Assembly (NCBI GenBank): GCA_947168065.1
Contig: CAMVKH010000005.1
Coordinates: 1 to 64,000, forward strand
Length of the DNA stretch: 64,000 nt
From: an uncultured Bacteroidales bacterium
GTDB lineage: Bacteria; Bacteroidota; Bacteroidia; Bacteroidales; UBA932
Direction of reading: 5' to 3'
The notes under the pieces are model-generated. The model made no database searches. It was not told where the DNA came from and worked only from the letters and a program-made list of their open reading frames with translations. A program made the position numbers and the translations under genes. Below are positions 1 to 64,000 of this stretch, one piece after another (the stretch's first letter is position 1; the number at the start of each line of letters is the position of its first letter).

Positions 1-92
1 AAAGTCAAAAATACTTTGCCTTTTATTTGGATTTCAACTGGGAATTCCGATTTATAGAAGCAAATATACTTTAATTCTCATAACACTACTAA

Positions 93-323
93 GCGGACAT
101 TAAGAAGTTTGTCCGAGAGAACCCGGGCCTTCCGTTTAGGGCCACGGATCATGACCTTCCCGAACTCTTCGACATGATGATAGAGGCAAGCACCAACGCC
201 ATTATCGCTGCTATTAACAAGACTATAATACAAAACGGAGAAGTCCCAATCACCTACGATGATATTGACTGGGAAGATGTCCCGCTATTCTTTGATTGGC
301 CTGAAGAGTTCTTTGAACAATAA
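93..323 (+). pseudogene. 3' remnant of an unidentified gene
   Basis: An open frame of 76 codons runs from just after a TAA at 90-92 to the stop at 321-323. It has no ATG until codon 28 (174). Its product would be acidic, ending in a Trp/Phe/Glu-rich tail (DWEDVPLFFDWPEEFFEQ), and its codon use looks like real coding sequence. The lack of a start, with AT-rich non-coding sequence directly upstream, suggests the C-terminal end of a decayed or truncated gene. A short functional ORF starting at 174 (49 aa) is the alternative. I do not recognise the family. Confidence 0.35.
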
Positions 324-586
324 TTTGAAATGCACCGGCAGATACTTCTCTTCCGCCCGATTCGGGCAACCCTCTATGCTGCCGGACTTGATATGCCCGG
401 TCCGGTTTCTTGCCATACTCTCAGATAAAACGTATCAGTCATCATTCTTGTCCCACCTACATTCAGATGCACCCTATCGCGCGCAGATTGACAATCCGTA
501 AAACCCTATTTTTTCAACGTTGGTTTCTCCTTTTCTACAAAGATACGCTTATTTTTTCGTGTATAGTGCCGCGTTATCTCATTTCT

Positions 587-632
587 TGTCCGCGACACAG
601 ATGAAGCGGCGCCCGCTTCTGTGTCGCGGACA
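587..632. repeat. Hairpin, 13+7 bp stem
   Basis: TGTCCGCGACACA (587-599) and GAAGCGG (603-609) pair exactly with 613-632, leaving a 3-nt bulge (600-602) and a 3-nt loop (610-612). No T-run follows, so a simple intrinsic terminator is not clear. It may act as a terminator or a leader structure upstream of the fimbrillin-like gene. Confidence 0.5.
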
Positions 633-650
633 GGGCTACGGCGCACTTTT

Positions 651-698
651 TTGACGTTTCGTCAACAAAGTTGACGCATACGGTACAGCCTGTTGACG
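651..698. promoter_or_regulatory. Cluster of four TTGACG half-sites
   Basis: TTGACG occurs at 651-656, inverted at 660-665, direct at 671-676 and direct at 693-698. The first two form TTGACG-TTT-CGTCAA, and the second and third form CGTCAAC-AAA-GTTGACG. The arrangement resembles an operator array for a dimeric regulator, placed 60-110 bp before the small ORF at 760. Function is inferred only from the symmetry. Confidence 0.3.
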
Positions 699-759
699 GA
701 GAGGAGACAAGTGTTTCGCAGATTGTTGCGAAATTTGTGGCCGCAAAACGAAGCAAACG

Positions 760-897
760 ATGGTAAAGATTGAAAAAAGGTGCTACGAGACGCCCCTGGC
801 GGAAGTGATCCGGCTGGAGCATCGGGCACAGCTGCTGAATGCAAGCGGAAAAGGAATCCTGCAGGATTACTCCGTGCAGGGTTATTATGAAGAATAG
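760..897 (+). CDS. 45-aa peptide upstream of fimbrillin-like gene
   Basis: ATG at 760, TAG at 895-897. The peptide starts MVKIEKRCYETPLAEVIRLE, continues with a QLLNASGKG stretch and ends GYYEE. It has the look of the short proteins of about 40-60 residues (a YETP-x-x-EVI-x-LE start, then a short Ser/Gly-rich and acidic part) that often sit just upstream of fimbrillin-like genes in Bacteroidales; their role is unknown to me. It lacks a signal peptide. It ends 25 bp before the preferred start of the next gene, so the two are probably co-transcribed. A peptide this short could still be a chance frame. Confidence 0.5.
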   Translation: MVKIEKRCYETPLAEVIRLEHRAQLLNASGKGILQDYSVQGYYEE

Positions 898-922
898 CCA
901 ACCCGCTAAGACGAAGAAAGCA

Positions 923-2968
923 ATGAAACAGTACATGAAGTATCTGAGCATGACCGCCCTCGTTAGCGTAGGCGCCCTTTTGGCTGGTTGCGCTGGCTTT
1001 GAAGAGAATCAGCCGCAGCGGGAAGACAAGGCCGTCAAGTTGACCACCACCGTCGGATTCGGCAGCAATGAAGCGACCAAGGCCCTTACCGCCGCCGGCG
1101 TGAAGACCTTCGAAGAAAACGACCAGATAGCCGTTATCTACAAGAATACAAGTAACGAGACAAAGGCCGCAAGTGTTCAGCTCTCCGGCAGCGACATCAG
1201 CGACGATGGCAAGACGGCTACTATTAAAGTGACGATGGACGCCCCCGCCGAAAACAGCCAGCTGCGCATGATCTATCCTGCTGCAATGCTCAAAACACCC
1301 ATCGTAACCGATACACCCATCGACGATGCAGGCACCATTAACTATGACAACCTGAATGCGCAAGACGGTTATCTTGGTTCGCTTGGTCAATATTACGACC
1401 TCGCAGTTTATGACGGCGCAATGGTCGGCAATGCACTGCCTACCACTATCACACTATCCAACAAACTGGCCATCTGTGCATTCACACTGAAGGATGACAA
1501 AGGTACTCCAGAAACTACTGACGACGAGGATATCACCTCACATATCACGAACCTGACGGTCAGCGACGGCACGAACACATACACCATCAGCCGCTCAGTA
1601 GGCGTAGGCCCCCTTTATGTAGCGATGAAGCCTGTCACTGCAGCACTCACATTTACAGCTACAGATGAGTACGGACAGCACTATACCAAGACATTGAGCA
1701 GCAAGTCTTTCGCAGCCAATAATATTTACCCAATCGGTATGAAAATGGTCAAGTCGTACAAGACCTACAGCACCCTGCCAGTAGGTACGCTGCTTAAACT
1801 TGGTGACCAGATAGCCTTGTCCACCAATGTACATATCAATAGCGATCCGTGGGTAGAAACAAGCAAGGCTCCGTTCACGTTGGTAAGGGCCAATGTCTCT
1901 GGCGAAACTGTTACTGAAGCTGCCGATGGCACACACTATGTACTGAAGGACAAGGACGGCGATTTCCACCTGCAGGAGAACAACCTCCTTGTGTCGAAAG
2001 CTACAGACGGCCTAATTGTGGCAGACTATAACTCACCCAACAACAGCTACGTCTGCTGTACGCATGTCAACTTGGCGGCAATAGACATCAGCAAACTGCC
2101 AGCTGAGAGTTATTCTCCCTATCAGAAATACTATTCTCCACATATTTTCGAATGTCTCTATGGCGAGTTAGACAAAGACGTGAAGCTCTTCATCCCTGAC
2201 GGAGATACAGTCTGGCTGGGTGGCATGACGCACCACAGTGGGAAACAAGTATGCGGTATTGAATGTCCGGGTTCAGCACTCATCAATCTGGTGGATGGTA
2301 CCACAAACGATCTAACCCCGGGTGATCAAAATGCATATTGCGGCATTAGTGGAGTAAATGGGATCATCACCATTGACGGCACAGGCACGCTTCTGGCATC
2401 AGGAGGCGTGGGGTTTGCCGGTATAGGCGGATTAGACTTCAGCGTGCATATCGTCATCAACGGTGGCAACTTGACCGTTGCCGGAGGTGCGAATGCTGCC
2501 GGTATAGGGGCCAACAATGGGCATACCATTGGAGACATCACGATTAACGGCGGCAACTTGACCGTTACCGGAGGTGCGAATGCTGCCGGTATAGGCTGCG
2601 GACGTCCTAGCAGCAGTAACATCCGCAGTGGAAACATCACGATTAACGGTGGCAACGTGACTGTTACCGGAGGTACGAATGCTGCTGGTATTGGCTGCGG
2701 AGCTGATACAGGAAAAGGACCATGCGGAAATATCACCTTCAGCGGTGGCACGGTAGTAGTGAATCCCGGCACAGGTGGCTGGGGCGTAGGATTAAAGACC
2801 AACCAGCAAACCTGTGGTGACATCAAATTCAAGGGTGGTAGTGTTACCGTTTATGGAAACACACGTACGAGCAATACAATTTACATCAACGACCAGCCTC
2901 AAGTTAGCAGGTGGATTGACGCCACCTCTGATAAACCCTTCGTCTATCCCATACCCGCGACGCAGTAA
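923..2968 (+). CDS. Fimbrillin-like lipoprotein with glycine-rich repeat tail
   Basis: 681-aa predicted surface lipoprotein. I chose ATG 923 because it gives a compact signal (MKQYMKYLSMTALVSVGALL) and lipobox LLAGC with Cys at about residue 23; earlier in-frame starts at 839 and 887 would add charged residues before the signal and overlap the small ORF. Residues about 35-290 look like a fimbrillin N-terminal domain (TTTVGFGS, a conserved FEENDQIAV segment, LRMIYPA). Residues about 470-660 carry glycine/asparagine-rich repeats built on ITINGGNLTV-TGGANAAGIG, a pattern that predicts stacked beta-strands and is often linked to carbohydrate binding or adhesion. Three 50-bp near-identical DNA copies encode the core. 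It likely acts as a cell-surface adhesin or fimbrial component. No FimB-type anchor gene is adjacent, so it is separate from the locus at 35.5-47.3 kb. Confidence 0.7.
   Translation: MKQYMKYLSMTALVSVGALLAGCAGFEENQPQREDKAVKLTTTVGFGSNEATKALTAAGVKTFEENDQIAVIYKNTSNETKAASVQLSGSDISDDGKTATIKVTMDAPAENSQLRMIYPAAMLKTPIVTDTPIDDAGTINYDNLNAQDGYLGSLGQYYDLAVYDGAMVGNALPTTITLSNKLAICAFTLKDDKGTPETTDDEDITSHITNLTVSDGTNTYTISRSVGVGPLYVAMKPVTAALTFTATDEYGQHYTKTLSSKSFAANNIYPIGMKMVKSYKTYSTLPVGTLLKLGDQIALSTNVHINSDPWVETSKAPFTLVRANVSGETVTEAADGTHYVLKDKDGDFHLQENNLLVSKATDGLIVADYNSPNNSYVCCTHVNLAAIDISKLPAESYSPYQKYYSPHIFECLYGELDKDVKLFIPDGDTVWLGGMTHHSGKQVCGIECPGSALINLVDGTTNDLTPGDQNAYCGISGVNGIITIDGTGTLLASGGVGFAGIGGLDFSVHIVINGGNLTVAGGANAAGIGANNGHTIGDITINGGNLTVTGGANAAGIGCGRPSSSNIRSGNITINGGNVTVTGGTNAAGIGCGADTGKGPCGNITFSGGTVVVNPGTGGWGVGLKTNQQTCGDIKFKGGSVTVYGNTRTSNTIYINDQPQVSRWIDATSDKPFVYPIPATQ
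2459..2694 (+). repeat. Three 50-bp coding repeats
   Basis: Near-identical 50-bp units lie at 2459-2508, 2546-2595 and 2645-2694, in frame, encoding NGG-N-x-TV-x-GGxNAAGIG. The spacing is 87 and 99 bp (29 and 33 codons). A more diverged unit precedes them near 2380-2430. The high DNA identity allows repeat-number change by recombination. Confidence 0.8.
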
Positions 2969-2991
2969 GCGCGGAAGGTCCGAAGCCGCGA

Positions 2992-3063
2992 GGCGGAAGA
3001 CCAGCGGTCAAACAAGGCAAAACAGGCGGCGGGAGCAATCTTCCGCCGCCTTGGTCTTCCGCC
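2992..3063. repeat. Nested inverted repeats after fimbrillin-like gene
   Basis: A 12-bp perfect inverted repeat (2992-3003 with 3052-3063) encloses a second 8-bp stem (3025-3032 with 3043-3050). It lies between the convergent ends of the fimbrillin-like gene and the PHP phosphatase gene, where a two-way terminator would be expected. No clear T-run follows. Confidence 0.45.
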
Positions 3064-3135
3064 GGGCGGGGGTTGCGCCCAAACGAAAAGACTGCGGCCA
3101 GCAGTCATTACGTTATTCTACCTTAGTGGCCTTTT

Positions 3136-3951
3136 TCATATCGTATCCAAAACATCCTTGTAACCAATTTCCTGAAGGTATTCATACGCCCCTTCCGTGT
3201 GCAGGAGGTCTTCCGGAGCGTGGGCGTCGGTGCTAACGATTACGGGAATACGTAGCTGCTGCATCTCACGGATCAGCCACTTGCCCGGATAGAAGTCGCT
3301 GTGACGGCCCTTGTAGATACCGCGGGTATTGATCTCGCAGACCAGGCCGAGCTCCTTGATGAGACGGATGCTCTCCAGAGCAAGGTCACGATACCAGCGT
3401 TCATCTTCCGAAAAGTAGCGGCCCCGGTTATGCATCACGATCTTGTCGGGATGGCCAACGACCGTCGGTCTGTTGCGGATAAGCATCTCGTTCTGCTGAT
3501 CGAAGTATGCGCGGACACCACGTCGGATGTCACCGCCGAATAGACGGACGAGCCCTTCGTCATAGCGTTCCCAGCGGGGGCCATCGATGAACCAGAGGTC
3601 CTGTGCGCAGGTCGGTACTGTGCCCGGAACTGGAATTAAGTGCACGCTGCCGATGGTATATTCCAACCGGCCCTGCTCCGTCAGCGGGGCGAAGTCCTCC
3701 AGCATCCCCGGTACATAGTCGAACTCCATACCGAGGCGGATGCCGAGGCGGCCGGCGTATTCAGCACTCAGGGAACGTATCTCACGACAATACCCGTCAT
3801 AGTCCTTGATGGAAAACGTATTCTCGAATGGCAGCGGGCTATGACCGGAAAAGCCAAGGGACGTGAAGCCGTGAGACAGCGCGAACTCCACCATCTCGCG
3901 CGGCGATGCACTGCCGTCGCAGTAACTGCTGTGAGTGTGATAATTGGTCAT
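3136..3951 (-). CDS. PHP-domain histidinol-phosphatase-type phosphoesterase
   Basis: 271 aa. The N-terminus has the PHP motif I, NYHTHSSYCDG, followed by SGHSPLP (His of motif II), a GSVH motif, VVGHPDKI and a C-terminal STDAHAPEDL, which together form the trinuclear metal site of the PHP superfamily. Length and motifs match the monofunctional HisJ/HisK-type histidinol phosphatases (L-histidinol phosphate to L-histidinol, cytoplasmic). No other his genes are in the window, so a different phosphate-ester substrate is possible. It stands alone, convergent with the fimbrillin-like gene. Confidence 0.75.
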   Translation of the reverse strand: MTNYHTHSSYCDGSASPREMVEFALSHGFTSLGFSGHSPLPFENTFSIKDYDGYCREIRSLSAEYAGRLGIRLGMEFDYVPGMLEDFAPLTEQGRLEYTIGSVHLIPVPGTVPTCAQDLWFIDGPRWERYDEGLVRLFGGDIRRGVRAYFDQQNEMLIRNRPTVVGHPDKIVMHNRGRYFSEDERWYRDLALESIRLIKELGLVCEINTRGIYKGRHSDFYPGKWLIREMQQLRIPVIVSTDAHAPEDLLHTEGAYEYLQEIGYKDVLDTI

Positions 3952-4067
3952 CTTCCTGCAATGAACTACCTATTCACTTCGTCTTCACGAATTCTCTCAG
4001 CGCCGGCTCCGTCAGCCGCGACCTGGCACTGACGCGCTGGGATACATCGTGCCAGCACGTTGCCCGT

Positions 4068-4105
4068 CGGGATTGTGCTCGGCGCTGAAGCGCCTGCGCA
4101 TTCCC
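4068..4105 (-). repeat. Palindromic dispersed repeat, copy 1
   Basis: A 38-bp element, inverted relative to copies 2 and 3. It contains the hairpin GGCGC-TTCA-GCGCC flanked by conserved GAATGCGCA and GAGCACAATCCC. Outer flanks are identical to copy 2 (12306-12344), and only the loop region differs. Confidence 0.7.
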
Positions 4106-4140
4106 TTTGTCATCATTGGGGACCGAAACTGCGAAAACGC

Positions 4141-4246
4141 GCCGCCGGCTCGCCGGCGGCTTTTTGTTGAAGTACCCCGGTTCTTACGAGAGCAAGCTCT
4201 CGACGACCGGGGTACTTCAACAAACGCGGGGACCGTGGTCCCCGCG
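4141..4246 (-). terminator. Three-hairpin array downstream of tRNA-Arg
   Basis: Three consecutive strong hairpins. (1) 4225-4246, a perfect 10-bp stem with a GT loop, directly after the tRNA in the minus direction. (2) 4163-4180 pairs with 4207-4224 (18 bp) and encloses an inner 7-bp stem (4187-4193 with 4196-4202). (3) 4141-4160, a perfect 8-bp GC stem, followed on the plus strand by five T. The minus-strand tRNA at 4261-4334 runs into this array, so at least hairpin 1 probably terminates it. A two-way terminator role is possible. Confidence 0.6.
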
Positions 4247-4260
4247 TTTTCTTTGTTTCG

Positions 4261-4334
4261 TGATTCCGTCGGGATTCGAACCCGAGACCCACAGCTTAGA
4301 AGGCTGTTGCTCTATCCAGCTGAGCTACGGAACC
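4261..4334 (-). tRNA. tRNA-Arg (anticodon TCT)
   Basis: 74-nt cloverleaf on the minus strand. The acceptor GGTTCCG pairs with CGGAATC (one G-T), with discriminator A. The D-arm is AGCTCAGCTGGATAGAGC, the anticodon stem ACAGC/GCTGT has loop CTTCTAA (anticodon TCT), and the T-loop is GGTTCGAATCC. No CCA is encoded. It is followed by the hairpin array at 4141-4246. Confidence 0.95.
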
Positions 4335-4400
4335 GGCCATGCATGAGGCTGCAAAGGTATCGCTTTTTGGGAACTTCACCAAATTAATCGCGGAAACCCG

Positions 4401-4799
4401 CTAGCTGGGAAGTTCCTTTGATTTCTTGAAGAGTTCGTACATGGCATTGAAGCTGGCGGAGCGGTCTTCGGTCGACGTGTCACCGGGTGCGGGCGCAGTG
4501 GCCAGGGTGGACGGATCTTCTGCCATGAGATAATCGAACATGGCCTGGTAGAGCTCCACCATGTGCGCAGCCAGGTCAAGGGCGTCTTCCGGCAGCATGC
4601 CGGCACGCAGGTCTTCGCTGTCCTGCGCATACTGCTCCTTGATCTGGCGGTAAAGGCCGCGCATCCGCTCGACGTCGGCCGGCGCCCGCCCCTCTTTCTC
4701 GTCCTGCTCGAGGACCCAGAGGAAATCGTCGATATCCTCACCCGCATAGGTAAGGCAGACCGAAAGCCGGTCGAACACCTTCTTCAAAAAATCTTCCAT
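4401..4799 (-). CDS. Small acidic protein of unknown function
   Basis: 132-aa predicted cytoplasmic protein, mostly helical and acidic (MEDFLKKVFDRL, GEDIDDFLWVLEQDEKEG, HMVELYQAMFDYLMAED), with a Pro/Ala/Thr-rich linker near residues 100-112. The ATG at 4799 shares one base with the TGA of the lipoprotein gene upstream (TGATG), so the two are translationally coupled; a TTG at 4802 is less likely. I recognise no domain. The pair may work together, but nothing shows how. Confidence 0.7.
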   Translation of the reverse strand: MEDFLKKVFDRLSVCLTYAGEDIDDFLWVLEQDEKEGRAPADVERMRGLYRQIKEQYAQDSEDLRAGMLPEDALDLAAHMVELYQAMFDYLMAEDPSTLATAPAPGDTSTEDRSASFNAMYELFKKSKELPS

Positions 4800-5563
4800 C
4801 AATATTTGTCTTCAATTCTGTCTTCTTCGTCCTCGATGTACTTGCGGAACTGCTGGTACACACTCTCGGGAACGCTCGGATCGGCCTTCACCTTCTTGCA
4901 GATGGCATAGAGCTCGTCCTCGATCTTTTTGGCTTTCTTCTTATCCTTGTCCTTCAGCGCTTTGTCGTATTGCGACAGCTTGCCGAAAATGCCGTATTTC
5001 GACATCAGCGACTTGAACGTGACGGGTTCCTTCTTCTCTGCCTTCTTCTCAGCGGCCACCTGTTCGACGGCCACCTCGGGCTGCTGCTGGACCACGTTGA
5101 CATTCATCGCCACGGATTTGACGGCGTTCAGCAGATCGGATGCTTCCTTGTAGGAGAAATACTTGCGGGAGCCTTCGGCAGCGGAGAAAACGATGTTCTT
5201 CTCGACGTTCTTCTCAGCATTGAATTTCGGGATAAGGTTGACCAGCTCTTCAGCTGTCAGCACGAAGCCATCGCGCACCTTCATCCCGTTCTCGTCGAGC
5301 AGGTTGACGTCGATGGCCGTTTCTGCCAGCAGGTCTTCGGATACTTTCATCAAAGGCACGCTGCCGCGAATCATCCATTCATCGGCCTTGTCGGGGTTCT
5401 GGACCGTGACCAGCTTGAGGTCAGAGCCCAGGCGGAAGATCTGGAAACCGTTGCCGGTGAGTTCCACGTTCTGCTTGGGAATCTGCACCTCCACAGGTTT
5501 CTTTTCAGTCGCACAGCTCGCGACGAGCACGAGGACCGTAAGGAGTAACAAAACTTTCTTCAT
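4799..5563 (-). CDS. Lipoprotein of unknown function
   Basis: 254 aa. Signal peptide MKKVLLLLTVLVLVASC with lipobox VASC, Cys 17. The mature part has a beta-rich domain (about 30-150; FQIFRLGSDLKLVTV, WMIRGSVPLMKV), a Val/Gln/Lys-rich linker (about 155-180), and a charged helical C-terminus (about 180-254; LKDKDKKKAKKIEDELYAI) that may be a coiled coil. It shares a stop/start overlap with the small acidic protein gene downstream and begins 26 bp from the end of the GH20 gene. Likely periplasmic or outer-membrane attached; function unknown. Confidence 0.75.
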   Translation of the reverse strand: MKKVLLLLTVLVLVASCATEKKPVEVQIPKQNVELTGNGFQIFRLGSDLKLVTVQNPDKADEWMIRGSVPLMKVSEDLLAETAIDVNLLDENGMKVRDGFVLTAEELVNLIPKFNAEKNVEKNIVFSAAEGSRKYFSYKEASDLLNAVKSVAMNVNVVQQQPEVAVEQVAAEKKAEKKEPVTFKSLMSKYGIFGKLSQYDKALKDKDKKKAKKIEDELYAICKKVKADPSVPESVYQQFRKYIEDEEDRIEDKY

Positions 5564-5589
5564 AGGTAATAAGGTATTGGTTCGTCGTC

Positions 5590-7092
5590 TTATTCAATGC
5601 CCTTGAAGGCATAGTCGGCATAGTGGTAGCCGCACTTGTCGTAGATGAGTTTCAGCCCCCCGGTCAAACGTGCGAGGAAATCGTCGTACGAGGTACGGTT
5701 GTCGCAGCTCCAGGCCACCTCGGAAAGGGCGGCCATGCGCGGAAGCACCATGTGCTGCACGTGATCGAAAGTCGCCACATACTCGGTCCACATGTTGGCC
5801 TGGATGCCCCGGATATGGGCTTTCTCTTCGTCGTTGAGCTGGTCATACGGGTCGAAGGCATAGCACTTGCTGAGGGGCAGGTTGCCGCCGATGCCCATGG
5901 GTTCGCCGTTGCCGGCCGGGTCGCCGGTCTGGTAGTAGTCGAAGTAGAAATAGCTGTTGGGAGTCATGATCACGTCGTTGCCCATCTTGGCCGCCTCGAT
6001 GCCGCCCTTGGCACCGCGCCACGACATGACCGTCGCGCTCTGTGAAACGCCGCCCTCGAGGATCTCGTCCCAGCCGATGATCTTGCGGCCCTTGTCGGCG
6101 AGATACTTCTCAACCGTGGTGATCAGGTAGCTCTGGAGCTCCGCTTCCCGCGTGAACCCCTTTTCCTTCATCAGGGCCTGGCATTTCGGGCATTTCTCCC
6201 ACTCCTCGCGCGGCGCTTCGTCACCGCCGATATGGATGTATTCCGAAGGGAAAATGTCGCAGATCTCGTCGAGCACGCCTTCGAGGAAGGTCACGGTCTC
6301 CGGATTGCCGGCGCAGAAAACCTCGGGGAAGACACCCCAGGTGGTCTGGACCTGATAGGGATAGTCCTTTCCGCGGCAGCCCAGTTCAGGATAGCTGGCC
6401 AACGCGGCGGACGCGTGGCCCGGCATCTCGATTTCGGGAATGACGGTGATGAAGCGCTCGGCCGCATAGGCGACCACGTCGCGCATGTCATCCTGGGTGT
6501 AGTAGCCGCCATAGGGCGTGCCGTCATAGACATTGCTGCCATAGTGGCCCACCAGCGTCTCCTTGCGCACGGACCCTACTTCAGTGAGTCTGGGATACTG
6601 CTTGATCTCGGCGCGCCAGCCCTGATCCTCGGTCAGGTGCCAGTGGAACACATTGAGCTTGTGCAGGGCCATCATGTCGATGAAGGCCTTCACCTCGTCT
6701 ACCGTAAAGAAATGGCGGCAGCAGTCGAGGTGCGCGCCGCGATACGAGAACACAGGCTCGTCGCAGATACGCACGCCGGGCAGCACGTCGCCGTACTGCG
6801 CTTCCAGCTGGGCCAGCGTCTGCCGCGCCCAAAAGATGCCGGCTTCGGAGCCCGCCTTGATCTCCACGCGGCCCTTGCCGGTATTGAGTTCATACGCTTC
6901 CGGGGCCATCTTCGCGTCGATACGCGTCTTGATATCCGGATGCGCCTTCAGGTCGCAGGGCTTGCCCGCAGCCACCATGGAAACGGGAATGGGGACGATC
7001 GAAAGATCGACGGGAACCGCTTCCTTCCCGTCACAGGAAGCCAGCACGGTCAGCGCCACCGCAGCCAGCAGGGGGAACAAACGCATTTTCAT
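5590..7092 (-). CDS. Beta-N-acetylhexosaminidase (GH20)
   Basis: 500-aa lipoprotein (MKMRLFPLLAAVALTVLASC). After a short N-terminal GH20b domain (about 25-130) comes the GH20 TIM barrel, with the strand motif FHWHLTEDQGWR, PEIEMPGHA and the catalytic Asp-Glu pair in HIGGDEAPREEW; a C-terminal TEYV/AALSEVAW completes the active site. It should remove terminal beta-linked GlcNAc or GalNAc from glycans at the cell surface or in the periplasm. I chose ATG 7092 because it gives the lipoprotein signal and follows a TATATTTG promoter; the frame is open further upstream but overlaps the DUF368 gene. Host mucin glycans or chitin oligomers are plausible substrates. Confidence 0.9.
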   Translation of the reverse strand: MKMRLFPLLAAVALTVLASCDGKEAVPVDLSIVPIPVSMVAAGKPCDLKAHPDIKTRIDAKMAPEAYELNTGKGRVEIKAGSEAGIFWARQTLAQLEAQYGDVLPGVRICDEPVFSYRGAHLDCCRHFFTVDEVKAFIDMMALHKLNVFHWHLTEDQGWRAEIKQYPRLTEVGSVRKETLVGHYGSNVYDGTPYGGYYTQDDMRDVVAYAAERFITVIPEIEMPGHASAALASYPELGCRGKDYPYQVQTTWGVFPEVFCAGNPETVTFLEGVLDEICDIFPSEYIHIGGDEAPREEWEKCPKCQALMKEKGFTREAELQSYLITTVEKYLADKGRKIIGWDEILEGGVSQSATVMSWRGAKGGIEAAKMGNDVIMTPNSYFYFDYYQTGDPAGNGEPMGIGGNLPLSKCYAFDPYDQLNDEEKAHIRGIQANMWTEYVATFDHVQHMVLPRMAALSEVAWSCDNRTSYDDFLARLTGGLKLIYDKCGYHYADYAFKGIE

Positions 7093-7110
7093 AGAATTCA
7101 GTTTAAGTTT

Positions 7111-7141
7111 CAAATATACTATTTTTCCTTGACTTTCGCAA
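7111..7141 (-). promoter_or_regulatory. Bacteroidota-type promoter for GH20 gene
   Basis: On the minus strand, TTG (7141-7139) is followed after 20 nt by TATATTTG (7118-7111), matching the -33/-7 form of Bacteroidota sigma-ABfr promoters. It overlaps the end of the DUF368 gene and lies 19 bp before the GH20 start. Confidence 0.55.
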
Positions 7142-7979
7142 TCCACTCGGCACCGAGCACCACCACGACGCCCAGTACGCACCAGAGCGCCGCCGCCCCG
7201 TACTGCGGATCGGGCAGCGCCTGCACTTCCGGGTTCGACCAGGGCCAAATCTTGACCAGCGAGCCCACCACGAAGCCCAGCAGCACCAGCATGGTCTGCT
7301 TCTCGAAGCGGGCCAGCAGCCAGTGCAGGAAATGCGAGAAAAGGAGAATGCCCACCACGCAGCCCAGGCCGAAAACAATCAGTACCGGCCAGTCGAGCTC
7401 CGCCAGCGCCTCCATGATTTCATCGTACTTGCCCAGCAGTACCAGCACGAAACTGCCGGAGACACCCGGCAGGATCATGGTGCAGACCGCGATGGCACCG
7501 CACAGGAAGAAGACAGGCCAGGTGTCGGGGGTCTCCGTAGGCGTCAGATGGCCCAGCAACAGGCCCAGCCCCACACCGAGCAGCGCGAAGAGCACTTCCT
7601 TGACACCCCAGCCCCGGATGCCCTTGAACATGATGATGGCCGAGGCCACGATCAGGCCAAAGAAAAAGGCCCAGGTCTGCACGGGATAGTGATCCAGGAC
7701 ATAGTCCATCAGCTTGGACAGGGTCAGCACGCTGACCACCACGCCCAGGGCCAGCCAGACCAGGAAAGTGCCGTGCACATCCTTCCAGAAGCCCTTGAAA
7801 TCGCCCCGGAAGAGCGCTTTCCAAGTTTCCTTGTTGGTAAGGCTGCCCAGCGCGTCGATAATCTCCTTGTAGATGCCCGTGATCAGGGCGATGGTGCCGC
7901 CGGACACGCCCGGCACCACGTTGGCCGCGCCCATGAAGAAGCCTTTGAGCGCGACGACGATTCGTTGTATCAGATTCAT
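7119..7979 (-). CDS. DUF368 family undecaprenyl-phosphate translocase-like membrane protein
   Basis: 286 aa, about eight predicted membrane segments. The N-terminal GAANVVPGVSGGTIALITG and the internal repeat MILPGVSGSFVLVLLGKYD are the duplicated signature of DUF368. Members of this family (PopT) are reported to return undecaprenyl phosphate across the cytoplasmic membrane for reuse in cell-wall and glycan assembly; I infer the same role here. ATG 7979 is chosen because the family signature begins within 20 residues and the upstream extension runs through the ppdK terminator. Confidence 0.8.
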   Translation of the reverse strand: MNLIQRIVVALKGFFMGAANVVPGVSGGTIALITGIYKEIIDALGSLTNKETWKALFRGDFKGFWKDVHGTFLVWLALGVVVSVLTLSKLMDYVLDHYPVQTWAFFFGLIVASAIIMFKGIRGWGVKEVLFALLGVGLGLLLGHLTPTETPDTWPVFFLCGAIAVCTMILPGVSGSFVLVLLGKYDEIMEALAELDWPVLIVFGLGCVVGILLFSHFLHWLLARFEKQTMLVLLGFVVGSLVKIWPWSNPEVQALPDPQYGAAALWCVLGVVVVLGAEWIAKVKEK

Positions 7980-7984
7980 TTCAC

Positions 7985-8017
7985 AAAAAAAGCCCTCCCG
8001 TTCGCACGGAAGGGCTT
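7985..8017 (-). terminator. Rho-independent terminator after ppdK
   Basis: On the minus strand, a 12-bp stem (8017-8006 with 8001-7990, one G-T pair) with a 4-nt loop is followed by a run of T (7991-7985). It lies 15 bp past the ppdK stop and before the DUF368 start. Confidence 0.85.
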
Positions 8018-8031
8018 CGGGTAGTACAGGT

Positions 8032-10746
8032 TTATTTCTCGTCTTCGATGGCGGCCTGTGCAGCGGCAAGGCGTGCGATCGGGACGCGGAACGGCGAGCA
8101 GGACACGTAGTTCAGGCCGATCTTGTGGCAGAACTTCACGGATGCCGGATCACCGCCGTGCTCACCGCAGATACCGCACTTGAGGTTCGCGCGGGTGCTG
8201 CGGCCGGCGCTGACAGCCATTTCGACCAGGCGGCCGACGGCCTTGGTGTCGAGCGTCTTGAACGGGTCGGCGTCGAGGATCTTGTTGCCCAGGTAGTCGC
8301 CCATGAAGGTGCTCACGTCGTCACGGCTGAAGCCGAAGGTCATCTGCGTCAAGTCGTTGGTACCGAAGGAGAAGAACTCGGCGGTGCGGGCCATGCGGTC
8401 GGCCGTCAGGGCAGCGCGCGGAATCTCGATCATCGTACCGAACTTGTAGTCGATGGTCTCGTTGAGATGGGCCTCGACTTCGGCTTTGATCTTCTCGCAG
8501 ATGGCTTTCTGGAAGCGGAGCTCGCGCTCAGAAATCGTAACCGGAATCATGATCTCGGGCATCGGGTGGTAGCCTTCCTTCTTCAGCTCGATGGCTGCGG
8601 TGAAGATGGCGCGGAACTGGGTCTCGGAAATCATCGGATAGGTGATGTGGAGACGGACGCCGCGGTGGCCCATCATCGGGTTGACCTCGTGGAGGCTCTC
8701 GCCGCGTTTCTCGATGTCGAGGGTCGAGATGTGGAGTTCCTCTGCCAGCTCGGCCTTCTTGTCTTCGGTCTGCGGCACGAATTCATGCAACGGCGGGTCG
8801 AGGAGACGGAAGGTCACAGGCTTGCCGTCCATGACTTTCATCGTGCCCTTGACAGAGGCCTTGATGTACGGCTCGAGCTCCTTGAGGGCGGCGACACGCT
8901 CTTCGTCGGTCTTGGAGAGGATCATCTTGCGGAGCTTGCCCAGCGGGGTCTCGGAGTTCTTGCCATAGAACATGTGCTCGATGCGGAACAGGCCGATGCC
9001 TTCTGCGCCGAAGCTCAGGGCGCGCTCGGTATCCTCCGGGTTGTCGGCGTTGGTGCGGACACCCAGCTTGCGGAACTTGTCGGCGATGGCCATGAACTTC
9101 ACGAAACGCGGGTTGTCGGAAGCATCCATGGTCTCGATCTTCTCGGCATAGACAGCACCCTTGGCGCCGTTGAGCGAGAAGTATTCACCTTCGTGATAGA
9201 CCTTGTTGGAGCCGGCGAAGCTCACTTCTTTCTTCTCGAGGTTGATCTTCATGTCTTCGCAACCCACGATGCAGCACTTGCCCCAGCCACGGGCCACGAG
9301 GGCGGCGTGCGAAGTCATACCGCCTTTCTGGGTGAGGATACCCACGGCAGCGCGCATGCCTTCCACATCCTCCGGAGAGGTCTCTTCGCGGACCAGGATC
9401 ACCTTGCGCTTCTCGGCGGCAGCCTTCACGGCGTCGGCGTTGGAGAAGACGATGGTACCGACGGCACCGCCCGGGGAAGCCGGAAGGCCGTGGGCCACGA
9501 CCGTGGCTTTCTTCTCGGAAGCCGGATCGAGGATCGGGTGCAGAATCTCGTCGAGCTGGGCCGGCGACACGCGCGTGACGGCGACCTTCTCGTTGATCAT
9601 GCCCTCTTCGAGCATATCCATGGCCATGTTCAGGGCTGCCAGGCCGGTGCGCTTGCCGATACGGCACTGCAGCATCCAGAGCTTGCCTTCCTGGATCGTG
9701 AATTCGATGTCCTGCATGTCGTTGAAGTGTTTCTCCAGCAGCATGCGGATGTCGTCGAGTTCCTTGTACACGTCGGGCATGGCGTCCTCGAGGGACTTCA
9801 GGTGCGCGTTCTGCGGGCTCTTGGTCGCGTTGTTGAGCGGGTTCGGGGTACGGATACCGGCCACGACATCCTCGCCCTGGGCGTTGATGAGCCACTCGCC
9901 GTAGAATTTATTGTCGCCGTTGGCCGGGTTGCGGGAGAAGGCCACGCCGGTGGCGGAGGTCTCACCCATGTTGCCGAAGACCATGGACTGGACATTCACG
10001 GCCGTGCCCCAGTCATCGGGAATGCCTTCGATCTGGCGATACTTGATGGCGCGCTTGCCGTTCCAGGATTTGAACACGCCGCCGATGGAGCCCCAGAGCT
10101 GGGCTTCCGCGGTGTCGGGGAATTCGACGCCGAGGACTTCCTTGATGCGGACTTTGAAGCGCTCGGCCAGGTCCTTGAGCTCCTCTGCGGTGATCTCGGT
10201 GTCGGACTTGTAGCCTTTGGCTTCCTTGAGGTCTTCCATCATCTTGTCGAGCTGCTGGCGGATGGCCTTGCCGTCTTCCGGCTCGATGCCTTCGGCTTTC
10301 TCCATCACGACGTCGGAATACATCATGATGAGGCGGCGGTAGGCGTCATACACGAAGCGCGGGTTCTGGGTCTTTTCGATCATGCCGGGGATCGTGGCGG
10401 AGCAGAGGCCGATGTTCAAGATGGTATCCATCATACCGGGCATGGAACTGCGGGCGCCGGAACGGCAGCTGACGAGCAGCGGGTTCTTCGGATCGCCGAA
10501 TTTCTTGCCCATGATGGCTTCCGTCGCCTTCAGGGCTTCGGCCACATCGTGTTTGAGTTCGGCGGTATAACCGCCACCCAGTGCATAATATTCCGTGCAG
10601 CACTCGGTCGTGATGGTGAAACCGGCCGGGACGGGAATACCCAGCGTACACATTTCAGCGAGATTGGCACCCTTGCCTCCGAGGAGATTGCGCATCTGGC
10701 CATTGCCTTCCGCTTCCTTTCCTCCGAATCGATAAACTCTTTTCAT
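8032..10746 (-). CDS. ppdK: Pyruvate, phosphate dikinase
   Basis: 904 aa, the usual length for PPDK. The N-terminal ATP-grasp part carries LLGGKGANLAEM and the SGARSSMPGMMDTILN motif. The swivelling domain has GGMTSHAALVARGWGKCC with the phospho-accepting His (about 455). The C-terminal PEP/pyruvate barrel ends with FSFGTNDLTQMTFGFSRDD and CGICGEHGGDP, which holds the catalytic Cys. It interconverts pyruvate, ATP and Pi with PEP, AMP and PPi in the cytoplasm, commonly in the glycolytic direction in anaerobic Bacteroidales. It is monocistronic, with its own terminator. A long antisense frame across it is a codon-bias artefact. Confidence 0.97.
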   Translation of the reverse strand: MKRVYRFGGKEAEGNGQMRNLLGGKGANLAEMCTLGIPVPAGFTITTECCTEYYALGGGYTAELKHDVAEALKATEAIMGKKFGDPKNPLLVSCRSGARSSMPGMMDTILNIGLCSATIPGMIEKTQNPRFVYDAYRRLIMMYSDVVMEKAEGIEPEDGKAIRQQLDKMMEDLKEAKGYKSDTEITAEELKDLAERFKVRIKEVLGVEFPDTAEAQLWGSIGGVFKSWNGKRAIKYRQIEGIPDDWGTAVNVQSMVFGNMGETSATGVAFSRNPANGDNKFYGEWLINAQGEDVVAGIRTPNPLNNATKSPQNAHLKSLEDAMPDVYKELDDIRMLLEKHFNDMQDIEFTIQEGKLWMLQCRIGKRTGLAALNMAMDMLEEGMINEKVAVTRVSPAQLDEILHPILDPASEKKATVVAHGLPASPGGAVGTIVFSNADAVKAAAEKRKVILVREETSPEDVEGMRAAVGILTQKGGMTSHAALVARGWGKCCIVGCEDMKINLEKKEVSFAGSNKVYHEGEYFSLNGAKGAVYAEKIETMDASDNPRFVKFMAIADKFRKLGVRTNADNPEDTERALSFGAEGIGLFRIEHMFYGKNSETPLGKLRKMILSKTDEERVAALKELEPYIKASVKGTMKVMDGKPVTFRLLDPPLHEFVPQTEDKKAELAEELHISTLDIEKRGESLHEVNPMMGHRGVRLHITYPMISETQFRAIFTAAIELKKEGYHPMPEIMIPVTISERELRFQKAICEKIKAEVEAHLNETIDYKFGTMIEIPRAALTADRMARTAEFFSFGTNDLTQMTFGFSRDDVSTFMGDYLGNKILDADPFKTLDTKAVGRLVEMAVSAGRSTRANLKCGICGEHGGDPASVKFCHKIGLNYVSCSPFRVPIARLAAAQAAIEDEK

Positions 10747-10788
10747 ATAAACGTATTGCTTTGATTGATTAAATATTCATTTCATCTT

Positions 10789-10796
10789 ACAAATAT
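10789..10796 (-). promoter_or_regulatory. Probable -7 element for ppdK
   Basis: TATATTTG on the minus strand, 43 bp before the ppdK start. No good TTG lies 19-21 bp upstream, so the call rests on the -7 box alone. Confidence 0.4.
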
Positions 10797-10818
10797 ATAT
10801 AAAATCTCTCGAATTTCC

Positions 10819-10826
10819 TAACTTTG
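10819..10826 (+). promoter_or_regulatory. -7 element immediately before the CBM9-like gene
   Basis: TAACTTTG matches TAnnTTTG and ends 4 bp before the ATG at 10831. If used, transcription would start at or near the first codon. No clear -33 TTG is present. Confidence 0.4.
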
Positions 10827-10830
10827 TAGC

Positions 10831-11511
10831 ATGAAACTCACAATTATGATGATTCTTGTTGCGAAAGTGGCCTTTGCCACCCCGGAGCCTTCGATTGAAG
10901 AAATCCAGGCGAAATTCGACGAGTCGGCTATTGCCTGGCACCGTATCGATCAGGTCAACTGGCCCGATTTCCCCTATCATCCCCTGGCGGAATTCCGCAT
11001 CATGCACTCCGAAACGGAGATCTATCTGCAGTTTCACGTACGCGAGCAGGGCGCGCGCGCCACGTACGATTATGATGCAGGTTCCTCGCCCTACAAAGAT
11101 GACTGCGTCGAGTTTTTCATGATCCCGTCGGACCGGGACCCGAGCTATTTCAATCTTGAGATGAACTGCATCGGGCACGGGACCTTCCACTACGGCCCCA
11201 ACCGCCAGGAGAGGAACCGCTGCGGCGATGAGATCGTCCACCAGATCCGCCGCCATTCGACCCTCGGCAGCGAAGCGTTCGGCACCCGCGAGGGCGAGCA
11301 GGAATGGACGCTGACCATCGCCATCCCCAAGCGCCTCTACGCCCAGGCCGACCTCGACCTGACACAGTTCAGCGGCCGGACCGTCCGCGCCAATTTCTAC
11401 AAATGCGGCGACGACACGGCAGTCCCCCACTTCCTCAGCTGGGCCCCCATCGGCACCCCGAAACCCAATTTCCACGTGCCCGAATACTTCGGAGAGATTC
11501 ATTTCGAGTAA
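10831..11511 (+). CDS. CBM9-like domain secreted protein
   Basis: 226 aa. A short hydrophobic N-terminus (MKLTIMMILVAKVAFATPE) looks like a cleavable signal peptide ending near Ala16. The rest forms one domain with the CBM9/DOMON-like pattern seen in Bacteroidota proteins (EIYLQFHVRE, YKDDCVEFFMIP, YFNLEMNCIGHG, WTLTIAIPKRLY, RANFYKCGDDTAVPHFLSWAPI, FHVPEYFGEIHF). This stand-alone family is probably a carbohydrate-binding or glycan-sensing protein in the periplasm or at the surface; no catalytic motif is visible. It runs divergently from ppdK. Confidence 0.75.
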   Translation: MKLTIMMILVAKVAFATPEPSIEEIQAKFDESAIAWHRIDQVNWPDFPYHPLAEFRIMHSETEIYLQFHVREQGARATYDYDAGSSPYKDDCVEFFMIPSDRDPSYFNLEMNCIGHGTFHYGPNRQERNRCGDEIVHQIRRHSTLGSEAFGTREGEQEWTLTIAIPKRLYAQADLDLTQFSGRTVRANFYKCGDDTAVPHFLSWAPIGTPKPNFHVPEYFGEIHFE

Positions 11512-11527
11512 TTTTTTGCAAAAAAAG

Positions 11528-11557
11528 TTGCACGTACCAAAATAATTTGTACTTTTG
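11528..11557 (+). promoter_or_regulatory. Promoter for rplS
   Basis: TTG (11528-11530), 19 nt, TACTTTTG (11550-11557), an excellent fit to the Bacteroidota -33/-7 consensus. The predicted start lies about 90 bp before the rplS ATG, leaving a leader long enough for control. Confidence 0.7.
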
Positions 11558-11652
11558 CAGTCCCGAAAATGAAGCAACCTCTTGCGAAAGAGATCAGAAA
11601 CAATCCAGCAACGTTGCACTGAAGATTTTTCGGCAATTAAAAAGTTAAGAAA

Positions 11653-12030
11653 ATGGATTTGATGAAAGTTGCCTGCGAGGCAATGGCACAAGAAAAAAAG
11701 AACTTCCCCGACTTCAAGGCCGGTGACACCATCACCGTTACCTACAAGATCAAAGAGGAAAACAAGGAGCGTCTTCAGAAATTCCGCGGCATCGTGCTCC
11801 AGAAACGCGGCGCCGGTATTTCCAAGACCTTCACGGTACGCAAGATGTCGAGTGGTATCGGCGTGGAACGTATTTTCCCGTTCGACTCCCCCTTCATCGA
11901 CTCGATTGAACTCAACAAGGTCGGCAAGGTGCGTCGCGCACGTATCTTCTACCTCAGAGGCCTGACCGGCAAGAAAGCCCGGATCAAGGAGAAAAAGAGA
12001 GCTGCCGTCACTGCTTCCGCAGCCGAGTAA
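11653..12030 (+). CDS. rplS: 50S ribosomal protein L19
   Basis: 125 aa. The KOW-like core is plain: FKAGDTITVTYKIKEENKER, KFRGIVLQKRGAGISKTFTV, SSGIGVERIFPFDSPFIDSI, GKVRRARIFYLRGLTGKKAR. The C-terminal KEKKRAAVTASAAE tail is slightly longer than in E. coli. L19 sits at the 30S-50S interface. The ATG at 11653 is preceded by AAGTTAAGAAA; an in-frame ATG at 11662 (MKVAC) is a close alternative. It is followed 14 bp later by tRNA-Arg and may be co-transcribed with it. Confidence 0.97.
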   Translation: MDLMKVACEAMAQEKKNFPDFKAGDTITVTYKIKEENKERLQKFRGIVLQKRGAGISKTFTVRKMSSGIGVERIFPFDSPFIDSIELNKVGKVRRARIFYLRGLTGKKARIKEKKRAAVTASAAE

Positions 12031-12044
12031 GCAGCACTCAACCT

Positions 12045-12118
12045 GGCTCCTTAGCTCAACTGAATAGAGCATCTGACTACGGATCAGAAGGTTGTGGGTT
12101 TGAATCCCGCAGGAGTCA
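12045..12118 (+). tRNA. tRNA-Arg (anticodon ACG)
   Basis: 74-nt cloverleaf. The acceptor GGCTCCT pairs with AGGAGTC (one G-T), discriminator A; anticodon stem TCTGA/TCAGA with loop CTACGGA (anticodon ACG, read as ICG after deamination); T-loop GGTTTGAATCC. No CCA is encoded. Its last four bases form part of the terminator stem that follows. Confidence 0.95.
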
Positions 12119-12162
12119 CAAAAAAGAAGGAAAAGCCAAGGCTTTTCCTTCTTTTTTGTGAC
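12115..12162 (+). terminator. 23-bp terminator hairpin overlapping tRNA-Arg end
   Basis: A perfect 23-bp inverted repeat (12115-12137 with 12140-12162) with an AA loop; the right arm has an internal T-rich stretch (CTTCTTTTTTG). The left arm begins inside the tRNA acceptor end (GTCA), so processing must separate the two. Confidence 0.8.
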
Positions 12163-12164
12163 TG

Positions 12165-12187
12165 GGGCGGCTCTGCCGCCCTTTTTT
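12165..12187 (+). terminator. Second terminator, GC stem with T6
   Basis: GGGCGGC (12165-12171), loop TCT, GCCGCCC (12175-12181), then six T (12182-12187). A textbook rho-independent terminator placed in tandem behind the first. Confidence 0.85.
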
Positions 12188-12305
12188 ACTGGGGCACATC
12201 CCCAGACCCCTCGGCCGTCGGCCGCCCCGCTAAAGCGGGGTTCATTCCGGCTCGCCCGGCTCCTTGATTTTCAATACTTTGCCCAAGACGTAGGCCGTAG
12301 GCCCG

Positions 12306-12344
12306 GGGAATGCGCAGGCGCCTCCGGCGCCGAGCACAATCCCG
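12306..12344 (+). repeat. Palindromic dispersed repeat, copy 2
   Basis: A 39-bp element with hairpin GGCGCC-TCC-GGCGCC between the conserved flanks GAATGCGCA and GAGCACAATCCC. It lies just past the stop of the Fic gene and is identical in its flanks to the inverted copy at 4068-4105. Confidence 0.75.
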
Positions 12345-12358
12345 CCCATCCTCCTCTA

Positions 12359-13237
12359 CTACGCCTCTTCCTCGTAATAATAGGAATAGTCGATGCCCTT
12401 CATAAAGGTTTCGCGGTCGTTGATCTTGTTGGTGAGAGCCGACTGGAGAAGCGCTTTGATGGGCGCTGAATCTACGACACTCCGGCGCATAGCATCCAGA
12501 TAAGTATTCTTATCAATGAGGCTCCAGTCCACACACTTCTTTAGCGAGCGCTTGAACATCAGATCCAGCCAAATGCGGGTACTTCGGCCGTTACCCTCCA
12601 TGAAGGGATGGGCCACATTCATCTCCACATATTTGTCGACAATTTCGTCGAAGGAAGTCTCGGGCATTCGCTCGATGGTCTCCAATATCTGTGGGAAATG
12701 CAGTGCGTTGGCAAAGGTAAAACCGCCTTTGCTGATATTCTTGGTGCGGATCTGGCCAGCGAAGTCGTAGAGACCGCCGAAAATGTACGCATGAATCTGC
12801 TGTAAGCATTGCACGGTTCCCGGCTCCAGGGTATTCAGCAGGCCGCTTTCAAAGAGATCGTAAGCTTTCTTTTTGCTCTGGCCGTCGAGGGTGTTGTCGC
12901 TATAGGTAAACCAATCCAGGAAGGCATTGGCCCGGTTGGCTGGGTAGTGTTTGGCCAGCGTCTGAACACACTGCGTATCCAGGGCATCCGAAGCCCGCTG
13001 CTTGCCATCCGGAGCCTCAAACTTGAAGTGGTTAGTGATACTAACCAGTTCGACCCCCTCCTTGGCCATCTTACCCTTCAGGTATTTCCAATAGTTCCGG
13101 CACTTCTTGTAATCGTCCTCATCATTGATGGCACGTACAATGTCAATGGCCGAGAACCACCACTTGGAATGCTCCTCATCCCAAACCGCGCGCACCTGCC
13201 GGTCATTGAAGAATCTTATGGATTTCTTGTGTGCCAT
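12359..13237 (-). CDS. BRO-N/Fic domain fusion protein
   Basis: 292 aa. Residues about 5-115 resemble the BRO/antirepressor N-terminal fold (IRFFNDRQVRAVWDEEHSKW, WFSAIDIVRAINDEDDYKKC, YWKYLKGKM). Residues about 130-290 are a Fic domain with the complete catalytic motif HPFMEGNGRSTR (HPFxxGNGRxxR), so AMP transfer or a related modification is possible. I see no clear (S/T)xxxE(G/N) inhibitory helix and no small antitoxin gene next door. ATG 13237 is chosen because it opens the BRO-like domain and lies 18 bp after a TATCTTTG box; the upstream extension has no domain. This family occurs in Bacteroidota accessory regions and may act in stress or mobile-element control. Confidence 0.85.
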   Translation of the reverse strand: MAHKKSIRFFNDRQVRAVWDEEHSKWWFSAIDIVRAINDEDDYKKCRNYWKYLKGKMAKEGVELVSITNHFKFEAPDGKQRASDALDTQCVQTLAKHYPANRANAFLDWFTYSDNTLDGQSKKKAYDLFESGLLNTLEPGTVQCLQQIHAYIFGGLYDFAGQIRTKNISKGGFTFANALHFPQILETIERMPETSFDEIVDKYVEMNVAHPFMEGNGRSTRIWLDLMFKRSLKKCVDWSLIDKNTYLDAMRRSVVDSAPIKALLQSALTNKINDRETFMKGIDYSYYYEEEA

Positions 13238-13255
13238 AACAGAAACAAATTTAAG

Positions 13256-13263
13256 CAAAGATA
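13256..13263 (-). promoter_or_regulatory. -7 element for BRO-Fic gene
   Basis: TATCTTTG on the minus strand, 18 bp before the ATG at 13237. No TTG is found at the right spacing, so confidence is limited. Confidence 0.4.
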
Positions 13264-13368
13264 TCGATTTACTCAAGTTTTTTCGGGTACGGCCAAGTAG
13301 CCCCGCCGAAGGCCGGAAGACTGCTGCCATCGCTTGTGGCAGAAAAACCCGCAGCTTGCGCAGGACAA

Positions 13369-13812
13369 CTATTTTCGAGTAAACGTCATTTCTCTCTCCC
13401 AATCATCGAACATGGTTCCATTATAACCTACACTTCCGGTCTCTCCAGATGATAGGACGAGCCGCTTTTGCGAACATTCCTTGATCCGATAGGTAATCGA
13501 CCCGTTGATGCCGCAGAATGATGCCTCCCGAATAGTTAACGTTCTACCTTCATCATCCAACGAATAGAAATAGACGGCATCCGGGTGCCATGTAGTATAA
13601 CCCACGGTAACAGGAGAATGAATGGTCAGCAAGGATTCGTCGTCGAAAGTCCACTGGATAGGATACCCCTCCGCAGACTTCCGTTCCCAGGTACCCTGAA
13701 GCAGTTCGGTGATCATCCCATCGTCCTCCCTGTCCAACACATCGCATGCGCACAGCCCGATTACAAAGATGAGCGAAGCGAACAATCCTATCGATAACAA
13801 ACGGTAGTTCAT
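13369..13812 (-). CDS. Small lipoprotein, lipocalin-like
   Basis: 147 aa. Signal MNYRLLSIGLFASLIFVIGLCAC with a likely lipidated Cys at 23. The mature region opens ITELLQGTWERKSAEG, continues with alternating beta-strand segments and ends DDWEREMTFTRK, the layout of small lipocalin-like or META-like lipoproteins common in Bacteroidales. No specific function can be given. It follows a similar small lipoprotein gene by 11 bp, so both are likely one transcript. Confidence 0.65.
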   Translation of the reverse strand: MNYRLLSIGLFASLIFVIGLCACDVLDREDDGMITELLQGTWERKSAEGYPIQWTFDDESLLTIHSPVTVGYTTWHPDAVYFYSLDDEGRTLTIREASFCGINGSITYRIKECSQKRLVLSSGETGSVGYNGTMFDDWEREMTFTRK

Positions 13813-13823
13813 TGTCTATCCGA

Positions 13824-14306
13824 TTAAAGCGCCTTTAACAATTCGAAGTACAGGAACTCGTTGTCGCCATAATACAATCGGAGTTTCGAGCCGTCCTTGA
13901 TGCCATACGATTCAGCGGCCATCAGACGATTAAGAAATTCTTCGGATTCTTTCCATCCATTCTCATCATAAATCAAGGTCGAGTAAAGATCCTCAATCGT
14001 GATCCGGTGACCTTTGCAGGTGAACTTTCCACCTATCTGGTTGATGGATTCCTGGCCATCAAAACTGCCTTCAGGATGGAAGACGATAAAGAAACGACTG
14101 CCATATTTGGCAGACGGGGTTCGGTAATCTTCATCAATCATATGAAAACTGTCCGAAGTACCATATCCTATCAGTTGCCATGCCTGGCAAAGCTTCGTTC
14201 GATCAGCAATATAATCATCGTCGCTGCCCGGAAGGAGGTAGTCGCTGCAGCCACAGAGACAAAACGACATTACTGCCATTAGGAAAACAAGCATTCTATG
14301 TTTCAT
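13824..14306 (-). CDS. Small lipoprotein, META-like domain
   Basis: About 160 aa with ATG at 14306 (14309 and 14312 are equally possible in-frame starts). Signal MKHRMLVFLMAVMSFCLCGC with lipobox CLCGC. The mature part begins near QAWQLIGYGT and has FFIVFHPEGSFDGQESINQI, which resembles the WxLxxY / F-x-x-x-G-x-F-x-G-x-x-x-x-N pattern of META/HslJ domains. Role unknown, probably outer-membrane or periplasmic. It is first of a two-gene unit with the lipoprotein downstream. Confidence 0.6.
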   Translation of the reverse strand: MKHRMLVFLMAVMSFCLCGCSDYLLPGSDDDYIADRTKLCQAWQLIGYGTSDSFHMIDEDYRTPSAKYGSRFFIVFHPEGSFDGQESINQIGGKFTCKGHRITIEDLYSTLIYDENGWKESEEFLNRLMAAESYGIKDGSKLRLYYGDNEFLYFELLKAL

Positions 14307-14411
14307 CATCATAAGGTTTACAAAGTAAAGATGCAAAAATCTCAGAAACCTTGCGTGAATAACGCGACTATTTATCTATTTTATGTTCGATGCTCGCTTT
14401 GACGAAGGAGC

Positions 14412-14447
14412 GAATGTGCAGGAGCCCCCGGCGCCGGGCACAATCCC
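14412..14447 (+). repeat. Palindromic dispersed repeat, copy 3
   Basis: 36 bp, with about four differences from the aligned 36 bp of copy 2 (12309-12344). It keeps the central CCGGCGCCG palindrome and the ends GAATG and GCACAATCCC. It lies in the gap between divergently transcribed genes. Confidence 0.7.
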
Positions 14448-14515
14448 CTTTAGCACAAACCCACCCAATTCTCCTCCCTATCCTCCCACTCTCCTCTTCG
14501 ATAATCGCCTTCTCG

Positions 14516-14545
14516 TTGTGCTCCAACGTTTTTTTCTTATATTTG
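14516..14545 (+). promoter_or_regulatory. Promoter for Tat-exported ferredoxin-like gene
   Basis: TTG (14516-14518), 19 nt, TATATTTG (14538-14545), then the ATG 20 bp further on. A strong match to the Bacteroidota consensus, and it supports the start at 14566. Confidence 0.65.
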
Positions 14546-14565
14546 GTGCAAGAAAGCACAAAACC

Positions 14566-15483
14566 ATGATTAACAGAAGGCAATTCCTGAAAGTCGCGGG
14601 CGTCGGAGCCCTCGCGATGGCCGTTACCCCCTTGGACATACTGATCTCTTCCTGCAAAAGAAATAAGGGAAATGAGAATAATCGTGCACTTTTAGCTGCC
14701 GCCGACAAGGTCTTTTCCCAATTGGAAAACAATACGGTGCTATTACCCGGCGAGCAGATCGTCGTTCCCGTCCTGGATGCGCCGCTGGTCGGGGTCGCAC
14801 GTGCCGACAATCCCCTGTTCGAATCTTTCAGGAATAACGAGGTCATCGGTGCGCAATGGCGGCCGCCGGGAGCGTGGATGCCGGAAGCCAAATCCGTCGT
14901 TGCGTTTTTCTTCCCTGTCTCTTCGGAAATCCGGGCACGGCACCGGGCGGCCCGTACGGCTACGAACGAAGCCTGGAACTTCGGATATGGCAAGCACGGT
15001 CAGGTGGTGAATGCCTTCCTTTCCGGCATGGTCGCCGAAATGGAGCGCCAGGGAGTTAAAACCTTCATTCCTACCAAAGACCCTTCTTTCAAGATTGAGC
15101 GGCAGCCAGTCATGCATGGCGACAAGGAAGACATGCATTATTCCACGTCCTGGTCCAACCGGCATATCGCTTTCGCCGCCGGCCTCGGGACCTTCGGCGT
15201 CCATCGACACCTGATCACCAAATCAGGATGCAGCGGCGTCCTCGCCTCGATGATTCTGGATTGGGAGATGGAGCCCACCCAGGCCGATTATAGGGATCCC
15301 TATGAAAACTGCATCCATTGCGGCGCCTGCGTCAATCGCTGCCCCGCCGGTGCCATCTCACTGGAGAATCTGCGCAACCTCAAGGAATGCTCGACTTACG
15401 CCGCGAACCTGAGGACTGAGAATGATCCGGGTTATTGCGGGAAATGTCTGGTCGGGATTCCCTGTGAATCTGTAAAACCGTAA
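14566..15483 (+). CDS. Tat-exported 4Fe-4S protein, QueG-like fold
   Basis: 305 aa. The N-terminus has a twin-arginine signal, INRRQFLKVAGVGALAMAV. The body resembles the epoxyqueuosine-reductase/reductive-dehalogenase type region (AAGLGTFGVHRHLITKSGCSG) and ends in a ferredoxin segment, CIHCGACVNRCPAGAI (CxxCxxCxxxCP), followed by C-x-x-Y and a further CGKCLVGIPC cluster, enough for two 4Fe-4S centres. Export of a folded redox protein fits the Tat genes in this window (60.1-61.2 kb). A periplasmic reductase or electron-transfer role is inferred; the substrate is unknown, and the Tat signal argues against true QueG, which acts on tRNA in the cytoplasm. Confidence 0.75.
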   Translation: MINRRQFLKVAGVGALAMAVTPLDILISSCKRNKGNENNRALLAAADKVFSQLENNTVLLPGEQIVVPVLDAPLVGVARADNPLFESFRNNEVIGAQWRPPGAWMPEAKSVVAFFFPVSSEIRARHRAARTATNEAWNFGYGKHGQVVNAFLSGMVAEMERQGVKTFIPTKDPSFKIERQPVMHGDKEDMHYSTSWSNRHIAFAAGLGTFGVHRHLITKSGCSGVLASMILDWEMEPTQADYRDPYENCIHCGACVNRCPAGAISLENLRNLKECSTYAANLRTENDPGYCGKCLVGIPCESVKP

Positions 15484-15506
15484 ACGGGGTTGCGTCCCAA
15501 GGCGGT

Positions 15507-15905
15507 CTATGCGCTGTTGGCAGCGGTCAGCACCTCTTCGAGAAACTCGGCGGCATCCGCAACACAGTCAGGACATTCACGAAGGACGTGTCCTGTGTCG
15601 GCACCCTTGAGCTGACGGCACTGTGTCGCGCCATTGCGCGCCTTGAATTTTTCCATGATGGTCTTCATGCGCTTGCGTGCAAGGTCGCGGTCTTTCGTCA
15701 CCAGGCCCAGAACCATCCCGGCACCGACAAGCGAGCCGCAGGTGCCTTCCATGTTGCCCATTCCAAGTCCGAATGACCCGGCGATCTCTTCCGACACCTT
15801 GGGATCCAGACCGCAAAGGTCACAGTATGTACAGGCCACAGCCTGTGCACAGTTATGCGTTTTTTGCCGATTCTTTTCAGCAGCGATATGTTTCCTTGTT
15901 TCCAT
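15507..15905 (-). CDS. C_GCAxxG_C_C family redox protein
   Basis: 132 aa with ATG at 15905 (METRKHIAAEKN). The Cys-rich pattern is characteristic: NCAQAVACTYCDLCG near residues 18-32, then GMGNMEGTCGSLVGAGMVLG near 50-70, and late Cys residues in QCRQLKG and ECPDCVADA. This matches the C_GCAxxG_C_C family, predicted cytoplasmic redox or metal-binding proteins often found beside oxidoreductases. It is convergent with the Tat-exported ferredoxin-like gene. The upstream extension of the frame lacks the family pattern and is excluded. Confidence 0.75.
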   Translation of the reverse strand: METRKHIAAEKNRQKTHNCAQAVACTYCDLCGLDPKVSEEIAGSFGLGMGNMEGTCGSLVGAGMVLGLVTKDRDLARKRMKTIMEKFKARNGATQCRQLKGADTGHVLRECPDCVADAAEFLEEVLTAANSA

Positions 15906-15944
15906 TCTTAAACTGGTGATTCGACAAAAATACCAAAAATAAAC

Positions 15945-15952
15945 TAAATTTG
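15945..15952 (+). promoter_or_regulatory. -7 element for duplicated DUF6273-like gene
   Basis: TAAATTTG, 23 bp before the ATG at 15976; no TTG at the right distance. Confidence 0.35.
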
Positions 15953-15975
15953 CTCTGCAAAACTCATACTTGTCC

Positions 15976-17949
15976 ATGAAAAAGAGCAGCTCTTTACTTT
16001 TGCTGGCAGCCGTTATTGCCGCCACTGTGTTCACGGCCTGTGAAAAGGCATCCTTTCCCATAGCAGGTTCCCGCCTCTATTTCGGGTCTTATCCCACGAA
16101 CGAAGTGGTGGACGGCACCTTCATGGCCGTGGACGGATATGCCCTGAACGACGGGGACGTCATCGCCGATCCTGCGTTGTATGCGAAACTGAAGCACGCT
16201 CTCTGGGACGAGAATGACGACACCAAACTAGACGGCAAGCGCTATCACCGGCTGCGCGGAGACGGTGCCGTCACCGCCATGGGCAACCGTGCGCAGCACT
16301 ACCGCTGGGAGCATCCGGAAGCCTGGCATTACTTTGCCTACGCTCCCATCAAGTGGCGGGTGCTGAGCGTCTCGGGAGGGAAAGCGCTGCTGCTCGCCGA
16401 CCGGATGCCCGACAGCCACCCCTTCCACGACAGTGCCGGGGATGTTTCATGGAGCGGATCCAGTCTCCGGCAGTGGCTCAACACGGCTTTCCTGCAGCGC
16501 GCATTTTCACCCGCCGAACAGGAGTCCATCGTGGAGACGGCTGTCGAAAACGCCCCGAATCACTATTTCGGCACTTCCTGCGGTCCGGACACGAAAGACC
16601 GCGTTTTCCTCCTCTCCGAAGCAGATGTGTTCTCCTCGAACAAGGCCGTTGCCTACGGCTTTGATCCCAGCGACGGCAAGACCGATCCGGCCCGGCGTTT
16701 CCATGCTACGTTGTATGCGAAGTGCCGTGGGGCCTGGTGGTCGCCCAAGGATTCGTCGCTCGGCGGTTCGTTCTGGTTCCTGCGCACCAGCGGCTATACT
16801 GCGGAGAATGCCGTCTACGTCGGGGCAGAAGGTGATATCTACAATCGCGGGCAGGTCAACACCTGCGACGATGCCGCCGTGCTGCCCGCCATCGTGATCG
16901 ATTTGAGCCGCGCGCCCATCAGTCCTGTCATAGAAGCGACGACCGCCGGAAAAAAGTATTCCATCCCTTCGGAGCGCTATACCGGTGACAGTTTCGGTGG
17001 ATTGAACAGTCCCTGGGTGAGAGAGGAACACAAGTTCTCGCACGAAACCCGCTGGTCGTGCCTTTACTTCGGGGCCTACCCTGCCAACGAGATTGTCGGC
17101 GATACGTTCAACGCCGTGGACGATTACGCGCTGGCCGATGGTGACGTCATTCTGGATGCGTCGCTCTACGCCCGGCTGGAAAAGGCAGAGTGGGACGATG
17201 ACGATGACACGATGCTGGACGGCGTGCGCTATCATCGCCTTCGCAGCGAAGGCGCCGTCACCGCCGCCACGGACCGCGAGCAGCACTATCGCTGGCGCGA
17301 TCTGACGGCCTGGCATTATTTCGCCTACGCCCCCATCAAGTGGCGGGTGCTGAAAATCACCGGCTCAAAAGCGCTTCTGCTCGCCGACCGGATGCCCGAC
17401 ACCCATCCTTTCCACGGTCAGGAAATGGATATAGACTGGCGTCGCAGCGACCTGCGCCGGTGGCTGAACGATGCATTTCTGAAGCGCGCCTTCAGCGGGC
17501 AAGAGAGCGCCGCCATGCTCGAGAATCGTATTGAAAACGCCCCCAACGCTTATTTTGGTACCCCCAGCGGTCCTGAAACGCATGACAAGGTATTCATCCT
17601 TTCCGGCAATGAGGTATTCAATTCCCCGCTGGCAGCCGACTATGGTTTCTATCCCGGGAGCGGGCTCGATGACCCCGCCCGGCGTTTCCGCTCCACGCTG
17701 TATGCCAAATGCAGGGGCGCCTGGTGGTCGCCCGTCGAGGCCTATCGCGGCAATTCTTTCTGGCTCATGCGCACCAGCGGATATACGCCCGGCAACATCA
17801 CCTACATCTGCGATTTCGGCTACATCTACAATCAGGGCACGCTGGTCACCTGTGACGATGCAGCCCTTCTGCCCGCCATCACCATCGACCTCAGTTCCGC
17901 GGGCTACACGATCGCACCGGAGGTCAGCTCCAAAGATATCATCCGTTGA
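15976..17949 (+). CDS. Lipoprotein with two tandem DUF6273-like domains
   Basis: 657 aa. Signal MKKSSSLLLLAAVIAATVFTAC with lipobox FTAC. The mature protein is an internal duplication: residues about 33-315 and about 360-645 share the order LYFG-Y-P-NE-V, DGDVI, YHRLR, WHYFAYAPIKWRVL, ALLLADRMPD-HPFH, LR-WLN-AFL-RAFS, VF-LS, YAKCRGAWWSP, RTSGYT, YIYN-G, CDDAA-LPAI-IDLS. The IKWRVL / LLLAD / WLN / RAFS order matches DUF6273, a domain best known from Firmicutes surface proteins. Function is unknown; a surface binding role is possible. The start at 15976 is preferred over a TTG two codons earlier. Confidence 0.75.
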   Translation: MKKSSSLLLLAAVIAATVFTACEKASFPIAGSRLYFGSYPTNEVVDGTFMAVDGYALNDGDVIADPALYAKLKHALWDENDDTKLDGKRYHRLRGDGAVTAMGNRAQHYRWEHPEAWHYFAYAPIKWRVLSVSGGKALLLADRMPDSHPFHDSAGDVSWSGSSLRQWLNTAFLQRAFSPAEQESIVETAVENAPNHYFGTSCGPDTKDRVFLLSEADVFSSNKAVAYGFDPSDGKTDPARRFHATLYAKCRGAWWSPKDSSLGGSFWFLRTSGYTAENAVYVGAEGDIYNRGQVNTCDDAAVLPAIVIDLSRAPISPVIEATTAGKKYSIPSERYTGDSFGGLNSPWVREEHKFSHETRWSCLYFGAYPANEIVGDTFNAVDDYALADGDVILDASLYARLEKAEWDDDDDTMLDGVRYHRLRSEGAVTAATDREQHYRWRDLTAWHYFAYAPIKWRVLKITGSKALLLADRMPDTHPFHGQEMDIDWRRSDLRRWLNDAFLKRAFSGQESAAMLENRIENAPNAYFGTPSGPETHDKVFILSGNEVFNSPLAADYGFYPGSGLDDPARRFRSTLYAKCRGAWWSPVEAYRGNSFWLMRTSGYTPGNITYICDFGYIYNQGTLVTCDDAALLPAITIDLSSAGYTIAPEVSSKDIIR

Positions 17950-17993
17950 GCCGTTCATGAAAATACGTCTGGGACGATTGAGGCGCGTTCCTT

Positions 17994-18800
17994 TTACAAG
18001 TTCAAGAGCCGCCTGGTTTCCGCCCATATCCTTTCATCCATAGACGGGTCGATATACCGGGTCGGAATAACCCGGCTTTTTCCTCCCACATAGTAGCGCG
18101 TACGTGCGTCTTCCGCAAGGGCGCGCAAGGCCGGACGGACGCCGGCCTGCGGTGACTTGCACAATGGCTTGAACAATATATCGGCCAGCGGATCGTACCA
18201 GTGACCCAGGTCAATCATGTCGGAAGCGACGATGCCCGGGTCGGCCAGGTTGACATGCAAGTCCGGATGACGCCGCGCCAGCTCGAGAGAGAACGACAGC
18301 AGCGCGCGTTTGGCCCGGGCATACGTACCGAGCTGGCTGAATTCTTTCTCGCCCGGCTGCAGGATGGCCTCGTCCAGCGACACAAAGCGACAGGTCAGCG
18401 ACACCATATTCACGACATGCGCGTCCTGCGGCAGTTTCGGCAGCAGGAGCTGCGTCAGGAGCCAGGGTCCGAAGTAATTGACAGAGAAAGTGTTTTCAAA
18501 TCCGTCTTCCGTCAGGCAGAAGCCTTTCGATATGACACCGGCGTTGTTGAAGAGCGCCACGGCCGAGCCGGGTTCAACGCTTTCCGCGAAAGAACGCACG
18601 GAAGCCATGGAAGCCAGGTCCAGGGGCCGGACCTCGATGTCGGCGCCGGGAACGCGAAGAAGAATGTTTGCACGCACCGCCGCGGCTTTTTCCAGATTAC
18701 GGCAGGCCATCAGCACGGGGATTCCCCGGCGGGCCAGGGAAACGACCGCCGCGGCCCCCATGCTGCCCGTAGCGCCGGTCACGATGATTCTTCCTTTCAT
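17994..18800 (-). CDS. Short-chain dehydrogenase/reductase (steroid-type operon, gene 4)
   Basis: 268 aa SDR. NAD(P)-binding TGATGSMGAAA near residue 8, NNAG in ALFNNAGVIS, catalytic Ser in VNMVSLT and catalytic YARAK (Tyr-x-x-x-Lys). The layout is that of retinol-dehydrogenase/WW-oxidoreductase-like SDRs, which act on hydroxy/keto groups of lipophilic substrates. ATG 18800 overlaps the stop of the Old Yellow Enzyme gene by 4 bp, so translation is coupled. By context it could be the hydroxysteroid dehydrogenase that sets the 3-hydroxyl; the substrate is not proven. Confidence 0.85.
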   Translation of the reverse strand: MKGRIIVTGATGSMGAAAVVSLARRGIPVLMACRNLEKAAAVRANILLRVPGADIEVRPLDLASMASVRSFAESVEPGSAVALFNNAGVISKGFCLTEDGFENTFSVNYFGPWLLTQLLLPKLPQDAHVVNMVSLTCRFVSLDEAILQPGEKEFSQLGTYARAKRALLSFSLELARRHPDLHVNLADPGIVASDMIDLGHWYDPLADILFKPLCKSPQAGVRPALRALAEDARTRYYVGGKSRVIPTRYIDPSMDERIWAETRRLLNL

Positions 18801-20032
18801 TTCCACCTTTTCTCAGCCTCTTCCACCTCCCGGCGCAGCCGTTCCGGCAGGTCGGCCACGCAGCGGTTGCATTTCATCTCCAGGGTATACATCCGTCCGA
18901 TACAGTAATTCGAATGGCCGCACGGGCTCCGGTCGATGGCTCCGCTACGGAGTTTGTTGACGAATTCGGTGTCCCGGATCAGCGCCCGGGCCATCTGCAG
19001 ACCCGCAAAACCCGCCGCGAGCACTTCTTCCATCTTCTGCCGGGAAACCATGCCGCCCACGTAGACCAGCGGCAACTTGACCGCTGCACGGAACTTCATC
19101 GCATCTTCCAGGAAATAAGCTTCCTTGTAAGGGACGGTCGGAATGATCTTCTTTCCGGCCAGCAAAAGCAAGGGTTTGAACCACAAGTATTGGAGACGGG
19201 GAACATAATGAGCCATCGTACGAAGCGGCATGTCGCCGCGCATCACTTCCATGGGAGCCTTGCTCACGAATCCCGCCGAGAGGACGAGCGCATGCACGCC
19301 AAGCCGCTCCAGTTCGCGGGCTACTTCAAGGCACTCGTCCTTCTGCATGCCGCCGCGAAAGCCGTCGTGCATATTCATCTTTACCAGCACGCCCATATCA
19401 TCGCCCGCCGCCTCCATGACGCGCCGGATGACGCGCTGCATCAGTCGCATCCGGTTTTGCAGCGAACCGCCGTATTCATCGCGCCGGTGGTTGGTATAAG
19501 GAGACAGGAACTGGCTGATGAGGTAACCGTGCCCGGCGTGGATCTCCACGCAATCGAATCCGGCTTCCCGCGCCAGGTCTACGGCATGTCCGAAATCTTC
19601 CACCAGTGCATCGATCTCGGGAACCTTGAGGCCCCGCACGAAGGTGGGCGAGTACAGGTTGAAGCCGCCCGAGGCACCGACGGGCATACAGCCGCAGGTG
19701 GAGCGGTGCGTCATGTTGCCACAGTGTCCCAGCTGGATGGAACACTTCGCACCGGCGGCATGCACCGCATCCGTAATCCGTTTCAGTCCGGGAATGATGG
19801 CCTCGCGCAACCAGAGCTGCCCCTTGAACGACAAACCGCTCCGGCTCACGGACGCGTAGGCCAGCGTGGTCATCCCTACTCCGCCCCGGGCCACGGCCAC
19901 ATGGTAGTCGTACAGGTCCTGAGACGGGCTGTTTCCATACGCCATGTTCTCGAAAGCCGCCGAGCGGATGATACGGTTCCGCAGGATCACGGGGCCGATG
20001 TTGAATGGCGTGAAGATCGGAGAGTCAATCAT
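18797..20032 (-). CDS. NADH:flavin oxidoreductase, Old Yellow Enzyme family (gene 3)
   Basis: 411 aa FMN barrel. Family motifs: TPFNIGPVILRNRIIRSA at the N-terminus, GHCGN, EIHAGHGYLISQFLSPYTNH, RRDEYGGSLQNR, LVKMN and YVGGM. A Cys-bearing tail (SPCGHSNYCIGRM, MKCNRC) follows the barrel and may bind an Fe-S cluster, but the second FAD/NAD domain of BaiCD/BaiH-size enzymes (about 640 aa) is missing. Family members reduce activated C=C bonds, including delta4 or delta1 bonds of 3-oxo steroids and bile acids. Next to a steroid 5-alpha-reductase homologue, a steroid ene-reductase role is a fair inference. The start lies 1 bp after the preceding stop. Confidence 0.85.
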   Translation of the reverse strand: MIDSPIFTPFNIGPVILRNRIIRSAAFENMAYGNSPSQDLYDYHVAVARGGVGMTTLAYASVSRSGLSFKGQLWLREAIIPGLKRITDAVHAAGAKCSIQLGHCGNMTHRSTCGCMPVGASGGFNLYSPTFVRGLKVPEIDALVEDFGHAVDLAREAGFDCVEIHAGHGYLISQFLSPYTNHRRDEYGGSLQNRMRLMQRVIRRVMEAAGDDMGVLVKMNMHDGFRGGMQKDECLEVARELERLGVHALVLSAGFVSKAPMEVMRGDMPLRTMAHYVPRLQYLWFKPLLLLAGKKIIPTVPYKEAYFLEDAMKFRAAVKLPLVYVGGMVSRQKMEEVLAAGFAGLQMARALIRDTEFVNKLRSGAIDRSPCGHSNYCIGRMYTLEMKCNRCVADLPERLRREVEEAEKRWK

Positions 20033-20033
20033 A

Positions 20034-20804
20034 TCAGTAAATAAAGGGAATTATGCGTTTGGTGCGCGCCGTATCGAGTTCCCCGGGGTATTCGTGATGG
20101 TAAAGGTCATGGATGCGCGCGGCTCGGGGCGCCAGATTGGCGAAGGTCCAGAGCGCGAAGACCGCACCCGCCCATGACCAGGTGAGGATGGCGAAGCCCA
20201 CCCATTCCATGAACTCACCGAAGTAATTGGCGCTGGTCACGTAGCGGAACATCCCGCCGCGGGGCAGGTAATGTGCCGTATCGCCCGGTTGACGAAGACG
20301 CCGGATGATGCTGTCGGAATGAATGTTGATGAACATCCCTGCCAGAAAGACCGCCGTGCCGCACAGGAAGGGCGCGCTGGTCAGCCAGGACAAGGGATAT
20401 CGTTCCGGCGGTGAAACATAGAAAATCCAGCCGCCCTGCATCAGGGCGTTCAGCGTATTGAACACCATGCCCATCAGCACGATGGATAGCGGCATCCGGC
20501 TGTGCCCGCGCAACTGCAGCGGGAAAATGAACGAGCGGTGAAAATAGTGGCTCTCGAACAGGACCAGGAAGACCAGCCGGACCACATCGTCGCGGCGGTC
20601 GGAGAACCGCCAGAGCAGCAGCATCGCCACGAAGACCGGCGCCTCCATCAGGACCCATCCCAGATGGTTATCGCACGAAGGGCCCCATTTTTCCGTATAG
20701 AATTTCCCGTATCCGGCGTTCACGCGGTACAGCGCAAAGAATACCACCACGGCAATGGCGGCCATCACCGCCAGGAAGATATTGAATGTGTGCGGAGAGA
20801 ACAT
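20034..20804 (-). CDS. Steroid 5-alpha-reductase-like membrane protein (gene 2)
   Basis: 256 aa with about six or seven membrane segments. The C-terminal third matches the signature of the 3-oxo-5-alpha-steroid 4-dehydrogenase family: FRYVTSANYFGEFMEWVGFA, then TFANLAPRAARIHDLYHHEY, ending RTKRIIPFIY (family form: V-x-x-x-NY-x-x-E-x-x-EW-x-G, L-x-PRA-x-x-x-H-x-WY, R-x-x-x-IPF). Such proteins reduce the delta4 bond of 3-oxo steroids using NADPH; related DUF1295 proteins have other lipid substrates. The ATG at 20804 shares one base with the TGA of the SDR gene before it. Homologous reductases in gut Bacteroidales are reported to act on 3-oxo bile acids. Confidence 0.8.
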   Translation of the reverse strand: MFSPHTFNIFLAVMAAIAVVVFFALYRVNAGYGKFYTEKWGPSCDNHLGWVLMEAPVFVAMLLLWRFSDRRDDVVRLVFLVLFESHYFHRSFIFPLQLRGHSRMPLSIVLMGMVFNTLNALMQGGWIFYVSPPERYPLSWLTSAPFLCGTAVFLAGMFINIHSDSIIRRLRQPGDTAHYLPRGGMFRYVTSANYFGEFMEWVGFAILTWSWAGAVFALWTFANLAPRAARIHDLYHHEYPGELDTARTKRIIPFIY

Positions 20805-21568
20805 CACTTGACTTTTTTCCAGAGAAAGGCGACCAGCGGGCCGGGCAGCAATGCGATCAAGGCCGGAAGCCATACGTTCATAAAACCGGGGCTGACAACA
20901 CGGCGGCGACGGAACATGGCGCGCAGGGCTTGTTTCACAAGTCTTTGCGGGGTCATAATGATACCCAGGCGCACGCCCAGCCGCATTTTGTTTTCGTCCA
21001 GACGATAGAGCGGCGTGGCGACAGCCGCCGGGCAAACAGTCGTGACGCCCACACCATAGGGTTTCAGTTCATACGAAAGCGAGCGCCCGAAACTTCTGAG
21101 ATAGGCCTTTGTGGCGGAATAGATGGTGATGCCCGGCGCGGGAATCCGGGCGGCCATGGACGACACATTGAGCAGGTAGCCGCTTCCCCGCTGCTTCATG
21201 GCATGGCCGAAAAGCACGCACGTCCGGGTCACTGTAGCCACATGCAGATTAACCATGGACTGAATCATGTCGAGGTCTTCAGGCTGGAGTTCCTTGAAAA
21301 AGAACATACCCGCATTGTTGATGAGGATGTCGGGCAGGAAAGCTGCTTCCCGGCACCATTCGAACAAGCGGTCTGCGGCGTCAGGAGTGGCCAGGTCCTG
21401 GAAACGGGCCCTGACTTCGACCGGAAAACACGCACGCAACATCTCCGCCGCCGCATCCAGTTCATGCTGCCGGTTGCTGACCAGAACCAGATCATATCCC
21501 CGGCCAGCCAGTTGCCGCGCATATTCCAGTCCCATGCCGGAACTACCTCCTGTAATCAGTGCCGTCAT
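20804..21568 (-). CDS. Short-chain dehydrogenase/reductase (gene 1)
   Basis: 254 aa. TGGSSGMG cofactor motif at residue 6, INNAG, NVSSMA (catalytic Ser) and YSATK (Tyr-x-x-x-Lys). The hydrophobic C-terminus (NVWLPALIALLPGPLVAFLW) suggests membrane association, as in HSD17B12/3-ketoacyl reductase-like SDRs. ATG 21568 gives the motif at the usual place; a TTG at 21580 is the other option. It is first in the four-gene unit running to 17994. A hydroxysteroid dehydrogenase role is inferred from neighbours. Confidence 0.85.
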   Translation of the reverse strand: MTALITGGSSGMGLEYARQLAGRGYDLVLVSNRQHELDAAAEMLRACFPVEVRARFQDLATPDAADRLFEWCREAAFLPDILINNAGMFFFKELQPEDLDMIQSMVNLHVATVTRTCVLFGHAMKQRGSGYLLNVSSMAARIPAPGITIYSATKAYLRSFGRSLSYELKPYGVGVTTVCPAAVATPLYRLDENKMRLGVRLGIIMTPQRLVKQALRAMFRRRRVVSPGFMNVWLPALIALLPGPLVAFLWKKVK

Positions 21569-21660
21569 TGATTCGATCAATCAACTGCGAAGATACCGAA
21601 ATAATCCTGCAAACATTATCACTAAACGGGACAATCCTTCCCCGGCCATGCCAGGAACTG

Positions 21661-23559
21661 TTACAGGCGCACCATCAGGCCGCCGTTGAGCCAAAGGCCG
21701 GGCATCGGGAGACCCCCGAAATCGAAGTACGGCGTGTTGAGTATGTTTTCTGCTTCGAGGTAGAGGCGGAAAGAACCGCGCTTGATCAGGCCCGTTTCGA
21801 AACCCAGATTTCCATTGAGCAGGAAATAGGGCTTATAGGACCGGGTGGTATGGTCCGCCGCCGCATAGTTGCCTGCGCGGTCGTAGAGCGTACCCGTGAG
21901 CTGCAAATCCAGCCGGTCGAGCCAGGGAGAAAGCATAATATTGATTGACAGCTTGTTGCGCATGTAGTCAAGCGCATACTCCGAGATCATTCCCCCACTC
22001 TCCTTGTCGGACCAGAGATGGCCGTAGAGGAGCGTTATACTGCGCAGCCAGGTGCCGCTCCGGTACTCCGCCCGCAAGTCCGCGCCCCAGGTGTCTAGGC
22101 GTGTCAATTGCATGCACTGCCAGTCTGCATCGGCCGTCTCCCTCACCCAGTCGATGATGTTGAGACCTCGCCGGTAGAAACCCGTCGCTCCCAGGGTGAC
22201 GGGGCCCAGCCTGTAAGCCGCACCGGTTTTGACAGTCAGCGCCTTTTCCGGCTGCAGGTCCGGATTCCCCTTATGGCCAGGCGCGGTATAATACAGGTCG
22301 GTAAAGCTGGGCAGCCGCATCGACTGCGACACGCCCGCATCCAGGTGCCATCGCTGTGCCGGCCGCCAGTCCAAATGCGCATTCCAGAGCGGCGCCGTAC
22401 CATAGGGAGAGAGGGCGGCGCCCAGCGAAGCCTGCAGACCGATCCGCCTGCCTTCCCAGGCATGCCGCAGGAAAAAGTCGCCGGTATGACGAACCTTCCA
22501 CTTCGTGTAGGTCCGGTCATATCCGGGAACGGGCAGCCGCCATGCCGGCACAGCACCCGTCGTGATATCATCGCCCAGCACCGTGCTCAGTATGTAATGG
22601 CAGGCATAGTCCGTCACCAGCGTGGTGGTACCGCCCCGCCAGTGGTAACCCACCGCGGCGTGCGCGCCGAAATTGTCGGTCTGATGGTGATTGTAGGGCA
22701 CTTTCGATGCATCGCCCCGGATCAGCTGAAAGCAATCGTAGTTTTTGCGATAGGACACCCAGGCGGCCAGCGAGAAAGGACCTGCCGTCTTCAACCAGCG
22801 AAGCGAGGCCAGCGCCGTGGAAGTCTTTTCATACTGCTCCGGGTAAGCCAGTGAGTAAAATCCGGCGGCACCGAAATCGCGCTTCTGCCATCCCGCCTGC
22901 GCATCGAAGGTGCCGGCACGCCCGCTCTCAAACAGCACGCGGCCATAGGTATTCCAGTTCGTAAAGTCCGTGCAAGGCCTGTATCCGTCACTGCGCCGGA
23001 GCGAAGCGGCGCCGAACAAGCTAAGGCGATCGCCCGCCGTGCGCAGCGAGCCGCTCAGGTTGCCGTAGGCGTAGCCGTAACGGCCTCCCGTCAAATTGGC
23101 GCGCAGGTAGTTTTCGCCGCTCATCCTTGTCCGCACGTTCACTGCGCCCGTGAGGCCTGTATTGCCGCCGATGCCCTCGATCAGGTCCATGCTGCCGATG
23201 ATGTCGGAATCGACGGGAAGGCTGTGGCTCTGGTGACCGGTTCGGGCGTCGGTGAAATCGACGCCGTTGAGCTGGATCATCGTCTGGTCAGGGCTGCCGC
23301 CCCGAATACCGATGTCCGTCTGGACACTCTTCCCGCCACGTTCACGGATGTCAATGGACGGACAGAGCCGCAACAGCTGCTCCAGCGTCTGGGCCTGTGC
23401 CGCAGGAATACGGGAAACGGTCACCAACGGCTCCTGTGTGGTCAGGTTCTGGATGGAAGACCGGTTCTCTGAAGTGACAGTAACCAGATTCAGCGTATCC
23501 TGTGCCCGCAGGGTAAAAACAGCCAGCAAGCTGGCTGCAAGGACGATGAGATGTCGCAT
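21661..23559 (-). CDS. TonB-dependent outer-membrane receptor, BtuB-like
   Basis: 632 aa. Signal peptide MRHLIVLAASLLAVFTLRA. The plug domain holds LEQLLRLCPSIDIRERGG, GIRGGSPDQTMIQLNGVDF and DLIEGIGGNTGLTGAVNVRT, followed by a 22-strand-type barrel ending in a short hydrophobic strand with terminal Leu (GLWLNGGLMVRL). There is no SusC-style N-terminal extension and no SusD partner, so it belongs with BtuB/siderophore-type receptors. It lies 92 bp upstream of the steroid-type operon on the same strand, so it may bring in that substrate, though an unrelated cofactor such as a corrinoid is equally common for this family. Confidence 0.85.
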   Translation of the reverse strand: MRHLIVLAASLLAVFTLRAQDTLNLVTVTSENRSSIQNLTTQEPLVTVSRIPAAQAQTLEQLLRLCPSIDIRERGGKSVQTDIGIRGGSPDQTMIQLNGVDFTDARTGHQSHSLPVDSDIIGSMDLIEGIGGNTGLTGAVNVRTRMSGENYLRANLTGGRYGYAYGNLSGSLRTAGDRLSLFGAASLRRSDGYRPCTDFTNWNTYGRVLFESGRAGTFDAQAGWQKRDFGAAGFYSLAYPEQYEKTSTALASLRWLKTAGPFSLAAWVSYRKNYDCFQLIRGDASKVPYNHHQTDNFGAHAAVGYHWRGGTTTLVTDYACHYILSTVLGDDITTGAVPAWRLPVPGYDRTYTKWKVRHTGDFFLRHAWEGRRIGLQASLGAALSPYGTAPLWNAHLDWRPAQRWHLDAGVSQSMRLPSFTDLYYTAPGHKGNPDLQPEKALTVKTGAAYRLGPVTLGATGFYRRGLNIIDWVRETADADWQCMQLTRLDTWGADLRAEYRSGTWLRSITLLYGHLWSDKESGGMISEYALDYMRNKLSINIMLSPWLDRLDLQLTGTLYDRAGNYAAADHTTRSYKPYFLLNGNLGFETGLIKRGSFRLYLEAENILNTPYFDFGGLPMPGLWLNGGLMVRL

Positions 23560-23607
23560 GACCGGCAGATAAACTTTGGAGCCGCAATTTAGCAAATTTT
23601 GACGAGA

Positions 23608-23766
23608 CTATCTCAACCGAACCGACCGGATCAGGTACAGGATGGGAAATATCTCCAGGCGGCCGATGAGCATTTCCGCCATGGACGTAAACTTCAGAAA
23701 ACTCGAAAGGCCGGCATAATTGGAAATGGAACCCACTTCGCCGAATCCGGGGCCGAACTCGTTATT
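23608..23766 (-). pseudogene. trkH: trkH 3' remnant (potassium uptake subunit)
   Basis: About 52 codons encode a C-terminal TrkH/KtrB segment: the last pore-loop motif FGPGFGEVG, then NYAGL and MLIGRLEIFPILYL, then the stop at 23608. The reading frame continues only about ten unrelated codons further upstream before lacking any TrkH sequence, so the rest of the gene (normally about 480 aa) is gone. It sits between the LysR gene and the TonB receptor and marks an old deletion or rearrangement breakpoint. Confidence 0.7.
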
Positions 23767-23815
23767 CCGCTGCAAAGTTATTTTTCGAACGCTCATAAAT
23801 CAATACAATAATATT

Positions 23816-23823
23816 TATCTTTG
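23816..23823 (+). promoter_or_regulatory. -7 element for LysR gene
   Basis: TATCTTTG, 24 bp before the ATG at 23848; no matching -33 TTG. It lies next to the trkH remnant. Confidence 0.4.
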
Positions 23824-23847
23824 CATTGAAAATATCAATCAACCAGC

Positions 23848-24774
23848 ATGAACCTTCAACAACTCCGGTATATCACCGCCATCGATGAATACTGCCATTT
23901 CGGAAAAGCCGCGGAGGCCTGCGATCTGACACAGCCAACGTTAAGTCTGATGGTCAAGAAATTGGAAGAAGAGTTGGATGTCAGGATCTTCGATCGCGAG
24001 GTACATCCCGTGACGCCGACTGAAGTGGGTCGGAAGATCATTGACCAGGCAAAAGTGGTTTTGTACCACGTAAACCAGATTGCTGAAATCATCCAATCGG
24101 AAAAGGAACTCATCTCAGGACACCTCCGGGTGGCCTTGATCTCAACCGTGTCTCCGGTCCTGGTACCCGGCCTGTTCAAATATTTCAGCCGGCACTATCC
24201 GCTCATCTCCCTGCAGGCAGAAGAGATGATTACAGATACCATCATCGACAAACTCCGTAAGGCGGAGGTGGAAATGGGAATTGTCGCCGGCCCTGTCAAC
24301 GAACAGAACCTATTGGAGATTCCGCTGTATCACGAAGGATTCCTGGCGTATGTTTCACCGGACAACCCCCTCTATTCCGAGTCAGAGATCAGAAATGAAC
24401 AGTTGTATGGCCAGCCCCTCTGGATTATCCGGGACGGCCTGCGGAAAGAGGACTTGTCCGAGATGGAAAAAGCCGGCGTTGTCACGTACGAACGTTTCTT
24501 CGAAGGCGGGCGTGTGGGTATGCTCATACAGATGGTCAACGAGAACGGGGGTATCACCATCGTTCCGGAAACGCACAGGGACCTGATCCTTCCCAGCCAG
24601 CAAAGCGGACTGCGTCCCATCATCCAGCCCAAACGCACCCGCACCATTTCCCTGCTGCTCCGGAATGACTATATCCACGAGGCGCTGCTGAATGCAGTCG
24701 TAGCCGCCATCAAGGACTGCATCCCCCATACGTTATGGGATAACGTCATTCGTCATCAGCACCTGACGCTATAA
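23848..24774 (+). CDS. LysR-family regulator, OxyR-like without redox cysteines
   Basis: 308 aa. N-terminal winged helix (MNLQQLRYITAIDEYCHFGK, CDLTQPTLSLMVKKLEEEL) as in OxyR, then the LysR substrate-binding fold. Where OxyR has the peroxide-sensing Cys in a CxRD context, this protein reads PLWIIRDGLRKEDLSEM, and no second sensing Cys follows. The only other Cys residues are in the HTH and near the C-terminus. It is therefore unlikely to sense peroxide by disulfide formation and may bind a ligand. It is divergent from the TonB receptor/steroid-type operon, the usual geometry for a LysR target. Confidence 0.8.
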   Translation: MNLQQLRYITAIDEYCHFGKAAEACDLTQPTLSLMVKKLEEELDVRIFDREVHPVTPTEVGRKIIDQAKVVLYHVNQIAEIIQSEKELISGHLRVALISTVSPVLVPGLFKYFSRHYPLISLQAEEMITDTIIDKLRKAEVEMGIVAGPVNEQNLLEIPLYHEGFLAYVSPDNPLYSESEIRNEQLYGQPLWIIRDGLRKEDLSEMEKAGVVTYERFFEGGRVGMLIQMVNENGGITIVPETHRDLILPSQQSGLRPIIQPKRTRTISLLLRNDYIHEALLNAVVAAIKDCIPHTLWDNVIRHQHLTL

Positions 24775-24810
24775 TCATGGCAATGCGCAAAAAGTTTAAA
24801 AATATTTCCT

Positions 24811-25419
24811 ATGATCAAGAACATCATCTTCGATTTCGGCGCCGTACTGGTCGACTGGAACCCCCACTACCTGTTTGACGACTATTTCGGCTCGGCCGAA
24901 AAGGCCCAATGGTTTCTCGACCACATCTGCACCAACGACTGGAACCGGCAGTTCGATGGCGGAAAACCCTTCGCCGAAGGGCTCGCGGAGCTCACGGCAG
25001 AACATCCCGAATGGGCACGTGAAATCGCTGTATACTGGGATCAGTGGGAAAAGATGATGGGCGCCGCCATACCGGGCATGTACGACCTGGTGGCGGACTA
25101 CAAGGCCGCCGGATACGGCATCTACGGCCTGACCAACTGGTCATCCGAAACGTTCTACCGAATCGAGAAGAACTATCCGGTCTTCGCCCTGCTGGACGGA
25201 AAAATCGTCTCAGGCGACGTCCGGCTGCTCAAACCGGACGCTGCGATCTTCCATTGCCTGCTCGACAGATACGGGCTCCGTGCCGAGGAATCGGTGTTCA
25301 TCGACGACACGCTGGCCAACGTCGAAGGCGCCCGTCGCGCCGGTCTGGAGGGCCTTCATTTCACCGATGCCCCGACGCTTCGGAAAGAGCTTGACAGCCT
25401 GCTGAAAAAAGCTATTTGA
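24811..25419 (+). CDS. HAD-family hydrolase, YihX-like
   Basis: 202 aa. HAD motif I is DFGAVLVDW, motif II is in TNWS, motif III is the Lys in LLKPDAAIF, and motif IV is FIDDT. An alpha-helical cap (about 15-85) places it in subclass I (2-haloacid dehalogenase / YihX alpha-glucose-1-phosphate phosphatase group). Likely a cytoplasmic sugar-phosphate phosphatase. It follows the LysR gene by 36 bp and could be read through from it. Its end overlaps the convergent kinase gene by 8 bp. Confidence 0.8.
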   Translation: MIKNIIFDFGAVLVDWNPHYLFDDYFGSAEKAQWFLDHICTNDWNRQFDGGKPFAEGLAELTAEHPEWAREIAVYWDQWEKMMGAAIPGMYDLVADYKAAGYGIYGLTNWSSETFYRIEKNYPVFALLDGKIVSGDVRLLKPDAAIFHCLLDRYGLRAEESVFIDDTLANVEGARRAGLEGLHFTDAPTLRKELDSLLKKAI

Positions 25420-26050
25420 TGTAAGAGAGAATCAACTCGACGGCCTCGTCTTCGGTCAGGCGGTCCATGTTGATGACCAGATCATAGTTGCGGGCGTCGT
25501 AACGGCTCGTGCCGGTATAGCGCTTGATATAGGTCTCGCGCGACTGGTCCACACTGTCGATGACGGCGGCGGCCTGTTCCTCCGTCATGTGCTGCTTGCG
25601 CATGACGCGCGCGATGCGGTGCGGACGGGAGGCCGTAATGAAAATGTCGATCTTGTCGGGGTAATCCTTCAGCACGAAGAAACCCGAACGGCCGGCGATG
25701 ACGCAGGGTCCCTCATCGGCAATGGCCCTGAGAATCTCCGACTCCGCCTTGAACACGTCATCCGTCGTGATATCAGAACGGAATTCCCGGACAAAGCGGT
25801 TGTTCTCCCCCACCAGCATTTTCTGTTTGGGCATCGGGGCAACCCACTTGACGAAATCGGACATCCAGTTCTTTTTCTCGCTTTTGAGTTCTTCGATGTT
25901 GCTGTACGTAAGGTTGAACTGGTCCCGGAGGCCGTTGATCAGGTCTTTGTCGCTATAGCGAATATCCAGTTTCTCGGCCAGTTTCCGGCCGACCGTGCGG
26001 CCGCCGGAGCCCAATTCACGGCTGATGGTGACAATCAAATGATGATTCAT
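25412..26050 (-). CDS. Cytidylate kinase-like protein
   Basis: 212 aa. The N-terminus ISRELGSGGRTVGRKLAEKL is the modified P-loop of the cytidylate-kinase-like family (no classic GKS/T), followed by YSDKDLI, AGRSGFFVL and the lid-like MRKQHMTEEQAAAVIDSVDQ with TGTSRYDARNYDLVINM. The essential Cmk of pyrimidine salvage is shorter in some respects, and this paralogue family is common in Bacteroidales; its true phosphoryl acceptor is not settled. Cytoplasmic, apparently monocistronic. Confidence 0.8.
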   Translation of the reverse strand: MNHHLIVTISRELGSGGRTVGRKLAEKLDIRYSDKDLINGLRDQFNLTYSNIEELKSEKKNWMSDFVKWVAPMPKQKMLVGENNRFVREFRSDITTDDVFKAESEILRAIADEGPCVIAGRSGFFVLKDYPDKIDIFITASRPHRIARVMRKQHMTEEQAAAVIDSVDQSRETYIKRYTGTSRYDARNYDLVINMDRLTEDEAVELILSYIK

Positions 26051-26110
26051 ACGAGCGCGGTATTAGGGTTTCAACTAATTTCTCTCAAATATAATCATTT
26101 TTTGGCGAAT

Positions 26111-27301
26111 TCATGCAACACCGTTTCCGCCAGGCGCTGCTGCTTGTTCCGCCTGTGCTTCTTTGAACATTTCGATGAGGCCGGCTGCCGACCGTGCAAT
26201 ATCATAAGAGCGCATGGACTCTGCATAGCGACGGCCCTGTTCCCAGCGTTCCACGGGGTGGGAAAGCCACCAGTCGATGCGGGCGGCGAGTTCCTGCGGA
26301 TTCTTCTGCGGGAAGATGCTGCGCGCATCCAGGGCGAATTGTGAAGTTCCGGACAGCGGTCCCTCGGCAATGACGGGTACTGCCGCCTGCTGCATGGCTT
26401 CCATGATAGAAAGCCCTTCTACCTCCACGGTAGCGCAGTGGATACAGAGATCCGCCTGCGCAGCCAGGACGCGCAGTTCATCCCGGGTATTGAAGGAGAA
26501 TTCAGGCTTGTACTTGACAACCCCGTCCTCATAGAGTTTCATCGCCATGCGCCGGTACATCCGGTCCTTGGGCCCCAGACCGGCGAAATGCAGCTGGATG
26601 CGGCTGGCAAAAGCGGAATGGCGGATGGCCTTGATCAGCGTAGGCTGGTCCTTCTCCACCGAAAGACGTCCGATATAGACGACCCTGAGCGGACGGTCAG
26701 GATCCAGATAAGCGGCTGGCGGATCCACCGGCCGGATACAAGCATCCGGGATCAGGCCGTTTGACAAAACCCGCAGTTTCGTCTTGAAATGAAAGCGCTG
26801 AAGACGGTCATATACATTCTGGGTCGGACACTGCAGGTATGCGCAGTGACTGAAAACCCAGTCCCGCCAGATGACCAGCATCAGGTGGTTGATTCCTTTC
26901 CACCATCCCATGCCCAGCGTGCAGAAGATATTCTCCGGATGGAGATGATAGGTTCCCGTAATGGGCTTCCCCAGCCGTTTCGCAAGCTTGATGGTCTTGA
27001 TCTGCAAGACGAATGGTTCTTCCAGGTGAATCACGTCGGCCCAGCGGACCGCCTCTTCAATGATGCGTTTCTCACCGGAGGCGAATTGATAGCCCTGCGC
27101 GTCAATGAGGGGCTGGACAATCGGGAAATGGTAATTGGGGAGCAGGAATTCGGGCTGCGGCCCCGTCCCGTTCAGGTTCGGCCCCGAGAGGACGCGGACG
27201 TCCTGTCCTGCATCTTTCAACGCCTGCACAGTGCGGCGTGCAGACGCGGAAAGGCCGTTTCCATTCGTGTAAAAATTATTTAAGACAAACAGTATTTTCA
27301 T
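26111..27301 (-). CDS. Glycosyltransferase, GT4 family
   Basis: 396 aa with a GT-B fold. The N-terminal domain has FVLNNFYTNGNGLSASARR and ITGTYHLHPENIF. The C-terminal domain has the sugar-nucleotide site with VVYIGRLSVEKDQPTLIKAI and the EGLSIMEAMQQAAVPVIAEG motif (E-x7-E type), typical of GT4 retaining enzymes. It is cytoplasmic or membrane-peripheral and probably adds a sugar to a glycolipid or capsule precursor; acceptor and donor are unknown. It is 36 bp downstream of the rSAM gene on the same strand and may be the third gene of that unit. Confidence 0.85.
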   Translation of the reverse strand: MKILFVLNNFYTNGNGLSASARRTVQALKDAGQDVRVLSGPNLNGTGPQPEFLLPNYHFPIVQPLIDAQGYQFASGEKRIIEEAVRWADVIHLEEPFVLQIKTIKLAKRLGKPITGTYHLHPENIFCTLGMGWWKGINHLMLVIWRDWVFSHCAYLQCPTQNVYDRLQRFHFKTKLRVLSNGLIPDACIRPVDPPAAYLDPDRPLRVVYIGRLSVEKDQPTLIKAIRHSAFASRIQLHFAGLGPKDRMYRRMAMKLYEDGVVKYKPEFSFNTRDELRVLAAQADLCIHCATVEVEGLSIMEAMQQAAVPVIAEGPLSGTSQFALDARSIFPQKNPQELAARIDWWLSHPVERWEQGRRYAESMRSYDIARSAAGLIEMFKEAQAEQAAAPGGNGVA

Positions 27302-27337
27302 AGTTTCTTGAAAAGAAATTACAAAAATACGGAATTC

Positions 27338-28414
27338 TTATGAATAATTTGCAGTTTTCCGATAATGACAGTTGATGACCTGGCCGCAGTCACCATGCCA
27401 GTTGTGCATGCCGTTGCCCTGGCAGTCGCGCCAGACGGGGCAGTCGGCACAGATGCCCCGGCGGGTCCAGCGACGGTCGCGGAACGGCTCGAAACGCTGC
27501 TGCCATACCTCCCAGAGGCTGTCTTGATAGATATTGCCCTGCGAGAAAACATCCCGGTCTATGTTCGGGCAACCGCAGATCCGTCCGTCAATCAGGACGG
27601 AGGCAATGGTGACGCCGGCCCGGCAGAAGAAAGGATTCTGCCGCACTTTCCGTTCATACGGGCCCAGATAGCCTTCGCAGCTGAAAGTCACGTTCATGCG
27701 GCCGTCTTTCGCCCTGGCGGCGGCTTCGCGCCGGGCCTGGATGAAATCCATCAGCCGGACGAATTCCGCATCGGTCAGGTGCATGTCGGGATCGTCCTTG
27801 GCCCGGCCGATGGGGATGATGGTAAAGATGCGCCACTGCTTCACGCCCAAGGCCTGCAGCCTGTCATGCAACGCGTCGAGTTCCCCGATGTTGCGACGGT
27901 TGATGCAGCTCACCACGTCGAAATTGATGCGGGGCTCCTTCGCCGCGATGGCGATGGCCCGCTCCGCCCGTTCGAAACTGCCGCTGCGGCCACGCATCCA
28001 GTCATGCCGCTCCCCCAGCCCGTCGAGGCTGATGGTCAGGGCGCCGAGGCCGGCACCCAGCAGTTTCCTGTGCATCGCTTCGTCGTAGAACCAGCCGTTG
28101 GAGACCATGCTCCAACCGATACCGCGCTGCCGGATGGCCCGTCCCACTTCCACGATGTCGGGACGCAGCAACGGCTCGCCGCCTGTCAGCACGACGGTAA
28201 ACTCAGGAGGTCGTTCATTGGAAGGAATCGTGTCGAGCGCCTGCAGAAAATCGGCCAGCGGCATGTCGATGTCTTCGCTCGCGGCCATGCAGTCGCTGCC
28301 GCAGTGGCGGCAGTGCAGGTTACAGCGCGTGGTACATTCCCAGAACAGGTAGTTCAGCTCGTGTACCTTTGTCTCATTGGCCCGGAAGAGACGGAAGAGA
28401 GCGTCACGCAGCAT
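27338..28414 (-). CDS. Radical SAM/SPASM enzyme of an rSAM/lipoprotein pair
   Basis: 358 aa. The radical SAM cluster motif CNLHCRHC (Cys about 31, 35 and 38) is followed by VVLTGGEPLLRPD and VSNGW. The C-terminal SPASM-type region carries several Cys (CRAGVTIASVLIDG, ICGCPNI, GICADCPVWRDCQG) for extra Fe-S clusters. The sequence and its small lipoprotein partner match the two-gene rSAM/lipoprotein system defined from Bacteroidota genomes (TIGR04133 with TIGR04134), whose chemistry is undescribed as far as I know. The ATG directly follows the TAG of the lipoprotein gene. Probably cytoplasmic; a modification of the partner is inferred. Confidence 0.85.
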   Translation of the reverse strand: MLRDALFRLFRANETKVHELNYLFWECTTRCNLHCRHCGSDCMAASEDIDMPLADFLQALDTIPSNERPPEFTVVLTGGEPLLRPDIVEVGRAIRQRGIGWSMVSNGWFYDEAMHRKLLGAGLGALTISLDGLGERHDWMRGRSGSFERAERAIAIAAKEPRINFDVVSCINRRNIGELDALHDRLQALGVKQWRIFTIIPIGRAKDDPDMHLTDAEFVRLMDFIQARREAAARAKDGRMNVTFSCEGYLGPYERKVRQNPFFCRAGVTIASVLIDGRICGCPNIDRDVFSQGNIYQDSLWEVWQQRFEPFRDRRWTRRGICADCPVWRDCQGNGMHNWHGDCGQVINCHYRKTANYS

Positions 28415-28786
28415 CTATTCGGCTTTGACCAATTGGATCTCGACGGTGCGGTACTTGGTGTCGACAATAACGGTATCCTTGACCTTGTAGTCCGAATCCA
28501 CCATCTCGAAACGGAACTGCGGATCCTGTCCTTCGGCCGTGCCGAAAAAGACGTGTGCTTCGCCGTCTTCATTGGTCCTGCCGCAGGGAATCCAGTCCAG
28601 GTTGTCGGCAGCTTGAACGCGAGAAGACACGTAGACATCTTTCAACGGCTCGCCGGTATCTGCGGCCACTACTTTAAATTGGAGGGATGCGTCATGCAAC
28701 CACTCCGGCGTACCGTAGCAAGCCTGGAAAATAAACAGGGCGGTGGTCAGAGAAAGACCCTTGAGCAGGTTATGGAGCCATTTCAT
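28415..28786 (-). CDS. Putative lipoprotein partner of the radical SAM enzyme
   Basis: 123 aa from ATG 28786. Signal MKWLHNLLKGLSLTTALFIF, then QACYGTP, the hallmark ACYG-x-P start of the lipoproteins paired with TIGR04133 radical SAM proteins. The mature domain (about 25-123) is a carboxypeptidase-regulatory-like beta-sandwich (LQFKVVAADTGEPLKDVYV, TNEDGEAHVFFG, YRTVEIQLVKAE). The TAG abuts the rSAM start, so both are made from one message. Target residues for modification are not evident; Tyr, Trp and Cys near the N-terminus are candidates. Confidence 0.8.
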   Translation of the reverse strand: MKWLHNLLKGLSLTTALFIFQACYGTPEWLHDASLQFKVVAADTGEPLKDVYVSSRVQAADNLDWIPCGRTNEDGEAHVFFGTAEGQDPQFRFEMVDSDYKVKDTVIVDTKYRTVEIQLVKAE

Positions 28787-28839
28787 AAGAAAGCGGATTT
28801 TGATCGTACAGTACAAAGATGCAAAAATATCCCAAAATG

Positions 28840-28869
28840 TTGCGTCAATCTTTCTATTTTTTAACTTTG
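28840..28869 (+). promoter_or_regulatory. Promoter for outer-membrane protein gene
   Basis: TTG (28840-28842), 19 nt, TAACTTTG (28862-28869), 24 bp before the ATG. A strong consensus match in the gap between divergent genes. Confidence 0.65.
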
Positions 28870-28893
28870 CGCCTTCAAAACATCGTACCATTC

Positions 28894-29637
28894 ATGAAAA
28901 GAATAGCTATCCTGACCGTCCTTTTGTTCCTGCTGAGTCCCGTCGTGGCCCCGGGCCAGACCTACAGCGGCGAGCGCAAGTTCGACGGGAAACACAAAAA
29001 TGAGATCGCGGGCAATCTGGTCGGCGGTTACAATGTCGTCACCGGCGTCATCGTTGGAGAAACCGGCCTGTACACCCGCCACTTCACCGACCGCTGGAGC
29101 CTCACGGCCGGCCAGCAGGTACAGTTCATCAAATGGCTTTACTCATTCGATGTGATGGGCACCTACCGGCTGCCCCTCAAACGGACCAGCATCTACTTTG
29201 ACGTCCATATCCTCGACAACATCTACGGCCGCTGGGGGACGAACGAATTCATCGCCAACGGCTCCGCCTGCTGGGAAGCCAACTACGTGGACTTCCGCTT
29301 CGGATTGAGCTTCATTCACTATAGCAAGTACAATGTCAAAGGCGAGTATCAATTCTTTACCGACAAAGGCTATACGGAACCCCCGACCTTCATCTTCGGT
29401 CTCGGCGTCAACATCCGCCCGCGTTCGAATCCCTGGAACCTGGGCTTCTTCATCCGCAATTACGACCAGTTCTACTACGAAAACTGGAACATCAACTGGG
29501 GCATCCGCGCCCATGCCCCGCTGACGGACAACATGAAAATCTTCAGCGAATTCAATATCCGGCCCGCCGGCAGTATCAGCCAGCTGGCCACGCGCTACGA
29601 AACATCCTTGAAAGTCGGTGTCAAATATGTCTGGTAA
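28894..29637 (+). CDS. Outer-membrane beta-barrel protein, unknown function
   Basis: 247 aa. Signal MKRIAILTVLLFLLSPVVAPGQ, then aromatic-rich alternating strands (YGRWGTNEF, FRFGLSFIHYSKY, FIRNYDQFYYENWNINWGIR) ending TSLKVGVKYVW, a C-terminal Trp strand typical of outer-membrane barrels. Perhaps 8-12 strands. The metallophosphoesterase lipoprotein starts 1 bp after its stop, so the two are coupled. Function is unknown. The ATG is placed after the promoter at 28840-28869, which excludes the longer frame. Confidence 0.75.
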   Translation: MKRIAILTVLLFLLSPVVAPGQTYSGERKFDGKHKNEIAGNLVGGYNVVTGVIVGETGLYTRHFTDRWSLTAGQQVQFIKWLYSFDVMGTYRLPLKRTSIYFDVHILDNIYGRWGTNEFIANGSACWEANYVDFRFGLSFIHYSKYNVKGEYQFFTDKGYTEPPTFIFGLGVNIRPRSNPWNLGFFIRNYDQFYYENWNINWGIRAHAPLTDNMKIFSEFNIRPAGSISQLATRYETSLKVGVKYVW

Positions 29638-29638
29638 C

Positions 29639-30664
29639 ATGAAAGCTAAAACCCTTATCCTGCTGGCCCTGGCCTGCCTGCTGTCCGCATCCTGCGTCAA
29701 ACTCCGGGAAAAAATCAGTCCCACCGACATCATCATTGCCAGTACGGCCGTGGAAGACCGGGTCAAAATGTCCGAAGTCTTCTATCTCAATCATTATAAC
29801 AATAAGGTCTGGCTCATTGCCGAGGGAGGTTACTCCTTCCTCGTCGGTGCCGACAGCCACGTCACCACCGATCCCGGCCGCATGGACGAAATGCTGGCCA
29901 TCGGCCTGCGCGACGATGACTTGTTCTATGCTCATCTGGGCGACATCGCCGATACCAAGGCTGAATACTACGTCACCCTGGATTCGCTCCTCTGGGATGC
30001 CAAATGGCGCTACGTGGAGGCCAACTACGAGCAGATCAGCGATTACGAGTTCATCGAAAAGGATTCCAAGATGGATCCCCCCATCGTCTACACTTACGAG
30101 GACATTGTCTATCCTTTCTTCCCGGTCGTCGGGAATCACGACATCACGCGCAACGGATGGGCGCTCTGGTCGAACATCTTCCACTCTTCGTTCTACGAAA
30201 TCGACGTGCTCGTCTTCCTCGGGAATGGCGAAATGGCCTTCGACCATCTCATCTTCCTCGACTCTGCCAGCGGCACGCTCGGCAAGACGCAGATCGATCT
30301 GATCAAAAAAGGCGTTCTCGACGGCAAATACGATGACGGGACCTCCCTCTACCGCTACACCTTCGTGTTCACGCACACCAACATCTTCCGCCCGCAGTTC
30401 AACGAATTCGCATCCACTTTCACGCGCGAGGAGACTTTCTTCCTGCTCGACCAGTTCGAAGACTGGAACGTGACCTGTGTGTTCTGCGGACATGTCCATA
30501 CCTGGGACGAGCGCAACTTCAACGGCGTACACTACCTGACGCTCGACGCCATGTGCGAAAACAACAATCCGGATCCCGGTGACTACCTGATCCGCGTCCA
30601 GGTAGACGATGACGGCGGTCTCTCCTACAAGAAGGTCCACATGGACTATGCAAAAAAGAAGTAA
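29639..30664 (+). CDS. Metallophosphoesterase lipoprotein
   Basis: 341 aa from ATG 29639 (an upstream ATG at 29618 would overlap the previous gene). Signal MKAKTLILLALACLLSASC, lipobox SASC. The calcineurin-like phosphoesterase motifs are complete: ADSH (D-x-H), GDIAD (GD-x-x-D), VGNHD (GNH-D), FTHTN and FCGHVHTWD (G-H-x-H). It should hydrolyse a phosphate mono- or diester in the periplasm or at the surface with two metal ions. It follows the outer-membrane protein gene and is closed by a strong bidirectional terminator. Confidence 0.85.
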   Translation: MKAKTLILLALACLLSASCVKLREKISPTDIIIASTAVEDRVKMSEVFYLNHYNNKVWLIAEGGYSFLVGADSHVTTDPGRMDEMLAIGLRDDDLFYAHLGDIADTKAEYYVTLDSLLWDAKWRYVEANYEQISDYEFIEKDSKMDPPIVYTYEDIVYPFFPVVGNHDITRNGWALWSNIFHSSFYEIDVLVFLGNGEMAFDHLIFLDSASGTLGKTQIDLIKKGVLDGKYDDGTSLYRYTFVFTHTNIFRPQFNEFASTFTREETFFLLDQFEDWNVTCVFCGHVHTWDERNFNGVHYLTLDAMCENNNPDPGDYLIRVQVDDDGGLSYKKVHMDYAKKK

Positions 30665-30706
30665 TAAAAAATCAGGAGCGGTTCAAGCCGCTCCTGATTT
30701 TTTATT
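30663..30706. terminator. Bidirectional terminator between convergent genes
   Basis: A perfect 19-bp stem (30663-30681 with 30688-30706), 6-nt loop, with A-runs on the left arm and T-runs on the right. It serves the phosphoesterase gene (plus) and the S46 peptidase gene (minus). Confidence 0.9.
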
Positions 30707-30720
30707 GTCAACCAGCGTTC

Positions 30721-32847
30721 CTATTTCACGAAGGACAACTCGTTGATGATGTTGGTCGCACCGCCGAACTTCTCCACCATCCAGAGGACATAGCGGATAT
30801 CGACGCAGATGCAGCGCTGGAGTTCGGGTTCGAACATCACGTCGGAGCTCATGCTCTCCCAGTTGCCGTCGAAGGCCAGGCCGATCAGGTTGCCCTTGGC
30901 GTCGAGTACCGGCGAACCGGAGTTGCCGCCCGTGATGTCGTTGTTGGTCAGGAAGCATGTGTGCAGCGTACCGTCGGCGTCAGCCCAACGGCCATAGTCG
31001 CCCGCTTCATAGAGTTCCTTTACCTTGGCCGGGACGATGAACTCGGGGTTCGTGGGATCCTCTTTCTCCATGACGCCCTTCAGCGTGGTGTAGTGCAAGT
31101 ATTTCAAGCCGTCCTTGGGCGAATACGGCAGCACGTGTCCGTAGGTCAGACGCATGGTCGAGTTGGCATCCGGATACATGGCCTGGCCCTTCTGCCATTC
31201 CATCAGGGCGGCGGCAAAGTTCTTGCGGGCCTTGTTGTAAACGGCTTCTTCCTCTGAGACGGAAGGACGTCCGCCGGGACCGGGGCGCATGGAACTGCCA
31301 TAAAGGGCCATGTAATGCTTCATCAGCGGACCGGTGACGGCATTCATCAGGCCGGCGGCCGGATCAGCCTGAAGCTGCTCTTCCGTGGCGCCGGAGAGTT
31401 TCTCGTAGGAGGTGAACACGCTTTCGTCGAAAAGTTTGTTCACATACGCCGGAATGTCCATCGTAGCGAAGTCTTCACCCTGGATCTGCAGGTAGTCTTC
31501 GGGTTTGGCATGCTTGCGGTAAAACTCGAGCAGGGCAACAGCCTCCTTGCGGTCCAGTTCGGCCACATAGTCGCGGTAACGGGGCTGGAGACGGGGCACG
31601 ACACTCGTCATCGTGACCGAATTGTCCTGCTGCTGCGCACGTCCGTAGGCATTGGCCAGAGCGGAGAACATGCCCAGCAGTTCGATCTGGCTGGGAGCCT
31701 CGGAAAGAAGGGTGACGGCGCGGTTGTCGGCTGCATTCTTCGCCACATAGGCGGCGATGTCTTCGATCGGCGTTCCGTAGCGTTCGGCGCGGGCCGGATC
31801 GGCGGCGATCCATGCTTTCAACGCGGCCTCCTTCTCTTCCTCACGGCCGATGATATTCAGGTTCTTGAACGCGAGTTCCTCGCCCTGCCACTTCTTCCAG
31901 CCATTGGCACTGCCAGCATATTTGTTGGCATATTTCAGCTGGACCGAAGGATCGGCGCACATGGCTTCCCACATCAGGTCCTGACGCACGGTGCGGGCGT
32001 CGATGCGGATACGGTTGGTGGCGATCATCTGCTCGAGCTGCGCGGCGGTCTGGTAGCGCTGCGTACGGCCCGGGTAGCCCATGATCATCGCATAGTCGTT
32101 CTCCTGCGGGCCCTTGAGCGAAATCTTCAGGCTGTGGGCGGGACGATACGGCACGTTGTCGACATCGTAGTCGGCCGGCATGTTGTTCTTGTCGGCATAG
32201 ACGCGGAACATCGAAAAGTCGCAGGTATGGCGGGGCCACATCCAGTTGTCGGTCTCGCCGCCGAACTTACCCATGGAGGCCGGCGGAGCACCCACGAAAC
32301 GGACGTCGCGATAGGTGCGGTAGATGATCAGGTAATAGATGTTCTCATTGTAGAAACCGGTCACGACGGCACGGCACTGCGGATTCTTCTCCGTAGCGGC
32401 GGCGATGATCTCGCGGCGGGTTGCATCGGGATCTTCCGAAGCTTCCATCTGGCCGGTCACGTCTTCCATCGATACGAGGAAGGTGACGCTGAGGCCCGGA
32501 ACCGGAATCTCCTCGGCACGTTCGTTGGCCCAGAAGCCGTTCATGAGGTAGTTGTGCTCATCGGTGGACAGGCCCTGGATGCTGCCGTAACCGCAGTGGT
32601 GGTTCGTCACCAGAAGGCCCTGGCTGGAAATCATCTCACCCGTGCAGCCACCGCCGAACTGGACGATGGCGTCCTTGAGCGACGACTTGTTGATGTTGTA
32701 GATTTCCTGCGGAGAGAGCTTGCAGCCGGCGGCTTTCAAGTCTTTCTTGTTCATTTGCTGGATGAGCGGCAACAGCCACATGCCCTCATCGGCGACTGCA
32801 CTCAGCGAAAGGGTCAGTGCAGCGAAAAGGATCAGGATTCTTTTCAT
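30721..32847 (-). CDS. S46 family dipeptidyl-peptidase (DPP7-type)
   Basis: 708 aa, standard for S46. Signal MKRILILFAALTLSLSAVA, then DEGMWLLPLI. The catalytic triad regions are visible: TNHHCGYG (His), the Asp in the chymotrypsin-fold part, and GGNSGSPVLDAKG (Ser). In IGLAFDGNWE, Gly is where Asp/Glu-specific DPP11 enzymes are known to carry Arg, which favours DPP7-like cleavage after hydrophobic residues. Periplasmic, releasing dipeptides from oligopeptides for amino-acid growth. The start at 32847 gives the clean signal; nine extra codons upstream do not. It lies behind the esterase and YfcC genes. Confidence 0.9.
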   Translation of the reverse strand: MKRILILFAALTLSLSAVADEGMWLLPLIQQMNKKDLKAAGCKLSPQEIYNINKSSLKDAIVQFGGGCTGEMISSQGLLVTNHHCGYGSIQGLSTDEHNYLMNGFWANERAEEIPVPGLSVTFLVSMEDVTGQMEASEDPDATRREIIAAATEKNPQCRAVVTGFYNENIYYLIIYRTYRDVRFVGAPPASMGKFGGETDNWMWPRHTCDFSMFRVYADKNNMPADYDVDNVPYRPAHSLKISLKGPQENDYAMIMGYPGRTQRYQTAAQLEQMIATNRIRIDARTVRQDLMWEAMCADPSVQLKYANKYAGSANGWKKWQGEELAFKNLNIIGREEEKEAALKAWIAADPARAERYGTPIEDIAAYVAKNAADNRAVTLLSEAPSQIELLGMFSALANAYGRAQQQDNSVTMTSVVPRLQPRYRDYVAELDRKEAVALLEFYRKHAKPEDYLQIQGEDFATMDIPAYVNKLFDESVFTSYEKLSGATEEQLQADPAAGLMNAVTGPLMKHYMALYGSSMRPGPGGRPSVSEEEAVYNKARKNFAAALMEWQKGQAMYPDANSTMRLTYGHVLPYSPKDGLKYLHYTTLKGVMEKEDPTNPEFIVPAKVKELYEAGDYGRWADADGTLHTCFLTNNDITGGNSGSPVLDAKGNLIGLAFDGNWESMSSDVMFEPELQRCICVDIRYVLWMVEKFGGATNIINELSFVK

Positions 32848-32889
32848 GGTTATGGATTGAATTTGATGGAACAAATATAGAAAAAAAGC

Positions 32890-34119
32890 CTAAAAAGCGG
32901 ACAGGAAGGCGCTGCGTTCAGCGTCCCAGGCCGAAATCTCCCACATGGCATGGCCGCAGGTCGGCACGCAGTAATAGCGTTTATCCTTGGTTCCCAGGTT
33001 GTTGTAGATGGAGAAATTGGTATGGGGCGGGCAGGTCGGATCCTGCAGGCCGAAGGCCATGTAGACGGGACACTGGATGCGCGGGGCAAAGTTCTTCACG
33101 TCAAAGTACGAGAGCATGGTGAAGAGGTCTTCGCGCGCAATGCCCTCCTGGTCGGCCTGCTCAAACACTTCATGCACCGGCCACCACACGATCTTCGCAT
33201 AGTCGGGATAGTCGCCCAGGAAAGGCACAGCCGGGGCAATCGCCTTGATACGGCTGTCCATGGCGGCGGCGACGCAGGTCAGGGCGCCGCCCTGGCTCTC
33301 CCCCATCGCGATGATACGCTCCGGATCAGCCTTGTCGAGCGAAGCGGCAAAGTCGACGGCACGCCGGGCGTCCGCAAACGCACCCCGGTAGTAGAAGCTC
33401 TCCTTAGCCGCCAGTCCGCGGTCGATCCAGCGTTCCTGGTCATCCTTGAAAATGCCCTGGTCGCGCACGCTTACCAGGAAGTCGATGCGGTCAGGCGCTG
33501 CGTTGGGATCGAAATAAAAGACAGGAGCGCCATAGCCCATGTACTGCAGGTAGACCGGGTACTTGCCCTCCGCCACGGGGATGGACACGATGCCGCCCGA
33601 GATGCCGCCGCCGAACGAGGGATAGCGCACTTCATAGCAGGTCCGCACGTCGTTGGAATACGCCGGAATCTCGGTCCAGACTGCCTCCAGCGGAATCTGG
33701 TCCAACTCCGCCAGGGTCTGCGTCCAGAACGCGTCAAAGTCAGGCTGTGCATCCGGCGCACTCACGACGGCATCGGGGCGCACGCCGATGTTCCAGCGCA
33801 CGGAGTCGCGCAGGCGTACTTCATAAAAGCCGGGAGCCAGCTTGCCCAGCGACACGGTCAGCATGCTGTCGGGCGTAATCGTCACTTCACGGGAAAGAAC
33901 AACTTCCGGCGCTTCGGCCATCAGGGAGAGATCCGTCACCAGCTGGAACGTTGCCGGTCCCGGAGCAGCGTCCACATGGGTGCTGAGCGTATACGGGGCC
34001 TTTCCGGTGAAAAGCCATCCCAGATCGGGAACGGAAGCGCCTGTCGGCGTTTCGATTTTCGGGGTGCACGCCGCCAGCCAGCAGCAGCCCGCCAGGGCGA
34101 CGATCCATGCATGTTTCAT
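32890..34119 (-). CDS. Acetyl xylan esterase (AXE1/cephalosporin-C deacetylase family)
   Basis: 409-aa lipoprotein (MKHAWIVALAGCCWLAAC). An N-terminal beta-sandwich (about 25-140) precedes an alpha/beta hydrolase domain with YEVRYPSFGGGISGGIVSIP, the nucleophile elbow AMGESQGGALT, PAVPFLGDY and the late catalytic His in PTCGHAMWE, all typical of the CE7/AXE1 family. It should remove acetyl groups from xylo-oligosaccharides or similar esters. It starts 11 bp after the YfcC transporter stop and is followed by the peptidase gene 42 bp on, suggesting a three-gene unit. Confidence 0.85.
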   Translation of the reverse strand: MKHAWIVALAGCCWLAACTPKIETPTGASVPDLGWLFTGKAPYTLSTHVDAAPGPATFQLVTDLSLMAEAPEVVLSREVTITPDSMLTVSLGKLAPGFYEVRLRDSVRWNIGVRPDAVVSAPDAQPDFDAFWTQTLAELDQIPLEAVWTEIPAYSNDVRTCYEVRYPSFGGGISGGIVSIPVAEGKYPVYLQYMGYGAPVFYFDPNAAPDRIDFLVSVRDQGIFKDDQERWIDRGLAAKESFYYRGAFADARRAVDFAASLDKADPERIIAMGESQGGALTCVAAAMDSRIKAIAPAVPFLGDYPDYAKIVWWPVHEVFEQADQEGIAREDLFTMLSYFDVKNFAPRIQCPVYMAFGLQDPTCPPHTNFSIYNNLGTKDKRYYCVPTCGHAMWEISAWDAERSAFLSAF

Positions 34120-34130
34120 ATTCGTAGCAA

Positions 34131-35459
34131 TTAAAAACCTTCAATGGGAAACCAGACGGTGGGCAGGAGCAGCAGAAGCCCCAGCACCAGCAGTACCACG
34201 ACACCCTTCCACACCCACTTCACCCATTTTTCATACGGGATGCGTGCCATGGCCAGGGCGGCGACCAGCACGCCGGAGGTCGGCGTGATCATATTGGTAA
34301 AGCCGTCGCCGAACTGGAAAGCCAGCACCATAGCCTGGCGCGAGACGCCGACCAGATCGGAGAAGGGCGCCATGATGGGAATGGTGATGGCCGCTTTGGC
34401 CGTCGCACTGGGTATCAGGAAATTGATGAGAGCCTGGATGCCGTACATGGCCGACAGCGAGGCCACGGGGCCGGTTCCGTCCAGACCGCTTTGCAGGCCG
34501 TGGAGGATGCTGTCGACAATGTGGCCGTCCTGCAGGATGACCACGATGCCGGAGGCGAAACCCACGACCAGGGCGGCCGACAGGATGTCCTTGGCCCCCG
34601 CCATCAGTTCATCGGCGATGCGGTTGGCTCCGAAACCGGCGATGATGCCGCAGACGATGCCCATCAGCAGGAAGAGGCCGGTGATCTCAGGCATGTACCA
34701 TTCCCAGCAGGTCACGCCCACGATGAGCATCACCACCGTAACCAGCAGCACGAGCAGGATGGCTTTCTGGCGGCCGGTCAGCGCAGGCGCCCCGTCCGTC
34801 CCGACGGCCGCCGCGACGGACCGTGCACGCCGCGTGCGACGGGCGTACACCAGTACGAAGAGCACCATCAGCAGGGTCAACAGGCCCCAGCAGAAGAGGC
34901 GGTAGTTCATGCCGGAGAACAGCGGCAGGCCGGCCATCCCCTGCGCGATCCCTACCGTGAAAGGATTGAGGAAGGCGCTGGAAAAGCCCACGTTCGCCGC
35001 CACATACACGATCAGCATGCCCATGAAGGCATCGTAGCCCATCGACACGACGAGCGGCACCACGATGCCGATAAAGGGGATGGTCTCCTCGCTCATGCCG
35101 AACACGGCGCCCGCCAGCGAAAAGAGCAGGGTCAGCGCCACCAGCACCAGTTTGTCGTAGCGGCCTACGCGCCGGATGAAGCGGCTGATGCCAGCCGAGA
35201 CAGCACCCGTGGCGTTCAGGAGCCAGAAAGCACCGCCTACGACCAGAATAAAGATGATGATGCCGGCCTGCTTCACGAATCCGTGGTAGATGGCAGAAAA
35301 CACCTGCCAGGTCTGAGGCACGGCATCAACCTGTTCGTAAACCAGGGTCCCGTCCTCCCCCGTCACGTAGCTGCCGCCCGGCACGAACCAGGTCGCTATC
35401 GCGCAGAGCGCGATGAGCATGGCGATGATGACGTAGGTATTCGGGACCCTGGCTTTCAC
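34131..35459 (-). CDS. YfcC family transporter
   Basis: 442 aa, about 12 membrane segments. Family marks include the N-terminal VPNTYVIIAMLIALCAIATW, GAVFGMSEETIPFIGIVVPL, YVAANVGFSSAFLNPFTVGI and FLIPSATAKAAITIPIMAP. YfcC/DcuC-like (ion transporter superfamily) proteins of the inner membrane move dicarboxylates or basic amino acids; the substrate here is open. First gene of the group with the esterase and the dipeptidyl-peptidase, so a role in taking up degradation products is reasonable but not shown. Confidence 0.85.
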   Translation of the reverse strand: MKARVPNTYVIIAMLIALCAIATWFVPGGSYVTGEDGTLVYEQVDAVPQTWQVFSAIYHGFVKQAGIIIFILVVGGAFWLLNATGAVSAGISRFIRRVGRYDKLVLVALTLLFSLAGAVFGMSEETIPFIGIVVPLVVSMGYDAFMGMLIVYVAANVGFSSAFLNPFTVGIAQGMAGLPLFSGMNYRLFCWGLLTLLMVLFVLVYARRTRRARSVAAAVGTDGAPALTGRQKAILLVLLVTVVMLIVGVTCWEWYMPEITGLFLLMGIVCGIIAGFGANRIADELMAGAKDILSAALVVGFASGIVVILQDGHIVDSILHGLQSGLDGTGPVASLSAMYGIQALINFLIPSATAKAAITIPIMAPFSDLVGVSRQAMVLAFQFGDGFTNMITPTSGVLVAALAMARIPYEKWVKWVWKGVVVLLVLGLLLLLPTVWFPIEGF

Positions 35460-35522
35460 AGGGCTTAAAGGTACGAATAATCCGGCAAAAAGCCAATTAT
35501 TCCGACCCGTTCAAGCCCGCGG

Positions 35523-36581
35523 CTAGATCTGCACTGTCGTGGCGTTGCCCGCCACCCAGTCGGTGACCGTCGGTGTAATGATAACTTCGTTGAGCGTGAT
35601 TTCAATCGTATAGAGATTCTTGGTCCCCTGGTCCCAGGTGCCGGAACAAGTATACGTATACTGCATCGCATTGTCCACCGCCGTATCCCCGTTCTTCCCG
35701 TTATGGACAGTATAGTGGATCGTAAACGACTGGGCAGCCTGCGGCGGCAGGATGACATAGGCTTCCCCAAAATGCTTCTGGCTGAGGGTAGTGGCTGTCG
35801 TTCCCAGGTGGAAACCTGTCAGCGCAGGGTCATTGGCAGTACAGGCAGCGCCGCCATAGACTCGAGCCGGCACATGGGCGGTCTGGCTTCCCAGTGAAGA
35901 CCAAACGGCAGAAAGGTTGCCGGACCCGCCCCCAGCCCCTGGATTCTCGATGGTCAGCGTGCCGCTGTAATATGCTCCATCAAGGGTAATGCCGTTAATC
36001 GTCACCCCCCGGTTGTTCGTAGCATCATAGGCGACATTGGCCTTGGCAGCGAAGCAGACCACAGTCTCGGCGTGGCTAAGCGTCAAAGGTGTTCCGCCGG
36101 CCGCATAAACCTGATTGTTGACGCATCCATACAGAAGATCGTCGAAGAGAACGGAATTATCGGGAACATTCAGCACCACTTTCTTCGCCACGTTGCCCCA
36201 TGCATCACCCCAGACTGCCGTCGGCACAATGCCGTGGTTCGGGTCTTTGAGGCCTGTGCTGGCGTACGCCAGAAAATCGAGGGAGCCGTCGAGCGGCCAG
36301 TAGCGGGCTTCCGCCCAATGGGACGAATGCTTGGTAAAAGTGACACTCGTGAAGTAATTACCGGCGGCATCGGAAGCGCTCGCATGGCTGCCCAAATTAC
36401 GGTACGCGGAGACAATCAGATTGTAGTCATCTGGGAAGGATGTTCCGTCGATCGGGCTTTTGGTGATCGCATGCTGCGCGGTCAGGAAACGGATATCCTG
36501 AAGCGGTTCCGGTGTCAGTTGCTGGCAGGCTGAGAGTGTGGCCAGGGCGAGAATAGCGCCCGTCAAGATGTGTTTTTTCAT
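35523..36581 (-). CDS. Fimbrillin-family lipoprotein (last gene of fimbrial operon)
   Basis: 352 aa from ATG 36581. Signal MKKHILTGAILALATLSAC with lipobox LSAC. N-terminal fimbrillin domain (ITKSPIDGTSFPDDYNLIVS, a SHWAEARYWPLDGSLDFLAY segment of the kind common to fimbrillin-like proteins), then a beta-rich C-domain ending VTDWVAGNATTVQI, a likely donor strand. It is exported as a lipoprotein and would be processed by gingipain-like proteases before assembly if it follows the type V pilus route. Last of eight co-directional genes; 40 bp separates it from the giant protein gene. Confidence 0.8.
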   Translation of the reverse strand: MKKHILTGAILALATLSACQQLTPEPLQDIRFLTAQHAITKSPIDGTSFPDDYNLIVSAYRNLGSHASASDAAGNYFTSVTFTKHSSHWAEARYWPLDGSLDFLAYASTGLKDPNHGIVPTAVWGDAWGNVAKKVVLNVPDNSVLFDDLLYGCVNNQVYAAGGTPLTLSHAETVVCFAAKANVAYDATNNRGVTINGITLDGAYYSGTLTIENPGAGGGSGNLSAVWSSLGSQTAHVPARVYGGAACTANDPALTGFHLGTTATTLSQKHFGEAYVILPPQAAQSFTIHYTVHNGKNGDTAVDNAMQYTYTCSGTWDQGTKNLYTIEITLNEVIITPTVTDWVAGNATTVQI

Positions 36582-36621
36582 GAATGACAATATTTAAAGT
36601 GTTTATCGATATAAAATACTA

Positions 36622-39600
36622 TTATTGCTTGGTTATCTTGCCTTTGGAATTACAATTAAGGTTCATCAATCCTTCGATTGTCTTGCCATTGAGGGTATAA
36701 GTGAAGCGGACGAATCCGCTGCCGCTTTCCGTAAAATGGAACTGCCAGCCACTCCCTTCTTCGTACTGATCCAGTACGATGTTCGAAGAGCAGAAGCACT
36801 GGAGTGCCGTCGATTCTTTGCGATGGACCAGCTCGTCGGAAAAGGCTTTCGACAGCGTGACAGTCACGTCGTCCAGCACGAAATTGAGGCCCGGATCATC
36901 CTGCGATTCAAGGCGGCCGATGGCCAGGGATTCCGGACATTCCAGCGCCTGTGCCGTATAGCGGGACGTCGCAGTCAGACCGCCATACGAAGCCGTCAAC
37001 GTCAATTGGCCGCAGGCTGCCGTCGCCGTCAAGTTGCCGCCGACCGGATCAACCGACAGGCATCCCTGGTCGACATAACCGGCCATAGCCGTCACGTTGA
37101 CCTGTGAACCGTCGTCATAATCGGCTGTCAGCGTAAAGGGCTGGGAATAGCTCAGTGTACCCGCCACGATGCTGACCAGATCATAGGAAGATCTGTCAAA
37201 GCGAAGGCTCATCAGTTGACGCGGACGCGAATCCTGTCGCAGTTCGACCGTTACATCGGATACGCCGTCAGCACCCAGCACCAAGAAACCCATCTTTGGC
37301 GCAGAGAAGCTTTCATTGGCTGCCTGCGGCCAGATTGACACGGACGAGGCGCCCTGCGTATAAGCAAAGCCATCCGGGCATTGTTTTACCGACCAGTCGA
37401 CATTGGCGCTGACGAGGATGTCCGAACTGCTTCCGGAGCCGGCAGCATTCCAGGCCCAGTTGAGCGATATCGGATTGGCTGTCAAATATTTGGTATCCGG
37501 TTCAGGCTCGGGCCCGGGCTCAGGTTCCGTAGCCGGAACGACCGTCAGCGACGCATCTTCCCAATCATCCGCCGTATATCCTTCAAAATGACCTCGGATG
37601 CGTGCCGTACCGATAGAAACACCCGTTACCGTGCTGCCGGAAAGCGAGACGTGTGCGCCTGAAGTTTCATCACTGAATGAATCGGCGTCCGTACGCAACA
37701 CGGAGTAGTTCGTACCTCCGTCCGTGCTGGCATAGAGCACTGCTGAAGCGCTCGTCATCCCGCCTACCGGAATGCTGGCCTGCATCACAGAAGTCACGAC
37801 CTTGTAGCGGGTCATCGGCGGCACGCTAGCCTGTCCGTAATGAATCAACCGTACTATTTGGCTGGAAACGCCTTTTCCCGAGATGGTTAGCTTGGTTTCC
37901 AGGTCGGTCGACGTACTGTTGGTTGTGACCGGATAGACTGTCACCTGAGAATAGCCGTTTCCGCGCGCTGGACTGACCTGCCAATGCTCGTCCACTCCTT
38001 CGATGATCCACTCGGTATTGCCGGTAATTCGAAAACTGCGACCGGCCGTCGAACCGGCTTCTTCCGCCTGCCAGCTGAGTTCCGCAGGGTATGCCGAAAG
38101 GGATGGCTCTTCTGGTTCAGGTTTCTCTGGCTGTTCCTGCTTTCCCGCCGAAGGCTGCACCACATCAATCGTCACACCGTTGCTGGTCACACCCCCGAAC
38201 GAGGCAGTCACCACGGCGCTGCCCAGGCCGACAGCATGGCTAGAACTGCCCGAAGCTGCCACGACGGACGGATTGCTGCTCGTCAGATCGAAACCGTCGT
38301 ACTTGAAAGTGATGTCGTTATCTTCGTAGACGACACGGATTCTCCAGCTCTGGCCACTGCCTGTTTCGACTTCTTTCCGGTCCCACAACCAATCGCCTTC
38401 TTCGCCCAGCACGCAGAGCTCCACTTTCGTGATGGCCCGGTCTCGTAGCGTCAGGCTTGCGTCGGCCGTGACTGTAACACCATTGTAGGTATAGGAGGCA
38501 TGCACCTGCGTTGTACCGTTTGTCCCGCCGGTGGTAAAACGGCCGTTGCCGTTGCTCGTTACCAGACCGTCGGCGCTCCACTCTGCCTTGCTTGTCACAA
38601 CTTCCTGCGTTCCGTCTTCCAGCGTACAGGTTGCTGTAAAAGTCGCTAGGAAACCGCCGGAGAAGGCTTCTTGCGCACTGGGACTGATGCTCAGGCTCAC
38701 CGGTAGCGCGGGATTCTTGATGGTTGCTTTCACGTTGGCTGTCTTCGTCACCTTGCCTTCGGTATACGAAGCAGTAATGAAAGTCTTGGGCGCATTGCCC
38801 AGGCGGGTGAGGTTGTAGAATTTGTAGCGGTATGCATCGACTGGCGGGCCCAGATAGATATCGGCAGACTCTGAATTGGTATAGGCACGATAGACCGAAA
38901 CCTGGCCGTTGCAATGTGTGGAAGCATAGGCGTTGGCCGCATGGCTGTAATTGTCACTGTTTACATAGAAGAGCATCGGCATATTGCCTGTCCAGGTCGA
39001 TGCCTCGCTCACATCCACTTCGATCCCATCGTGATAGATGGCATAGACGTGGACCTGAACGTTGGTCGAAGTTGAATAGTTCTTGGTATAGCGGCTGTCC
39101 GCGAAGTTTTCACTACCGCAACCGGGCAGATAAATCTCCTCCGGATCCACGCGAATACGCTGCAGGGTAGCATAGGTGGTAATGTTACGACTTGCCGAGA
39201 CAGTCGTTCCGTTTTCGGTATAGGTAATCTGCACGCTGGTCTGCCCTCGTTTGGTCTTAGACCGAAGTTTTCCATCTCCTATGTATTCCACAATATCCTC
39301 GTCATCGATGCTCCAGACCAAGTCGTCGGGATCCACATCAAACTGCCCGCTCACGCCGGTATAGGTCACTTTTGCGGTATAGGTCACGACACCTCCGCCT
39401 GTCAGCAAACGCTGGTCCGAACTGGGTGTTACGATCAACGAAGCCGGAATCCGTCCAACAATGAGCGTAGCTTCTGCAAACCGGCTTCCGTCCAGGGTTT
39501 TCAAGCGGACGGGACCGCTCAGCGGCGCCGATTCGGCCGGTGCAGAAAAGACCAGCTGATCGCTATCCATAACGCTACCCCAAGCGTTTTCCGACAGGGT

Positions 39601-40740
39601 CACGCCAGCCTGAATAAGGGCCGGATCAGCTTCAACCGTATATTTCAGGCCCGCCGGCGTTCGTACGATGGCCTCATCAACCGAGGAACCGGGCGGGAGC
39701 AGAATGGTCTCATGCGTAAATGCCAGGGAACGGGTATCGGTGTAGGAACCCGTCTCCAGCTTCCAGTGATGGCTGTCACCCGACACCGAAGCATCGCTCA
39801 ACAACAGCGTCACCGTATGCGTTTGGTTGCGAACCACGTCGAAATTGTCGGCGGCATTCTCGCCCAGGCAGAAACGGCAGGTCAATTCGCGTGTCAGCTC
39901 ACTGCCGTCCGTCATCCGGAGCGTGCCGCCAATCTCAATATAGCTGGGATAGGCATCTGAAGGAATGTTGGCCGGTATCTTGTTCCAGGGGCTGTTGCCA
40001 GCCGGCAACAGGTTTCCCAGACAGTTTTCAAGGGGATAGTACGAAGCAGCGCCACCCGCGTTGAGCGTTGCCAGGTCTGCTGCCGTCGCTGCGTCGGTTA
40101 CGACCGAAGCAGCCGTCGCCCGGGATCGGCTTTCAAAGGGCGTCACACTGGTCACCCCGCATAAGGCCAGGCGGGTTGCCGTGAAAGTCCAGGCGGAAAG
40201 GCCCGACGGATCAATCACAATATCGTAGCGCCCCACCAACCGGGTCAGAGGAATGGAAAGCTTCTGCCCGCTGACGATTTGTCGCCGGGAAAAAGCAATG
40301 GGATCGGGACTACTCCAGGCCATGGGAAGCCCACCCGCTATGCCCGCGTTGATACGTAGCGTACGCATATCGTCAACCGTAGTCGTTCCAACCGTGAACT
40401 GTCCGGTCAGGTCCCCCACATTGGCCAAGGCATAATAGCGGTAGGGACGGTCTGTCATGATGTCCAGGCTGAGGTCACCGGCAGATTCCCGGTAGTATTT
40501 CGCCTGGAGGATTCCGCCTTCAAAAACCAGCAGGTTCCAGTTGTTGACCGCGTCGTCCGCGCCTGTGTAGCTGCTTTTGGTGGCACAGGGATCGGACGGC
40601 GGAACGACCGACAGGGCCGCAGTAAGCGGCTGTGCGCGAAAAAGGTCTCCAGGCTCCCCTGTCAGCGGAGACTGGCAGCCGGAAAGCGAGAGACAGAGCC
40701 ATCCTGTCAGCAGGATGAAGATATAGTAGGATCGTTTCAT
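36622..40740 (-). CDS. Giant fimbrial tip/adhesin-like lipoprotein, Ig-like and BACON-like domains
   Basis: 1372 aa. Signal MKRSYYIFILLTGWLCLSLSGC, lipobox LSGC. Residues about 30-340 look like a fimbrial subunit head (NNWNLLVFEGGILQAKYY, PYRYYALANVGDLTG, NQTHTVTLLLSD), similar to DUF4906-containing proteins of Bacteroidales fimbrial loci. After this come several bacterial Ig-like (Big2-type) domains (about 440-870; the ILSPSAQ-like, WSADGLV and NGVTIDVV patterns), then two BACON-like domains (LSAYPAELSWQAEEAGS and ANPISLNWAWNAAGSGSS), and more Ig-like repeats. A long, repeated stalk with an N-terminal pilin head suits a tip or shaft adhesin. Position between FimB-type and fimbrillin genes supports this. 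Ligand unknown. Confidence 0.75.
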   Translation of the reverse strand: MKRSYYIFILLTGWLCLSLSGCQSPLTGEPGDLFRAQPLTAALSVVPPSDPCATKSSYTGADDAVNNWNLLVFEGGILQAKYYRESAGDLSLDIMTDRPYRYYALANVGDLTGQFTVGTTTVDDMRTLRINAGIAGGLPMAWSSPDPIAFSRRQIVSGQKLSIPLTRLVGRYDIVIDPSGLSAWTFTATRLALCGVTSVTPFESRSRATAASVVTDAATAADLATLNAGGAASYYPLENCLGNLLPAGNSPWNKIPANIPSDAYPSYIEIGGTLRMTDGSELTRELTCRFCLGENAADNFDVVRNQTHTVTLLLSDASVSGDSHHWKLETGSYTDTRSLAFTHETILLPPGSSVDEAIVRTPAGLKYTVEADPALIQAGVTLSENAWGSVMDSDQLVFSAPAESAPLSGPVRLKTLDGSRFAEATLIVGRIPASLIVTPSSDQRLLTGGGVVTYTAKVTYTGVSGQFDVDPDDLVWSIDDEDIVEYIGDGKLRSKTKRGQTSVQITYTENGTTVSASRNITTYATLQRIRVDPEEIYLPGCGSENFADSRYTKNYSTSTNVQVHVYAIYHDGIEVDVSEASTWTGNMPMLFYVNSDNYSHAANAYASTHCNGQVSVYRAYTNSESADIYLGPPVDAYRYKFYNLTRLGNAPKTFITASYTEGKVTKTANVKATIKNPALPVSLSISPSAQEAFSGGFLATFTATCTLEDGTQEVVTSKAEWSADGLVTSNGNGRFTTGGTNGTTQVHASYTYNGVTVTADASLTLRDRAITKVELCVLGEEGDWLWDRKEVETGSGQSWRIRVVYEDNDITFKYDGFDLTSSNPSVVAASGSSSHAVGLGSAVVTASFGGVTSNGVTIDVVQPSAGKQEQPEKPEPEEPSLSAYPAELSWQAEEAGSTAGRSFRITGNTEWIIEGVDEHWQVSPARGNGYSQVTVYPVTTNSTSTDLETKLTISGKGVSSQIVRLIHYGQASVPPMTRYKVVTSVMQASIPVGGMTSASAVLYASTDGGTNYSVLRTDADSFSDETSGAHVSLSGSTVTGVSIGTARIRGHFEGYTADDWEDASLTVVPATEPEPGPEPEPDTKYLTANPISLNWAWNAAGSGSSSDILVSANVDWSVKQCPDGFAYTQGASSVSIWPQAANESFSAPKMGFLVLGADGVSDVTVELRQDSRPRQLMSLRFDRSSYDLVSIVAGTLSYSQPFTLTADYDDGSQVNVTAMAGYVDQGCLSVDPVGGNLTATAACGQLTLTASYGGLTATSRYTAQALECPESLAIGRLESQDDPGLNFVLDDVTVTLSKAFSDELVHRKESTALQCFCSSNIVLDQYEEGSGWQFHFTESGSGFVRFTYTLNGKTIEGLMNLNCNSKGKITKQ

Positions 40741-40752
40741 AGGGCGTCCTTT

Positions 40753-41577
40753 TTAATCATAGAGACTGTAGATATATTCGTCCTTCCAGTCCGCAATACG
40801 CAGATAAAGAAGGGCGTCGCGGAAGTCAATCCGCAGGGAATAATCGGGCAGGTCAGCCGCGGCGGGATCGTAGCCCGCGGCAAAGAGATACAGCCCGACC
40901 GGGCAAGAGAAAAGCAGATTATGTCTGTCTTTCTCCCAGAACTCCAGTAGCAGGTCGTTGCGGAGTTGACGGGGTATCCGGACACAGATGCGTCCTTGAC
41001 CATCGTCCTCCTGCACGGTATAGAGATACTCCCCTTCCACGGCGGACAAGTCCGCCGCGTCGAAACCACAGGTAGAGCCACGGATCACCATGTTGTAGCG
41101 ACGGCACAATGCACCATCCGCTTCATCTGTAAACTGGAGCGTTGAGAACTGTTTGTGAGGCTGTAACACGCAGCAGGCTTCCTCATCGCTGCAATCCACC
41201 CACTGCGTGCTGGCGTAAAGCGCATCCATCTCGTTGCCGGGTTCATAGGTCACGCGCGTGCCTTCGGCCAGAAAATCCCGCCAGGGCTTGTCGTGAACCA
41301 GGGAAATCACCTGCAAATGGCTCTTTTCTACGGAAATCTCTTCCATCTCAGGGCACAAGTCCAGGGAATGCTGCGTCATCCAACGGCTGTCCGCGTCCTG
41401 CAGGAGCAGGTCCACCCGGGCGCTTATTCCAACGGAAGGCTCAGTGGCGAGCAGTTCCCGGTAATCGATGTCCAGGTAGCAGGGACAGGGCAGCCGGTCT
41501 TCGCGTACCGTGCAACCAATGCAGGCACACAGCAACAAGCAGCCAAAAAGGGCCTGGACAAAATGATATTTCAACAT
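40753..41577 (-). CDS. FimB/Mfa2-family fimbrial anchor
   Basis: 274-aa lipoprotein (MLKYHFVQALFGCLLLCACIGC). The mature start REDRLPCPCYLDIDYREL has the family-typical CPCYLDI segment. A two-domain beta architecture follows, with YNMVIRG and LLYLRIADWKDEYIYSLYD at the end. In type V pili, FimB/Mfa2 proteins anchor the fimbria to the outer membrane and control its length. It lies in the middle of the operon, 11 bp after the preceding fimbrillin gene and 12 bp before the giant protein gene. Confidence 0.85.
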   Translation of the reverse strand: MLKYHFVQALFGCLLLCACIGCTVREDRLPCPCYLDIDYRELLATEPSVGISARVDLLLQDADSRWMTQHSLDLCPEMEEISVEKSHLQVISLVHDKPWRDFLAEGTRVTYEPGNEMDALYASTQWVDCSDEEACCVLQPHKQFSTLQFTDEADGALCRRYNMVIRGSTCGFDAADLSAVEGEYLYTVQEDDGQGRICVRIPRQLRNDLLLEFWEKDRHNLLFSCPVGLYLFAAGYDPAAADLPDYSLRIDFRDALLYLRIADWKDEYIYSLYD

Positions 41578-41588
41578 AAGTACTTCAT

Positions 41589-42686
41589 TTATAGAGGTTC
41601 AGAATAATCAAGACCGTCCGTCCAGCTGCTGCAGGAAATGTGAGCCGTCAACTGGGCCGATATCACCGGCTCGTTGGGGTCTGCCGAGCCGCTGGCGCAG
41701 ATGGTCAGGGCGACGTCGTAGGTTGTGTTGCGCTCCAGCCCTTTCCCGTCATGGACCAGGGTCACCGGATACCACCAGTCTGCACCGTTGACACGCGCCA
41801 GCACCACCAGGCGTGTCGGGGCGCCCGTACTTTCCGTCGCGTCGGGGCCCGGATGGTCCTGGACGACCGCGTTGGGGAAGCTGTACAGGCAAGTTCCCGT
41901 CGGCACATGGTCCTGGCCGCGGGGCAGCGGCACGGACAAAGTATGGTAGAGATGGGAACGGCAGGCGGCGGGTACTTGCTCCGCGGATCGGATGTAGTCC
42001 TGGCTATCCGTAGAGGAAGCCCTTCCGGCAACCCGGCCGCCCAGGTTTACCCATCCCACAGGCACAGCGGTGGTTCCCAGGTTCCAGCTCTGCAGCGCAT
42101 TGATCAGAAAGATACCCTTGAGGGTCATCGCGCCACCCTCGGCATAAGCGGCGGGAAGGCGGTTGCGGATGATGGTCACCCGTACCCGCGCGACATAGCG
42201 TTGCATGGGTATGGTGACCTGGCTAACCTCGCCGGGGCTGATCTGCACCGCTTCGCCCGCCATCATTACGAAACCCGTTGCTTCACTCAAGCCACAATCC
42301 GTCAGGCTGATAGTCGTCTCTCGAAGCGCTGCTTCCGTCGTCACCGATTGCAGGTCCGGTCCGTTGGCCACAGCAAATATTTGGTAGACACCGGCACCCA
42401 GGGCCGGATACTGTTTCGTATAAGGGAAATTGACCGAAGCGGCGTCGAGCCGCAGATAGTCATAGCGCTGTCCTCCTTTGAAAAGCAGCAACTGAACTTG
42501 GTTGACGGCCTCCTCGTAGGCATAGGCCGTATTGTCGGAGAGCGTCTTGGTCGGCAAGCCGGGACCTGGAATGACCAGGGAGAGACTTCCCTCCCCGGCC
42601 GTCGGCTGCCAGCGTGCACAGGCTGCAACGATCGCAATCAGCAGCCAGACAGCCAGCAACATCCTGAACGTCAGGGCCGTTTTCAT
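41589..42686 (-). CDS. Type V fimbrial subunit (FimA/Mfa1-like), third copy
   Basis: 365-aa lipoprotein (MKTALTFRMLLAVWLLIAIVAAC). Has SLSLVIPGPGLPTKTL, VNQVQLLLFKGGQRYD, YQIFAVANGPDL and the mid-protein RYVARVRVTIIRNRLP, the pattern of P. gingivalis-type fimbrial subunits. Its C-terminus (HISCSSWTDGLDYSEPL) has the W-x-x-G element near the donor strand. The start ATG overlaps the stop of the upstream paralogue by 1 bp. It shares the order and motifs of the two paralogues upstream, so subunit diversification by duplication is likely. Confidence 0.8.
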   Translation of the reverse strand: MKTALTFRMLLAVWLLIAIVAACARWQPTAGEGSLSLVIPGPGLPTKTLSDNTAYAYEEAVNQVQLLLFKGGQRYDYLRLDAASVNFPYTKQYPALGAGVYQIFAVANGPDLQSVTTEAALRETTISLTDCGLSEATGFVMMAGEAVQISPGEVSQVTIPMQRYVARVRVTIIRNRLPAAYAEGGAMTLKGIFLINALQSWNLGTTAVPVGWVNLGGRVAGRASSTDSQDYIRSAEQVPAACRSHLYHTLSVPLPRGQDHVPTGTCLYSFPNAVVQDHPGPDATESTGAPTRLVVLARVNGADWWYPVTLVHDGKGLERNTTYDVALTICASGSADPNEPVISAQLTAHISCSSWTDGLDYSEPL

Positions 42687-43753
42687 CAGAAATCCCCCTG
42701 ATAGCTGTTTCCGTTCCCCCAGCCCGTGATCGTCACCTCTACGTCGAGGTTGCCATTCGAGACGCGCTGGTTGGGATCTTTCGTGCCCGGTCCTGAAATC
42801 ACGAAGGACACGTCATAACTCGTATTGCGCTCCATGCTGGGCAGCGTCACCGGATAATACCAGCTTTCTGCTGGTGTGCCATAGGAGACCCGCAGGACCA
42901 GACGGGCGCAAACGGCTTCAGCCGTGGGCCCGGCGAAATGATCGGCTGTCAAGGACAGTCGGTTGGGATAGCAGTAGAACGGCAAGTTGAAGCTTTCAGC
43001 TGCCGTGAGGCTGCGGGCGACTGCCTGCTGCGGCGCCTTGAAAGTCAGGGCGGCGCACTCGGCGTCGGCGGCTGCGACAATGAAGTCATCTGTATTCGTC
43101 GAGGTATTGCGGCCTGCCTTGCGACCGGCATAATTCACATACGTCGATGGATTGTCGGATGCCAGGAGCGTCCAGTTGCCCAGACCATTCTCCAGAAAGA
43201 CGCTTTCGACGGTCAAGGCACCACAGTCTGCCGGCAACTTGTTCTGGACAGTCGTCAGGCGGACACGGCTGACATGGCGCTCAAGCGCAATGGTGACGCT
43301 GGCTGGCGTATCATTGTCGCTACGTACCGTCACGGTATTGGCCGTCTCGCCATACATGACAAAGCCCACTTCCGGGTTGTTATGGGACAGCGCGACGGTC
43401 TGCTGCTGCAACTCGCTCCGGGTTTGGATTTCCGTCAGGGCCGGTGCGTTCGCGACTGCCACAAGGTCATAGTAGCCGGCTTTCACGCCATCGAGAGAAC
43501 GGGTCGCCGTATTCTCGGGAAACACCTCGCGCCGGTAGAGCGTTCCATCGGTCTGGAAGATAAATACCTGCACGTCTTTGAGATAGTCTTCTTTCCCTGT
43601 GGCATCCGTCACCGACTTAGTGCCGGGCGCGCCCGCAGGAACAAGGGAAATGCGCAGTGATCCGGTTCCCGTCCCAGCCTCCGGAGCCAGGTTCGTTTGA
43701 CATGCCACCGCACTGAAGCAGAAACATGCGGCAAAGAGAATGATTCTTTTCAT
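42686..43753 (-). CDS. Type V fimbrial subunit (FimA/Mfa1-like), second copy
   Basis: 355-aa lipoprotein (MKRIILFAACFCFSAVAC). Motifs match its neighbours: SLRISLVPAGAPGTKS, KDVQVFIFQTDGTLYRREV, YDLVAVANAPALTEIQ, RHVSRVRLTTVQNKLP and the C-terminal VEVTITGWGNGNSYQGDF. It should be exported, lipidated, processed and polymerised by donor-strand exchange, as reported for FimA/Mfa1. It lies 27 bp after the first copy and overlaps the third. Confidence 0.85.
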   Translation of the reverse strand: MKRIILFAACFCFSAVACQTNLAPEAGTGTGSLRISLVPAGAPGTKSVTDATGKEDYLKDVQVFIFQTDGTLYRREVFPENTATRSLDGVKAGYYDLVAVANAPALTEIQTRSELQQQTVALSHNNPEVGFVMYGETANTVTVRSDNDTPASVTIALERHVSRVRLTTVQNKLPADCGALTVESVFLENGLGNWTLLASDNPSTYVNYAGRKAGRNTSTNTDDFIVAAADAECAALTFKAPQQAVARSLTAAESFNLPFYCYPNRLSLTADHFAGPTAEAVCARLVLRVSYGTPAESWYYPVTLPSMERNTSYDVSFVISGPGTKDPNQRVSNGNLDVEVTITGWGNGNSYQGDF

Positions 43754-43780
43754 ATGATTGTATGGTTTTAATGGTTAGTG

Positions 43781-44740
43781 TCAGAAGTTACCCTGCAGGC
43801 TGGCTCCGGAGGTCCAGGGCACGACGTGCAGCCGGGCCTGGAATCCATTGTAGTCCTGCGGAAGGTCTTCGGGATGATCCACCCCGAAATTTGCAATGGT
43901 CAAGTCGATGTGATAGTGATGGTTGGCCCGCACGCGCGGGATCGTCACGGGATAATAGGTGGTGCGGTCCGCCAGCGTGGCCTTTACCACGAAACGAGTG
44001 CACCGGCTCCCCCACTGCGTCTTGTCATGGTTGTCGGGGGAGGCATTGGGATAGGCGTAGAATACGGGGCCTCCCTGCAGGAGGGCCAGGGGCGCATCGG
44101 CGCGGTCTTCCCGGTCCATCCGGTTGTACCACAGCGCCTGGGCTGCCGGCAACGAGTCGGTCAGGGCCAGGTTGCTGCCGCCCACGACGTTCGTCAGGTA
44201 GACCTCGTCCACCTGAAAGGATGCATCCGCCAGCGGGCCGGAGAAGGCCGTATGAATTTCGTAGGAAACCTTGGCGGCCAGGCGCTCCATTTCCACGGTG
44301 ATCTTTTCATCCGCTTCGATGAGGTGGTTGTCGAGCCGGCCGACCATGACGAAGCCGCCAGCCCCGTTTTCCGCAAGGGTGGTTTCCGTCCGGAAGAGAT
44401 CGGCTTTACCGATTCCGGAAAGCGGCAGCGGCGCCTTGTTGGCCACGGCCACGAAGTCATAGGTCTCATCGGTCAGGAAAAAGTCGAAACGTCCGTCGGA
44501 AGACTGGTAGCAATTGACCAAGTGGCCACCACGGCTGAACACATAAAGCACGCACTGCGAGATTTGGCTTTCAAGGGCCTGGAGCGCATCGGAACCCTTG
44601 GTATTCGGTGCAGTGTTGAGCAGGGTAAGTTGGAGACGGCGCGGCACTGGCGGATCCGTGCAGAATACGCAGGGCTCTCCCTTGTCGCAGCCGCAGGCCA
44701 GACAGAGCGTCGTCAGGAATAAAATCAGGGGTTGTTTCAT
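43781..44740 (-). CDS. Type V fimbrial subunit (FimA/Mfa1-like), first copy
   Basis: 319-aa lipoprotein (MKQPLILFLTTLCLACGC). Shorter than its paralogues but with the same landmarks: RRLQLTLLNTAPNTKGSD, QCVLYVFSRGGHLVNCYQ, YDFVAVANKAPLPLSG, ERLAAKVSYEIHTAF and terminal VVPWTSGASLQGNF. It could be the major subunit or an accessory one. It lies 16 bp after the stop of the OmpA/TPR-like gene, within the operon. Confidence 0.85.
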   Translation of the reverse strand: MKQPLILFLTTLCLACGCDKGEPCVFCTDPPVPRRLQLTLLNTAPNTKGSDALQALESQISQCVLYVFSRGGHLVNCYQSSDGRFDFFLTDETYDFVAVANKAPLPLSGIGKADLFRTETTLAENGAGGFVMVGRLDNHLIEADEKITVEMERLAAKVSYEIHTAFSGPLADASFQVDEVYLTNVVGGSNLALTDSLPAAQALWYNRMDREDRADAPLALLQGGPVFYAYPNASPDNHDKTQWGSRCTRFVVKATLADRTTYYPVTIPRVRANHHYHIDLTIANFGVDHPEDLPQDYNGFQARLHVVPWTSGASLQGNF

Positions 44741-44756
44741 CGTAGCTCGTTTTATG

Positions 44757-46712
44757 TCAGGATTCTCGGTTTAAGTCATATTTTCGGATCAGCGCACTGA
44801 TTTCCGGATCGAGATTACCGCGGTGCACAAAACTTCCGTTTTGCCCACAAGCATGGAGATAACACTCAACGGCACTGCGCTCATCGCCTTGGCGCGCATA
44901 GACCAGGGCCAGCATGTAATTGACCTCCGCGCTGCGGTCGAGTTGCTCCAGGATAGCACGCGCACTCGCATTGTAGTCGAGGCAACAGTAAGCAATGGCG
45001 GTATTGAAATCGGCATAGGGCCGCAGGAGCGTCAACGCACGCTGGTAATCGCGATCGCGGATGGCTTGCACGCCCGCCATATAGGTGGTATCCAGCACGG
45101 TCGTATGGATCGTGTCCTGGACCATGTCGCGCCGGTGCAGGCGGAAATCGAAAGCCACGACGCGCAGCTGCGGATACAGTTCATTTTTCAGGTAGGAATA
45201 GAAATCTTCCGCCTGCATGGACAGTTCGCGCCGGTCGGGATCAGATTCAGTGCGCCGGGCCCGGTATCGTTCTTTCTGCTCCGTGCTGAGTTGCGTGTCT
45301 GCCTCGACCAGACGGTCAAGCTGGTCCCAGTTCTCTGGTACGGCATGGCTGCGGAAGTGGATGCCGGGGCGCTCGGGTGCGGTCGCGTAACTGCCGTCCA
45401 GGTCAAGAAGGATACCGGTGGCTCTGTCGGCAGAATCGGCATACTGCCGCATGAAGCGTTCGAAGTAGTGTCCGACGCTCTGGCTGCGTCGCTGCGAGAG
45501 CGCGGCATTGGCGTGCCAGCTACCTTCAGGCGAAGCATGGGCCGTAACCACGATACTGTCGAGGTCATATTCCTGGTTTTCCAGCAGAGAGGCCAACGTG
45601 GCGCGAATCTGCAGGATTTCCGTCAAGTTGTCGCCCAGATCTTCCCGCACATGTTCGTCGCCCAAATCGAAGAGCAGCCGGGCCTCGGTCTGCACATCCA
45701 CCCGGCGCGAAACCACCTGGTCGAGGTAGCGTTCACGGCCATCGACAAAAGCGCTCAGGGAGCTGATGTAGAAGGTCAGCGGCTCGCTTTCCGGCACCCG
45801 ATACACGATTTTCTCCTGCTCACAGACCTCCCCGTCAAGACGGATGTCCACTTTGCGCAGCCGGGGCCGGGTCTGAAGGGTCTGCACATAATTGTACACG
45901 AACTCCCCCGCCTCGTTGACCAGCAGTGTGTCGAGCCGCAGGTGTTCCGTCTGCACCGGCACTTTTACGTAGCGCTGGAACATCTTGTCCTTGTCGCGGA
46001 TGCGCCGTTCGTTGCGCCGCACCAGCCAGCCATAGGTATAGTAGTCCACAGCCTGCCGTTCCTTGACGCCGTAGATCGAGGCGAAGGCTTCATCGGAGAC
46101 TTCCGTGCTGTCCTGCCGCAGGGCGTAGAGACGGGGAAGGTTGCGCCGGATCCAGATCTCGAGCTGGTGCCGGTCGATAAAGCGCGTGGAATCGGTGACG
46201 ATGCTACGCAGGAAGCGTTCATATTGCTGGTATCCGCGCAACTGTGCCTTGCGGTATTCCTTGCCCGTGATCAGGATGTCATCGAGCGCCACGTCTTCGT
46301 CGAGCAGCTTCATCCGGGGATGGAAACGGACTTGCCAACGGCTGTCCTGCATGGCGGCGGGCACGATGACCTGGAAGGCCAGCTCGATCCGGCCGTGCCG
46401 TTCGGCCACGTTGCGGAAGCGGGCCGTCACCCGTGCGGCCTGGAGCGTCTCATGGGCCACCATCTCGCCGCTCGCCTCATCGCGCACGGCGTTCATGATG
46501 ATGACCTCGCGGCCCAGGAAATCATGGACCACGAGACTGTCTGCCTCGAAGTGCGGCAGATCCTGTTCCGGAATCGCCTGCCGGTCTTCCGGCAGAATCA
46601 GGGATGCGGTCAACTGGCTTTCCTGCAGCCGCTCTGCCTTCCGGGTCGTCCCGCAAGCAGCGGCAGCCAGAGCGCCGGCCAGCAGCGCGATGAGCAGCAC
46701 AGATCGGTTCAT
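44757..46712 (-). CDS. OmpA-like/TPR-like lipoprotein of fimbrial locus
   Basis: 651 aa. Signal MNRSVLLIALLAGALAAAAC. A long beta-rich N-part (about 25-320, DUF3868-like in character) is followed by an OmpA-like peptidoglycan-binding segment (VVTAHASPEGSWHANAALSQ, RRSQSVGHYFERF), then tail repeats in TPR style (QAIRDRDYQRALTLLRPYAD, RSAEVNYMLALVYARQGDER). Such proteins sit beside DUF3575 proteins and fimbrillins in Bacteroidales fimbrial loci. It may hold the fimbrial base to the cell wall or help assembly. It starts 2 bp after the DUF3575 stop. Confidence 0.75.
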   Translation of the reverse strand: MNRSVLLIALLAGALAAAACGTTRKAERLQESQLTASLILPEDRQAIPEQDLPHFEADSLVVHDFLGREVIIMNAVRDEASGEMVAHETLQAARVTARFRNVAERHGRIELAFQVIVPAAMQDSRWQVRFHPRMKLLDEDVALDDILITGKEYRKAQLRGYQQYERFLRSIVTDSTRFIDRHQLEIWIRRNLPRLYALRQDSTEVSDEAFASIYGVKERQAVDYYTYGWLVRRNERRIRDKDKMFQRYVKVPVQTEHLRLDTLLVNEAGEFVYNYVQTLQTRPRLRKVDIRLDGEVCEQEKIVYRVPESEPLTFYISSLSAFVDGRERYLDQVVSRRVDVQTEARLLFDLGDEHVREDLGDNLTEILQIRATLASLLENQEYDLDSIVVTAHASPEGSWHANAALSQRRSQSVGHYFERFMRQYADSADRATGILLDLDGSYATAPERPGIHFRSHAVPENWDQLDRLVEADTQLSTEQKERYRARRTESDPDRRELSMQAEDFYSYLKNELYPQLRVVAFDFRLHRRDMVQDTIHTTVLDTTYMAGVQAIRDRDYQRALTLLRPYADFNTAIAYCCLDYNASARAILEQLDRSAEVNYMLALVYARQGDERSAVECYLHACGQNGSFVHRGNLDPEISALIRKYDLNRES

Positions 46713-46714
46713 GG

Positions 46715-47299
46715 TCAGAAGATATAGCTGATGGACACTTGCAGTTCATTGGAAGGCAAAACGAACCAGCGGGTTGCGTCGCGCACCGGCGTTCCGTCGT
46801 CCCGACTCACGACCCGGCCGCAACGCGGGCAGCGGTACTGCGTATACCAGGCTTTGCCGAACCAGCCGCCCAAGCCCAGGTCGAGGTTCCAGTGGCGGCT
46901 GAGCATGCGGCTGTAGCCGACGCCCAGACCCACACCCGCCGCCAGGCCCTCCTCGGTCAGCGGACGCTTGAGCAGCCCGCCGCGGTTGTATTCCTCCACC
47001 TGTGCGCGGGCGCTCACCCACCAGGAGGAATAGACATTCCAGGGCCAATAGCGAAGGCCCAGCGAGGCGGAGCGGGCGCGGTTCTGGAAAGCCGTCCCCT
47101 TTTCGGCAGAGCCAAAGTTCCAGTTGTTGTAGCGGGCGCCGGCATGCAGCGAAAGATGCCGGCTGAAAGCGAGACCTGCCTGCGCATTGATCGTCCCGAG
47201 GTTCGCCCAGTCCAGCACGTTGGTGGACAAGGAAAAGACCTGGGCCTGGAGCGGGCCGGCCAGCAGCAGGCAAAGGGCCGGCAGTAAAAAACGTTTCAT
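46715..47299 (-). CDS. DUF3575 outer-membrane protein, first gene of fimbrial operon
   Basis: 194 aa. Signal MKRFLLPALCLLLAGPLQAQ, then FSLSTNVLDWANLGTINAQA, the DUF3575 start, and a small barrel ending NELQVSISYIF with terminal Phe. It carries an unusual Cys-x-x-Cys segment (YRCPRCGRVV) near residues 155-165. DUF3575 proteins open fimbrial loci in Bacteroidales and are thought to be outer-membrane partners. A TAGTTTTG box 23 bp upstream suggests this is the first gene of the operon ending at 35523. Confidence 0.8.
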   Translation of the reverse strand: MKRFLLPALCLLLAGPLQAQVFSLSTNVLDWANLGTINAQAGLAFSRHLSLHAGARYNNWNFGSAEKGTAFQNRARSASLGLRYWPWNVYSSWWVSARAQVEEYNRGGLLKRPLTEEGLAAGVGLGVGYSRMLSRHWNLDLGLGGWFGKAWYTQYRCPRCGRVVSRDDGTPVRDATRWFVLPSNELQVSISYIF

Positions 47300-47322
47300 A
47301 GGGCTTTGTGTGTTTGGGACGA

Positions 47323-47330
47323 CAAAACTA
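47323..47330 (-). promoter_or_regulatory. -7 element for fimbrial operon
   Basis: TAGTTTTG (fits TAnnTTTG) on the minus strand, 23 bp before the DUF3575 ATG. No TTG lies at the usual -33 distance, so an activator could be needed. Confidence 0.4.
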
Positions 47331-47466
47331 GAGCGGCCCGCCGCGAAAAAAAAACTCGGAGCGCTTATCTGGTCAAAGTTTTCAGCATCTCGAAAAAGCG
47401 GGGGAAAATGCAGATTTGTCGGGGTGGAAAAGGCTTTCGGAGAGCCGTTTTACAAGAAACTGACAA

Positions 47467-47496
47467 TTTGTCGCACCTGGGCCGCTGGTATCTTTT
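47467..47496 (+). promoter_or_regulatory. Possible htpG promoter
   Basis: TTTG (47467-47470), 18 nt, TATCTTTT (47489-47496), close to the Bacteroidota consensus, about 48 bp before the htpG ATG. Confidence 0.35.
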
Positions 47497-47543
47497 TTGA
47501 TTTCTCTCGTGCCAGAAACGAAAAATCTTAAAAAACGATAACC

Positions 47544-49409
47544 ATGACGAAAGGAAAAATTGGCGTGACCACGGAAAATATCTTTCCGGTCATCAAAAAA
47601 TTCTTGTATTCCGACCACGACATCTTCCTGCGTGAGCTCGTGGCCAATGCCGTCGATGCGGCCCAGAAACTGAAAGCCCTCGCCGGAACCGGCGATTTCA
47701 AGGGCGAACTGGGCGACCTGACCATCCGCGTGGACGTGGACGACAAGGCCAAGACCATCACCATCACGGACCGCGGCATCGGCATGACCGAAGAAGAGGT
47801 CGACAAGTACATCAACCAGATCGCTTTCTCCTCGGCCGGCGAGTTCCTGGAGAAATACAAAGACAAGGCGGGCAGCATCATCGGCCATTTCGGCCTGGGC
47901 TTCTACTCCGCTTTCATGGTGTCACAGAAAGTCCGCATTGAGACGCTTTCCTGGCAGGAAGGCGCCAAGGCCGTGAAATGGGAATGCGAGGGCGAGCCCG
48001 ACTTCACCATGACCGCCAGCAAGAAGACAGAGCGCGGCACCACCATCACCCTCTTCCTGGATGCAGACAGCGAAGAATTCGCCGAGGAAGCGAAGGTGGG
48101 CGCCCTGCTCAACAAGTATTGCAAGTTCATGCCTGTTCCCATCTGCATGGGCAAGCAGAAAGAGTGGAAGGACGGCAAGTACGTGGACACCGACAAGGAC
48201 AACATCATCAACGACACCGAGCCTCTCTGGACCCGCAAGCCCAGCGAGCTGAAGGACGAAGACTACCTGACCTTCTACAACAAGCTCTATCCGATGCAGG
48301 AGGATCCCCTCTTCCACATTCACCTCAACGTCGACTATCCGTTCAACCTGACCGGCATCCTCTACTTTCCGAAGATCAAGGACCGGCTCGAGGTCACGCG
48401 CAACAAGATCCAGCTCTACTGCAACCAGATGTTCGTCACCGACTCTGTGGAGAACATCGTGCCGGAGTTCCTGACCCTGCTCCACGGCGTCATCGATTCG
48501 CCGGACATCCCGCTCAACGTGTCGCGCAGCTACCTGCAGGAAGACGCCAACGTGAAAAAGATCTCCACCTACATCACGAAGAAGGTGGCCGACCGGCTCG
48601 AAGAAATTGCCAAGAACAAAAAAGAGGAATTCGAACAGAAATGGGACAACCTGAAGCTCTTCATCGAATACGGCATGCTCACCGACGAGAAGTTCTGCGA
48701 GCGCGCACTGAAGTTTGCCCTGCTCAAGAACACGGAAGGCGCCTACTTCAACTATGAAGCCTACGGCGAGAAGATCAAGGAAGCCCAGACCAACAAGGAC
48801 AAGAAGACGGTCTATCTCTACTGCACCGACCCGGTGGCCCAGTATCCCTATGTGGAAGCGGCCCGGGCGAAAGGCTACGACGTGCTGGTCTTCGACTGCC
48901 CGCTCGACGCGCACTTCGTGAACCTGCTGGAAACCAAGCTGAAAGACGCTACTTTCAAACGGGTGGATGCGGATGCCATCGACCGCCTCGTCGAGAAGGA
49001 AGAGCGCGCCAGGTTCGAGATTTCCGAAGAGGACGCCAAGTATGTGACCAGCGTTTTCGAGGAAATCCTGCCGAAGGAAAACAAATACGAAGTGAAGGTG
49101 GAGAACCTGGGCGAAGCCGCCGCTCCGATCCTGATCACCCAGAGCGAATTCATGCGCCGTTACCGCGACATGGCGGCCCTGGGCGGCGGCATGAACTTCT
49201 ACGGCGAACTGCCCGACAGCTTCAACATCACGGTCAACGCCGAGAATCCGGTGATCCGCAAGATCATGGGTGAAACCGGCGTCAAGGCCCTGACGGCCGA
49301 CAGTACGCTGCTCAAGCAGGCTACCGACCTGGCCCTGCTGTCGAACGGCATGCTGAAAGGAAAAGCCCTCGCCGACTTCATCAAGCGCAGCGAGGACCTT
49401 CTTGGTTAA
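47544..49409 (+). CDS. htpG: Molecular chaperone HtpG (Hsp90)
   Basis: 621 aa. N-terminal GHKL ATPase: FLRELVANAVDAAQKL (usual NASDA reads NAVDA here), TITDRGIGMTEEEV, GHFGLGFYSAFMVS. The middle domain includes YFPKIKDR, IQLYCNQMFVTDSVENIVPE and SPDIPLNVSRSYLQ, and the C-terminal dimerisation domain follows. Length is near E. coli HtpG (624). It is a cytoplasmic ATP-dependent chaperone in protein folding and stress. Translation from the ATG at 47544 is preceded by an A-rich leader. Convergent with rmuC. Confidence 0.96.
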   Translation: MTKGKIGVTTENIFPVIKKFLYSDHDIFLRELVANAVDAAQKLKALAGTGDFKGELGDLTIRVDVDDKAKTITITDRGIGMTEEEVDKYINQIAFSSAGEFLEKYKDKAGSIIGHFGLGFYSAFMVSQKVRIETLSWQEGAKAVKWECEGEPDFTMTASKKTERGTTITLFLDADSEEFAEEAKVGALLNKYCKFMPVPICMGKQKEWKDGKYVDTDKDNIINDTEPLWTRKPSELKDEDYLTFYNKLYPMQEDPLFHIHLNVDYPFNLTGILYFPKIKDRLEVTRNKIQLYCNQMFVTDSVENIVPEFLTLLHGVIDSPDIPLNVSRSYLQEDANVKKISTYITKKVADRLEEIAKNKKEEFEQKWDNLKLFIEYGMLTDEKFCERALKFALLKNTEGAYFNYEAYGEKIKEAQTNKDKKTVYLYCTDPVAQYPYVEAARAKGYDVLVFDCPLDAHFVNLLETKLKDATFKRVDADAIDRLVEKEERARFEISEEDAKYVTSVFEEILPKENKYEVKVENLGEAAAPILITQSEFMRRYRDMAALGGGMNFYGELPDSFNITVNAENPVIRKIMGETGVKALTADSTLLKQATDLALLSNGMLKGKALADFIKRSEDLLG

Positions 49410-49439
49410 ATGGTCTTGAAGCGTAGCTGCGGGTGATTT

Positions 49440-49492
49440 TTGGAGCCGCGAGCATTTTTTCTGCGAGCGGGACAAAAATCAGAGCAGCGAAG
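49440..49492. repeat. Intergenic element resembling the ABC-F insert
   Basis: The stretch between the convergent htpG and rmuC genes contains cgagcattttttctgcgag and caaaaatcagagcagcgaag. It aligns well with 58994-59037 inside the ABC-F gene, which suggests a shared dispersed element. Confidence 0.4.
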
Positions 49493-49496
49493 CTCT

Positions 49497-50813
49497 TTAT
49501 TCCCGATCGCCCTCTTCGAGCGCGCCGATTTCATCGACATCGAGGAGGGCTTTTTCTATCTGCTTGCCTTTGCGGGCCCCCATCTTGGCCAGCTTGATGG
49601 CCGTGGTGGTGATGCTCTGCCCATTCGGTGCGAGTTTGCGTCCGGCTTCGCCATAAGCTTTCATCGCGTTTTCCAGCGACTTGCCCACCGCCTCGTAGGA
49701 GGACAGGAACTTGTCCACACGGTCCATCATCTCGCCCGCCAGGGCGTACACCTTCTCGTGGTTCTCGGCCTGCTGTACCTGGGTCCAGGTAAGTTGCACG
49801 ATACGGATGGCACCGTAGAGCGATTGCTCGTCCGCGATATAGACATTCTGGTCGGCCGCCCAGCGCCAGAGCTCGGGTTCCTGGTTGAGCGCCGTCCAGA
49901 GCGCGCCCATGTTGGGCACGAACATGATGACATAGCCCGCCGACATCTTCGGCGGCTGGATATAGGATGCATAGTCTTTCCGGGCGAGTTCCTTCACATG
50001 CTTGCGGATGCTGTCGATGTGGGCGCGCAGGCAGCGGGCGCGGTCTTCTTCGTTCTCGGCGTTGACATAATTCACATAGTCGGCCAGCGACGTCTTGGCA
50101 TCGACGATCACCTCGCGCCGGCGGTCCAGGTGGATGATGACGTCGGGACGCAGGGCGGAGCCGTCTTCGGTGTGGACGGTCCGGCCTTCGGCATCCGTGA
50201 TCGTGGGCTGGACGTCGAAGTGAACGCCCTTGGTCAGGCCCTGCGACGAGAGAATCTCCTCGAGGATGGTCTCTCCCCAGGTGCCCTGCAACTTGTTGCC
50301 GTATTTGAAGGCGGCGGCCAGCTGGTCGGTGCTGCGCGCCACGCGGCCCGTGTATTTCATCAGCGATTCGACATCGCTCTTGATGGCGCTCTGGGCCGTC
50401 TTGTGCACGTCGCTGTTGGCCAGCATTTCCTTGCGGAGCTCGTCCATCTTCTCCTTGACAGGTGTAAGGAGCGTGCCGAGCGCCTCGCTGCTGGAGGCCT
50501 TGAATTCCTGCTGCCGGGCCTTGAGCAGTTCGTCGGTCGCCAGCCGGGCCTGGTCCTTCATCTGACCCATGGCCTCGTCGAACTGCTGCCGCATCACCTT
50601 CATCGCCTCTTCATGAGCCCGGTCACGGGCCTCGATGACCGCATCCTTGGCCTTCTCCGCATCCAGCACGTCTTTGCGCGCATTTTCCAGATCGGACTCA
50701 AGGCGGGCCTGAGCAGCCAGCAGGGACGCCCGGGTCAAGGCGCGGGTGATGAAGACCGCCAGCAGCACGGCGACCACGGCGGAGATAAGCAGGATCAGGG
50801 TTGTCGTTGTCAT
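49497..50813 (-). CDS. rmuC: DNA recombination protein RmuC
   Basis: 438 aa. An N-terminal membrane anchor (TLILLISAVVAVLLAVFITR) and a long coiled coil (about 30-190) precede the nuclease-like RmuC domain: LQGTWGETILEEILSSQGL, DVIIHLDRRREVIVDAKTSL, YVIMFVPNMGALWTAL. RmuC limits sequence inversions and acts in DNA maintenance; the D-x(n)-(D/E)AK motif fits a PD-(D/E)XK-type fold. Its ATG overlaps the stop of the small gene upstream by 4 bp. Last gene of the long minus-strand run. Confidence 0.93.
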   Translation of the reverse strand: MTTTTLILLISAVVAVLLAVFITRALTRASLLAAQARLESDLENARKDVLDAEKAKDAVIEARDRAHEEAMKVMRQQFDEAMGQMKDQARLATDELLKARQQEFKASSSEALGTLLTPVKEKMDELRKEMLANSDVHKTAQSAIKSDVESLMKYTGRVARSTDQLAAAFKYGNKLQGTWGETILEEILSSQGLTKGVHFDVQPTITDAEGRTVHTEDGSALRPDVIIHLDRRREVIVDAKTSLADYVNYVNAENEEDRARCLRAHIDSIRKHVKELARKDYASYIQPPKMSAGYVIMFVPNMGALWTALNQEPELWRWAADQNVYIADEQSLYGAIRIVQLTWTQVQQAENHEKVYALAGEMMDRVDKFLSSYEAVGKSLENAMKAYGEAGRKLAPNGQSITTTAIKLAKMGARKGKQIEKALLDVDEIGALEEGDRE

Positions 50814-51109
50814 AAGGAATCAGTTGAGGCTTTGATTTTAACGCAGAGCATGGTCAGGTCGTCGCTGGCATCGGCGTCGACATAGGGTTCTGTCCAGCCC
50901 GGTCGGTCATACTTCTTGGTTTGCGCGTACCAGGGCATCTGCTCCCATTCAATGATATTATCCTCGCTCAGGTAGGAGAAAATAGAATAAAACAGGCCTT
51001 TGCTCCGGTAGAAATCGGGTTCGAACGCAATGGAACAGCTGCTCAGCACGGGATTGACCCAGAAGCTGATCTTGGAAGACAAGGAATCCTTGATGCTCGG
51101 AAATCTCAT
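50810..51109 (-). CDS. 99-aa protein of unknown function, coupled to rmuC
   Basis: The product has no signal peptide or membrane segment. It has MRFPSIKDSLSSKISFWVNP at the N-terminus and ends in YVDADASDDLTMLCVKIKAS, a DD-x-T-hydrophobic tail like the last strand of PP2C-type phosphatases; the preceding part lacks the metal-binding Asp residues of a whole PP2C. It may be the C-terminal end of a lost phosphatase or a small independent protein. The 4-bp ATGA overlap with rmuC and the 12-bp gap to GH78 favour real translation. Confidence 0.5.
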   Translation of the reverse strand: MRFPSIKDSLSSKISFWVNPVLSSCSIAFEPDFYRSKGLFYSIFSYLSEDNIIEWEQMPWYAQTKKYDRPGWTEPYVDADASDDLTMLCVKIKASTDSL

Positions 51110-51121
51110 TATTTCAATGCA

Positions 51122-54100
51122 TTACCTGACAATAAAAATATAATGTCCGGAAGGAAGCAGGTAGCTGCCGCTCCCCTTCTCTCCCATTTCCTGCGCATAA
51201 GCGCCGCCATGCACCGCCTCACAGCATACGCCTTCCGAGACGGGAAGCTGCAGCCGGGCATGCGTATTGGCAGGGACGACACATTCATATTCCAGGCCCT
51301 CGCCGTCTTCCAGCCGGCGCCAGCCGCTCTCAATGCAGCCATATACCGTCTCGTAAGAACCATGGGCATAGCTGAACGTGCCGCCAGGACGCGGTGACAA
51401 GACAAAGCTGTGGTAACCCGGATCGTTTTCCACGGGCTGGATGCCCAGCATGTAGGAGAACATCCATTCTTCGATGGCACCGAAGGAGTAGTGGTTGAAC
51501 GAGTTCATATCCACCGGGCCGAAACCCCGTTTGAGGGTAAAGGAGTTCCAGCGTTCCCACATGGTCGTGGCGCCCTGCAGCACGGGATAGAGCCAGGAAG
51601 GATATGCCGTCTGCTCGAAAAGCCGGTAAGCCACTTCGTCGAAGCCGTTCTGCGAGAGCACGAGATTGAGGTAAGGTGTGCCGATGAAACCGGTGGTCAG
51701 CTTGTAGCCATGCGCCGCCACATTGTCGACGAGGTTCTGGATGGCCAGCATCTTGTGGTCCTCATCGAAGAGGCCGGCCTGGAGCGGGACCACATACGAG
51801 GTCTGGGTATTGGCCGTGAACGAAGCGTCAGCGCCACCAGCGATCCATTCCTGGTAGGGCGGCACGTTCTTCGACTCCTTTGTGACGCCGTCGGGACCCA
51901 CGAATTCCCGGTTGAACGCCTGTTTGATCCGCTCATATAGGGTATTGTAGCGCTCTGCGTCGGCGTACTTGCCGATGGCCTCGGCCATCTTGCTCATCAG
52001 CAGCGCATCATAGGCATAGTAAGCCGTATTGGTCAGCGGCGTGTTGGTATGCTCAACCGCCACCCAGTCGCCGTAACCGCTGCCCGGCTGAATGTCCTTG
52101 ACGGCCCTGTGCTGGAGATAATCCATGTACGCGACCATCGAAGGATAGTGCTCCCGGATGAACTGGCTGTCACCGTATTGCAGATACAGCTGCCAGGGGA
52201 TGATGATGCCGGCTTCCATCCAGCCCATGGCTCCCCCGCCCTGGCTGGCGCCATGCGGCGGAATGCCGACGTAAGGCACAAAGTCGGGATAACTGCCGTC
52301 TTCAGCCTGGCTGTCGCGCAGCGAATGGAACCAGCGGGTGAAGAAGGGATCGACCTGCATGTTGTACGTAGCGGCCCGCACGAATACCTGCGCATCGCCC
52401 ATCCAGCCCAGGCGCTCGTCGCGCTGCGGGCAGTCTGTCGGAATCGACAGGAAGTTGCCGCGCTGGCCCCAGACGATGTTCTCGTAGAGGCGGTTCACGT
52501 CGGCGTTGGACGTCGTGAAGCGGCTGGTCTGCCTTCCCACGGATTCGAGGACGAGGCCTTGCACATGATCGAGCGGAAGGGCTTTGGAAAGGCCGTGGAT
52601 CTCGATGTAGCGGAATCCGTGGAAGGTGAAATGCGGCTGGAACACTTCCTGAATGCCGCCGCGGCAGATATAATGGTCTGTCGACAGCGCGCCGCGATAG
52701 TTTTCATTGTACACCTGCCCCTTGCGTGCTTCGTAGACCGCAGCGGTCAGCGGCGGCAGCGGATCTTCGGGGACCTGTTCCGGATAAATCATCTCGCCAT
52801 AACGGAAGGTGATTTCCTGGCCGCGTTCGCCGTGAATCCAGATCCGCGGCACGCCTACCATGTTCTGGCCCAGGTCATAGACAAAAACGCCCGGCTGGGG
52901 TTCCGTCACGGAAACAGCCTGCAGGACAAGGTGGTTGCGGATGGGCGAACCGATATAATACTGAATTTCGACACTGTCGGCCGGAGCAGCTACCACGGTG
53001 GCCGGTGCCCAGGCCTCCGCGTTATAACTGGCATGCGTCCAGCCGGGGCATTCGCGACGGGCGTCGTAATCCTCGCCGTTCTGGAAGCTGTCGCTGGTGA
53101 TGGGCCCGCCATTGAAAACGCGCCAGTCTCCATCGCTCACGATGACCTCCCGGCTGCCGTCCTCATAGGTCAGCACGATCTTCGCCAGCAGCGAGAGTTC
53201 GGTGCCGTACTGATCCTGCCAGGCCGTGGCAAAACCCGTGAAATCACTGTACCAACCGGCACCCAGCATGGCGCCGATCACATTGTGACCCCGCTTGAGC
53301 AGCGGCGTGATGTCGTAACTGTTATAGAGCAGGCGGAAGCGGTAGTCGGTCGAACCGGGATTGAACCAGTCGCCGCCCACGCGCTCGCCGTTGATCTCGT
53401 ATTCATAGATGCCCCGTGCCGTGGCATACAGGCGGGCCGAGGCCAGTTTCCTCTTGACATAAAAGGTCTTGCGAAACATCGGTGCGCCGCTTTCTTCCGC
53501 CGGCGAGATGATCTTCCGCTCACCGCCGGCAATGGCATGGGCCGCTTCGCTCCGATACAAGGTCGTACCCCAGGCGCGTTCCGACACGGTCAGGTTCGAG
53601 AAGGTGGCGGGGCTGCCCGCAGGCTGGTCGAAGCCCAGCTGGTTGAAGCGGCAGTAAGGCTGCCATTCCTGCCCGGGGAACAATTCCACGACGACGGGTT
53701 CCTTGACCAGGAAACAGCCGTCCACGGAAGGCCAGATTTTGTACCCTTTGGAATAGTCCATCGCCACGACGCGCAACTGCACATGGTGCCGTGCTTCCTG
53801 TCCAGCATCGACGGGCGTCTCTTTCAAAGGCGTTTCAAAATCCACCGTTTCCCCTTTGTCGACGGGGTGACGGATGACAAAAGCAAAGTCTTTTTCGCCC
53901 CGTTGCAACTGCACCCGCACGAAATGTGCGTCGTCGGACCAGCCCATCAGCAGATTGGCTTCCGCACTGCCGGCAGGCAGCGTCACGTCGTAGTCCAGCA
54001 CAAAGCTGGCGCGGTATTTCGAGAAATGGGGCTGTCCGCTCGAGATCCAGCGGGCGCCCGACCAGCCGCTGTCCATCAGGCCGGTCTCAAACCAGGAGGA

Positions 54101-54460
54101 CGCCGACTGCACCACCGCATCCGCGTTGGCCACCTCCACCGTCCAGTTGTATCGCGTACAGGGCTGCAGGGGCTCTCCGCGATAGACCACACCCACCGAA
54201 ACGTCCGACAGGCAGCTTTCGGAATCGTACACCAGGCGGCCGCCGGCCGCCTCGCTCACCGTAATGCGGTACGTGCTCTGCTGCTGGTCAAAGTTGTCGC
54301 TCTGCATCTTCCAGCTGAAGCGCGGAGAACTTGCGTCAATGCCCAGCGGCGTGGTCATGTAATCGACCTGCAGGTCGGTCACACGGAAGGGAGCCCGACT
54401 CTCCTTCTCACAGGCGAACAAGACGAGACCTGCTGCCAGCCATGCCAAGAATCGTTTCAT
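51122..54460 (-). CDS. Alpha-L-rhamnosidase (GH78)
   Basis: 1112-aa lipoprotein (MKRFLAWLAAGLVLFAC). The order is standard for large GH78 enzymes: an N-terminal Ig-like domain (FRVTDLQVDYMTTPLGIDAS), carbohydrate-binding beta-domains with FRKTFYVKRKLASARLYATA, then the (alpha/alpha)6 barrel containing TDCPQRDERLGWMGDAQVFV with the catalytic Glu region, and a C-terminal beta-domain. It cleaves terminal alpha-L-rhamnose from plant or microbial glycans such as pectin RG-I or flavonoid glycosides, at the surface or in the periplasm. No SusCD pair is nearby. It starts 12 bp after the dipeptidase stop. Confidence 0.93.
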   Translation of the reverse strand: MKRFLAWLAAGLVLFACEKESRAPFRVTDLQVDYMTTPLGIDASSPRFSWKMQSDNFDQQQSTYRITVSEAAGGRLVYDSESCLSDVSVGVVYRGEPLQPCTRYNWTVEVANADAVVQSASSWFETGLMDSGWSGARWISSGQPHFSKYRASFVLDYDVTLPAGSAEANLLMGWSDDAHFVRVQLQRGEKDFAFVIRHPVDKGETVDFETPLKETPVDAGQEARHHVQLRVVAMDYSKGYKIWPSVDGCFLVKEPVVVELFPGQEWQPYCRFNQLGFDQPAGSPATFSNLTVSERAWGTTLYRSEAAHAIAGGERKIISPAEESGAPMFRKTFYVKRKLASARLYATARGIYEYEINGERVGGDWFNPGSTDYRFRLLYNSYDITPLLKRGHNVIGAMLGAGWYSDFTGFATAWQDQYGTELSLLAKIVLTYEDGSREVIVSDGDWRVFNGGPITSDSFQNGEDYDARRECPGWTHASYNAEAWAPATVVAAPADSVEIQYYIGSPIRNHLVLQAVSVTEPQPGVFVYDLGQNMVGVPRIWIHGERGQEITFRYGEMIYPEQVPEDPLPPLTAAVYEARKGQVYNENYRGALSTDHYICRGGIQEVFQPHFTFHGFRYIEIHGLSKALPLDHVQGLVLESVGRQTSRFTTSNADVNRLYENIVWGQRGNFLSIPTDCPQRDERLGWMGDAQVFVRAATYNMQVDPFFTRWFHSLRDSQAEDGSYPDFVPYVGIPPHGASQGGGAMGWMEAGIIIPWQLYLQYGDSQFIREHYPSMVAYMDYLQHRAVKDIQPGSGYGDWVAVEHTNTPLTNTAYYAYDALLMSKMAEAIGKYADAERYNTLYERIKQAFNREFVGPDGVTKESKNVPPYQEWIAGGADASFTANTQTSYVVPLQAGLFDEDHKMLAIQNLVDNVAAHGYKLTTGFIGTPYLNLVLSQNGFDEVAYRLFEQTAYPSWLYPVLQGATTMWERWNSFTLKRGFGPVDMNSFNHYSFGAIEEWMFSYMLGIQPVENDPGYHSFVLSPRPGGTFSYAHGSYETVYGCIESGWRRLEDGEGLEYECVVPANTHARLQLPVSEGVCCEAVHGGAYAQEMGEKGSGSYLLPSGHYIFIVR

Positions 54461-54472
54461 GGATAATTGTTC

Positions 54473-55579
54473 TTATTCGGCCATCCGCTGGACCTGTTCC
54501 ATCACCCGCAGGAAGTTGCCGCCGGCAATGTGACGGATCTCGTATTCGGAATAGCCGCGCTTGCGCATTTCAATGATGATTTTCTGCATCCGGCTCACGT
54601 CTTCCAGGCCGTCGGGGGTGGCTTCGATGCCGTCGAAGTCGCTGCCCAGGCCCACATGGCGGAAGCCCACCAGCTTTACCACGTGGTCGATGTGGTCCAC
54701 GATTTTCTTGTAGGACGGACGCGGCACGGCCTGCAGGGCCTCGATGGCCTGGCGCATCCGCTCCTGGCGGGCCGGATCGGCAGGGTTCTCCAGCCAGGCG
54801 TCCTGGGCCTCTTCCTGCGCGTCGATCAGCGCGCCGGCTCTCTCCGCATAGCTCTTGTCGAGGAAAGAAGGGTAGAAATTGATCTGGATGACGCCGCCCT
54901 TCTCCGCCATGGCCACGATCATCTCGTCGGTCATGTTGCGGGGATGGTCGCTCAACGCGCGGCAGCAGGAATGCGTCGCCACCACCGGTGCCTGCGAGTA
55001 TTTGATCACATCCCAGAACGAAGCGTCGGAAATGTGCGAAACGTCGATGAGCATGCCGAGGCGGTTCATCTCGGCCACCACCTCCCGGCCAAACGGGCTC
55101 AGGCCGTTCCAGCGGGGTTCGGGCGAAGTGCAGGAATCACAGATCTCATTGCTGCGCGCATGCGTCAGGGTCATGTAGGTGCAGCCCATGCGGTTGAACA
55201 TGCGCAGCAGCGAAAGGTCTTTCTGGATGGGCGCACCGTTCTCCATGCCCATGAAGATGGAGATCAATCCGCTCTTGGCATTGCGGCGGGCCTGGGCCGG
55301 GGTCTCGGCGAAGGCCACCTTGTCGGGGTTCCGTTCGACTGCGTCATAGACGTACGACACCAGTTCGAGGGCCCGGCGGGTCGCCTGGTCGGGCGTCAGG
55401 AAATTGGACGTGTAGATGGCGAAGAAGGCGCCGTTGACGCCGCCCTTCTTCATACGGGGAAAATCGATCTGGGAGACCGGAAAACTGCCGGGCGCGCAGC
55501 CGATGTTGATGCGTTTACCGAAATCAGCGCCCTTGGCCAGCATCAGCGGGGCGTCACAATGGGAATCGAGCAGGAACAT
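54473..55579 (-). CDS. Membrane dipeptidase family (M19) peptidase
   Basis: 368 aa without an evident signal peptide. M19 zinc-site residues are present: DSHCD at the N-terminus (H-x-D), the Glu in MGMENG, DVSHIS, VATHSCCRAL and GLGSDFDGI. Members hydrolyse dipeptides, including D-amino-acid and some beta-lactam substrates. Here the enzyme appears cytoplasmic unless a start was missed. It begins 9 bp after the DUF2807 gene and lies in the minus-strand gene run. Confidence 0.88.
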   Translation of the reverse strand: MFLLDSHCDAPLMLAKGADFGKRINIGCAPGSFPVSQIDFPRMKKGGVNGAFFAIYTSNFLTPDQATRRALELVSYVYDAVERNPDKVAFAETPAQARRNAKSGLISIFMGMENGAPIQKDLSLLRMFNRMGCTYMTLTHARSNEICDSCTSPEPRWNGLSPFGREVVAEMNRLGMLIDVSHISDASFWDVIKYSQAPVVATHSCCRALSDHPRNMTDEMIVAMAEKGGVIQINFYPSFLDKSYAERAGALIDAQEEAQDAWLENPADPARQERMRQAIEALQAVPRPSYKKIVDHIDHVVKLVGFRHVGLGSDFDGIEATPDGLEDVSRMQKIIIEMRKRGYSEYEIRHIAGGNFLRVMEQVQRMAE

Positions 55580-55588
55580 AGCGGTCTG

Positions 55589-56371
55589 TTATTTATGACG
55601 TTTGAGGGTCGAGGCACCGCCGATCTTGTCACTCTTGATCCGCAGTTCCTCGGAATCACCATAGTATTCACATTTGGAGGCGCCGGCCAGGTCGACACTC
55701 AGTTCGAACAACGGAAGGACGCTCACTTTCGAGGCGCTGTTGGCCTTGACCTCGATGTTCTGGGCTTCGAAGGCCTCGGCATTGACTTTCGAAGCGCCGG
55801 TGGCCTTGACCGTAAAATCGGCGGTACGTCCGACGACATCGAGACGGGACGCCCCCGACAACTCTGCCTTCACATTGCTCGAACGAAAACTGACGACAGC
55901 CTTGGAGGCACCGGAGATCTTGACGTCCACATCCGGTGCGTCGATATTGAGATTCGAGACCTCGCTGCCGCCGCTCAGCTCCATGGAGAAGGAATGCATG
56001 GGGCTGGTGAACTGGTCGTTCGAACAGAGGGTTGAAGCGCCTGTCAGGCCCACGTAATGCAGTTCGGGCAGTTTGATGACGGCTTTCGCCACTTTGCTGC
56101 GATTCTTCTGCTTGAGCTTCATCGGCAGCTTGGAGAAGCTGAGTTCCACGATGCCGGCGCGATTCTTCACCAACAGGTACGGCACGAATTCGCTGGTCAG
56201 TTCGATCTCAATCTTATAGCTGTCTGAGTGTTCTACGATGATTTCAAAGGCATCATCCGCCTGGATACCGGAGAATCCATCCATCTTGATGGTTTTCTTC
56301 ACGGTGTCCGCTTCTGCCACCGCGAAAGTAAACAGGAGCGCTGTAAGTGCAAGAACGATTTTTCTCATCAT
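55589..56371 (-). CDS. DUF2807 (head GIN-like) secreted protein
   Basis: 260 aa. Signal MRKIVLALTALLFTFAVAEA. The mature part is a right-handed beta-helix-like series with repeated ASK/GAS turns (TGASTLCSND, SGGSEVSNL, SGASKAVVSF, SGASRLDVVG, TGASKVNAEA, AGASKCEYYG), the DUF2807 pattern. It is predicted to be periplasmic or surface-located; the domain often pairs with adhesive or regulatory proteins, but no function is settled. The start at 56371 or 56368 (MM) cannot be separated. Confidence 0.85.
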   Translation of the reverse strand: MMRKIVLALTALLFTFAVAEADTVKKTIKMDGFSGIQADDAFEIIVEHSDSYKIEIELTSEFVPYLLVKNRAGIVELSFSKLPMKLKQKNRSKVAKAVIKLPELHYVGLTGASTLCSNDQFTSPMHSFSMELSGGSEVSNLNIDAPDVDVKISGASKAVVSFRSSNVKAELSGASRLDVVGRTADFTVKATGASKVNAEAFEAQNIEVKANSASKVSVLPLFELSVDLAGASKCEYYGDSEELRIKSDKIGGASTLKRHK

Positions 56372-56406
56372 ATTCTGTATAATGGCTTGTTAAAACAAAA
56401 TCTGGA

Positions 56407-57153
56407 TTAGGGATTGGTCCGCTGGCGGACGACTTCGAAGAGCAGCACGGCCGTGGCCACCGACACGTTGAGCGAACCGGTCTCCCCCACCATCGGGATG
56501 CGGGCGCCCACCGTACAGAGGCTGAGCACAGGTTCGGAGATGCCCGTCCCTTCGGAGCCCATGACCAGCACGGTGGCTTTCCGGAGGTTGACGTCGTACA
56601 TCGTGTCTTCGGCCTTTTCACTGACTGCGACGATCTGGAACTCGGAATCCCGGAAATAATACAAAGCCGTGCGCAGGTTCGCCACGCGGGCGGTCGGGAT
56701 GCGGAGCAAGGCACCCGCCGAGGTTTTCACGGCATCGGCATTGATGGCGGCGCTGCCTTTCGCCGGAACGACGATGCCGTCGACACCGGCGCATTCCGCA
56801 CTGCGGGCAATGGCGCCCAGGTTACGGACGTCGCTGATGCCGTCGAGCACCAGGAACACGGGATGGGCCTTGCGCGAGAGGGCGGCCTCGACCATCTCTT
56901 CGAACGGGACGTATTCAATCTGGGCCAGATAAGCGATCACGCCCTGGTGCGCGCCCCTGACCAGCCGGTTCATCTTCTCGACCGGCACGAACTGGTACGG
57001 AATCCCACGCTGCGTCACTTCCTCGAGCAACACCCGGAACTGTTCGCCTTCCAGCCCTTTCTTGAAGAGGATTTTCTCGAATTTGCGGCCCTGCCGCACC
57101 GCATCCGTCACCGGATGCATCCCATAGAGATAGTATTGGTTGTTGGTTTCCAT
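56407..57153 (-). CDS. rlmB: 23S rRNA (guanosine-2'-O-)-methyltransferase, RlmB type
   Basis: 248 aa SPOUT (TrmH-like) enzyme. N-terminal substrate-binding domain about 1-80, starting YYLYGMHPVTDAVRQGRKFE. The knotted domain has motif 1 DVRNLGAIARSAECAGVDG, motif 2 VLVMGSEGTGIS and motif 3 GETGSLNVSVATAVLLFEVV. RlmB methylates G2251 in the 23S rRNA P-loop; the sequence cannot fully rule out a tRNA-targeting TrmH relative, but length and domain order fit RlmB. Cytoplasmic. Confidence 0.88.
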   Translation of the reverse strand: METNNQYYLYGMHPVTDAVRQGRKFEKILFKKGLEGEQFRVLLEEVTQRGIPYQFVPVEKMNRLVRGAHQGVIAYLAQIEYVPFEEMVEAALSRKAHPVFLVLDGISDVRNLGAIARSAECAGVDGIVVPAKGSAAINADAVKTSAGALLRIPTARVANLRTALYYFRDSEFQIVAVSEKAEDTMYDVNLRKATVLVMGSEGTGISEPVLSLCTVGARIPMVGETGSLNVSVATAVLLFEVVRQRTNP

Positions 57154-57188
57154 GGCAAGATGAATCTACAACCAACAAATATACGCAA

Positions 57189-57986
57189 TTATTTGGGACG
57201 GCGCAAGAGCAAAACGGCTGTCAATCCAACGCCCAGCAATACCGCGACGACCGACGCCTCCACGCCGAACGCCCCGCCCGTGATCCAGTCGGAGCCGGAG
57301 AAAACGGGCGTCAGGATGGACATCGTTTCCGTGCCGGACACGGCCGCGCCGAAAACCGGGCCTTCCGCCAGGTTCCAGGCCCAGTGGATGCCGATGGGCA
57401 GCCAGAGATTGCCACTGACCTTATAGGCGGCGCCCAGGAGCAGGCCCGCTTCAATGGCGATGGCCACGGACGACCAAAGCGTCGCGCCGTCGTTCATGAT
57501 ATGCGTTCCGCCGAACAGTGCGGCTGAAACCACCAGGGCGGCCGTCAGATTGAAACGCCGGTCGATCATCCGGAAAATAATCCCCCGGAAAACCAGCTCT
57601 TCGCCCACGGCTACCACCAGATACAAAAACACGTGAAGGATAAACGGGAGGGCGACGAAATGGACCGACGCAACGCGGTAGCAGCCGAACAGCGCCAGGA
57701 TGCCGACTGTCAGGGAGATGTAGAGCAGGCCCAGGAGAAAGCCGCGGCCCGTGTCGGGCACCATTCTGTCCAACGGGAGGTCCGTCACCGGCTGACGCTC
57801 CACCTTCCGCACCCACAGGCTGTACAGCACGAGCAACAGCACCGCCACCGCCACCAGCGCCGGCATCTGCAGCCACTGGATCGGCATGGCTTTCACCAGT
57901 CCCGGCAGCAAAGCATACAACAACAAGAAGACCAGCGTCCCGCCTACCAGCAGCAGCGCCCATTTCCAAAGTTTCATTTCTTTCAT
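57189..57986 (-). CDS. CPBP-family intramembrane metalloprotease
   Basis: 265 aa with about eight membrane segments. The three conserved motifs are present: EELVFRGIIFRMI (EE-x-x-x-R), FGGTHIMND (F-x-x-x-H) and GIHWAWN (H-x-x-x-N/B). These are the metal-binding residues of the ABI/CAAX endopeptidase-like family. In bacteria its roles include bacteriocin self-immunity and membrane protein processing; none is indicated by neighbours. An in-frame ATG at 57977 is an alternative start. Lies 11 bp past the ABC-F stop. Confidence 0.87.
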   Translation of the reverse strand: MKEMKLWKWALLLVGGTLVFLLLYALLPGLVKAMPIQWLQMPALVAVAVLLLVLYSLWVRKVERQPVTDLPLDRMVPDTGRGFLLGLLYISLTVGILALFGCYRVASVHFVALPFILHVFLYLVVAVGEELVFRGIIFRMIDRRFNLTAALVVSAALFGGTHIMNDGATLWSSVAIAIEAGLLLGAAYKVSGNLWLPIGIHWAWNLAEGPVFGAAVSGTETMSILTPVFSGSDWITGGAFGVEASVVAVLLGVGLTAVLLLRRPK

Positions 57987-57996
57987 AGCAATAGGA

Positions 57997-60099
57997 TTAC
58001 AGGCTAGCCCACTCCTCCATTTTGGCGTCGAGCTCGCGTTTGCGTTCGAGGTAGTCGCGGGTAAGATCCATAATATCGACGTCGGGGGTCGGCGCTGCGA
58101 GGATTTTTTCGATGTCAGCCATCTTCGCCTCGAGTTCGGCGATCTGTTTTTCCAGAAGGTTCTGGCGGTTCTTGGCGCGTTTCTCTTCCTTGGACTGCTG
58201 CTTCTGCTGCTGATAGTCCGGCTTCGGGCCGGCCTGCTTATGCTGGCCTGGTGGAGCGTTCAGCGTTTCTCGTGGCGAAGCGCCCTCGCTGCCACGAGAG
58301 TTCTGAACGCGCCCCGGATTAGCAGGCCGGTCCGAAGGCGCAGCTTCGATGTCACGGAAAGATTCGGCTTTCTTGTGACGGAGGAAGTCGTCGACGCCGC
58401 CGAGGTGCTCCTTGACACGGCCGTCGATGAACTCGTAAACCTTGTCGACCAGGCCGTTAAGGAAGTCGCGGTCATGCGAGACTACGATAATCGTCCCGTC
58501 GTAGGCCTGCAGGGCCTGCTTCAGGATGTCCTTCGAACGGATGTCCATGTGGTTCGTCGGCTCGTCGAGCGCCAGGAGATTGTGCGCCTTCAGCATCAGC
58601 TTGGCCATCGCCAGCCGCGAACGCTCGCCGCCGCTCAGCACCGCCACTTTCTTGTCTATATCTTCGCCCTTGAACAGGAAGGCAGCGAGAATATCCCGGA
58701 GTTTCGTGCGGATGTCCCCTACGGCGATACGGTCCAGCGTATCGAAGACCGTGGCTTTCTTGTCGAGAATATCTTCCTGATTCTGCGCATAATATCCAAT
58801 ATCGACATTGTAGCCGACCTTCGCCTCGCCGGCGAACGGCTCCAACTCGCCCATCAGAACCCGCATCATCGTCGTCTTACCCTCGCCGTTCCGGCCCACG
58901 AACGCCACTTTCTCCCCCCGCTTTACAATCAAATTCGCTTTATTCAGCACAATCTTCGCATCAGGGAGCGCAGCGGCGGGCGATTCTCCGGCGAGCGAGC
59001 TTTTTTCAGCGAGAGAGACGGAAATCGGAGCCGCGGAGCGACCGCCGGAGACGTCCGGAGCCGCAGAGCGACCGTCATTAGACGGATAACCGATTACAGC
59101 ATCCTTCACCTCGAAAGCCACATCGCCACAGCGGGGCGCCGGCGGGAACTTCACGTGGATCGCCGACAGATCCTCCTCGTCAATCTCGATCCGCTCGATC
59201 CGCTCCAACTGCTTCACCCGCGACTGCACCTGATTGCTCTTCGTCGGCTTGTACCGGAATTTCTCGATGAACTCCTCCGTCTTTTCAATCATCCGCTGCT
59301 GGTTCGCATAAGCAGCTTTCTGCTGGGCGATGCGCTCCTTCCGGAGCTCCACATATTGCGAATAAGGAACCTTGTAGTCGTAGAGATGCCCCAGCATCAC
59401 TTCGACCGTGCGCGTCGTGCAGTTGTCCAGGAAACGCCGGTCGTGCGAGATGAGCACCAGCGAGCCCGTGTAAGTTCCTTTCAGATAATCTTCCAGCCAC
59501 TGGATCGACTCGATGTCCAGATGGTTCGTCGGCTCGTCGAGCAGCAGCACGTCCGGACGGCGGAGCAGGATCTTCGCCAGTTCGATGCGCATGTTCCAAC
59601 CCTGCGAGAAAGTCTCGGTCTTGCGCCCGAACTCGGATTTTTTGAAACCCAGGCCCGTGAGCGTGCGCTCTACCGACTCTTCCGGCGCCTCGCTCTGCGC
59701 GAGCACCAGCGCGTCGTTCACTTCGTTGAGCTCGACGATCAGCTTGTGGTAAGCGGCAGACTCATAATCCGTCCGCTCCGCCAGTTCCTGAGATATCTCA
59801 TCCACGCGCCGGTTCAACCGCTCGAGTTCGTCAAAGACCGTCATCACCTCCTCGATGACCGTACGGCCCCGGTGATGCTCCATGATCTGCGGCAGGTAAC
59901 CGATGCGCTGGCCCGCCGTACGCGTGATCTTGCCTGAGGTGGGACTCTGCAACTCCATGATCAGCTTGAGCATCGTGCTCTTCCCTGCCCCGTTCTTGCC
60001 CACCAGGCCCAGGCGCTCGCGGTCGCCGATGTGCAGGCTCACGCCGTCGAGCAGCGTGAATCCGCCGTAAGAAACTGTAATGTCGTCGAGAGAAATCAT
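57997..60099 (-). CDS. ABC-F family ATPase
   Basis: 700 aa, two ABC domains and no membrane segment. Walker A motifs are GLVGKNGAGKSTML and FVGRNGEGKTTMM. The signatures (FSQGWNMR, LSGGERSRLAMAKLML) and Walker B (VLLLDEPTNHLD, LLALDEPTNHMD) are intact, with the ABC-F linker between. It should be a soluble ribosome-associated factor (Uup/EttA-related), possibly with antibiotic-protection or translation-rescue roles. The gene carries low-complexity inserts: a repeat-rich linker (about residues 338-378, with GRSAAP twice) and a C-terminal region with a palindromic DNA hairpin, followed by a coiled coil ending at the stop. It overlaps tatC by 4 bp at the start. Confidence 0.88.
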   Translation of the reverse strand: MISLDDITVSYGGFTLLDGVSLHIGDRERLGLVGKNGAGKSTMLKLIMELQSPTSGKITRTAGQRIGYLPQIMEHHRGRTVIEEVMTVFDELERLNRRVDEISQELAERTDYESAAYHKLIVELNEVNDALVLAQSEAPEESVERTLTGLGFKKSEFGRKTETFSQGWNMRIELAKILLRRPDVLLLDEPTNHLDIESIQWLEDYLKGTYTGSLVLISHDRRFLDNCTTRTVEVMLGHLYDYKVPYSQYVELRKERIAQQKAAYANQQRMIEKTEEFIEKFRYKPTKSNQVQSRVKQLERIERIEIDEEDLSAIHVKFPPAPRCGDVAFEVKDAVIGYPSNDGRSAAPDVSGGRSAAPISVSLAEKSSLAGESPAAALPDAKIVLNKANLIVKRGEKVAFVGRNGEGKTTMMRVLMGELEPFAGEAKVGYNVDIGYYAQNQEDILDKKATVFDTLDRIAVGDIRTKLRDILAAFLFKGEDIDKKVAVLSGGERSRLAMAKLMLKAHNLLALDEPTNHMDIRSKDILKQALQAYDGTIIVVSHDRDFLNGLVDKVYEFIDGRVKEHLGGVDDFLRHKKAESFRDIEAAPSDRPANPGRVQNSRGSEGASPRETLNAPPGQHKQAGPKPDYQQQKQQSKEEKRAKNRQNLLEKQIAELEAKMADIEKILAAPTPDVDIMDLTRDYLERKRELDAKMEEWASL
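58256..58310. repeat. Palindromic element translated within ABC-F gene
   Basis: GCGTTCAG (58256-58263) pairs with CTGAACGC (58303-58310), and TCTCGTGGC (58268-58276) pairs with GCCACGAGA (58291-58299), forming an interrupted cruciform in the coding sequence for the C-terminal linker (peptide SPRETLNAPPG region). Confidence 0.65.
58965..59090. repeat. Translated repeat insert in ABC-F linker
   Basis: Two 18-bp direct repeats with one mismatch (59027-59044 and 59057-59074) encode GRSAAP twice. The adjoining stretch (58994-59037) resembles the intergenic element at 49440-49492. The insert keeps the reading frame between the two ABC domains. Confidence 0.55.
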
Positions 60100-60929
60100 G
60101 CCGTAGCCTCCTTCTTTTCAGCAGCAACCGCTGCATCTTCTCCGTCATCACTTTCATCTTCATCCTCATCCGGCTTCTCTTTCCGGCAGACCAGGATGCT
60201 GATGCCGTAGAGCAGGGCCAGCGGGATTGCGGCGATGAGCATGGAGAAGGGATCCGCCGGCGTGATGATGGCCGCCAGCACGGCGATGAGCAGCACGGCC
60301 CACTTCCAGCCGCCGATGAGCGTCTGGCGCGTGATCAGGCCAATCTGAGAAAGCGCGGCCAGCAGCGTGGGAATCTCGAATACGATGCCGAAAAGCAGCA
60401 CCGTCGAATTGACGGTCGAGATATAGGAATTGAGCGAAATGGTATTGATCACCGACTCGCTCACCTTGTAGCCGTCAAAGAAATTGATCATCAGCGGCAG
60501 GATGATGCAGTATCCCACCGCGATGCCCAGGTAGAACAGGAAAGAGGCGAAAAAAAACGCCCTGCGCGTGGCGCGCTTCTCCCGCTTATAAAGCGCCGGC
60601 GCAATAAAGCGCCAGATCTCAAAAAGAATATAAGGGCAGCACACGATGAGCGCACACATCATCGTAACGCGCATGTGGACCATGAACTGCGTGGAAAGCT
60701 CGATGTTGACCAGTTGCAGCCCGGTTTCCATGCCGAACCAGCGGTAAAAGAAGAAATCCGGGCGGGTCGGCGCCAGAATCAGCTTGTCGAAAAGAAAATC
60801 CTTGAAGAAAAACAGCACGACGAAAGCCACGACAAGGGCGATGACCATGCGGAACAGCCCTTGCCGGAGTGCTTCCAGGTGATCCCAGAAGCTCATGTCC
60901 TTGGATTCGTCGAGCTCTTCTTCAGCCAC
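60096..60929 (-). CDS. tatC: Twin-arginine translocase subunit TatC
   Basis: 277 aa, six membrane segments. Family marks: FWDHLEALRQGLFRMVIALV at the N-terminus, FVVLFFFKDFLFDKLIL, FMVHMRVTMMCALIVCCPYI (Glu/Phe region adjacent) and FEIPTLLAALSQIGL, with a long charged C-terminus (PDEDEDESDDGEDAAVAAEK). TatC binds twin-arginine signal peptides and, with TatA, exports folded proteins. It lies 9 bp after tatA. The Tat-signal ferredoxin-like protein at 14566 is a candidate substrate in this window. Confidence 0.95.
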   Translation of the reverse strand: MAEEELDESKDMSFWDHLEALRQGLFRMVIALVVAFVVLFFFKDFLFDKLILAPTRPDFFFYRWFGMETGLQLVNIELSTQFMVHMRVTMMCALIVCCPYILFEIWRFIAPALYKREKRATRRAFFFASFLFYLGIAVGYCIILPLMINFFDGYKVSESVINTISLNSYISTVNSTVLLFGIVFEIPTLLAALSQIGLITRQTLIGGWKWAVLLIAVLAAIITPADPFSMLIAAIPLALLYGISILVCRKEKPDEDEDESDDGEDAAVAAEKKEATA

Positions 60930-60938
60930 GGTCAGCCG

Positions 60939-61196
60939 TTACGCCTCCTTCTTCTCTTCCTTCTTTTCGGGCTTCTTCTCGTCGTCATCCTTGACGATCT
61001 CGGCCTTGATCTCCTGGATGTCTTTCTCGGCATCCTTCATCCCGGCCTTGAAGCTCTTGACGCCCTTGCCCAGACCATGCATCAACTCCGGAATCTTCTT
61101 GCCGCCAAAGAGCAGGACGATGACCAGAGCGATGATGACCCACTGCCAGGGGCCAATGACCCCAAGCGGAAGCATTACTATAAATAAACGTGCCAT
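60939..61196 (-). CDS. tatA: Sec-independent translocase subunit TatA/E
   Basis: 85 aa. An N-terminal membrane helix with the conserved hinge (WQWVIIALVIVLLFGGKKIP, FGGKK-x-PE), an amphipathic helix (ELMHGLGKGVKSFKAGMKDA) and a Lys/Glu-rich tail. It forms the pore of the Tat system with TatC. In the valS-tatA-tatC order, 23 bp after valS. Confidence 0.93.
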   Translation of the reverse strand: MARLFIVMLPLGVIGPWQWVIIALVIVLLFGGKKIPELMHGLGKGVKSFKAGMKDAEKDIQEIKAEIVKDDDEKKPEKKEEKKEA

Positions 61197-61219
61197 ATCA
61201 GCTGGTATTTAATGGTTTA

Positions 61220-63925
61220 TTATTTCTTCAGATCAGCCAGGCGAGCCTGCAGATTTTCGATCTTGGTGGTCGCGTCGGCCAGTTTCTTGCGCTCCGTCTC
61301 CACGACTTTTTCAGGCGCATTGGCCACGAATTTTTCGTTCGAAAGCTTCGCGTTCACGCCGCGCAGGAAGCCCTCGTAACGCTGGATCTCGGCCTCGATC
61401 TTGGCGATCTCGCCCGCAATGTCGATCATGCCGTCGAGCGGAACGCAGAACTCCGTGGTACCCACCATGAAGACCTCGCCCGTTCCGGAGAAGGCATCCA
61501 CGGACGCGATGTCGCTGACGAACGCCATCTTCTCCACCACCGGCGCCATCCCCATCGGGAATGCGCCTTTCACCTGGAGTTTCAGCGGCTCCTTCGGGCC
61601 GATGTTCCGGGCCTGGCGGATCGCACGCACGGCGACGACCACTTCGCTGGCCGTGGCGAAGTCAGCGATCAGCCGCCCGTCGCAGGCACCGCCGACCGGT
61701 ATCCGCTGGAACATGATCGTTTCGCCTACGGGCCTTTCCTCGAGCGCCTGCCAGAGTTCCTCCGTGATGAAGGGCATCACCGGATGAAGGAGGCGCAGCA
61801 ACGCGTCGAAGAATTCCAGCGTTGCGGCATACGTGGCGCGGTCGAGCGGCTGCTGCGTACCGTTCACGAACGAGGGTTTGACGATCTCCAGATACCAGGA
61901 GCAGAAGTCGTCCCAGAAGCACTTGTAGGTATTCATGACCGCATCGTTGATGCGGAAATTCTCGTAGTCACGGTGCGTCTCGGCGGCGGTCTGCGCGAGT
62001 TTTGCGCGGAACCAGTCCACAGCCACGCGGTTCACGTCGCTCTGCGGCACGTCGGCCACCGTCCAGCCCTTCACAAGCCGGAACGCGTTCCAGATCTTGT
62101 TGCTGAAGTTGCGGCCCTGCTCCACCTGGGTTTCATCGAAGAGGATGTCGTTGCCCGCAGAGGTGCAGAGCAGGATGCCCAGACGCACGCCGTCGGCGCC
62201 GTATTTCTCGATCAGGCCGATCGGATCGGGCGAGTTGCCCAGCTGCTTGCTCATCTTGCGGCCTTGCTTGTCACGCACGATGCCGGTGAAATAGACGTTG
62301 CGGAACGGCACGTCGTGCATGTATTCCTCGCCGGCCATGATCATGCGGGCCACCCAGAAGAAGATGATGTCGGGGGCCGTCACCAGGTCGGAGGTCGGAT
62401 AGTAGTAGTTGATCTCCGGGTTGCCGGGCTTGCGGATGCCGTCGAACAACGAGATGGGCCAGAGCCAGCTGCTGAACCAGGTATCGAGTGCATCCTCGTC
62501 GTGGCGCAGTTCCCCGGCACCGATGTGCTCGTAGCCGGCGATCCGGCGCGCCTTTTCGAGGGCCTCCTCACGGCTGGCCGCCACCACGAAGCGTTCCTCC
62601 TCCCCTTCCGGGGTCGGGAGATAGTACGCCGGGATGCGGTGTCCCCACCAGAGCTGGCGGCTGATGCACCAGTCATCGATGTTCTCGAGCCACTGGCGGT
62701 AGCTGCCGACGAATTTTTCGGGATAGAACTTGATATCGCCGTCCAGCACGGGTTTCAGCGCGATTTCGGCCAGGTGCGGCATCTTCAGGTACCACTGCTT
62801 GCACAGGCGCGGCTCCACGGCCGTGTCGGCGTTGCGCTCCGAGTATCCCACCTTGTTCACATAATCCTCCACCTTTTCCATCAGGCCGGCAGCTTCCAGG
62901 TCCCTGGCGATCTGCTTGCGGACGACGTTGCGGTCCAGGCCCACATAGAGCGGCGACTGGTCGCTGATGGTGCCGTCGGGATTGAAGATGTCGATGGTCT
63001 CGAGATTGTGGGTCTTGCCGAGGTTGTAGTCGTTCACGTCGTGGGCAGGGGTCACCTTCAGGCAGCCCGTACCGAACTCGATGTCCACATAACGGTCCTC
63101 GATCACCGGCACTTCGCGTCCCACGAGGGGCACGATGACGCGGTGGCCGCGAAGCCACTGGTTCTTCGGGTCCTTGGGGTTGATGCACATGGCGGTATCG
63201 CCCATGATGGTTTCGGGACGCGTAGTGGCCACCACCGCGTAGTAGCGGCCTTCTTCATCCCGGTGAAGGACTTCGCCTTCCTCACCGGTCGGCTTGACGG
63301 CGGCCTGGTCGGCCACGTAGTATTTCAGGTAATAAAGTTTCGAATGTTCTTCCTTGTAGATCACCTCGATGTTCGACAGGGCCGTGCGGGCTTTCGGGTC
63401 CCAGTTCACCATGCGAAGGCCTCTGTAGATCAGACCCTTGTCATACAGGTCGCAGAATACGCGGATCACGCTTTCGGAGCGCGGCCCGTCCATCGTGAAG
63501 GCGGTACGGTCCCAGTCGCAGCTGGCACCCAGGCGACGCAGCTGCTTGAGGATGATGCCGCCGTGCTCGTTGGTCCAGTTCCAGGCATGCTCGAGGAACT
63601 GCTCACGCGTGAGGTCCTGTTTGCGGACGCCCTGCTCGGCGAGGCGACCCACCACCTTGGCCTCCGTGGCGATGGAAGCGTGGTCGGTACCCGGCACCCA
63701 GAGGGCGTTCTTGCCGAGCATGCGCGCACGGCGCACGAGCACATCCTGCAGGGTGTTGTTCATCATGTGGCCCATGTGGAGCACACCCGTCACATTCGGC
63801 GGCGGAATCACGATGGTGTATGGTTCACGTCCGTCGGGCTCGGAATGGAAGAAATGATGGTCCAGCCAGTACTGGTACCATTTGTCCTCGGTCTGCGAGG
63901 GATCGTATTTAGCAGAAATATCCAT
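61220..63925 (-). CDS. valS: Valyl-tRNA synthetase
   Basis: 901 aa class Ia aminoacyl-tRNA synthetase. [17 protein letters not shown] holds the HIGH-type motif (HMGH), and [14 protein letters not shown] the KMSKS-type loop. The CP1 editing domain lies between ([32 protein letters not shown], with the editing DYN region). The C-terminus has a valyl-type coiled coil ([17 protein letters not shown]). Start ATG 63925 leaves 75 bp to the window edge. It heads the eleven-gene minus-strand run. Confidence 0.97.
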
Positions 63926-64000
63926 TTGTGTCTACTGGGGCGCTGCCCCAAACCCTACCGCTGCGGCCTGCTATCACACGAATCCGCGCGACGGCCTCCG
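63926..64000. other. Window edge, no gene seen
   Basis: 75 bp upstream of valS, carrying a GGGGC-GCT-GCCCC palindrome (about 63938-63949). It could be part of an intergenic repeat similar to the one near 12160; no promoter is clear. Confidence 0.3.

Follow-up and report, generated by a model that had tools for sequence, protein, structure and literature searches.

A four-gene operon in the 64,000-nucleotide stretch of Bacteroidales DNA analysed here (the window) is a homologue of an operon that is widespread among Bacteroidales, and its overlapping genes probably work one after another, as in a small assembly line, to remodel the first steroid ring. It occupies positions 21568-17994 on the minus strand in the order SDR1, 5AR, OYE, SDR2 (Table 1), and on balance we favor the view that it encodes a self-contained kit that remodels exogenous steroids in their A ring; in the lineage of the window, these would be plant steroids.

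Table 1. Genes of the operon and the candidate promoter element in front of it (window coordinates).
Feature	Position	Strand	Description
Candidate Bacteroidota -7 element TATCTTCG	21588..21595	-	27 bases upstream of the SDR1 ATG
SDR1	21568-20804	-	ATG start; first gene of the operon; classical short-chain dehydrogenase
5AR (SRD5A-type membrane 5-alpha-reductase)	20804-20034	-	Assigned from Pfam and PDB matches and residues
OYE (Old Yellow Enzyme), 411 aa	20032-18797	-	FMN ene-reductase
SDR2	18800-17994	-	Short-chain dehydrogenase of the protochlorophyllide reductase/PRK06197-like group

The gene coordinates confirm the junctions given in the original prediction: SDR1 and 5AR have 1 bp in common (TGATG), 5AR and OYE are separated by a single base pair, and OYE overlaps SDR2 by 4 bp (ATGA). 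The predicted operon and enzyme classes likewise stand, with Pfam matches to adh_short for SDR1 (128.7 bits) and SDR2 (70.6 bits), Steroid_dh (PF02544) for 5AR (145.4 bits; cut-off 22.6), and Oxidored_FMN for OYE (182.1 bits). The candidate -7 element, judged by what we take to be the Bacteroidota consensus, suggests a transcript starting at SDR1, whose frame also contains a TTG at 21580. Of 11 SDR1-first loci, 7 have a TAnnTTnG box in the 130 nt that precede the first gene; of the 50 5AR-first loci, 10 were scanned and 5 of these have one. Both are raw counts, uncorrected for chance. A TonB-dependent receptor gene further upstream (21661-23595) was rejected as a part of the system, given that it adjoins the cluster in only 1 of 80 loci, a 99% relative (L057).

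The membrane protein is an SRD5A homologue and not merely a DUF1295 protein, as had been proposed. Against the PDB, it scores 181 bits with the solved bacterial SRD5A 7c83 (PbSRD5A), 142 bits with human SRD5A2 (7bw1), and 28 bits with an enoyl-CoA reductase; the alignment to both solved SRD5As is nearly full-length, and the motifs quoted for it earlier (NYFGEFMEW, PRAARIHDLYHHEY, and IIPF) are all found in the protein. A DUF1295 protein with a non-steroid role was rejected at 24.4 bits versus 145.4 bits for Steroid_dh. The Q-E-Y motif of human SRD5A2 is kept at E54 and Y87, but its first position is a methionine (M53-E54-Y87), and the motif is incomplete in this way in all 136 Bacteroidales 5AR loci examined; a second, overlapping set reads M-E-Y in 39 of 39. 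This replacement counts against our reading, and exchange of the corresponding human Q56 for A or L abolishes activity according to the available part of PMC7815742. Methionine may nevertheless be tolerated at this position, because the 5AR of Parabacteroides merdae is reported as active in the accessible text of PMC10382948. Among the eight NADPH residues that PMC7815742 lists in that same part for the human enzyme, seven (N160, D164, R171, N193, E197, R227, and Y235) are kept, whereas H231 is replaced by I in the window and by I, L, T, or V across its group, a further point against our reading. The designation SRD5A-type is based on homology and not on the Q-E-Y motif.

The two short-chain dehydrogenases carry motif and catalytic residues of their family. 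In SDR1 (numbered along the 258-aa protein P0001, counted from the TTG at 21580), these are TGGSSGMG, NNAG, S140/S141, Y154, and K158, all at least 95% conserved across 60 sequences including that of the window, and the SDR1 proteins of relatives are 39-100% identical to it. SDR2 (270-aa P0004, counted from a GTG at 18806) has Y162 and K166 in an alignment of 43 sequences, and its A34-C35-R36 suggests NADPH as the cofactor. We propose SDR1 as a candidate 3-hydroxysteroid dehydrogenase and SDR2 as a second one, action at position 3 and its stereochemistry being predictions for both.

The third enzyme combines the active-site motif H165-x2-H168-G-Y170 (Y170 in 69 of 70 OYEs, the remaining row being X) with a C-terminal motif C371-x-H373-x3-C377-x10-C388, in which C371, H373, and C377 occur in 70/70 and C388 in 69/70 sequences. 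Position 374 is S in 56, V in 8, T in 3, I in 1, and A in 1 of the 69 rows shown out of 70, and C391 is partly conserved (55/70). Measured against what we take to be the four-Cys [4Fe-4S] motif as in 1ps9, the tail of these 70 OYEs is Fe-S-like with one cysteine missing. In Nocardia and Tsukamurella, a histidine stands next to the full cysteine set. The protein resembles BaiCD and C. innocuum ci2350 in its OYE N-terminal domain and its tyrosine proton donor (DCR-type site), but differs from them in its HxxH site, its altered cysteine motif, and the absence of a C-terminal FAD/NAD(P) domain (411 aa versus about 640 aa for the BaiCD type); the NCBIfam BaiCD model NF041087, of length 642, gives 195 bits at a cut-off of 825. 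We propose a 4,5-ene reductase/dehydrogenase acting on the 5-beta side, a predicted role against which it speaks that the residues around Tyr170 are unlike those of described steroid 5-beta-reductases: G169 and Q174 differ from the ci2350 and BaiCD-clade residues given in the available text of PMC11722256.

The breadth of the OYE and SDR families, the classical HxxH-Y enone site, and the general ene-reductases that make up many of the closest OYEs of known structure would also suit a general detoxification of plant enones or ketones (terpenoids, triterpenoid saponin aglycones) that takes in steroids only incidentally. We regard this as improbable, since the relatives of known structure in the SRD5A family reduce steroids, 5AR retains the E and Y that bind the steroid, and an operon that joins 5AR to another ene-reductase and a pair of SDRs would best suit a steroid A ring.

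The gene neighborhood is kept in other Bacteroidales. OYE lies within 200 bp downstream of 5AR in 70 of the 79 named loci with room to show it, and the arrangement is therefore more than chance. Across the order, 54 genomes (including the window's own) have an OYE that matches with 577 bits or more, and a comparison of lists by eye places 5AR and OYE no more than 600 bp apart on the same strand in 39 of them, across 15 families; among the other 15 genomes, the two genes are on different contigs in 13 and 2.3 kb apart in one, and one has no 5AR match. SDR1 is present in 49, SDR2 in 36, and both in 32 of the 62 loci with sufficient room, the commonest order being 5AR-OYE-SDR1-SDR2 (19/62). In 5 of these 62, 5AR stands without OYE and SDRs, so the genes of the operon are separable. 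A PCMD protein (PF13201) is encoded within or next to the operon at 19 of the same 62 loci, but not in the window. The order in the window is derived, with SDR1 shifted ahead of 5AR in the clade whose sampling sites are given below. The original suggestion of a distinct version thus applies to gene order but not to gene set, and new gene content was rejected: two SDRs with a short OYE are the commonest set among the loci.

In another Bacteroidales SRD5A group (35-41% identity), the flanks of the best 30 loci (L027-L056), up to 1.5 kb long, contain no OYE, and tight 5AR-OYE linkage therefore goes with one SRD5A group. Three genomes of that other group (G111, G215, and G307) do have an OYE (381-393 bits, one stop in frame) about 9 kb off on the same contig and strand, and a weak SDR neighbor (24-25%) occurs in 3 of the 30 loci. 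The operon is also not universal within the genus of the window: among 37 genus genomes, many of them incomplete, a 5AR match is missing from 14 and no more than 53-56% identical in another 7.

Such patchiness bears on the idea that the substrate of the SRD5A protein is an endogenous lipid, polyprenol-like or otherwise part of the membrane, with the operon serving envelope lipid synthesis. SRD5A-like and DUF1295 folds also serve lipids, and the PCMD protein of several relatives would fit, but an essential lipid step is ill-suited to a 5AR found in 28 of 61 near relatives (across the order, 162 of 393 genomes match PF02544) and duplicated in G021, and 5AR is far closer to SRD5A1/2 than to the PDB enoyl-CoA reductase. 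We consider this reading very improbable.

The isoallolithocholate (isoalloLCA) cluster of Bacteroidota was reportedly described by Sato et al. in 2021. In P. merdae, it comprises a 5AR, an NADH:flavin oxidoreductase ("5BR"), and a predicted 3-beta-HSDH, and knockout of the 5AR abolishes the allo-LCA products, according to the accessible text of PMC10382948. Within the limits of that text, the enzyme classes are like those of the window, which also joins them in one cluster, including an NADH:flavin oxidoreductase beside the 5AR (1-bp gap), an SRD5A-type membrane 5AR (PF02544, 145.4 bits), and two SDRs as candidates for the 3-beta-HSDH. Likeness to P. merdae and Odoribacteraceae was gauged via relatives, namely the Sanguibacteroides family, Phocaeicola massiliensis, and P. 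distasonis. The Sanguibacteroides family, which we take to be akin to Odoribacter, has an OYE 60-63% and a 5AR 58-67% identical to those of the window, and 10 of the 12 loci fetched from it follow the order 5AR-OYE-SDR1-SDR2. The IsmA/coprostanol pathway resembles our proposal in its 3-OH oxidation, delta4 reduction, and 3-keto reduction, a likeness of chemistry; IsmA is clostridial, and no SRD5A appears beside it in the available part of PMC8468837. BaiP and BaiJ of Firmicutes also form 5-alpha (allo) bile acids but differ from the membrane-associated Bacteroidetes 5AR (PMC9645264, as far as its available text goes). A kit of this kind has thus been described before in bacteria of the human gut.

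It would be natural to assume that the gut pathway from LCA or 3-oxoLCA to isoalloLCA operates here too, given the same gene classes as in the P. merdae cluster as described in the accessible text of PMC10382948 and homologous operons in the Sanguibacteroides GTDB family, Barnesiella (L118, L124), and Phocaeicola massiliensis. That related operons occur in the hindgut and human gut, where bile acids are available, is likewise a point against our own reading. Habitat argues otherwise. The window 5AR falls in a clade of 25 rows with support of 100/99, in a tree whose bootstrap had not settled and which, like our other trees, was built from the best 80 of at least 572 confirmed matches and under-samples distant groups. 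Among these best 80, the 24 other clade rows comprise 11 from rumen, reticulum, or omasum and 1 from abomasum by record title, 4 with rumen (RUG) names, and 8 without a stated site; none is intestinal by title. The bile salt hydrolase family PF02275 is above cut-off in 24 of 40 genus genomes, which would suit bile acids, but only G035 (162 bits) exceeds 65 bits, and the window's own 77%-complete genome has no match. Together with the SDR1-first order, the forestomach relatives and the missing PF02275 match set the window apart from the isoalloLCA cluster. The lack of intestinal clade relatives by title and of a PF02275 match weakens the bile-acid substrate originally considered; for that reading to hold, chance or mere passage would have to explain why the relatives were collected at sites before the intestine, and we think it rather unlikely. 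Since bile is not expected in the forestomach, plant steroids, i.e., sapogenins such as diosgenone and phytosterol ketones, are the likelier substrates in the lineage of the window.

From family knowledge, we infer the following reactions and directions for the operon. One SDR would oxidize the 3-hydroxyl to the 3-ketone, and OYE would add or remove hydrogens across C4-C5 on the 5-beta side, with FMN passing hydride to C5, Tyr170 donating the proton, and the two histidines binding the 3-keto oxygen. The membrane SRD5A would convert the 3-oxo-delta4 intermediate with NADPH into the flat 5-alpha form, and the second SDR would reset the 3-hydroxyl to the epimer. The net outcome would be saturation of 3-oxo-delta4 steroids or conversion of 5-beta into 5-alpha forms with epimerization at C3.

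In the rumen, diosgenin is converted to smilagenin, epismilagenin, and tigogenin, and the available parts of the two sources name no enzyme for this conversion (PMC10385484, PMC5535167), nor do the paper titles searched name a rumen steroid-transforming enzyme, although one may still exist in the literature. The conversion is the same chemistry as that proposed for the operon. A more specific and tentative scenario, which we would not call likely, is that the operon saturates and epimerizes rumen plant steroids, turning diosgenone-type sapogenins into smilagenin/epismilagenin (5-beta) and tigogenin (5-alpha) and phytosterol ketones into 5-beta and 5-alpha stanols, with OYE, which has no FAD domain of its own, perhaps drawing electrons from an outside ferredoxin via an iron-sulfur cluster on three cysteines and perhaps H373. 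According to the accessible text of PMC5535167, epismilagenin arising in the rumen can, once the liver has conjugated it, deposit, block bile flow, and photosensitize grazing ruminants, and the 5-beta-stanols of herbivore feces are dominated by 24-ethylcoprostanol and 24-ethylepicoprostanol in the available text of PMC6366745. A defined operon in a defined lineage would make the search for the responsible microbes and enzymes directly testable. If our reading is true, a set of genes that is known in people as a source of immune-active bile acids would also serve the steroids of the diet.

The four-gene operon and its enzyme classes in the original prediction were borne out by coordinates, spacing and Pfam matches: two short-chain dehydrogenases (SDR1 and SDR2) flank an SRD5A-type 5-alpha-reductase (5AR) and an Old Yellow Enzyme (OYE), with a 1-bp overlap between SDR1 and 5AR, a 1-bp gap between 5AR and OYE and a 4-bp overlap between OYE and SDR2. 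The membrane protein had been proposed as a relative of steroid 5-alpha-reductases and was confirmed as such against solved structures, with bit scores of 181 for the bacterial PbSRD5A (7c83), 142 for human SRD5A2 (7bw1) and 28 for an enoyl-CoA reductase; its sequence thus places it among the SRD5A relatives.

Features of the operon and its surroundings in the window
Feature	Position	Strand	Match or remark
Tat-signal protein	14383-15483	plus	4Fe-4S motifs; weak QueG similarity
659-aa protein	15970-17949	plus	two DUF6273 stretches; convergent with operon
SDR2	18800-17994	minus	adh_short, 70.6 bits (Pfam)
OYE	20032-18797	minus	Oxidored_FMN, 182.1 bits (Pfam)
5AR	20804-20034	minus	Steroid_dh PF02544, 145.4 bits, cut-off 22.6 (Pfam)
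SDR1	21568-20804	minus	adh_short, 128.7 bits (Pfam)
Bacteroidota-like -7 box	21595-21588		precedes SDR1
TonB-dependent receptor	21661-23595	minus	weak similarity to haem and B12 receptors

A Q-E-Y motif is described as serving the 3-keto group in human SRD5A2 and PbSRD5A, and the human Q56A/L substitutions as abolishing activity (PMC7815742). The window's 5AR has M-E-Y instead, as do all the Bacteroidales 5ARs that we read (136 and 39 loci, overlapping sets). By analogy, the methionine is probably tolerated, since the 5AR of P. merdae was reported to be active (PMC10382948). The NADPH residue H231 is kept in 23 of 30 loci of a second SRD5A group, formed by more distant Bacteroidales relatives; the operon group has I, L, T or V at this position.

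With its HxxH-Y site, conserved as H165-A-G-H168-G-Y170 in 69 of 70 sequences (the remaining one has an X), the OYE resembles classical ene-reductases and differs from 1ps9. BaiCD has an FAD/NAD domain, whereas the window's OYE stops at 411 aa without one, scores 195 bits against the NCBIfam BaiCD model (cut-off 825) and departs from the BaiCD/ci2350 family in both length and Fe-S motif. Its tail, C371-x-H373-x3-C377-x10-C388, is invariant save for one gap in 70 sequences; the same place reads C-x-H-C-x2-C in Nocardia and Tsukamurella, C-x2-C-x2-C in Sphingobium and C-x-H-N-x2-C in Rhodococcus. Judged from these alignments, the Bacteroidales OYEs lack one cysteine of an Fe-S-type motif and keep the histidine, which need not be a replacement ligand because Nocardia and Tsukamurella have it next to a complete set of cysteines.

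At least 572 relatives were confirmed when named genomes were scanned with a 15-row 5AR alignment, and all counts in this paragraph refer to the best 80 of these. The neighborhood proved to be conserved in other Bacteroidales: among the 79 loci with at least 600 bp after 5AR, 70 have a family OYE within 200 bp downstream on the same strand (exceptions: L068, L088, L106, L109, L111, L113, L115, L116 and L117). Sixty-two loci have enough flank on both sides, of which 49 have SDR1, 36 SDR2 and 32 both; the commonest order is 5AR-OYE-SDR1-SDR2 (19/62), while the window's order SDR1-5AR-OYE-SDR2 and 5AR alone each occur in 5/62.

In a further sample of 393 genomes of the order, 162 have a PF02544 match and 68 an OYE match at E <= 1e-60; the two lists were compared by eye. 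Fifty-four genomes of this order-wide sample (the window's own counted) have an OYE scoring 577 bits or more, and in 39 of them, from 15 families, no more than 600 bp separate it from a 5AR on its strand; in the other 15, the two genes are on different contigs (13 genomes) or 2.3 kb apart (G278), or a PF02544 match is lacking (G325). For the other SRD5A group, flanks of up to 1.5 kb around its best 30 loci (L027-L056; contig ends shorten some flanks) contain no OYE, and 3 of these loci have a weak SDR neighbor (24-25% identity). Three genomes of that group (G111, G215 and G307, family f75) have, about 9 kb from the SRD5A gene but sharing its contig and strand, an OYE (381-393 bits) with one stop inside its frame, a looser form of the pairing that is perhaps decaying or has a recoded stop. 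From these locus counts, tight OYE linkage characterizes one SRD5A group, and the other shows a looser trace of it.

The four-gene operon recurs in Sanguibacteroides (L136), Heminiphilus faecis (L107) and Barnesiella (L118, L124). Of 56 genomes from the GTDB family that contains Sanguibacteroides, 12 match the OYE strongly (E 8e-192 or lower) and another 23 weakly; in all 12 fetched loci (L137-L148) 5AR adjoins OYE and an SDR2 match is present, with the order 5AR-OYE-SDR1-SDR2 in 10. One OYE match there (L144, G451) contains an internal TAG, which may reflect gene decay or faulty sequencing. Phocaeicola massiliensis has 5AR-OYE-SDR2, and a Parabacteroides distasonis record has an OYE-SDR1 pair with no 5AR within 9 kb, which agrees with a statement that this species has no annotated 5AR (PMC6069880) and sits oddly with a reported association of its abundance with 5AR genes (PMC12589954). 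In P. distasonis "plasmid 9" (L180, NZ_OY725754.1), OYE-SDR1 lies downstream of RND efflux genes; this record looks like a mislabelled chromosome piece because housekeeping genes (ribosomal protein L25, pth) adjoin. The operon also occurs in a record titled Pseudoflavonifractor (Bacillota; L110, JAMPAQ010000001.1), whose 5AR and SDR1 branch close to those of Heminiphilus and further Bacteroidales, pointing to a mislabelled MAG or transfer. Some genus members have a 5AR that is 55-56% identical (L020-L024); among them, L020 has a 207-aa lipoprotein-like gene between 5AR and OYE, and L021-L024 show the same spacing. One small genome (G021) has two near-full 5AR copies (C31, C34), each with SDR1 nearby.

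The window's gene order is derived. In the 5AR tree, 10 of 11 SDR1-first rows fall inside the window's 25-row clade (support 100/99; L076 is outside) without forming one clean group: the tree requires 5 changes, of which starred branches force at least 3, in part because rows without visible SDR1 are interspersed. The SDR1 tree unites the same ten rows (94/89, just below a star), with L076 apart. A PCMD-domain protein (PF13201) whose N-terminus resembles a signal peptide is encoded in or beside the operon in 19 of the 62 well-flanked loci among the best 80 of at least 572 (e.g., L060:6039-6989). The moved block is SDR1-PCMD in L060, L064 and L071, the order is 5AR-OYE-SDR1-PCMD-SDR2 in L072, L074, L077 and L096, and no PCMD gene lies beside the window's operon. 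On the simplest path, SDR1 and PCMD would have moved ahead of 5AR, with PCMD later lost in the window's line. Boxes similar to the window's -7 box precede the first gene in 7/11 SDR1-first and 5/10 5AR-first loci examined (of 50), counts that carry no chance control.

The TonB-dependent receptor gene shares the operon's strand and ends 92 bp before the SDR1 ATG, on its upstream side; it adjoins the operon only in L057 of the best 80 loci (of at least 572) and is probably unrelated. Beyond SDR2 follow the DUF6273 protein gene and that of the Tat-signal protein, which we take to resemble reductive-dehalogenase-like proteins.

Bile acids had been considered as a substrate, a proposal that habitat and gene content weaken in favor of plant steroids. 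By title, the 24 other rows of the window's 5AR clade comprise 11 from rumen, reticulum or omasum, 1 from abomasum, 4 labelled RUG (rumen uncultured genomes) and 8 without a site, none naming intestine or faeces; rows outside are mixed (colon, caecum, rectum, duodenum and horse faeces, also more rumen and stomach records). Since bile is added only beyond the stomachs, the window's lineage is unlikely to use bile acids as a substrate. No match to PF02275, the family that covers bile salt hydrolases and related hydrolases, was obtained for the window's genome (76.9% complete); 24 of 40 genus genomes exceed its cut-off of 20.4 bits, but only G035 (162 bits) scores above 65 bits. The rumen conversion of diosgenin to smilagenin, epismilagenin and tigogenin (PMC10385484, PMC5535167) involves 5-beta and 5-alpha reduction and 3-epimerisation, which the operon should perform; the agreement in chemistry and habitat is circumstantial. 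The route would also need a step from 3-beta-hydroxy-delta5 to 3-oxo-delta4, which one SDR might do. Of the suggested "distinct version", the differing order stands, while the gene content is of a known kind, that of the reported P. merdae isoallolithocholate cluster with a 5AR, an NADH:flavin oxidoreductase and a predicted 3-beta-HSDH (PMC10382948); order and lineage are new and the likely substrate differs, with plant steroids favored over bile acids as a testable proposal.
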